From assembly GCA_018064985.1 (NCBI GenBank), contig JAGHUE010000031.1:1-36245 (forward strand): a stretch of DNA of 36,245 nt. The letters are read 5' to 3'. Below the pieces are notes generated by a model, which saw only the letters and a list, made by a program, of their open reading frames with translations, was not told the DNA's origin and did not search any database. The first letter of the stretch is position 1. Each line of letters starts with the position of its first letter. The stretch is from Candidatus Colicola faecequi (GTDB lineage: Bacteria > Bacteroidota > Bacteroidia > Bacteroidales > Paludibacteraceae). Positions 1-36,245 of this stretch are shown one piece after another. A program made the translations under genes and the position numbers.

Positions 1-16
1 ATAGCCGAAAGGCAAT

Positions 17-100
17 GCGCAGGTGGTGAAATTGGTATACACGCTACTTTGAGGGGGTAGTGGCTTCACGGCCGTGTGAGTTCGAGTCTCATCCTGCGCA
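17..100 (+). tRNA. tRNA-Leu (anticodon GAG)
   Basis: Acceptor GCGCAGG/CCTGCGC plus A discriminator; anticodon loop TTGAGGG in stem CTACT/GGTAG; T-arm GTTCGAGTC; long variable arm. Confidence 0.93.
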
Positions 101-102
101 CA

Positions 103-140
103 AAACAATCAGCCTCGCCAAACGGCGAGGCTGATTGTTT
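103..140. terminator. Bidirectional rho-independent terminator between tRNA-Leu and the convergent pspC gene
   Basis: 17-bp perfect stem AAACAATCAGCCTCGCC / GGCGAGGCTGATTGTTT, loop AAAC. Confidence 0.85.
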
Positions 141-161
141 GTATTGTCCCAATAAGTTTGC

Positions 162-1424
162 TTATTCTTCCGTTACTTCGAGTACGCCTTCCGAAGCACC
201 ATCTCCGAATTCGTCATCGAGTTGCTCGAGATTTTCCATCAGTATGGAATCTTCGAGTGTTCCTTCTTCTATCATCTGCTTGGCTTGCCCGAAAGTGATG
301 GTGTCGCCATTTACGATGATGGTTGCGTCTTCATCCATGTTCTCGAAAATGCGTTCCAACCGTTCGCCCAGATTCTCCATTTTCTCTTCGAACGAGTTGC
401 CTTCGAGTTCGCCTATCGATTTGCAGAAATTGATTCCGAAGATGAATAGGCAGATGAACGAGATGAGCCAGAGGATGATGGAAGTTGTCCAGAAGCCTTT
501 TGCCATCGGCTCATTCGTGCGATTGCGATGGATAGCCCAGGCTATCAGTACGATGATCGGGATAAGAATGGTCAGGATAGCTGCTAGTGCCCCGAACGCA
601 AATGAAGAGAATACGCCTCCGAGGTCAGCTCCCGGGAATACACCCATCAAAGCACCCATTCCGCCGAAAACCAGCCCGAATACAACTCCGAAGATAGCTA
701 CGATGAAAGGAAAACAGCAGATGCAGGCAATTGCAATTACCAGCACTTTCAGGCAGCCCCATGGGCCATCGCCTTTGTTCTGCTGCTTCAGATTGCCGTT
801 CTCGTCTACGTTCTCGCGAAGGCGTTCCACTTCCGCTTTGATATTCTCGGCCGATGGCTCTTCTCCTCGCATCTCCAGTCTGCGGGCTGCCGTATTGGCT
901 GCCGGAACGATCAGCCAGAGCAGCAGGTACAGGAAGAAACCGATGCCTTCGAGGAAGAGCAGAAGAGCTACTACGAGGCGAACCCATACGACGTCGATGC
1001 CGATCAGTTGTGCGAGTCCGGAGCATACGCCACCGATTACCTGGTGGTCGGTATCGCGGTAAAAACGCTTCTTGCGGGCCGGCTGTGCAGGTTGCGGTTC
1101 GGAGGTGGTGTTTGCCTCTTTGCCGTTTGCCGTTTCCGTTTCTTCCGAAGCCTCTTCGCCGTCGGTTATCATTTCGGGAGAACCGAGTTGGGCGGTTACG
1201 TCATTCACGAGATTGATGTTGACTACTTCGATGTGGCCGAACTTCAGATGCTGCGAGAAAAGTTCCGCGATACGGGCTTCGATATCTTGCATTATTTCGG
1301 TCTTGCTGTCGGAGTCTTCGAGATGCGACTCGATGCTCTTGAGGTATGCGTTGAGGATTTCGTATGCGTCCTCGTCGATGTGGTAAACGATACCGGCAAG
1401 ATTGATTGTTACTGTCTGTTTCAT
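162..1424 (-). CDS. PspC domain-containing membrane protein (420 aa)
   Basis: PspC-like segment RKKRFYRDTDHQVIGGVCSGLAQLIGIDVVWVRLVVALLLF..LLLWLIVPA followed by further hydrophobic segments; ORF track. Confidence 0.88.
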   Translation of the reverse strand: MKQTVTINLAGIVYHIDEDAYEILNAYLKSIESHLEDSDSKTEIMQDIEARIAELFSQHLKFGHIEVVNINLVNDVTAQLGSPEMITDGEEASEETETANGKEANTTSEPQPAQPARKKRFYRDTDHQVIGGVCSGLAQLIGIDVVWVRLVVALLLFLEGIGFFLYLLLWLIVPAANTAARRLEMRGEEPSAENIKAEVERLRENVDENGNLKQQNKGDGPWGCLKVLVIAIACICCFPFIVAIFGVVFGLVFGGMGALMGVFPGADLGGVFSSFAFGALAAILTILIPIIVLIAWAIHRNRTNEPMAKGFWTTSIILWLISFICLFIFGINFCKSIGELEGNSFEEKMENLGERLERIFENMDEDATIIVNGDTITFGQAKQMIEEGTLEDSILMENLEQLDDEFGDGASEGVLEVTEE

Positions 1425-1439
1425 AATGGTCAGTTTGTG

Positions 1440-1499
1440 TTAGATAAGTGAGCCGCAACTGATGAAAATGCTGATGGCGGCTATGACAATAGAGGTCAT
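1440..1499 (-). CDS. Putative 19-aa hydrophobic microprotein MTSIVIAAISIFISCGSLI
   Basis: ATG overlaps the padR TGA stop as ATGA; TAA stop lies 15 nt before the large pspC start; almost entirely hydrophobic. Too short for the ORF track. Confidence 0.5.
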   Translation of the reverse strand: MTSIVIAAISIFISCGSLI

Positions 1500-1822
1500 G
1501 GTTTATGTGTTATAGTGTTTATGGCTGTGCTGATGGAGTCCCATTCTTTCTCGAGCTCTGCGATGAGTGCCAGCCCTTCTTCCGTGATGCAGAAGTATTT
1601 TCGTGGAGGTCCGGAAGTGGATTCCTGCCAGCGGTAGCTGAGCAATCCTGCGTTTTTCATTCGGGTAAGAAGCGGATAGAGCGTTCCTTCCACGACGAGC
1701 AGGTTGGCATTTTTGAGTTCTTCGAGTATCTCGGTTGCATATACCTCACGGGATTGGATAATCTCCAGGATGCAGTATTCGAGGATACCCTTTCGCATCT
1801 GCGATTTGATGTTGTCTATCAT
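1496..1822 (-). CDS. PadR family transcriptional regulator
   Basis: 108 aa; KGILEYCILEIIQSREVYATEILEELKNANLLVVEGTLYPLLTRMKNAGLLSYRW..GPPRKYFCITEEG is typical PadR winged helix. Confidence 0.92.
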   Translation of the reverse strand: MIDNIKSQMRKGILEYCILEIIQSREVYATEILEELKNANLLVVEGTLYPLLTRMKNAGLLSYRWQESTSGPPRKYFCITEEGLALIAELEKEWDSISTAINTITHKP

Positions 1823-1931
1823 TATTTAGTCTGTTTAGGGTTGATAAATAGGTTTAATGGCAATGAGAGTTGTCAGGGTCGTGCTTCCCTGATGTGCACT
1901 TTCTTGATGGGGAGTGCTATTCTGCCCCGGG

Positions 1932-2123
1932 TTATGCTTCCTTGTTCGGCATGATGAGCGCGAGGATAATGTAGAGGATGAGGCCCGGGAAGCCGGCAAG
2001 GAAAGCGCTGCAGAGCGCATAGATTACGCGAACGATAGTAGGATCCATACCTGCATATTCAGCAATACCTGCGCAAACGCCTGCGAGTTTTTTGTCGTTG
2101 GACTTGGTGAGTTTCTTTTCCAT
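1932..2123 (-). CDS. Small PspC domain protein (63 aa)
   Basis: KKLTKSNDKKLAGVCAGIAEYAGMDPTIVRVIYALCSAFLAGFPGLILYIILALIMP. Confidence 0.9.
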   Translation of the reverse strand: MEKKLTKSNDKKLAGVCAGIAEYAGMDPTIVRVIYALCSAFLAGFPGLILYIILALIMPNKEA

Positions 2124-2155
2124 AATTGTAGTGTTTTAGTGTTTATGTATTTTGT

Positions 2156-2179
2156 TAATTGTAATTGTAATTGTAATTG
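2156..2179. repeat. Hexanucleotide tandem repeat (TAATTG)x4
   Basis: Four uninterrupted TAATTG copies read directly from sequence. Confidence 0.95.
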
Positions 2180-2246
2180 GTGCAATTTGCAGTTTGCCGT
2201 TGCGGAAGAAGAGGCTGTTTTGCTGTTCCTTTTCCGAATGACGATG

Positions 2247-2277
2247 CAAAATTATATAAAAATTTAGAACTATGCAA
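2247..2277 (-). promoter_or_regulatory. Bacteroidetes-type promoter for the pspC-padR-pspC operon
   Basis: On the minus strand: TAATTTTG (-7, 2247-2254) and TTG (-33, 2275-2277) with a 20-nt spacer. Confidence 0.65.
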
Positions 2278-2365
2278 TACATAGTACTAGAAAAGTGTAA
2301 TATTTTGTGAAATAGATATTGTTTTTCGGTTTTTTGTTATGTTTAGGTTGCAAAATGCGTAAAAA

Positions 2366-2397
2366 TTTGGCGTTTCGGGTTAAAATTACTATCTTTG
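2366..2397 (+). promoter_or_regulatory. Bacteroidetes-type promoter for guanine deaminase
   Basis: TTTG (2366-2369), 20-nt spacer, TATCTTTG (2390-2397). Confidence 0.75.
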
Positions 2398-2452
2398 CCG
2401 AGACAAAAAAGAACACGAGCTTCCGAAAAGCTCTCAATAATATCAGACAGAA

Positions 2453-3736
2453 ATGAAGATTTACAAAGCGAATATTGTTTTTACTCCGACGAAGGACCGT
2501 TTTGAGGTATTGGAAGGCGGCTATGTGGCTGTGACGGATGAAGGACTGGTGGAGGGAACGTATGAAACGTTGCCCGAGCACCTGCAGGGAGTGGCGGTCC
2601 GGGATTTCGGCAACCGATTGCTTATCCCCGCGTTCTGTGACTTGCACGTGCATGCGCCCCAGTACAGAAATATGGGTCTGGCTATGGATATGGAGCTGCT
2701 GCCCTGGCTGAATGCGTATACGTTTCCGGAAGAGAAGAAGTTTTCCGATCTGAAATATGCGGAAAAGATCTACAGACGGTTTGTGCATGAGCTCTGGATG
2801 CAGGGCACCATGCGAAGTGCCGTATTTGCGACCATTCACCCGGAGGCGACTCTGCTGCTTGCCGATCTGTTCAAGGAAACAGGCATGGGCGCGTATGTCG
2901 GGCTTGTGGGAATGAACCGCAATTGCCCGGAGGATTTGCGTAACACGACCGAGGATCTGGTGAGAGGAACGCTGGAACTGACGGAATATCTGGAGCGGAC
3001 TGCAAGGAAAGATCGCGCGGCTGTGAAGGCTATTTTGACTCCGCGTTTTGTTCCTTCCTGTACGGACGACATGCTGGAGGCATTGGGGAAACTGGCAAAA
3101 GAATACGGATTGCCCGTGCAGTCGCATCTGAGCGAGAACGTGAACGAAATCGCTTGGGTAAAAGAGTTGGAGCCGCAGGCAGAGACGTATGGCGATGCGT
3201 ATTACCGCTATGGGCTTTTCGGCCAGACGCCTACGCTGATGGCTCACTGCTGCTATTCGGACGGAAAAGAACTCGAACTGCTGAAGAAGCAGCACGTGTA
3301 TGCGGTTCATTGTCCGATGTCGAATGCGAATCTGGCTTCTGGAATGGCGCACGTGCGCACGTTCCTGGAGGAAGGAGTGCCCGTGGCGCTCGGTTCGGAT
3401 GTTTCCGGAGGCAACAACATGTCGATTCTCCGCTCTATACAGTATGCGCTTCAGGTGAGCAAGCTGCTCTATGCAGAGACGAAGGGACAGGCGGTCAATC
3501 TGACATTGAGCGAGGCGTTTTATCTGGCTACGAAGTCGGGCGGCTCGTTCTTCGGGAAGGTGGGCTCGTTCGAAAAAGGCTACGAGTTTGATGCACTGGT
3601 GGTGGATGATTCGTATCTGAATTACTTGGGTTACCCGCTGATGAACCGTATCGAGCGGTTCGTTTATCTGGGTGACGACAGAGATATTCGGGTGCGTTTC
3701 TGCAAGGGTGTGGAGATAGAAGAACCGAAAATGTAA
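2453..3736 (+). CDS. guaD: Guanine deaminase (amidohydrolase superfamily)
   Basis: 427 aa; metal-binding HVHAPQY, QSHLSEN, MAHCCY, LGSDVSGG motifs. Confidence 0.88.
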   Translation: MKIYKANIVFTPTKDRFEVLEGGYVAVTDEGLVEGTYETLPEHLQGVAVRDFGNRLLIPAFCDLHVHAPQYRNMGLAMDMELLPWLNAYTFPEEKKFSDLKYAEKIYRRFVHELWMQGTMRSAVFATIHPEATLLLADLFKETGMGAYVGLVGMNRNCPEDLRNTTEDLVRGTLELTEYLERTARKDRAAVKAILTPRFVPSCTDDMLEALGKLAKEYGLPVQSHLSENVNEIAWVKELEPQAETYGDAYYRYGLFGQTPTLMAHCCYSDGKELELLKKQHVYAVHCPMSNANLASGMAHVRTFLEEGVPVALGSDVSGGNNMSILRSIQYALQVSKLLYAETKGQAVNLTLSEAFYLATKSGGSFFGKVGSFEKGYEFDALVVDDSYLNYLGYPLMNRIERFVYLGDDRDIRVRFCKGVEIEEPKM

Positions 3737-3742
3737 GACAGG

Positions 3743-3769
3743 AAGACCGGCAATGAGCCGGCCTTCTTT
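3743..3769 (+). terminator. Probable terminator downstream of guaD
   Basis: CCGGC-AATGA-GCCGG core with flanking AAG/CTT pairing followed by TTCTTT. Confidence 0.6.
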
Positions 3770-3778
3770 GTGTATAGA

Positions 3779-3873
3779 AAGTCTTACTCAAGTCTTACTT
3801 ACGTCTTACTTTTGTCCTGCTTACTTCCTTCTGAAAGTCTGCTCGAAGTCTACTGAAAGTCTACAGTACGTCC
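3779..3873. repeat. Degenerate tandem array with about 11-bp period
   Basis: AAGTCTTACTC/AAGTCTTACTT/ACGTCTTACTT/TTGTCCTGCTT/ACTTCCTTCTG/AAAGTCTGCTCG/AAGTCTACTG/AAAGTCTACAG/TACGTCC. Confidence 0.8.
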
Positions 3874-4071
3874 ACACGGGGAGGGAGAGAAATTTTGTGG
3901 GAAAAGGGTGAGGTCAGACAGGCTCTTGCGCGCGCGAGCGAATGCGTGCGTATTATTAGAATAGGTACGTGTATGATGCGTGTACGGGGGTGTGTATGCG
4001 AGTGCATGATAGTCAATAAGTTGTGTATTATAAGAAAAATGCATAAAAATGCAATTTTTTTGTCGAAAAAC

Positions 4072-4102
4072 TTGTGTATATCAAATATTTGTAGTAATTT
4101 TG
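4072..4102 (+). promoter_or_regulatory. Bacteroidetes-type promoter of the str operon
   Basis: TTG (4072-4074), 20-nt spacer, TAATTTTG (4095-4102), about 75 nt before the rpsL start. Confidence 0.75.
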
Positions 4103-4178
4103 CAGTCCGGATTATGGGGTAAACTATGCCCGATCCGCAATAAGTAACTGATATATAAGAAATTAAACAAAAAGTAAG

Positions 4179-4559
<381 letters not shown>

Positions 4560-4742
4560 TCTTAGCGCGTGATAAGAAACGCAAATCCCAATTTTAACTA
4601 ACGTTCCCTACGCGGGAACACGAAGAAGAATGGGTTGAATAGGTTGAGTAATCCCCACGAGCTGGAGATGAAGACTGAAACCAACCAAACATCAGCGGAA
4701 AGGCAACTTGAGGCTGATTCTTAAACAAAACAAATTACAACA

Positions 4743-5219
4743 ATGAGAAAAGCAAAACCAAAGAAACGCGTGATCCTTCCGGATCCAGTGTACGGTGAAG
4801 TAATGGTGGCTAAGTTTGTAAACCACCTTATGCTTGACGGTAAGAAGAACACCGCTTACGGTGTATTCTATACCGCTCTCGAGACTGTTGGCCAGAAGAT
4901 GGCAAGCGCTGAGAAGCCGGCCCTCGAGATCTGGAAGCAGGCTCTCGACAACATCACTCCGCTCGTAGAGGTTAAGTCCCGTCGTATCGGTGGTGCAACC
5001 TTCCAGGTTCCGACCGAAATCCGTGCTGACCGCAAGGAGTCTATTGCAATGAAGAATATGATTCTCTTTGCTCGCAAGCGCGGTGGCCACACGATGGCAG
5101 AGAAGCTCGCTGCAGAGATCATGGATGCATTCAACAATCAGGGTGGTGCATTCAAGCGTAAAGAGGATATGCACCGTATGGCTGAGGCTAACCGTGCATT
5201 CGCACACTTCCGTTTCTAA
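4743..5219 (+). CDS. rpsG: 30S ribosomal protein S7
   Basis: [40 protein letters not shown]. Confidence 0.99.
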
Positions 5220-5242
5220 TATAATTAAGGTACACTAAAGTA

Positions 5243-7363
5243 ATGGCTAAACACGATCTTAGTTTAAACCGCAATATCGGCATTATGGCTCACATCGATG
5301 CCGGTAAGACCACTACCTCCGAGCGTATTCTTTTCTATACCGGTCTGACCCACAAAATCGGTGAGGTCCACGATGGTGCAGCAACCATGGACTGGATGGA
5401 GCAGGAGCAGGAGCGTGGTATCACCATCACTTCTGCAGCAACGACCGCTTACTGGAACTTCGAGGGTAAGAAGTATAAATTCAACCTCATTGACACTCCG
5501 GGGCACGTTGACTTCACTGCTGAGGTAGAGCGTTCTCTCCGCGTCCTCGATGGCGCAGTTGCAACTTACTGTGCTGTAGGTGGCGTTGAGCCTCAGTCTG
5601 AGACTGTATGGCGTCAGGCAGACAAGTACAATGTACCGCGTATCTGCTACGTAAACAAGATGGACCGCTCGGGTGCCGACTTCCTTGAGGTTGCTCGTCA
5701 GATTCATGACGTTCTCGGTGCAAACGCTTGCCCGATTCAGTTGCCGATCGGCGCTGAGGAGACCTTCAAGGGTGTTATTGACCTTGTAAAGATGAAAGCT
5801 ATTCTCTGGCACGATGAGACTCAGGGTGCTGAGTACAGCGTAGAAGAGATTCCTGCTGACCTTCTTGCAGAAGCAGAAGAATGGCGCGACAAGATGCTCG
5901 AGAAGTGCGCTGACTTCGATGACAATATCATGGAGAAGTACTTCGAGGATCCTTCCACCATCACCGAGGCTGAGATTCGCGCAGCTATCCGCAAGGGTAC
6001 GCTTACGATGCAGCTCTTCCCGGTAATCTGCGGTTCTTCGTTCAAGAACAAGGGTGTACAGACCATGCTCGACGCTGTTTGCGCATATCTGCCGTCTCCG
6101 CTCGATATTGAAGCTATCAAGCGTACCGATCCGCGCTACGAAGGCGAAGAGTGGATTGAGCGTCATCCGAGCGATGACGAGCCTCTTACCGCTCTTGCAT
6201 TTAAGATCGCTACCGACCCGTATGTAGGTCGTCTCTGCTATTTCCGCGTATATTCCGGTCATCTTGACGCAGGTTCTTACGTATACAATCCGCGCAGCGG
6301 CAAGAAGGAGCGTATCTCCCGTATTTTCCAGATGCACTCCAATCACCAGAACCCGGTAGAAGTTATCGGCGCAGGTGATATCGGCGCAGGCGTAGGTTTC
6401 AAGGATATCCGCACCGGTGATACTCTCTGCTCTGAGGAAGCTCCGATCGTACTCGAGTCGATCGATTTCCCGGATCCAGTGATCTCCATCTCGGTTGAGC
6501 CGAAGTCTCAGGCTGACCTCGCTAAGCTTGATAGCGGTCTCGCTAAGCTTGCTGAAGAGGACCCGACCTTCCAGGTTCGCACCGACGAGCAGTCCGGTCA
6601 GACCATTATCTCCGGTATGGGTGAGCTTCACCTCGAGATTATCGTTGACCGTCTGAAGCGTGAGTTCAAGGTAGAGTGCAACCAGGGCCGTCCGCAGGTA
6701 GCATACCGTGAGGCAATCAGCCAGGCAGTAGAGCTCCGCGAGGTTTACAAGAAGCAGTCCGGTGGTCGTGGTAAGTTTGCAGATATCATCGTTCGCGTTG
6801 AGCCTGCAAGCGACGAAGATCCGGTAGGTCTGACTTTCGTAGACGTTGTAAAGGGCGGTAACGTGCCTAAGGAATTCATCCCGTCTGTACAGAAGGGCTT
6901 CACCGCAGCAATGAAGAACGGCGTACTTGCCGGCTTCCCGCTCGATAAACTGAAGGTTACTCTTATGGACGGTTCGTTCCACCCGGTTGACTCCGATCAG
7001 CTTTCGTTCGAAGTTTGCGCTCAGATGGCATTCAAGAATGCTTGCGCAAAGGCTAAGCCTATCCTCCTCGAGCCGATTATGAAGGTAGAGGTTGTTACTC
7101 CGGAAGAATCGATGGGTGACGTAATCGGTGACTTGAACAAGCGTCGCGGTATGGTAGAAGGTATGGACACCGGTCGCAACGGCGGTCGTATCATCAAGGC
7201 CAAGGTGCCTCTGTCCGAAATGTTCGGTTATGTATCTGACCTCCGTACCATCACTTCGGGTCGTGCAACTTCCTCTATGGAGTTCTCGCACTACGATGCA
7301 CTCTCTTCGCAGCTCGCTAAGGCAGTTCTTACTGAGGCCGGCGGTCGCGTAGATCTGGTATAA
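5243..7363 (+). CDS. fusA: Elongation factor G
   Basis: [45 protein letters not shown]; 706 aa. Confidence 0.99.
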
Positions 7364-7520
7364 AAAACCAAACATGTTGCAACTAAAATTCCTGGGTGTC
7401 TCCAAAAAAGACGCCTGGGATTTAGTGCGCAAAACCGAATACTGCCGAAAACCGGTTCTCCAAGCGTATGACTCTTTGAAGAAATCGGTCGAGGCAATTA
7501 ACAACAAACAAAACAAAATT

Positions 7521-7826
7521 ATGAGTCAGAAAATTCGTATCAAACTGAAATCTTACGATCACAACTTGGTAGACAAGTCTGCTGACAAGATCGTAAAGAC
7601 CGTAAAAGCTACCGGTGCAGTTGTCAGCGGTCCTATTCCATTGCCAACTCACAAGCGTATCTTCACTGTAAACCGCTCCACCTTCGTAAACAAGAAGAGC
7701 CGTGAGCAGTTCGAACTCTCCAGCTACAAGCGCCTTATCGACATCTATCAGAGCAACGCCAAGACCGTTGAAGCCCTGATGAAGCTCGAGCTTGCAAGTG
7801 GTGTAGAAGTAGAAATCAAGGTTTAA
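7521..7826 (+). CDS. rpsJ: 30S ribosomal protein S10
   Basis: [46 protein letters not shown] track extends upstream to 7374 but S10 homology starts at 7521. Confidence 0.96.
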
Positions 7827-7941
7827 TACCCCAACAATCAACAGAGAGTGCTTACCCTCCAGCTATTGAGAGCTATGGTAAGCCGCCTCAATCTATTAAC
7901 AAGAAGGTCAAGCGTGACCTTCACAAAACAAAACATTTGAA

Positions 7942-8559
7942 ATGCCAGGATTAATTGGTAAAAAGATCGGTATGACATCGGTCTTCGGTGCTGACGGCAA
8001 GAACATTCCGTGCACCGTTATTGAATGTGGTCCTTGTGTTGTAACCCAGATCAAGACTGTAGAGACCGACGGCTATGCAGCAGTTCAGCTCGGCTTCCTC
8101 CCGAAGAGCGAGAAGCACACTAACAAAGCAGAAGCAGGTCACTTTGCAAAGGCAGGCGTACAACCGATGACCCACTTGGTTGAGTTCAGTGGTTTTGAAC
8201 AGGAGCTTCATCTCGGCGACACCATTACTGTCGACATGTTCAAAGAGAACTCATTCGTTGATGTAATCGGCACCTCTAAGGGTAAAGGTTTCCAAGGTGT
8301 AGTAAAGCGCCACGGTTTCGGCGGCGTAGGACAGGCAACCCACGGTCAGGATGACCGTCTTCGTGCACCGGGTTCTGTAGGTGCTTGTTCTTATCCTTCT
8401 CGTATTTTCCCGGGCCTCCGCATGGCAGGTCACATGGGTGACGAGCGCGTAACCGCACAAAACCTTCAGGTACTTAAAGTAATCCCTGAGTACAACCTTA
8501 TCATGGTTAAGGGCAGTATTCCAGGTTGTAAGAATTCAATTGTTTGCATCAATAAGTAA
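7942..8559 (+). CDS. rplC: 50S ribosomal protein L3
   Basis: [30 protein letters not shown]. Confidence 0.99.
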
Positions 8560-8561
8560 TT

Positions 8562-9191
8562 ATGGAACTCTCTATCAAAAACATCAAAGGTGAGGAGACC
8601 GGTAAGAAAATCGCTCTCAACGAGGCCATCTTCGGCATCGAACCTAACGATCACGCCATTTACTTGGATGTAAAGCAATTCATGGCAAACAACCGTCAGG
8701 GTACTCACAAAGCAAAGCAACGTTCTGAAATCGCAGGTTCTACCCGCAAGCTCGGTCGTCAGAAAGGCGGCGGTGGCGCACGTCCGGGTGATATCAAGTC
8801 TCCGGTACGCGTAGGCGGTGGCCGTATCTTCGGTCCGGTACCTCGCGACTACAGCTTCAAGCTCAACAAGAAGCTCAAGCAACTCGCACGTAAATCAGCT
8901 CTTTCGCTTCGCGCAAAGAACGACCAGATCATCGTTCTGGACGCTATCAATTTCGAAGCACCGAAGACCAAGACTTTCGTAGCAGCTCTCGAAGCACTGA
9001 AGCTTGCCGACAAGAAGGCACTCTTCGTAACCGCAGAGATCAACGAAAATCTCTTCCTCTCCGCTCGCAACATCCAGAAGGCTAACGTAATCAACGTTAA
9101 CGAGCTGAATACCTACGCAATTATGAACGCAGAGGCAGTAGTTCTCCTCCCGGAGACCGTCGCTGCAATCGAAGCAACTTTTAACGCATAA
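8562..9191 (+). CDS. rplD: 50S ribosomal protein L4
   Basis: [37 protein letters not shown]. Confidence 0.99.
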
Positions 9192-9196
9192 GGAGG
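9191..9196 (+). promoter_or_regulatory. Strong Shine-Dalgarno motif AGGAGG upstream of rplW
   Basis: AAGGAGGTCAAAGTTATG; 8 nt between motif and start. Confidence 0.85.
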
Positions 9197-9204
9197 TCAA
9201 AGTT

Positions 9205-9495
9205 ATGGCAATTATCATCAAACCGATCGTTACTGAGAAAATGACCGAACTTGGCGAAAAGCTCAATCGCTACGGTTTTCAAGTAGAAAGAACTGCCAAC
9301 AAGGTTCAGATCAAGAAGGCAGTAGAAGAAATGTATAATGTAACGGTAGTTGAGGTTAATACCCTCATCGTAGCTCCGAAGTTGAAGCAGCGCTACACCA
9401 AGGGCGGTCTGATCACCGGCAAGAGCGCTTCTTACAAGAAGGCAATCGTAACCGTTGCAGAAGGTGAAACAATCGATTTTTATAGCAATATCTAA
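9205..9495 (+). CDS. rplW: 50S ribosomal protein L23
   Basis: [54 protein letters not shown]. Confidence 0.98.
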
Positions 9496-9500
9496 GCAAA

Positions 9501-10325
<825 letters not shown>

Positions 10326-10346
10326 CCTACTAAATTAGTGTAAATT

Positions 10347-10613
10347 ATGAGCCGTTCATTAAAAAAAGGACCTTTCATCAATCTGAAACTTGAGGAAAAA
10401 GTGATCGCTATGAACGAAAGCGGCAAGAAAGCTGTCGTTAAGACTTGGTCACGCGCCTCTATGATTTCTCCTGATTTCGTAGGTCATACTATCGCAGTTC
10501 ACAATGGTAACAAGTTTATCCCTGTTTACGTAACGGAAAACATGGTAGGTCACAAGCTCGGTGAGTTTGCTCCGACCCGTACGTTCCGTGGTCACTCGGG
10601 TAACCGCAAGTAA
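10347..10613 (+). CDS. rpsS: 30S ribosomal protein S19
   Basis: [49 protein letters not shown]. Confidence 0.99.
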
Positions 10614-10655
10614 TCCATTGTATTATTCATTAACAAAATTAAAAAGATTAAGACA

Positions 10656-11054
10656 ATGGGTCAAAGAAAATATAAAGCAGCCGAAGCTCGCAAAGAAGCA
10701 CAGAAGACTCTGTACTTTGCAAAGCTCAACAACTGCCCGACTAGCCCCCGCAAGATGCGTCTGATAGCAGACATGATCCGCGGCAAGGAAGTCAACCTGG
10801 CACTTGGCGCACTCAAGTTCTCCACCAAGGAGGCTTCGCGCAAACTCTATACCCTTCTCAAATCTGCAATCGCCAACTGGGAGGTAAAGACCGGTAAGAA
10901 GGCAGATGAGGAGACTCTTTATGTAACGAATATCTACGTAGACGGCGCTGGTTCCCTCAAGCGTCTTCGCACCGCTCCTCAGGGTCGTGGATACCGTATT
11001 CGTAAGCGCTCGAATCACGTTACTGTATTTGTAGATACTAAAAAAGAAGACTAA
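10656..11054 (+). CDS. rplV: 50S ribosomal protein L22
   Basis: [58 protein letters not shown]. Confidence 0.99.
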
Positions 11055-11059
11055 TCAAG

Positions 11060-11785
11060 ATGGGACAGAAAATTAATCCAATTAGTAACCGCCTCGGTAT
11101 TGTCCGCGGTTGGGATTCCAACTGGTTCGGCGGTAAGAACTACGGTGACACTATCCTCGAAGATAGCAAGATCAGAGAGTATCTGAATGCCCGTCTTGCA
11201 GAAGCTAGTATTTCCCGTATCGTTATCGAACGTACTCTTAAACTTGTAACTGTTACTGTCTGCACTGCTCGCCCCGGTTTCATCATCGGTAAGGGTGGAC
11301 ATGAAGTTGACAAACTGAAAGAGGAACTCAAGAAAATTACCAAGCAGGATGTTCAGATCAACATCTATGAGGTAAAGCGTCCTGAACTCGACGCAGTCAT
11401 CGTAGGTACGAAGATCGCTCGCCAGCTCGAAGGTAAGATTGCTTACCGTCGTGCAGTAAAGCAGGCAGTAGCTTCTACCATGCGCATGGGTGCCGAAGGT
11501 ATCAAGGTGCAGGTTTCTGGTCGTCTCAACGGTGCTGAAATGGCCCGTAAGGAGATGTACAAGGAAGGCCGTACTCCGCTTCACACTCTCCGTGCTGACA
11601 TCGACTATTGCGAGACCCCGGCAATCACCAAGGTAGGCGCAATCGGTGTAAAGGTATGGATCTGCCGCGGCGAAGTATATGGCAAGAAAGATCTTGCTCC
11701 TAACTTCTCGCAGAAGCAGGAGGCTCCGCGCGGCGAGCATCGCCAGGGCGGTGAAAGAAAAGGTTTCCGCAGAAACAAAAAGTAA
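11060..11785 (+). CDS. rpsC: 30S ribosomal protein S3
   Basis: [32 protein letters not shown] motif GFIIGKGG. Confidence 0.99.
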
Positions 11786-11824
11786 TCCTTTAATTGTTGA
11801 ACTTTTTAAAGTAGACTAGTAATT

Positions 11825-12256
11825 ATGTTACAACCAAAGAAAACAAAATTCCGTCGCCAGCAAAAGGGCCGCATTAAAGGTAATGCGCAGCGTGGCTGCG
11901 AATTGGCTTTCGGTGATTTCGGTATCAAGTCTCTCGGTACCATTTGGCTCACCGGTCGCCAGATCGAAGCTGCCCGTATCGCTGTAACGCGTCATATGCA
12001 ACGTCAAGGCCATGTTTGGATTCGTGTATTCCCGGACAAGCCAATCACCAAGAAGCCTCTTGATGTACGTATGGGTAAAGGTAAAGGTAACCCAGAAGGT
12101 TTCGTAGTACCTTTGGAGCCCGGTCGTATCATCTTCGAGATCGATGGTGTTCCGTTTGATGTAGCAAAGGAGGCTCTCCGTCTCGCCGCTCAGAAACTTC
12201 CTATCACAACTAAGTTCGTCGTACGTCGCGACTATGATCCAACCCAAAATGCTTAA
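11825..12256 (+). CDS. rplP: 50S ribosomal protein L16
   Basis: [37 protein letters not shown]. Confidence 0.99.
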
Positions 12257-12264
12257 TTAAGATT

Positions 12265-12459
12265 ATGAAAGCAAAAGAAATTAAAGAATTAACTACTGCT
12301 GAAATTGCTGAGCGCCTCGATGCTGAAAAGGCAAAGCTCAACAACATGAAGCTCAACCACACAATTTCTCCGCTCGACAATCCGCTGCAGATTAGGGAGG
12401 CTCGCAAGACCATCGCACGTCTCGCAACGGAACTTCGTCAGAGAGAATTAACCAAGTAA
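12265..12459 (+). CDS. rpmC: 50S ribosomal protein L29
   Basis: 64 aa [50 protein letters not shown]; position in S10/spc order. Confidence 0.97.
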
Positions 12460-12473
12460 AAATTGATTGTCTC

Positions 12474-12728
12474 ATGGAAAGAAACTTAAGAAAAGAAAGA
12501 GTGGGAGTTGTTACCAGCAATAAGATGGACAAGACTATCGTAGTTGCTGTAAAATGGAAAGAGAAACACCCCATGTATGGTAAGTTTGTCAACAAGACAA
12601 AGAAATACCACGCTCATGACGAGGAGAACACTTGCGGCATCGGTGATACCGTACGCATCATGGAGACCCGTCCGCAGAGCAAAACCAAACGTTGGCGTTT
12701 AACTCAAATTATTGAAAGGGCTAAGTAA
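12474..12728 (+). CDS. rpsQ: 30S ribosomal protein S17
   Basis: [26 protein letters not shown]. Confidence 0.98.
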
Positions 12729-12730
12729 TT

Positions 12731-13096
12731 ATGATACAGACTGAATCTCGTCTTGTTGTCGCTGACAACAGTGGTGCAAAGGAATGCCTCTGCATCCATG
12801 TACTTGGCGGTACCGGCAAGCGTTATGCTACCCTCGGTGATACCATCGTAGTTGCTGTAAAGTCGGTAATTCCTTCTTCTGATATGAAGAACGGTACCGT
12901 AAGCCGTGCAATCGTCGTTCGCGTAAAGAAGGAAGTTCGTCGTCCGGACGGCTCTTACATCCGCTTCGATGACAACGCTTGTGTCCTGATCAATAACGCA
13001 GGTGAACTCCGCGGCAGCCGTATCTTCGGCCCTGTTGCTCGTGAGCTCCGCGCTACCAACATGAAAATTATCTCTCTTGCACCGGAAGTGCTCTAA
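12731..13096 (+). CDS. rplN: 50S ribosomal protein L14
   Basis: [33 protein letters not shown]. Confidence 0.99.
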
Positions 13097-13126
13097 TCGT
13101 TTCACTCTAAAAATCTAACAAAAGCA

Positions 13127-13435
13127 ATGGCTAAGTTACATATCAAAAAAGGTGATACCGTTTACGTAAACGCAGGTGCAAGCAAGGGCCAGACCGGTAA
13201 GGTACTTGAGGTCCTGGTAGCAGAGAACCGCGCTATCGTAGAAGGCGTAAACCTGGTTTCTAAGTCTCAGAAGCCGAACGCAAAGAACCCTCAGGGTGGT
13301 ATTGTTAAACAAGAGGCTCCTATCCACATCTCCAATCTCAACGTTGTTGAGGACGGCAAGCCGGTACGTGTAGGCCGCGTAGTGAAGGAAGGTAAGCTCG
13401 TACGTGTTTCTAAAAAAACAGGTAAAGAACTTTAA
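13127..13435 (+). CDS. rplX: 50S ribosomal protein L24
   Basis: [29 protein letters not shown]; operon position. Confidence 0.98.
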
Positions 13436-13440
13436 TCAAA

Positions 13441-13983
13441 ATGAATACAGCAAGTCTTAAGCAAGATTACAAAGAACGTATCGTTCCGATCTTGATGAAA
13501 GAGTTCGGTTACACTACTGTAATGCAGTGCCCGAAGCTCGAGAAAATTGTCCTCAATCAGGGATTGGGTATCGCTGTAGCCGATAAGAAGATTATCGATG
13601 TAGCTCTTCAGGAGATGACTGCCATCACCGGCCAGAAGGCTGTGGCACCCGATTCGAAGAAGGATATCGCTAACTTCCATGTTCGTAAGAAGATGCCTAT
13701 TGGTGTACGTGTTACCCTCCGTGGCGAGCGTATGTACGAGTTCCTTGAGCGTCTCGTTCGCGTAGCTCTTCCTCGTATCCGCGACTTCAAGGGTATCGAG
13801 AACAAGCTTGACGGCCGTGGCAACTATACCCTCGGTATCCAGGAGCAGATCATCTTCCCTGAAATCAACATCGATAACATCACCAAATTGCTGGGTATGA
13901 ACATTACGTTCGTTACCACCGCGAATACTGATGAAGAGGGCTTTGCTCTCCTTCGCGAATTTGGTTTACCTTTTAAAAAGTAA
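13441..13983 (+). CDS. rplE: 50S ribosomal protein L5
   Basis: [54 protein letters not shown]. Confidence 0.99.
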
Positions 13984-13989
13984 TACATC

Positions 13990-14259
13990 ATGGCAAAGGA
14001 ATCAATGAAAGCCCGCGAGGTAAAGCGTGCAAAGCTCTGCGCTAAGTATGCAGAAAAGCGCGCTCAGCTCCTCAAGGATGGTGACTACGAAGGTCTCCAG
14101 CTCCTGCCTAAGAACGCTTCTCCAGTTCGTCTCCACAACCGCTGCAAGATTACCGGTCGTCCGAAAGGCTATATGCGCGTATTCGGTTTGAGCCGTATCC
14201 AGTTCCGTGAGATGGCTTCTAAGGGTCTTATCCCTGGCGTAAAGAAGGCAAGTTGGTAA
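13990..14259 (+). CDS. rpsN: 30S ribosomal protein S14
   Basis: [63 protein letters not shown]. Confidence 0.99.
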
Positions 14260-14271
14260 ATTAACGAAAAA

Positions 14272-14306
14272 TCCGCATTTGGCTGACAAAATCAGCCAAA
14301 TGCGGA
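14272..14306. terminator. 15-bp perfect hairpin in the rpsN-rpsH gap; canonical terminator layout only on the minus strand
   Basis: TCCGCATTTGGCTGA-CAAAA-TCAGCCAAATGCGGA; reverse complement is followed by TTTTTCG, plus side is followed by CAAATCTCC. Confidence 0.7.
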
Positions 14307-14471
14307 CAAATCTCCTTTCTGCAGTGTATTTTTGCTGATTTGGCCCGATTATTGAAGGTTGAAAAGTGTAAGAATAATAGTGCGGAAATGGCAGAATAGT
14401 GTCAGTTCGGCACTATCTTGGTGTGAAAGTTGGCCGTATTAAGACGGCAGCTGAATATAAGTTTAATAAAT

Positions 14472-14495
14472 ATTGTCCCGACAGGCGGGATCAAT
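14472..14495 (+). promoter_or_regulatory. Hairpin just upstream of rpsH start (candidate translational control element)
   Basis: ATTG-TCCCG / CGGGA-T-CAAT stem with one bulged T, loop ACAGG, ending 8 nt before the ATG. Confidence 0.5.
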
Positions 14496-14503
14496 TTAGT
14501 TTT

Positions 14504-14899
14504 ATGACAGATCCAATCGCAGATTATCTGACTCGACTCAGAAATGCAATCAAAGCTGGTCATCGCGTTGTTGAAGTGCCGGCATCGAATCTGAAGAAAG
14601 AGATCACTCGAATCTTGTTCGAGAAGGGTTATATCCTTTCTTACAAGTTCGTAGAGGATGGCCCTCAAGGCACTATCAAGATTGCCTTGAAGTATGATCC
14701 GGTTAACAAAGTTAACGCCATCAAGTCTTTAACCCGTGTATCTACCCCAGGTCTTCGTCAGTATGTAGGTTATCGTGAGATGCCGCGCGTACTCAACGGC
14801 CTCGGTATCGCTATCCTTTCTACTTCTAAGGGTGTGATGACCAACAAAGAGGCTCTCGGCCAGAAGCTTGGCGGTGAAGTTATTTGCTACGTATATTAA
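14504..14899 (+). CDS. rpsH: 30S ribosomal protein S8
   Basis: MTDPIADYLTRLRNAIKAGHRVVEVPASNLKKEITRILFEKGYI; ORF track extends to 14399 but S8 homology starts at 14504. Confidence 0.97.
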   Translation: MTDPIADYLTRLRNAIKAGHRVVEVPASNLKKEITRILFEKGYILSYKFVEDGPQGTIKIALKYDPVNKVNAIKSLTRVSTPGLRQYVGYREMPRVLNGLGIAILSTSKGVMTNKEALGQKLGGEVICYVY

Positions 14900-14900
14900 T

Positions 14901-14906
14901 AGGAGG
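14901..14906 (+). promoter_or_regulatory. Strong Shine-Dalgarno motif AGGAGG upstream of rplF
   Basis: ATAGGAGGTTACAAGTATG; 8 nt between motif and start. Confidence 0.85.
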
Positions 14907-14914
14907 TTACAAGT

Positions 14915-15469
14915 ATGTCAAGAATTGGTAAATTGCCTATCGCTATTCCTGCTGGTGTAACTGTTACTGTTGATGCAGAAAACGTAGTTACCGTAAAAGG
15001 TCCGAAGGGAACCCTCATTCAGGCTGTAAATCCCCTTATTTCCGTAAATGTAGAAGGCGCAGTTTGCACCATAACTCGTCCGAACGACGAAAAGGAAGCT
15101 CGTTCTCTCCATGGTCTTTATCGTGCACTCATCCACAACATGGTTGTTGGTGTATCTGAAGGCTACAAGAAGACCCTCGAGCTCGTCGGTGTAGGTTACC
15201 GTGTAGAAAATCAGGGTAATCTTCTGCAGTTTGCTCTCGGCTATACTCACCCGATTTATCTCATGCTTCCGGCAGAGGTAAAGGTTGAGACCAAGTCTGA
15301 GCGTAACCAGAACCCTCTCGTAATCCTCGAATCTGCAGACAAGCAGCTCCTTGGCCAGATTTGCGCTAAGATCCGCTCGTTCCGCAAGCCTGAACCGTAT
15401 AAGGGTAAGGGTGTTAAGTTCCAGGGTGAAATTATTCGTCGTAAAGCTGGTAAGTCGGCTGGTAAGTAA
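14915..15469 (+). CDS. rplF: 50S ribosomal protein L6
   Basis: MSRIGKLPIAIPAGVTVTVDAENVVTVKGPKGTL. Confidence 0.99.
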   Translation: MSRIGKLPIAIPAGVTVTVDAENVVTVKGPKGTLIQAVNPLISVNVEGAVCTITRPNDEKEARSLHGLYRALIHNMVVGVSEGYKKTLELVGVGYRVENQGNLLQFALGYTHPIYLMLPAEVKVETKSERNQNPLVILESADKQLLGQICAKIRSFRKPEPYKGKGVKFQGEIIRRKAGKSAGK

Positions 15470-15489
15470 TTTTTAATCAGTAAATTATT

Positions 15490-15834
15490 ATGAATCAGAA
15501 AATAGAAAGAAGACTTAAGATTAAGGCTCATATCCGTACTATCGTAAGTGGTACCGCTGAGCGTCCGCGTCTCACTGTATTCCGCTCTAACAGCCAGATC
15601 TACGCACAGGTAATCGACGACACTAAGGGTGTAACGCTTGCATCTGCATCTTCTCTGGCTATCAAAGATCAAATTACCAAAACTGAGAAAGCCGCTCTCG
15701 TTGGCAAGGCAGTAGCAGAGGCTGCTATCAAGGCCGGCGTTACCGCAGTCGTATTCGACCGTAACGGTTATCTCTATCATGGTCGTGTTAAACAACTTGC
15801 TGATGCCGCTCGCGAAGCTGGCCTCAACTTCTAA
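15490..15834 (+). CDS. rplR: 50S ribosomal protein L18
   Basis: [63 protein letters not shown]. Confidence 0.98.
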
Positions 15835-15837
15835 TAA

Positions 15838-16356
15838 ATGGTGAATAATATGAATAGAGTTAAAACCACAAATGACCTGGAGCTCCAGGAGCGCCTCGTT
15901 GCTGTAAACCGTGTAACGAAAGTTACCAAAGGTGGTCGTACTTTCACGTTTGCAGCCATTGTAGTAGTTGGTAACGGCAACGGTATCGTAGGCTGGGGCC
16001 TCGGTAAGGCAGGTGAAGTTACTGCAGCTATCTCTAAGGGTACTGAGTCTGCAAAGAAGAACCTCATTCAGGTTCCGGTACTCAACGGTACTATTCCTCA
16101 CGAGCAGACCGCTAAGTTCGGTGGCGCTCAGGTTCTCCTGAAGCCGGCTTCTCACGGTACCGGTGTAAAGGCAGGTGGTGCTATGCGTGCCGTACTCGAG
16201 TCTGTAGGTGTAACCGACGTGTTGGCAAAGTCTAAGGGTTCTTCTAACCCTCACAACCTCGTTAAGGCTACTATCGAAGCTCTCGGTGAGCTCCGTGACG
16301 CTAAGATGGTTGCTGCTAACCGTGGCGTAAGCCTCTCTACTGTGTTCAATGGTTAA
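15838..16356 (+). CDS. rpsE: 30S ribosomal protein S5
   Basis: [43 protein letters not shown]. Confidence 0.99.
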
Positions 16357-16397
16357 TGCAAACGAATCAACAATAATTTTATTAAATTGTACAAATT

Positions 16398-16574
16398 ATG
16401 GCAACTATTAAATTAATGCAGGTTCGCAGCATCATCAAGGCTCCAAAGAACCAGAAGCTCATTATGGAGGCTCTCGGCTTCAAGCACATGAATCAGGTGG
16501 TTGAGCACGAAGCTACCCCGTCCATCCTTGGTATGGCAAACAAGGTAAAGCACCTTGTAAAAGTAATTGATTAA
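16398..16574 (+). CDS. rpmD: 50S ribosomal protein L30 (58 aa, absent from ORF track)
   Basis: Manual translation MATIKLMQVRSIIKAPKNQKLIMEALGFKHMNQVVEHEATPSILGMANKVKHLVKVID; between rpsE and rplO. Confidence 0.96.
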   Translation: MATIKLMQVRSIIKAPKNQKLIMEALGFKHMNQVVEHEATPSILGMANKVKHLVKVID

Positions 16575-16636
16575 TTAATCGACGCATCTCGGGCGATAGG
16601 GCTATCCGAGTCCGAGATGCCTTAAATATTTGTAAA

Positions 16637-17083
16637 ATGGAACTTTATAATCTCACTCCAGCCGCAGGCTCTACTCACTCAGAAAAACGTATCGGTCGTG
16701 GTGCCGGTTCCGGTAAGGGTGGTACTTCTACCCGCGGTCACAAGGGTGCTAAGTCTCGCTCCGGTTATTCTAAGAAGATCGGCTTTGAAGGTGGTCAGAT
16801 GCCTATTCAGCGTCGTCTTCCGAAGTTTGGCTTCAAGAATATCAACCATGTTGAGTACAAGGCTATCAACCTTTCTACTATCCAGGCTCTCGCTGAAGGC
16901 CTCAACGTAGAGAAGATTGGTCTTGCAGAACTTCAGGCTGCAGGTTTCGTTAACAAGACCGCTCTTGTTAAGATTCTCGGCAATGGTACTCTTACCGCAA
17001 AGGTAACCGTAGAGGCTCATGCTTTCTCGAAAACTGCAGAGGCTGCTATCGTAGCAGCTGGCGGTCAGGCCGTAAAACTCTAA
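16637..17083 (+). CDS. rplO: 50S ribosomal protein L15
   Basis: MELYNLTPAAGSTHSEKRIGRGAGSGKGGTSTRGHKGAKSRSGY. Confidence 0.99.
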   Translation: MELYNLTPAAGSTHSEKRIGRGAGSGKGGTSTRGHKGAKSRSGYSKKIGFEGGQMPIQRRLPKFGFKNINHVEYKAINLSTIQALAEGLNVEKIGLAELQAAGFVNKTALVKILGNGTLTAKVTVEAHAFSKTAEAAIVAAGGQAVKL

Positions 17084-17151
17084 TAAGTTTTATGAGTACC
17101 TTCCGCTGAAAGTTTTCGGCGACTTAGGTCTCTGTTAAACCCCAAGATTTT

Positions 17152-18489
17152 ATGAAATTCATTGAAACAATCAAGAATATCTGGAAGATAGAAGATCTCC
17201 GCAAGCGTTTGTTGACCACTTTTATTTTCGTGCTCATCTACCGTTTCGGTTCTTTCATCGTTCTTCCGGGTATCGATCCTACAGCGCTCGGCGCTCTGCG
17301 TGCTCAAACCGCAGGCGGTCTTATGGCTCTCTTGGATATGTTCTCTGGTGGCGCATTCTCCAACGCATCTATTTTTGCGCTCGGTATCATGCCGTACATC
17401 TCTGCATCGATTATTATCCAGCTGCTTACCATTGCAGTTCCGTATTTTCAGAAGATGCAGCAGGAAGGTGAATCCGGTCGTCAGAAAATGAACCAGATCA
17501 CTCGCTATCTCACCGTAGCTATTCTGGTGCTCCAAGGCCCGAGTTACTTAGTCAACCTGTCTGTACAGATGGCTGCAGTAGGCGCTCCGCTGACTATCGG
17601 TTTCAACTGGTTTACAATCTCTTCCACCATCATCCTTTGCGCAGGCTCTATGTTTGTGATGTGGTTGGGTGAGCGTATTACCGACCGTGGTGTAGGTAAT
17701 GGTATTTCCTTCATCATTCTTATTGGTATCATCGCTCGTTTCCCGGGCGCTATCATTCAGGAGTTCTCTTCTCGTTTGAACGAAGGTGGCGGTCTGGTTG
17801 TATTCCTGGCTGAGATCATCATTCTTCTTCTCGTGTTCGCAGCAGCTATCATGCTTGTTCAGGGCACCCGCAAGATCCCCGTACAATATGCTAAGCGTAT
17901 GGTTGGCAACAAGCAGTATGGTGGCGTTCGTCAGTATATCCCTCTTAAGGTAAATGCTGCTAACGTAATGCCGATCATTTTTGCTCAGGCTATCATGTTC
18001 ATTCCTATCATGATTGCCGGCTTTACCACCGATGGCTCAAGCAATTTCGTACGTGCTTTCTCTGATAACAATGGTTTCTGGTATAACTTCGTATTCTTCC
18101 TGCTCATCATTGCTTTCACCTATTTCTACACTGCTATTATCATCAATCCGCAGCAGATGGCAGAATCCTTGAAGCAGAACAATGGCTTCATTCCCGGCGT
18201 TAAGCCCGGCAAGAAGACTGCAGAGTTTATTGATACCATCATGTCTCGCATCACCCTCCCGGGAAGTATATTCCTCGGTGTAATCGCAGTTCTTCCGGCA
18301 TTTGCCCGTCTCTGCGGTGTCAGCATGTCTTTCGCACAATTCTTTGGCGGAACCTCGTTGCTGATTATGGTTGGTGTAATTCTTGATACTCTTCAGCAAA
18401 TTGAGAGCCACCTCTTGATGCGCCACTATGACGGTTTCTTTGAGAACGGTTTCCGTATCAAAGGTCGTTCGGGTGCGATGGCATATTAA
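17152..18489 (+). CDS. secY: Preprotein translocase subunit SecY
   Basis: LRKRLLTTFIFVLIYRFGSFIVLPGID..ALGIMPYISASIIIQLL; 445 aa multispanning. Confidence 0.98.
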   Translation: MKFIETIKNIWKIEDLRKRLLTTFIFVLIYRFGSFIVLPGIDPTALGALRAQTAGGLMALLDMFSGGAFSNASIFALGIMPYISASIIIQLLTIAVPYFQKMQQEGESGRQKMNQITRYLTVAILVLQGPSYLVNLSVQMAAVGAPLTIGFNWFTISSTIILCAGSMFVMWLGERITDRGVGNGISFIILIGIIARFPGAIIQEFSSRLNEGGGLVVFLAEIIILLLVFAAAIMLVQGTRKIPVQYAKRMVGNKQYGGVRQYIPLKVNAANVMPIIFAQAIMFIPIMIAGFTTDGSSNFVRAFSDNNGFWYNFVFFLLIIAFTYFYTAIIINPQQMAESLKQNNGFIPGVKPGKKTAEFIDTIMSRITLPGSIFLGVIAVLPAFARLCGVSMSFAQFFGGTSLLIMVGVILDTLQQIESHLLMRHYDGFFENGFRIKGRSGAMAY

Positions 18490-18506
18490 TCAAGTTTTCG
18501 CGTAGG

Positions 18507-19292
18507 ATGATTTTTCTCAAGACTGACGAAGAAATCGAACTGATGCGCGAAAGCAACAAACTCCTGGGGATGGCCTATGGCGAAGTAGCCAAGGCCATTG
18601 CCCCCGGAGTTTCTACTGCGCAATTAGACAGGATAGCAGAAGAGTTCATTCGTGACCATGGTGGAATACCCTCCTGCAAGGGTTATTACGGTTACCCCGC
18701 AACTCTTTGCACTTCGGTAAATGAGGTGGTTGTCCATGGCATTCCTTCCGAGAAGGTAATCCTGAAGGATGGCGATATCATTTCAATCGACGGCTGCGTA
18801 TTGCTCAACGGTTTCCAAGCCGACTCTGCTTATACGTTTCCTGTAGGGGACGTCAATGCGGAGACGATGCGACTTTTACGCACCACAAAAGAGTGCTTGG
18901 CACTAGGTGTGGAGCAAGCCATTGCCGGCAAACGTCTCGGTGATATCGGCTTTGCAGTTCAGCACCATGCTGAGTCTGCAGGTTTTTCTGTTGTTCGCGA
19001 GTTTGTCGGACACGGCATAGGCCGCGAGATGCACGAAGATCCTGAAGTGCCGAACTACGGCCGCAGAGGCAACGGCATTGTCTTAAAGGACGGTATGTGC
19101 ATCTGCATTGAACCGATGATTTGTCAAGGACGTCGCAACCTCATTTTTGAGGCTGACGAATGGACTACTCGCACGGCAGACCGCAAACCGGCAGCTCACT
19201 ACGAATATTCCATAGCCGTGAGAAACGGCAAGGCAGATATCCTTTCTACATTCGATTACATCAAGGAAGTTCTCGGCGATAGATTCATCTAA
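18507..19292 (+). CDS. map: Type I methionyl aminopeptidase
   Basis: GYYGYPATLCTSVNEVVVHGIPSEKVILKDGDIISID..FVGHGIGREMHEDPEVPNYG. Confidence 0.98.
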   Translation: MIFLKTDEEIELMRESNKLLGMAYGEVAKAIAPGVSTAQLDRIAEEFIRDHGGIPSCKGYYGYPATLCTSVNEVVVHGIPSEKVILKDGDIISIDGCVLLNGFQADSAYTFPVGDVNAETMRLLRTTKECLALGVEQAIAGKRLGDIGFAVQHHAESAGFSVVREFVGHGIGREMHEDPEVPNYGRRGNGIVLKDGMCICIEPMICQGRRNLIFEADEWTTRTADRKPAAHYEYSIAVRNGKADILSTFDYIKEVLGDRFI

Positions 19293-19312
19293 GCAACAAC
19301 TAAATCATTAAT

Positions 19313-19531
19313 ATGGCAAAACAAGATTCAATTGAGGTTGACGGCACGATCACAGAGGCATTGTCGAATGCAATGTTTCGTGTAACGCTGGAAAGCGGTC
19401 ATGTGATTACGGCACATATCTCTGGCAAAATGCGCATGCATTACATCAAGATTCTTCCTGGTGACAAGGTGCGCGTGGAGATGAGTCCGTATGATTTGAC
19501 CAAAGGACGCATTTCATTCCGTTATAAATAA
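19313..19531 (+). CDS. infA: Translation initiation factor IF-1
   Basis: [72 protein letters not shown]. Confidence 0.99.
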
Positions 19532-19544
19532 TACTCTTACTCTC

Positions 19545-19661
19545 ATGAAAGTAAAAGCTTCTATCAAGCGCCGTAACGACGACTGCAAGATTGTTCGTCG
19601 CAAAGGCCACCTTTATGTTATTAACAAAAAGAATCCTAAAATGAAGATGCGTCAAGGATAA
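19545..19661 (+). CDS. rpmJ: 50S ribosomal protein L36 (38 aa, absent from ORF track)
   Basis: Manual translation [38 protein letters not shown] between infA and rpsM. Confidence 0.97.
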
Positions 19662-19710
19662 GCGCTCTTTTTAGGAAATTATTTACAAATTTATCCACTA
19701 GTATAGAATT

Positions 19711-20091
19711 ATGGCTATAAGAATTGTCGGTGTAGATCTACCCCAGAATAAGATCGGGGAAGTCGGTTTGACTTACATCTACGGAATAGGTCGTAGCAGT
19801 GCTAAGAAAATCTTGGCTGAGGCAGGCGTTGACCCAAGCATCAAAGTACAGGATTGGACAGACGACCAAGCAGCTAAAATCCGTGAGATCATCGGTGCTA
19901 ACTACAAAGTTGAAGGTGATCTTCGTTCGGAAGTTCAGTTGAACATCAAACGTTTGATGGATATCGGTTGTTACCGTGGTGTTCGCCATCGTATCGGTCT
20001 TCCAGTACGCGGTCAGTCGACCAAGAACAACGCTCGTACCCGTAAAGGTAAAAAGAAAACTGTTGCAAACAAGAAGAAAGCAACGAAGTAA
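19711..20091 (+). CDS. rpsM: 30S ribosomal protein S13
   Basis: [64 protein letters not shown]. Confidence 0.99.
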
Positions 20092-20204
20092 GAACCAACC
20101 AGGTTTCTCCTCTTCCATGCAATATCTTCTGCGGCATAATAATAACGGAATGGCCGCATAGAAATGCAGGAAAACAGAGTGCCTAACTAAAACATCAAAC
20201 AAAA

Positions 20205-20594
20205 ATGGCAAAGAAAACAGTTGCAACCAAGAAGCGCGTTGTAAAGGTTGAAGGCGTTGGTCAGCTCCACGTTCAATCTTCTTTCAACAATGTTATTGTA
20301 ACCGTTGCTAACGGTGATGGTCAGGTTATTTCCTGGTCTTCCGCTGGCAAGATGGGCTTCCGCGGTTCTAAAAAGAATACTCCTTATGCTGCACAGATGG
20401 CAGCTCAGGATTGCTGCAAGGTCGCTTTTGATCTCGGCCTTCGCAAAGTTAAAGCATACGTTAAAGGTCCGGGTAACGGCCGTGAATCCGCTATTCGTGC
20501 TTGCGCAGCAGCAGGTATCGATGTATTGGAGATTATGGACGTAACCCCGATGCCACACAATGGCTGCCGCCCTCCGAAGCGTCGCCGTGTATAA
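20205..20594 (+). CDS. rpsK: 30S ribosomal protein S11
   Basis: [56 protein letters not shown]. Confidence 0.99.
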
Positions 20595-20628
20595 TCATTA
20601 TTCAATTCACATTTAAAAATTTAAGATT

Positions 20629-21234
20629 ATGGCAAGATATATTGGACCAAAATCACGTATCTCTCGTCGATTCGGCGAGGCTATCTTCGGCCCGGACAAG
20701 GTGCTCAACAAGCGCAACTATGCCCCCGGCCAGCACGGCGTAAACCGTCGTAAGAAAAACTCTGAGTACGGCACTCAGCTTGCTGAGAAGCAGAAGGCTA
20801 AGTACACTTACGGTGTTCTTGAGCGTCAGTTCCGCCTCCTCTTTGCTGCAGCACAGCGCAGCAAGGGTATTACTGGTGAGATCCTTCTCCAGCTCCTTGA
20901 GTCGCGTCTCGACAATGTAGTATATCGCCTTGGTATTTGCCCGACTCGTGCTGCTGCTCGCCAGATGGTAAGCCACAAGCACATCGTAGTAGACGGTAAG
21001 GTGGTAAACATTCCTTCTTTCCAGGTTAAGCCCGGTATGGTTGTAGGTGTTCGCGAGAAAGCTAAGTCTCTTGAGGTAATTGCTACTTCTCTCGACGGCT
21101 TCAACCACGGCAAGTACAACTGGATCGAATGGAATGAGGCTGAGATGGCAGGTAAGTTCCTCAATGTGCCTGCACGTGAGGATATTCCTGAGAACATCAA
21201 GGAGCAGCTCATCGTCGAATTGTATTCTAAGTAA
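20629..21234 (+). CDS. rpsD: 30S ribosomal protein S4
   Basis: [51 protein letters not shown]. Confidence 0.99.
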
Positions 21235-21304
21235 TTTTTATCCATGTTTGCTCGCTTATTGTGGCAATGCGCTGCGAGCAGCATGAATTTAGTCAAAAAA
21301 CATT

Positions 21305-22300
21305 ATGGCAATATTAGATTTTATTAAACCTGACAAGGTGATCATGTTGGATTCGTCGAAGACGAAGGGCTCTTTTGAGTTTCGTCCTCTCGAACCGGGA
21401 TACGGCATTACCGTAGGTAACGCTATTCGTCGTGTACTCCTCGCCTCGCTCGAGGGCTATGCTATCTGCTCGATCAAGTTCAGTGGCGTAGAGCATGAGT
21501 TCGCTACCGTTCCCGGTGTTATCGACGATGTAACCAACATTATCCTCAACCTCAAGCAGGTACGATTCCGCAAGAGAGACGGTATTGAAGCCGACGGGGA
21601 GACTATTACGGTCCCTGTTGAGAACATGACCGTTCTCAAGGCTGGTGATCTGGCAAAGTATCTCACCAATTTTGAGATACTTAATCCGGAACTTCAGCTC
21701 TGCGAAATGGATTCGTCTGCCAAGTTTGAGTTGACGGTTACCATCAACAAAGGCCGCGGTTATATCCCGGCTGATGACAACCGCAACGCTAACGACGAAA
21801 TCGGTGTACTTGCTATCGATTCAATCTATACGCCAATCCGTAACGTAAAGTACGCTATTGAACCCTACCGTGTAGAGCAGCGTACTGACTACGATAAGTT
21901 GACGTTGGAGATCGAGACCGATGGTTCGATTACCCCGAAGGATGCTCTCAAAGAGGCTGCTAAGATCCTCATCTTCCACTTTATGCTCTTCTCTGATGAA
22001 AAGATTATTATCGAGGAACAAGAGAAATCTAATAGCTCCGCTCTCGATGAAGAGATTTTGCGCATGCGCCAATTGCTTAATTCTCGTCTTTCGGACATGG
22101 ATCTGTCTGTACGTGCGCTTAACTGCCTGAAAGCTGCAGAGGTTGATACTCTCGGCCAGCTCGTTAAGTACCACCGCAATGATCTGCTCAAGTTCCGCAA
22201 CTTCGGTAAGAAGTCTCTCACCGAGCTTGACGAGCTTCTCGAGCGTAATGGCCTTGCGTTTGGTATGGATATCAGTAAATACAAACTTGACAGAGAATAA
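21305..22300 (+). CDS. rpoA: DNA-directed RNA polymerase subunit alpha
   Basis: [32 protein letters not shown]-terminal [23 protein letters not shown]-like alphaCTD. Confidence 0.99.
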
Positions 22301-22328
22301 TCTCTGAAAAAATTATTTTAGAACAACA

Positions 22329-22799
22329 ATGAGACACAATAAGAAATTCAATCACCTTAGCCGTACTTCCGAGCATCGCGCTGCTATGCTCTCCAACATG
22401 GCTTGCTCGCTTATCATGCACAAGCGCATCAGCACCACGACTGCTAAGGCTAAGGCTCTCCGCATCTACGTTGAGCCGCTGCTCACCAAGGCAAAAGAGG
22501 ATACGACCGCTAATCGCCGCCTCGTTTTCTCCAAGCTGAAGCAAAAAGAAGTAGTAACCGAACTGTTCCAGAATGTAGCAGAGAAGATCGCAAACCGTCC
22601 GGGTGGTTACACTCGTATCCTCCGCACCGGTTTCCGTCTGGGTGACGCTGCTGAAATGTGCATCATCGAGCTCGTTGACTACAATGAGAACATGCTTCAG
22701 GACGCTAAGAAGGCTGCAAAGAAGACCACTCGTCGTGCAGGCAAGAAGGCTGCTCCTAAAGCAGAAGAGGCTGCTCCTGAAGCTCCGGCTGCAGAGTAA
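22329..22799 (+). CDS. rplQ: 50S ribosomal protein L17
   Basis: [45 protein letters not shown] with Ala/Lys-rich C-terminal tail. Confidence 0.99.
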
Positions 22800-22809
22800 T
22801 TCTCTCCCA

Positions 22810-22851
22810 AACGACAAGGCCGCTCTAATGAGGGGCCTTGTTCGTTTTTTT
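22810..22851 (+). terminator. Rho-independent terminator ending the alpha operon
   Basis: AACG-ACAAGGCC / GGCCTTGT-T-CGTT stem followed by a T7 tract. Confidence 0.85.
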
Positions 22852-22931
22852 ACATGACTTGAACTGAACTATGACCATGTTCGCTCCGGTTAATATCCGG
22901 TTGTCGGACCAGGACAATACGATTTTTTACC

Positions 22932-24191
22932 ATGAAACACATTTTCTACATTCTTTTTACCGCTGTTGTATGCTTGAACGCCTGTGCACAGACGACATCC
23001 GTTCCGTATGCAAATGAAGTGGATTCTCTTATCAATTCAGCCGTCCGTGAGTCGAAGATTCCCGGGGCGGTTCTCTGTGTTGTGGTGGGAGATAAGGTAC
23101 AATATATGCAAGCATACGGCTATCGCCAAGTATATCCGGATACTCTTCCGATGACGATAAGTACGCAGTTTGACTTGGCTTCGCTGAGTAAGATTGTCGG
23201 AACGGGTATGTCTCTCATGACTCTGGTTGATAAGGGGCTTATAAACATAGATGATCCTATTACGAAATATCTTCCCGAATATACTCATTATAAGGATGAG
23301 ACCATTGGCGACGATCGAGATCAGACCGTTCTTGATTTTCTTACACATACATCCGGTCTTCCGGCTTATGCATCATATACAGAACTTCTCAAGGACGAAC
23401 CGCTTGCTTCTCCGGCCCGCCGCAAAGAGCTGTTGCTGCGATATATGGCAACGTGCAAACGTCGTGCTCCTGCCGGAACGGATGTGAACTACAGTTGCCT
23501 CAATTTCATTTCTCTCCAGTATTTGATTGAGAGAGTAACCGGACAGCGTTTGGACGATTTTGCCAGCAAAAATGTATTCAAACCACTCAAGATGAAAAAC
23601 ACATGCTATTATCCGCTTGGTTCAAGCCCCAAACCGCACACGATAATTGCACCTACTGAAAAGATCGCTCCCTATGATCCATCGGCGAAAGTACCCTCCA
23701 TCATCTGGACCGGATATAAGGATATCCAATATTTCAACCGTAAGCGCACCATTAAGAACAATCCCTGCTACGAGGCTCTGGTTCATGATCCGCTCGCTCG
23801 CGAGATAAATGCGGGCGTCAGCGGCAATGCCGGCGTGTTCTCAACTGCAGAGGATTTGTCGCGTATGGCAATATGGATGCTCAATCCGGAAGAAAAGAAA
23901 GGACCGATGCGTTCGTCAACGCTCCGGATGATGATGCAAGTGCCGGAGGGCTATGAGGCTTTCGGTCGTGCTCTGTCCTGGGATCAGTCGTCAGACTATG
24001 CCGGTTGCAAAGGCAGTAAAACATCCTCGAGGGTAGTCTGCCATACCGGTTATACCGGTACCAGTATGGTGGTCGATCCGGAAAAGAAGGTTGCTGTGAT
24101 TCTTCTGACCAACCGTGCTCATCCCTCCGATGGAGGTGGCGTGGCTGCTGTCAGGAGAGCCGTGGCTGATGCAATCTTCGGCTGCTATTGA
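22932..24191 (+). CDS. Serine beta-lactamase / class C penicillin-binding-like hydrolase, probable lipoprotein
   Basis: MKHIFYILFTAVVCLNAC signal with Cys; ASLSK (SxxK), YSC motif, C-terminal HTGYTGTSMVVDPEKKVAVILLTNR. Confidence 0.85.
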   Translation: MKHIFYILFTAVVCLNACAQTTSVPYANEVDSLINSAVRESKIPGAVLCVVVGDKVQYMQAYGYRQVYPDTLPMTISTQFDLASLSKIVGTGMSLMTLVDKGLINIDDPITKYLPEYTHYKDETIGDDRDQTVLDFLTHTSGLPAYASYTELLKDEPLASPARRKELLLRYMATCKRRAPAGTDVNYSCLNFISLQYLIERVTGQRLDDFASKNVFKPLKMKNTCYYPLGSSPKPHTIIAPTEKIAPYDPSAKVPSIIWTGYKDIQYFNRKRTIKNNPCYEALVHDPLAREINAGVSGNAGVFSTAEDLSRMAIWMLNPEEKKGPMRSSTLRMMMQVPEGYEAFGRALSWDQSSDYAGCKGSKTSSRVVCHTGYTGTSMVVDPEKKVAVILLTNRAHPSDGGGVAAVRRAVADAIFGCY

Positions 24192-24202
24192 TAGGATGAA
24201 GC

Positions 24203-24222
24203 ATCCGATTTGACGGATTTTT
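24203..24222 (+). terminator. Short rho-independent terminator
   Basis: ATCCG-ATTTGA-CGGAT followed by TTTTT-like tract. Confidence 0.55.
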
Positions 24223-24241
24223 GAAAAATATCAAGCTGCTC

Positions 24242-24272
24242 TTGCCAGTTTGAAAAAAAAACAGTATCTTTG
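24242..24272 (+). promoter_or_regulatory. Bacteroidetes-type promoter for the deoxynucleoside kinase pair
   Basis: TTG (24242-24244), 20-nt spacer, TATCTTTG (24265-24272). Confidence 0.65.
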
Positions 24273-24296
24273 CAGATAAATTAACTCATATATCCC

Positions 24297-24911
24297 GTGC
24301 ATATAGCAGTTGCAGGAAATATTGGTGCAGGAAAAACCACACTTACCAGAATGCTTTCGAAGCATTATGGTTGGGAAATGCGATTGGAGCCCGTGATGGT
24401 GAATCCTTATTTGGAGGATTACTATAGCGATATCCGACGCTGGTCGTTTGCGCTTGAGGTTTATTTCCTCAAGGAACGCTTCCGCGATGTGCTTGAAATC
24501 GCAAAGTCGGATCATTCTATTATCCAAGATCGTTCGATTTTCGAGGGGGTATATGTGTTCGTTGAAAATAATTTCCGTCAGGGAAATCTGACAGAGACGG
24601 ATTTCAATACGTACATGGAGTTGTTTGACCTGATGACGAACGTAACCAAGTATCCTGATTTAATGATTTATCTGAGGAAATCAGTACCTGAACTGGTGAG
24701 ACAGATTCAACATCGGGGTCGGGGTTACGAGCAGACGATGCAGCTTGACTATCTGGAGGGTTTGAACAACCGATATGAGGATTTTATTTTCAACAAATAT
24801 AAAGGGCAAGTGCTGGTGATAGAAAGCGACGGCATGGATTTCGAGCATAATCCGGAAGACTTCCGCAAGATCGTAGATAAAATAGACGCTCGCCTTTTCG
24901 GTCTTTTTTAA
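24297..24911 (+). CDS. Deoxynucleoside kinase (GTG start)
   Basis: P-loop GNIGAGKTTL, QDRSIFE, RGRGYE; 204 aa. Confidence 0.92.
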   Translation: MHIAVAGNIGAGKTTLTRMLSKHYGWEMRLEPVMVNPYLEDYYSDIRRWSFALEVYFLKERFRDVLEIAKSDHSIIQDRSIFEGVYVFVENNFRQGNLTETDFNTYMELFDLMTNVTKYPDLMIYLRKSVPELVRQIQHRGRGYEQTMQLDYLEGLNNRYEDFIFNKYKGQVLVIESDGMDFEHNPEDFRKIVDKIDARLFGLF

Positions 24912-24952
24912 CTGACTCAATCGAAATATCAAATAAACCACATAATTTTATT

Positions 24953-25603
24953 ATGCATATAGCAATTGCAGGAAATATCGGCGCAGGTAAGACCACGCTT
25001 ACGAACATGCTTGCCAAGCACTACGGTTGGATCCCTAAATTCGAACCGGTGGACTTCAATCCGTATATGGAGGACTTCTACAAGGATATGTCCCGTTGGT
25101 CATTCAATGTGCAAATCTGCTTCCTTAATAAGCGCTTCAAGGATGTGGTTGAGATAGAGAAATCATCGGATACTGTCATTCAGGACCGGACAATCTATGA
25201 GGATGCCCGAATTTTCGCTCCAAATCTTCACGAACAAGGCAATATGTCCGATCGTGATTTCGAAACGTATTGTGATCTTTTCGACCTGATGATGTCGCTT
25301 GTCAAGTATCCGGACCTACTGATTTATCTCCGTTCGAGTATCCCGAATCTGGTGGCTCAGATTCAGAAACGCGGTCGTGGCTACGAATCGGGTATACGAA
25401 TCGATTACTTGCAGGGCCTGAATGACAAGTATGAACGTTGGATTGCCGATTATAAGGGCAAGGTGCTGATTATCGATAAAGATCATATCGATTTTCAGGA
25501 CAATCCTGATGATTTCCATAAGATTACCAATATGATTGATGCCGAACTCTTCGGCCTTTTCCCGTTCGAGGCGACCGAAGGCGTAGGCAAGGAGATCAAA
25601 TGA
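24953..25603 (+). CDS. Deoxynucleoside kinase, tandem paralog
   Basis: P-loop GNIGAGKTTL, QDRTIYED, KRGRGYE; visibly paralogous to the preceding ORF. Confidence 0.92.
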   Translation: MHIAIAGNIGAGKTTLTNMLAKHYGWIPKFEPVDFNPYMEDFYKDMSRWSFNVQICFLNKRFKDVVEIEKSSDTVIQDRTIYEDARIFAPNLHEQGNMSDRDFETYCDLFDLMMSLVKYPDLLIYLRSSIPNLVAQIQKRGRGYESGIRIDYLQGLNDKYERWIADYKGKVLIIDKDHIDFQDNPDDFHKITNMIDAELFGLFPFEATEGVGKEIK

Positions 25604-26499
25604 TTCAGAAATTTGTAGATTATTTGCGAGTCGAGCGCCGTTATTCGGAGCGCACGATATGGGAATATGAGCGGGACTTGACAGAGTTCTGCTCATTTCT
25701 TAACGTGGAAAAAAGTTGCTTTGAGGTCGCATGTGCGTCCCAAGAGGACGTACGCCTTTGGATGGTGGACATGCTCGATCGGGGACTCTCCCCAAGGAGC
25801 GTGAAGCGTAAATTGTCAGCTCTGCGTTCTTTCTACAAATTTCTTCTCCGGGTCGGACTTACTTCTGTGGATATTACGCGTTCTTTGGCGACTCCAAAAG
25901 CAGATAAACCGTTGCCCGTTTTTTTTAAAGAATCGGAGATAGCAGAAGCGGAATCAGGACTTGCATATGCAGATGATTTTGAGTCAGTTCGTGATGGCCT
26001 TATTCTGGAAATACTTTATCAGACGGGGATGCGCCGTGCGGAACTAATAGGGCTATGCGATGCAGATGTTGTTTTGGTTCAGTCTCAGTTGAGAGTTTTC
26101 GGCAAACGCAGAAAAGAACGTATCGTGCCTTTTGGCGGAGGACTGAAAGCGCAAATTGAGATGTATGTGGAATACCGTGACGGCAAATTTCCGCCATCGT
26201 CGCCGGCAGAACAACCTTTTATAATTAATAATAAAGGTGTCAGAATGACGGCAGGCGTGTTGTATAGGATTGTAAGGAAGCGGATGGGAGAGGTAAGCTC
26301 TCTAAAAAAACACTCTCCGCATGTGCTGCGTCATACATTTGCCACTTCCATGCTGAATGCCGGGGCCGATATCAATACAATCAAGACACTAATGGGCCAT
26401 GCTTCGCTTGTGGCAACGCAGGTGTACACACATACGACTTTCAGCCAGCTTCAAAGTGCGTATAACAAAGCACACCCGCGGGGCAAAAAGAAGGAATAG
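25600..26499 (+). CDS. Tyrosine recombinase, XerC/XerD type
   Basis: Catalytic TGMRRAELIGL, HVLRHTFATSMLNAGADINTIKTLMGHASLVATQVYTH; start overlaps upstream stop by ATGA. Confidence 0.93.
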   Translation: MIQKFVDYLRVERRYSERTIWEYERDLTEFCSFLNVEKSCFEVACASQEDVRLWMVDMLDRGLSPRSVKRKLSALRSFYKFLLRVGLTSVDITRSLATPKADKPLPVFFKESEIAEAESGLAYADDFESVRDGLILEILYQTGMRRAELIGLCDADVVLVQSQLRVFGKRRKERIVPFGGGLKAQIEMYVEYRDGKFPPSSPAEQPFIINNKGVRMTAGVLYRIVRKRMGEVSSLKKHSPHVLRHTFATSMLNAGADINTIKTLMGHASLVATQVYTHTTFSQLQSAYNKAHPRGKKKE

Positions 26500-26562
26500 A
26501 GCTCCCGAGTATGTCAAAAACAGACTATTTTGCGATTTTTTTGCATTTTTTTAGCAAAATAT

Positions 26563-26593
26563 TTTGTCAGTTCAAAAAAAAGCAGTACTTTTG
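26563..26593 (+). promoter_or_regulatory. Bacteroidetes-type promoter for the tRNA-tuf operon
   Basis: TTTG (26563-26566), 19-nt spacer, TACTTTTG (26586-26593). Confidence 0.75.
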
Positions 26594-26656
26594 CACCGCT
26601 TTTCCGCTAACGGAGTAGCTCATACGGGCCAGACGGTCCCGGAGAGTACAAGCAAT

Positions 26657-26729
26657 GCCTCTTTAGCTCAGCTGGTAGAGCACGTGATTTGTAATCTCGA
26701 GGTCGTTGGTTCGAGTCCGACAAGAGGCT
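26657..26729 (+). tRNA. tRNA-Thr (anticodon TGT)
   Basis: Acceptor GCCTCTT/AAGAGGC; anticodon loop TTTGTAA; T-arm GTTCGAGTC. Confidence 0.93.
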
Positions 26730-26748
26730 CTGTTAGGAAAGCAAAACC

Positions 26749-26831
26749 GGGTAGGTAGGTAAGTGGTTAAAACGGGCAGACTGTAAATCTGTTGGCTTGC
26801 GCCTTCGGCGGTTCGAATCCGTCCCTGCCCA
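26749..26831 (+). tRNA. tRNA-Tyr (anticodon GTA)
   Basis: Acceptor GGGTAGG/CCTGCCC; CAGA-CTGTAAA-TCTG; long variable arm. Confidence 0.93.
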
Positions 26832-26859
26832 CTTCTTAAGAGAGGAAATCTCTCGATCC

Positions 26860-26932
26860 GCGGAAATAGCTCAGTCGATAGAGCACTAGCCTTCCAAGCT
26901 GGGGGTCGCGGGTTTGAGCCCCGTTTTCCGCT
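26860..26932 (+). tRNA. tRNA-Gly (anticodon TCC)
   Basis: Acceptor GCGGAAA/TTTCCGC; anticodon loop CTTCCAA. Confidence 0.93.
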
Positions 26933-26965
26933 CAAAACAAAAATAGTGTTGGATAACACTTTGTT

Positions 26966-27037
<72 letters not shown>

Positions 27038-27153
27038 CAATTTTTTTTACGAGTAGTTGAAAGGGAGGGGGAAATGCGCCCGAACTTTCGCTTTTCGTTG
27101 CATTAGAAACTAAAGTTTTATAATTATAAACAACTCAAATTATTTTTTGAATT

Positions 27154-28338
27154 ATGGCAAAAGAGAAATTCGACCGCTCGAAACCGCACGTAAACATCGG
27201 TACCATCGGTCACGTTGACCACGGCAAGACTACTTTGACCGCTGCTATCACCACCGTACTCGCAAAGAAGGGCCTTTCTGAGCTCCGTTCTTTCGACTCG
27301 ATTGATAACGCTCCGGAAGAGAAGGAACGTGGTATTACCATCAACACCGCTCACGTAGAGTATCAGACTGCAACCCGTCACTATGCACACGTTGACTGCC
27401 CGGGCCACGCTGACTACGTTAAGAACATGGTTACTGGTGCTGCGCAGATGGACGGCGCAATCATCGTAGTTGCTGCTACTGATGGTCCGATGACTCAGAC
27501 TCGTGAGCACATCCTTCTCGCTCGTCAGGTGAACGTACCGCGCCTCGTTGTTTTCATGAACAAGTGCGATATGGTTGACGATCCTGAAATGCTTGACCTC
27601 GTTGAGATGGAGATGCGCGAGCTTCTCGGTTTCTATGAGTTCGACGCTGACAACACTCCGTTTATCCGTGGCTCTGCCCTTGGCGCACTCAATGGTGTTG
27701 CTGAATGGGAAGAGAAGGTTATGGAACTTATGGACGCTGTTGATACTTGGATTCAGCTTCCTCCGCGTGCAGTTGATAAGCCATTCCTTATGCCTGTTGA
27801 GGACGTATTCTCCATCACCGGTCGTGGTACTGTAGCTACCGGTCGTATCGAAACTGGCGTTATCAAGGTAGGTGACGAAGTTCAGCTCCTCGGCCTCGGC
27901 GAAGACAAGAAGTCGGTTGTTACCGGTGTTGAGATGTTCCGTAAGCTCCTTGATCAGGGTGAAGCTGGTGATAACGTAGGTCTTCTCCTCCGTGGTATTG
28001 ACAAGGACGAAGTTCGCCGTGGTATGGTAATTACCCACCCGGGTGTTATCAAGCCGTATAGCGAGTTCAAGGCTTCTGTTTATATCTTGAAGAAAGAAGA
28101 AGGTGGCCGCCACACTCCGTTCCACAACCACTACCGTCCTCAGTTCTACATCCGTACCATGGACGTTACCGGTGAGATTACTCTCCCGGAAGGCACTGAG
28201 ATGGTAATGCCGGGCGATAACCTCGAGATTCAGGTTAAGCTTATCTATCCGGTAGCTTGCAACGAAGGTCTTCGTTTCGCAATCCGCGAAGGTGGCCGTA
28301 CCGTTGGTTCTGGTCAGATCACCAAGCTCATCGACTAA
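27154..28338 (+). CDS. tuf: Elongation factor Tu
   Basis: [33 protein letters not shown]. Confidence 0.99.
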
Positions 28339-28370
28339 TTTTAGATCGGTAAGTTGATCAAGAAAAAAAT

Positions 28371-28396
28371 CCTGGCGGAGTTTCCGCTTCGCCAGG
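28371..28396. terminator. Hairpin between tuf and tRNA-Trp
   Basis: CCTGGCG...CGCCAGG, preceded by A7 on the plus strand. Confidence 0.5.
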
Positions 28397-28400
28397 TTCT

Positions 28401-28476
28401 ACGGAAATAGCTCAGTTGGTAGAGCACTGGTCTCCAAAACCAGGTGTCGGGAGTTCGAGCCTCTCTTTCCGTGCCA
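28401..28476 (+). tRNA. tRNA-Trp (anticodon CCA), 3' CCA encoded
   Basis: Acceptor ACGGAAA/TTTCCGT then GCCA; CTGGT-CTCCAAA-ACCAG. Confidence 0.94.
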
Positions 28477-28587
28477 AATTTATTAAATTACCGTTCGCTG
28501 ACGGATTGACTTCAATCATAGGGGTGGGGAAGTACGCCTTGTTGGTTGGAGTGCTTTTGTGGCGAATAAACAGAAATCTACTAGATT

Positions 28588-28776
28588 ATGAAGATAGTTG
28601 ACAACATCAAAGCATCTTACAACGAGCTTGTTCACAAGACCAGCTGGCCTACTACTAAGGAGTTGGCAAGCAGTTCAGTGGTAGTATTAATTGCTTCCCT
28701 TATTCTTGCCCTGATCGTTTGGTTTATGGACTTTTGCTTCGAGTCGCTCATGACCGCAATCTACGGACTTTTCTAA
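28588..28776 (+). CDS. secE: Preprotein translocase subunit SecE
   Basis: 62 aa YNELVHKTSWPTTKELASSSVVVLIASLILALIVWFMD; upstream of nusG. Confidence 0.95.
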   Translation: MKIVDNIKASYNELVHKTSWPTTKELASSSVVVLIASLILALIVWFMDFCFESLMTAIYGLF

Positions 28777-28788
28777 TCTGATAGAATC

Positions 28789-29334
28789 ATGGCAGAGAAC
28801 AACTTTAAATGGTATGTGCTGAAATCAATCAGCGGAAAGGAGCAGAAAGTCAAAGAGTATATCGAGACTGCATGCAAGACCGCTGACCTTGATCAGTACG
28901 TTTCTCAGGTGCTGATTCCGACAGAAAAAGTCGTAACGCTTCGCAATAATAAGCGTGTGGTAAAAGACCGTGTATTATTGCCTGGCTATGTGCTCGTAGA
29001 GTGCAACTTGACTGATGAATGCTATCCTCGCTTGCGCAATGTTCCGAATGTGCTTGGTTTTTTGAGCAATACTCGTGATCAGAAGCCGTCGCCGGTACGT
29101 CAGGCAGAAATCAACAAACTCTTCGGTACGGAGGAGCCTGTGATTGAGGATACTGTAACGGAGGAGACTTACGTTGTAGGCGAGAAAGTTAAGGTGGCCG
29201 ACGGTCCGTTTACCGGATTCAATGGTACCATCGAAGAAGTATCGGTTGAGAAGAAGAAGCTTACGGTGATTGTAAACGTCTTTGATCGCCCGACTCCATT
29301 GGAGCTCGCGTTCAATCAGGTAGTGAAAGAGTAG
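28789..29334 (+). CDS. nusG: Transcription termination/antitermination protein NusG
   Basis: KWYVLKSISGKEQKVKEYIE..LLPGYVLVE; KOW VADGPFTGFNGTIEEV. Confidence 0.98.
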   Translation: MAENNFKWYVLKSISGKEQKVKEYIETACKTADLDQYVSQVLIPTEKVVTLRNNKRVVKDRVLLPGYVLVECNLTDECYPRLRNVPNVLGFLSNTRDQKPSPVRQAEINKLFGTEEPVIEDTVTEETYVVGEKVKVADGPFTGFNGTIEEVSVEKKKLTVIVNVFDRPTPLELAFNQVVKE

Positions 29335-29407
29335 GAGACATTGTTACGGGTCGTTGACTACTCGGTAGTTATTATCAACTATTAAAAACAAGTAAATTTA
29401 ACTAATT

Positions 29408-29830
29408 ATGGCTAAAGAAATTGCTGGCTTTATTAAGTTACAGATTAAGGGTGGTGCAGCAAACCCATCACCTCCAGTAGGACCGGCTCTTGGTTCTAAG
29501 GGCATCAACATTATGGAGTTTTGCAAACAATTCAATGCCAGAACCCAGGAAAAGGCAGGCAAAGTACTTCCTGTTGTTATCACGTATTACACCGACAAGA
29601 CTTTTGACTTCGTCGTAAAGAACCCGCCGGTAGCAGTTCAGCTGCTCGAGGCTGCTAAGGTTAAGTCCGGTTCTGCTGAACCTAACCGTAAGAAGGTTGC
29701 TTCTGTAACCGAAGATCAAGTACGTGCTATCGCAGAGGATAAAATGTCTGACCTCAACTGCTTCGAGGTAGAGGCTGCTATGAAGATGGTAGCCGGTACC
29801 GCACGCTCTATGGGTATTACCGTTAAATAA
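29408..29830 (+). CDS. rplK: 50S ribosomal protein L11
   Basis: [37 protein letters not shown]. Confidence 0.99.
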
Positions 29831-29848
29831 TTAAACTTCAATTAGAGT

Positions 29849-30541
29849 ATGAGTAAACTGACAAAAAATCAAAAGTTGGCTGCCGCAAAGATTGAAGAAG
29901 GTAAAGCCTATACGGTAGCTGAAGCAGCTGCCCTCGTAAAAGAAATTACTACCACCAAATTCGACGCTTCTGTCGATATTGACGTACGTCTTGGTGTAGA
30001 TCCCCGTAAGGCAAACCAGATGGTTCGCGGCGTGGTATCTCTTCCGAACGGTACTGGTAAGGTAGTTAGGGTTCTTGCACTGTGTACTCCGGATCAGGAG
30101 GCAGCTGCTAAAGAAGCAGGTGCTGACTATGTAGGTCTGGATGAATATATCGAAAAGATCAAAGGCGGTTGGACCGATGTTGATGTAATCATCACGATGC
30201 CTGCTATCATGGGTAAGATCGGTGCTCTCGGCCGTGTCCTTGGTCCTCGTGGCCTTATGCCTAACCCGAAGAGCGGTACTGTAACCATGGATGTTGCAAA
30301 GGCTGTTCGTGAAGTTAAGCAAGGTAAGATCGACTTCAAGGTTGACAAGTTCGGTATCGTACACACTTCTATTGGCAAGGTATCTTTCACTGCTGAGCAG
30401 ATCACTGAGAACGCGCTGGAGTTTATCCACACGCTCATCAAGTTGAAGCCGGCTGTATCCAAGGGTACTTATGTAAAGAGCATTTATCTTTCTAGCACAA
30501 TGAGTAAGGGTATCAAGGTTGATCCTAAATCGGCTGAATAA
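29849..30541 (+). CDS. rplA: 50S ribosomal protein L1
   Basis: [54 protein letters not shown]. Confidence 0.99.
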
Positions 30542-30602
30542 TCCGCTCTGAAGATCTATCTCTGAATACTTATTTGTTGAATCTTAAAAAGAAATTTTCG
30601 AA

Positions 30603-31136
30603 ATGAAAAAGGAAGATAAAACCGCGATTATTGAACAACTGAAGGTACAGCTTCAGGACTACGCTCACTTCTATGTTACCAACATTGAAGGTTTGAACGC
30701 AGAACAGACCAGCGACCTTCGTCGTCAATGCTTCAAACAGGAAATCAAGCTCCTCGTTGTAAAGAACACCCTTCTCAAGAAGGCTCTCGAAGGCAAGGAA
30801 ATTGACGAAGCTTTCTTCGCTGCTCTCAAGGGCAATTCTGCACTTATGCTTTGCAACACCGGTAATGTTCCGGCTAAGCTTATCAAGAGCATTAAGGACA
30901 AGAACAAGAAGAATCCTGATGTTAAGCCCGCTCTGAAGGCAGCATTCGTTGAGGGTCAGGCCTATGTAGGCGCTGAGCAGCTCGAATTCCTCTGCAGCAT
31001 CAAGAGCAAGAACGAACTTATTGCAGATCTGGTTGCTTTGCTCCAGAGCCCTGCAAAGAACGTTGTAAGCGCACTCCAGTCCGGAGGTTCTACTCTCCAC
31101 GGTGTTCTCAAGACGCTGGGAGAAAAAGAGGCTTAA
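30603..31136 (+). CDS. rplJ: 50S ribosomal protein L10
   Basis: MKKEDKTAIIEQLKVQLQDYAHFYVTNIEGLNAEQTSDLRRQCF; operon position. Confidence 0.97.
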   Translation: MKKEDKTAIIEQLKVQLQDYAHFYVTNIEGLNAEQTSDLRRQCFKQEIKLLVVKNTLLKKALEGKEIDEAFFAALKGNSALMLCNTGNVPAKLIKSIKDKNKKNPDVKPALKAAFVEGQAYVGAEQLEFLCSIKSKNELIADLVALLQSPAKNVVSALQSGGSTLHGVLKTLGEKEA

Positions 31137-31260
31137 GTCTCACCCCGATGACGCCCGACCGCTTGATGGAAATGCATCTAACGATCAGGATCCCGCACCG
31201 GAAGGAGCGCATCACCACTCAATTAACTTAATAAAACAAACATTTTAAAATTATACGACA

Positions 31261-31638
31261 ATGGCAGATTTGAAAGCTTTTGCTGAACAACTTGTTAACC
31301 TTACCGTTAAGGAAGTTAACGAACTCGCACAGATCCTTAAGGATGAATATGGTATCGAACCGGCAGCTGCTGCAGTAGCAGTAGCAGCTCCCGCAGCTGG
31401 CGCAGCTGCTGAGGCAGTTGAAGAGAAGACCTCTTTCGACGTAGTACTCAAGAGCGCTGGTGCTGCTAAGCTCGCTATCGTTAAGCTCGTTAAAGAGCAG
31501 ACCGGTCTCGGCTTGAAGGAAGCTAAGGACCTCGTTGACGGTGCTCCTTCCAAGATTAAGGAAGGCGTTGACAAGGCTACCGCTGAAGCACTTAAGAAGG
31601 TCCTCGAAGAGGGCGGTGCTGAGGTTGAACTCGCATAA
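31261..31638 (+). CDS. rplL: 50S ribosomal protein L7/L12
   Basis: [49 protein letters not shown]. Confidence 0.99.
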
Positions 31639-31660
31639 TCATCCTTTCTAAAAAGGTTCA

Positions 31661-31693
31661 GGTTTAGATCCCGCAGGGGGTCTAAACCTTTTT
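31661..31693 (+). terminator. Rho-independent terminator/attenuator between rplL and rpoB
   Basis: GGTTTAGATCCC-GCAG-GGGGTCTAAACC (12-bp stem with one G-U) followed by TTTTT. Confidence 0.8.
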
Positions 31694-31788
31694 GTCTTCT
31701 TATGACATATTGGTTAAATTGTGTTAAAATTACATAAATCAAACCATTCCCCCTGCAAATATTGTTAAATACTGTTATTAGCACCACA

Positions 31789-34700
31789 ATGCCAGTAAAA
31801 AATCAACAAAAGAGAGTGAATTTTGCTTCCGTGCAGAAGCAGATGCCTTTCCCTGACTTTCTGGATATTCAGCTGAAGAGCTTCCACGAGTTCTTCCAGA
31901 TGGATTCGTCTCCCGAACAGCGTCGCAATGAGGGCCTCTTCAAAGTGTTCTCCGAGAACTTCCCTATTGCGGATGCACGAAACAATTTTATCCTCGAATT
32001 TCTTGACTATTATATTGATCGCCCACGCTACACCATTCAGGAGTGTCTGCTTCGCGGTCTGACCTATAGTGTGCCTCTCAAGGCAAAACTTAAGCTCTAT
32101 TGCACCGACCCCGATCACGAGGATTTCGATACTGTGATTCAGGATGTCTATCTGGGAACCATCCCGTATATGACTCCGCAGGGTACGTTTGTAATCAACG
32201 GTGCTGAGCGTGTGATTGTGTCGCAGCTTCACCGCTCCCCGGGTGTCTTCTTCGGCAGTTCTATCCACTCCAACGGCACCAAGCTTTATTCCGCACGTAT
32301 TATTCCGTTCCGCGGCTCTTGGATTGAGTTTGCAACGGACATCAATAAGGTAATGTACGCTTACATTGACCGTAAGAAGAAATTACCTGTAACCACTCTT
32401 CTTCGTGCCATCGGTTTCGAAAGCGATAAGGATATCCTTGATTGCTTTGACCTGGCTGAAGAAGTTAAGGTTAACAAGACCAACATGGCCAAGATGGCCG
32501 GCCGCAAACTCGCAGGTAATGTAATGCATGCCTGGACTGAGGATTTCGTAGACGAAGATACCGGCGAGGTTGTTACGATCGAACGTAACGAGGTAATCGT
32601 TGAGCGCGAGACCGAACTCACCAAAGAACTCTGCGAAACCATTCTCGAGAGCGGTGCCAAGACTATCCTTCTCCACAAGGAAAGCGGTGAAGAGGAAGAT
32701 TTCGGTATCATCTTCAACACCCTCCAGAAAGACCCGTCGCATTCCGAGAAAGAAGCAGTGCTCTATATCTACCGTCAGCTCCGCAACGCAGAGCCGGCCG
32801 ATGATGCTACTGCACGTGAGGTTATCAACAACCTCTTCTTCTCCGAGAAGCGCTATGACCTCGGTGAGGTAGGTCGTTATCGTATCAACCGTAAGCTCGG
32901 CCTTACTACCGATATGGACGTTAAGACCCTCACTAAGGAGGATATGATCGAGATTATCAAATATCTCGTTAAACTTATCAACTCCAATGCTGAGGTTGAC
33001 GATATCGACCACTTGTCCAATCGTCGTGTCCGCACTGCAGGTGAGCAGCTCTATAATCAGTTCGGTGTAGGTCTTGCTCGTATGAGCCGCACCATCCGTG
33101 AACGTATGAACGTTCGCGATAACGAGGTGTTTACTCCGACCGACCTGATCAACGCTAAAGCGATTTCTTCCGTTATCAACAGCTATTTCGGAACCAACGC
33201 GCTTTCTCAGTTCATGGATCAACAGAACCCGTTGGCTGAAATCACTCACAAGCGCCGTATGTCGGCCCTTGGCCCCGGCGGTTTGAGCCGTGATCGTGCC
33301 GGCTTCGAGGTGCGAGACGTACACTATACTCATTATGGTCGTCTGTGCCCGATTGAGACCCCGGAAGGTCCGAACATCGGTCTTATCTCTTCGCTTTGCG
33401 TCTATGCAAAGATCAACAATCTCGGTTTCATTGAGACTCCGTATCGTAAGGCAGAGGGTGGTAAGGTGGATCTCTCCGATGAGGGTATCGTTTACCTGAC
33501 TGCTGAGGACGAAGAAAGCTCGATTGTAGCTCAGGGTAACGCTCCACTTGCTGAGGATGGTAAGTTTATCCGTACTCGTGTAAAGAGCCGTTACAAGGAT
33601 GATTTCCCAGTAGTAGCTCCGGATGAAGTGAACCTCATGGACGTGGCTCCTTGCCAGATTGCATCTATCGCAGCAGCGCTCATTCCGTTCCTCGAGCATG
33701 ATGATGCTCACCGTGCCCTCATGGGTTCGAACATGATGCGCCAGGCAGTTCCTTTGATCAAGCCGGAAGCTCCTATCGTAGGTACCGGTATTGAAGGTCA
33801 GCTTATTGAAGACAGCCGCACTCAGATTGTAGCAGAAGGCGAAGGCGAGGTTATTTATGTAGATGCCGACAAGATCTGCATTCGCTACGACCGCACCGAC
33901 GCAGAGGAATTCATCAGCTTCGATCCTGCAGAGAAGGAATACCGCCTGCCGAAGTTCCAGAAGACCAACCAGAATACCACCATCGACCTCCAGCCGATCG
34001 TTCGCAAAGGTGATCGCGTAGAAGCAGGCCAGATTCTCACTGAAGGTTATGCTACGCAGGCCGGAGAACTTGCACTCGGCAAGAACCTGAAGGTTGCTTA
34101 CATTCCTTGGAAGGGTTACAACTACGAGGATGCTATCGTGCTCTCAGAGCGCATTGTCCGCGAGGATATGTTCACCTCTGTTCACGTAGTGGAAGAACTC
34201 CTTGAAGTTCGCGAGACCAAGCGTGGTATGGAAGAATTCACTTCCGATATCCCGAATGTCTCCGAAGAAGCAACCCGCAACCTTGACGACCATGGTATTA
34301 TCCGCATCGGTGCTCATATCGAGCCGGGTGACATCATTGTTGGTAAGATTACTCCGAAGGGTGAGTCTGATCCGAGTCCGGAAGAGAAACTGCTCAAGGC
34401 TATCTTCGGTGACAAGGCTGGTGATGTGAAGGATGCTTCGCTCAAGGCAACCCCGTCGCTTGATGGTGTAGTTGTGGCAAAGAATCTCTACAAGCGCAAT
34501 ATCAAGGACCGCCGCGAGAAGCTTGAGGAGAAGGTTCAACTCGCAGAACTCGATCAGAAGAACCAGGAAGCTGTAGAGGCTCTCAAGAAGGAACTCATTC
34601 ACAAGCTGCTCGTGCTTACCGCAGAGAAGCCGTCGGCAGGTGTGAAGGACTTCATGGGTACTGAGCTTGTAGCAAAGGGTGCTGCCTTCACTGAAGAGAA

Positions 34701-35601
34701 CCTCAATCAGATTGATTATACCACCGTATTGCTCAATAAGTGGACTGCTGACGACAAGAAGAACGACCTCATCCGTCGTTGCATCATGAACTACCTCGTC
34801 AAGCTCAAAGAGTACGATGCTCGCCTCAAGCGTGAGAAGTTCAACCTCACCATCGGTGATGAACTGCCGAACGGCATCATCGAGATGGCTAAGGTTTACA
34901 TCGCTAAGCGCCGTAAGATCCGCGTAGGTGATAAGATGGCAGGTCGCCACGGTAACAAGGGTATCGTATCGAAGATCGTTCGCGTAGAGGATATGCCGTT
35001 CCTCGCTGACGGTACTCCGGTAGATATCGTGCTCAACCCGCTGGGTGTACCTTCCCGTATGAACATCGGTCAGATTTTCGAGGCTGTGCTCGGTTGGGCC
35101 GGTCACGAACTCGGTGTCAAGTTTGCCACCCCGATTTTCGACGGTTGCACCATGGATGCCCTTGACCAATGGACCGACAAAGCCGGTCTTCCTCGCTCCG
35201 GTAAGACCTACCTCTATGACGGTGGAACCGGTGAGATGTTTGACCAGCCGGCAACAGTAGGCGTTACTTACTTCATGAAGCTTGGCCACATGGTTGACGA
35301 CAAGATGCACGCACGTTCCATCGGCCCGTACAGCCTTATCACCCAGCAGCCGCTCGGCGGTAAAGCTCAGTTCGGTGGTCAGCGTTTCGGTGAAATGGAG
35401 GTTTGGGCGCTCGAGGCATTCGGCGCCGCACATGTGCTCCAGGAGATTCTCACCGTCAAGTCCGACGATGTTACCGGCCGTGCCCGCACCTATGAAGCTA
35501 TAGTAAAGGGTGAACCGTTCCCGACTCCGGGTCTGCCCGAGTCCTTCAACGTGCTTCTCCACGAGCTCCAGGGTCTTGCACTCTCCTTCAAGATGGAATA
35601 A
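31789..35601 (+). CDS. rpoB: DNA-directed RNA polymerase subunit beta
   Basis: [32 protein letters not shown]; start at 31789 preferred over the TTG at 31762 in the ORF track. Confidence 0.98.
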
Positions 35602-35634
35602 TCAGGTTTCGTTAATCTTTAATAGGCAATAACA

Positions 35635-36245
35635 ATGGCTTTTAAACAAGATAATAATAAAAAGAACGGCTTCACCAAAGTCACCATCGGTTTGGCTTCG
35701 CCTGACGAGATTCTCCGTCAGTCGAGCGGCGAGGTGCTCAAGCCGGAAACGATCAACTATCGCACCTATAAACCTGAGCGCGATGGCTTGTTCTGCGAGC
35801 GCATCTTCGGTCCTACCAAGGATTATGAGTGCTACTGCGGCAAGTATAAGCGAATCAAGTACAAGGGCATTGTCTGCGAGCATTGCGGTGTGGAAGTGAC
35901 CGAAAAGAAAGTGCGCCGCGAACGCATGGGTCATATCCGTCTGGTCGTTCCTATCGCTCATATCTGGTATCTTCGCAGCCTTCCCTCCAAGATGGCCGCT
36001 CTTCTCGGTATCCCGACCAAGAAGCTTGAGACGGTAATCTATTACGAGAAGTACATCATTATCCAGGCCGGTGAACTTGATGGCCAGGAACTCGGCAGCG
36101 AGATTGTAGAAAACGGTATGCTCCTCGATGAGGATCAGTATCAGGAACTCCTCGGCCGCCTTTCTCAGGACAACGATCTCCGCGAAGATGACGATCCTCA
36201 GAAGTTCATCGCCAAGATGGGTGCTGAGGCTATCTGCGATCTGCT
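35635..36245 (+). CDS. rpoC: DNA-directed RNA polymerase subunit beta', 5' portion, truncated by window end
   Basis: Manual translation [93 protein letters not shown]. Confidence 0.97.

Follow-up and report, generated by a model that had tools for sequence, protein, structure and literature searches.

A candidate hydrophobic microprotein gene on the padR stop codon of a PspC-type operon in Candidatus Colicola faecequi

The padR-pspC operon and its putative control elements

The DNA analysed here is a stretch of 36,245 nucleotides from Candidatus Colicola faecequi (contig JAGHUE010000031.1), referred to below as the window. On its minus strand lies an operon that runs from a promoter with a palindrome through a small pspC gene, padR, a short open reading frame (sORF) and a gene for a HAAS/PspC/LiaI-LiaF-TM protein to a hairpin. 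The first gene (1932..2123) encodes a PspC-domain protein of 63 aa (PF04024, E 7.6e-23) and padR (1496..1822) a PadR-like wHTH regulator of 108 aa, whose match to PF03551 (E 2.5e-17) exceeds the cut-off. The long pspC gene (162..1424) encodes 420 aa, in which a PspC domain at residues 119-175 (PF04024, E 3.7e-21, 75 bits) and a LiaI-LiaF-TM_PspC domain (PF22571, E 3.9e-8, 33.6 bits) both exceed their cut-offs; a candidate HAAS domain at residues 26-86 (PF22564, E 2e-5) falls slightly under the curated value. In the proteins of the window and of two relatives, G073 and G065, the match to PF22564 covers residues 26-86/88, with E-values of 2e-5 to 3e-4 that are slightly sub-threshold throughout. 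The matches to PF03551, PF04024 and PF22571 support the PspC-type membrane-stress setting that the original prediction, made from the letters of the window, had proposed for the sORF.

This operon appears to be the HAAS-PadR dyad, which was put forward in 2024 as a membrane-stress alternative to two-component systems (Ravi et al., PMC11237479). As in the HAAS-PadR-PspC/LiaI-LiaF-TM systems described there, a padR-like wHTH gene adjoins a gene for a multidomain PspC-LiaI/LiaF-TM protein, here with a sub-threshold HAAS match, a stand-alone small PspC is present and pspA is not nearby. Unlike those systems, the clade of the window adds a hydrophobic sORF at the padR stop, and its long PspC is without the C-terminal DUF2807/Toastrack domain, which is frequent there though not obligatory. 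Domain searches of the long PspC found no DUF2807/Toastrack in the window, G073 or G065; other members of the genus have it, and the loci L055 and L060, which carry the domain, stand against L053 and L006, which do not. The order of genes also varies within the genus, in that at several loci (L007-L011, L013 and L015) the gene for the small PspC sits after padR and before the long pspC instead of upstream of padR, so that the operon has been reshuffled.

The palindrome AGTACTATGTATTGCATAGTTCT (2266..2288, minus strand) is a candidate PadR operator, and immediately downstream of it lies TAATTTTG (2247..2254, minus strand), which would represent a -7 element of the Bacteroidota type (TANNTTTG). 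The palindrome has a single close site in its own genome, where the next-best matches carry 3 mismatches, and it is kept at the same locus in relatives that include G092, G065, G202, G203, G287 and G294. With at most one mismatch it is present in 58 of the 358 family genomes, often beside padR-pspC; L005, L006, L160, L168, L188 and L191 are also among the loci that have it. AGTACTATGTATTGCATAGTTCT is probably the PadR operator, through which PadR would regulate its own operon, sORF included, and a single PadR-controlled promoter probably serves the whole operon. At the other end, 3' of the long pspC, the sequence contains a perfect 14 bp hairpin with a 4-nt loop and a T tract (102..137, minus strand), probably the terminator at which the operon ends. 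A tRNA-Leu gene (gag; 17-101, plus strand) faces the operon end, with this hairpin in between.

The short reading frame and its distribution

The sORF (1440..1499, minus strand) comprises 19 codons and reads MTSIVIAAISIFISCGSLI before its stop. Its ATG (1499-1497) and the padR TGA (1498-1496) share the tetranucleotide ATGA, CCATGA forming the 3' end of the padR frame, and its TAA (1442-1440) is followed by a spacer of 15 nt (1425..1439) that leads to the long pspC start. Both the overlap, whose coordinates were re-read on the minus strand, and the distance of 15 nt, taken from the window sequence, are confirmed as originally proposed. The hydrophobic, single-helix character ascribed to the peptide is likewise borne out: it has no charged residue, its GRAVY value is 2.2, and the summed octanol-scale transfer energies of -6.6 and -9.4 kcal/mol for it and its orthologue are membrane-favourable. 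A helix of 19 residues on its own is at the lower size limit for a membrane protein, and this counts against reading the sORF as a microprotein.

The orthologue was found in two MAGs, G073 and G092, where it reads MI[A/T]IIAALTTLVTSCITLFL before the stop, is 20 aa long, uncharged, has a GRAVY value of 2.3 and likewise begins on ATGA. The PspC of these genomes is 55% identical to that of the window, their padR tail exceeds that of the window by 7 codons, and four-fold sites, compared between the window and G073, are 51% identical in padR and 38% in pspC. Within the ORF, the DNA of the two lineages is homologous, with 26 of 53 positions matching after the ATGA (shuffled P 0.0005), which points to retention rather than convergence; the spacers that follow it, 15 nt in the window and 62 nt in G073 and G092, have no evident similarity. 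As proof of coding, similarity specific to the ORF frame was unsupported in these two lineages, since frame +2 is likewise open and equally similar between the window and G073; identity by codon position is 7/17, 11/18 and 8/18. Between G073 and G092 the ORF differs by one non-synonymous and no synonymous change, which counts against coding.

The distribution of the sORF was surveyed with the long PspC as query in 178 genomes from the genus, 358 from the family and 393 from the order, and with PadR in named genome contigs, many of these relatives coming from gut or rumen; one scan of viral contigs was added. The survey gave 185 distinct junctions behind padR, 34 of which contain ATGA. At 27 the HAAS/PspC gene itself begins on the ATGA, four have a polar or trivial short frame there (3, 7, 10 and 29 codons at L138, L177, L238 and L174), and the hydrophobic sORF starts on it at three, those of the window, G073 and G092. 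Among these loci L174, from another family member, has a basic ORF of 29 codons on the padR ATGA that is unlike the sORF, and at three loci of Alistipes MAGs (L079, L080 and L081) the padR-pspC gap is filled by a gene whose product, of about 320-360 aa, begins with what resembles a signal peptide. The sORF is absent from the remaining 182 junctions, nearest relative G065 included, and no further copy appeared among the genus, family and order genomes, the named contigs or the viral-contig scan. It is thus present in 3 of 178 genus genomes and in a single clade. Because a tree of PadR and PspC joins the window, G073 and G092 with a support of 0.99 and places the sORF-less G065 as their sister, the sequences indicate that the sORF arose once.

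The expectation that the short frame would be conserved across related Bacteroidales therefore holds in part: start, length and hydrophobicity are kept in the sister lineage, but the ORF is confined to one clade and is not general in the order. Translational coupling, which had been suggested from the ATGA, fares similarly. The overlap itself stands, but it carries little weight, because the padR-pspC pair often has ATGA with pspC directly downstream, as the 27 junctions show, so that an overlap of this kind recurs in the gene pair; moreover, the distance from the sORF to pspC differs between the lineages.

Coding, chance and other explanations

How much of this could arise by chance was judged against random sequence, 836 kb of DNA from the same genus with 672 gene ends, and simulated neutral drift. 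Random sequence of matching composition often contains an ATGA-started ORF of 15-24 codons (16-20%). A random ATGA ORF that also has GRAVY >= 2.0, a cut picked after the ORF had been seen, is expected at 0.1% for the composition of the gap and 0.01% for that of the region. Sixty of the 672 gene ends have ATGA overlaps and just three of these open an ORF of 15-29 codons; no unrelated hydrophobic ATGA-started sORF was present among the 60 overlaps in the 836 kb, the only hydrophobic one being the orthologue. In neutral simulations at 50% identity, a frame of 17-22 codons was retained in 16-25% of runs, and one of this length that also kept GRAVY >= 2 in 0.07-0.28%.

These levels bear directly on the possibility that a leftover ATG at an ATGA junction opens a meaningless short frame in both lineages. 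The frequency of similar ORFs in random sequence, the meaningless ATGA frames at the four junctions named above and the restriction to two lineages, whose similarity is without frame specificity, all speak for such an accident; the retention of a same-length frame with GRAVY >= 2 at a P of about 0.001-0.003 under neutral drift, next to a spacer that has preserved neither length nor similarity, speaks against it, and on balance we consider it unlikely. The sORF may instead be a cis-acting cistron, whose translation moves ribosomes from padR to pspC or shields the mRNA while the peptide is discarded. That the padR-pspC pair so often sits on ATGA directly would suit this, and the 15 nt from stop to pspC in the window equal the distance in the cis-acting minigene of axe-txe (PMC8708949). 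Against it, the spacer is 62 nt in G073 and G092, pspC has its own start with A at -3 in both lineages, RNA structure in the gap is not notable (z 0.07), and the persistent lack of charge and strong hydrophobicity would be left unexplained. The minigenes axe-txe mg2 and LEE1 ler are also short ORFs upstream of a gene, but they are 2-codon ORFs that act in cis by being translated, whereas the sORF keeps a length of 19-20 residues and its hydrophobicity. As the distance to pspC varies, a pure relay is less likely than a role for the peptide, and we judge it distinctly improbable.

Two further explanations would assign the peptide another kind of function. It could be membrane-active in the manner of IbsC, the 19-aa type I toxin, disturbing the membrane and so triggering the PspC system: size and hydrophobicity match, and overexpression of IbsC in E. 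coli specifically induces pspABCDE (PMC8309996). The Ibs/Sho peptides share with the sORF a near-wholly hydrophobic single helix of 19 aa as well as the psp link. The sORF differs from them in lying within an operon, joined by a stop/start overlap, with no Rfam match and no signal of an antisense antitoxin RNA, since terminator-like matches of the opposite strand, among them the one at 1479-1503, are at chance level (4 found vs 2.3 expected); a toxin of this kind is very improbable. Hardly probable at all is a miniature or remnant of a secreted lipoprotein. In its favour are Cys15 after the hydrophobic stretch in both orthologues (FIS-C and VTS-C), which resembles a signal peptide, the gene with a signal-peptide-like start in the same gap of some Alistipes, and the loss of DUF2807 from the PspC of the clade, but the n-region is without positive charge (no K or R) and a mere 4-5 residues follow Cys15 in either orthologue. 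An RNA element in the gap was rejected, as there is no notable structure and the Rfam matches are tRNA only, and so is an N-terminal extension of pspC, whose starts align with those of all relatives and whose frame relation to the sORF differs in G073.

With similarity that lacks frame specificity or synonymous bias, the case for coding consists of the hydrophobicity and architecture retained in two lineages. Coding is likely from these features, and short of proven because the independent lineages are only two. That the sORF is a selected, translated gene, whether or not its peptide matters, seems reasonably probable on the same comparisons.

A putative membrane partner of the PspC sensor

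Our preferred reading, to which we give a probability of about 0.45, is that the sORF may be a real, young, clade-restricted gene for an uncharged membrane peptide that is a partner of the PspC sensor or of the PadR-HAAS signal. Initiation in Bacteroidota, or re-initiation at overlaps, makes no use of Shine-Dalgarno sequences (PMC6728339), and A at -3 is a main determinant of initiation (PMC6847099). Because such an A precedes the sORF start in both lineages, as it does the pspC start, re-initiation or direct initiation at the sORF is plausible: ribosomes on the operon mRNA would translate it after re-initiation at the padR TGA/ATG overlap or from its own start. The uncharged peptide of 19-20 residues would then form a single helix inserted in the inner membrane and there tune either the PspC sensor or PadR-HAAS signalling. 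A role as a membrane partner appears most likely because the peptide would be made alongside PadR and the multi-helix HAAS-PspC-LiaI/LiaF-TM protein, and the sORF product probably acts on the PspC sensor as its partner or modulator. The small regulator or subunit of the module that the original prediction had in mind is a possible role.

Proteins of the CydX, AcrZ and KdpF type are 29-49 aa long. They are small single-helix proteins with a membrane partner (PMC4325964, PMC7267776), like the one presumed here, and the genes of CydX and KdpF also adjoin those of their partners; they differ from the sORF in being larger, experimentally shown and more widely conserved. That peptides as small as the sORF product do act in membranes is shown by IbsC (PMC8309996).

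It is possible, if doubtful, that a new microprotein took over the padR-pspC stop/start overlap and so added a helix to the HAAS-PadR-PspC system, perhaps in place of Toastrack. As the loss of DUF2807/Toastrack is common to the sORF-less G065, it is probably older than the sORF, and a causal tie between this loss and the origin of the sORF is speculation. If real, the sORF product would rank among the smallest membrane proteins known. With two orthologues in hand, the prediction is directly testable in cultivable Bacteroidota. The gene, if real, would give the HAAS-PadR systems, a little-studied alternative to two-component systems, a small additional part, and would mean that new membrane microproteins can arise by occupying the stop/start overlap of an operon.
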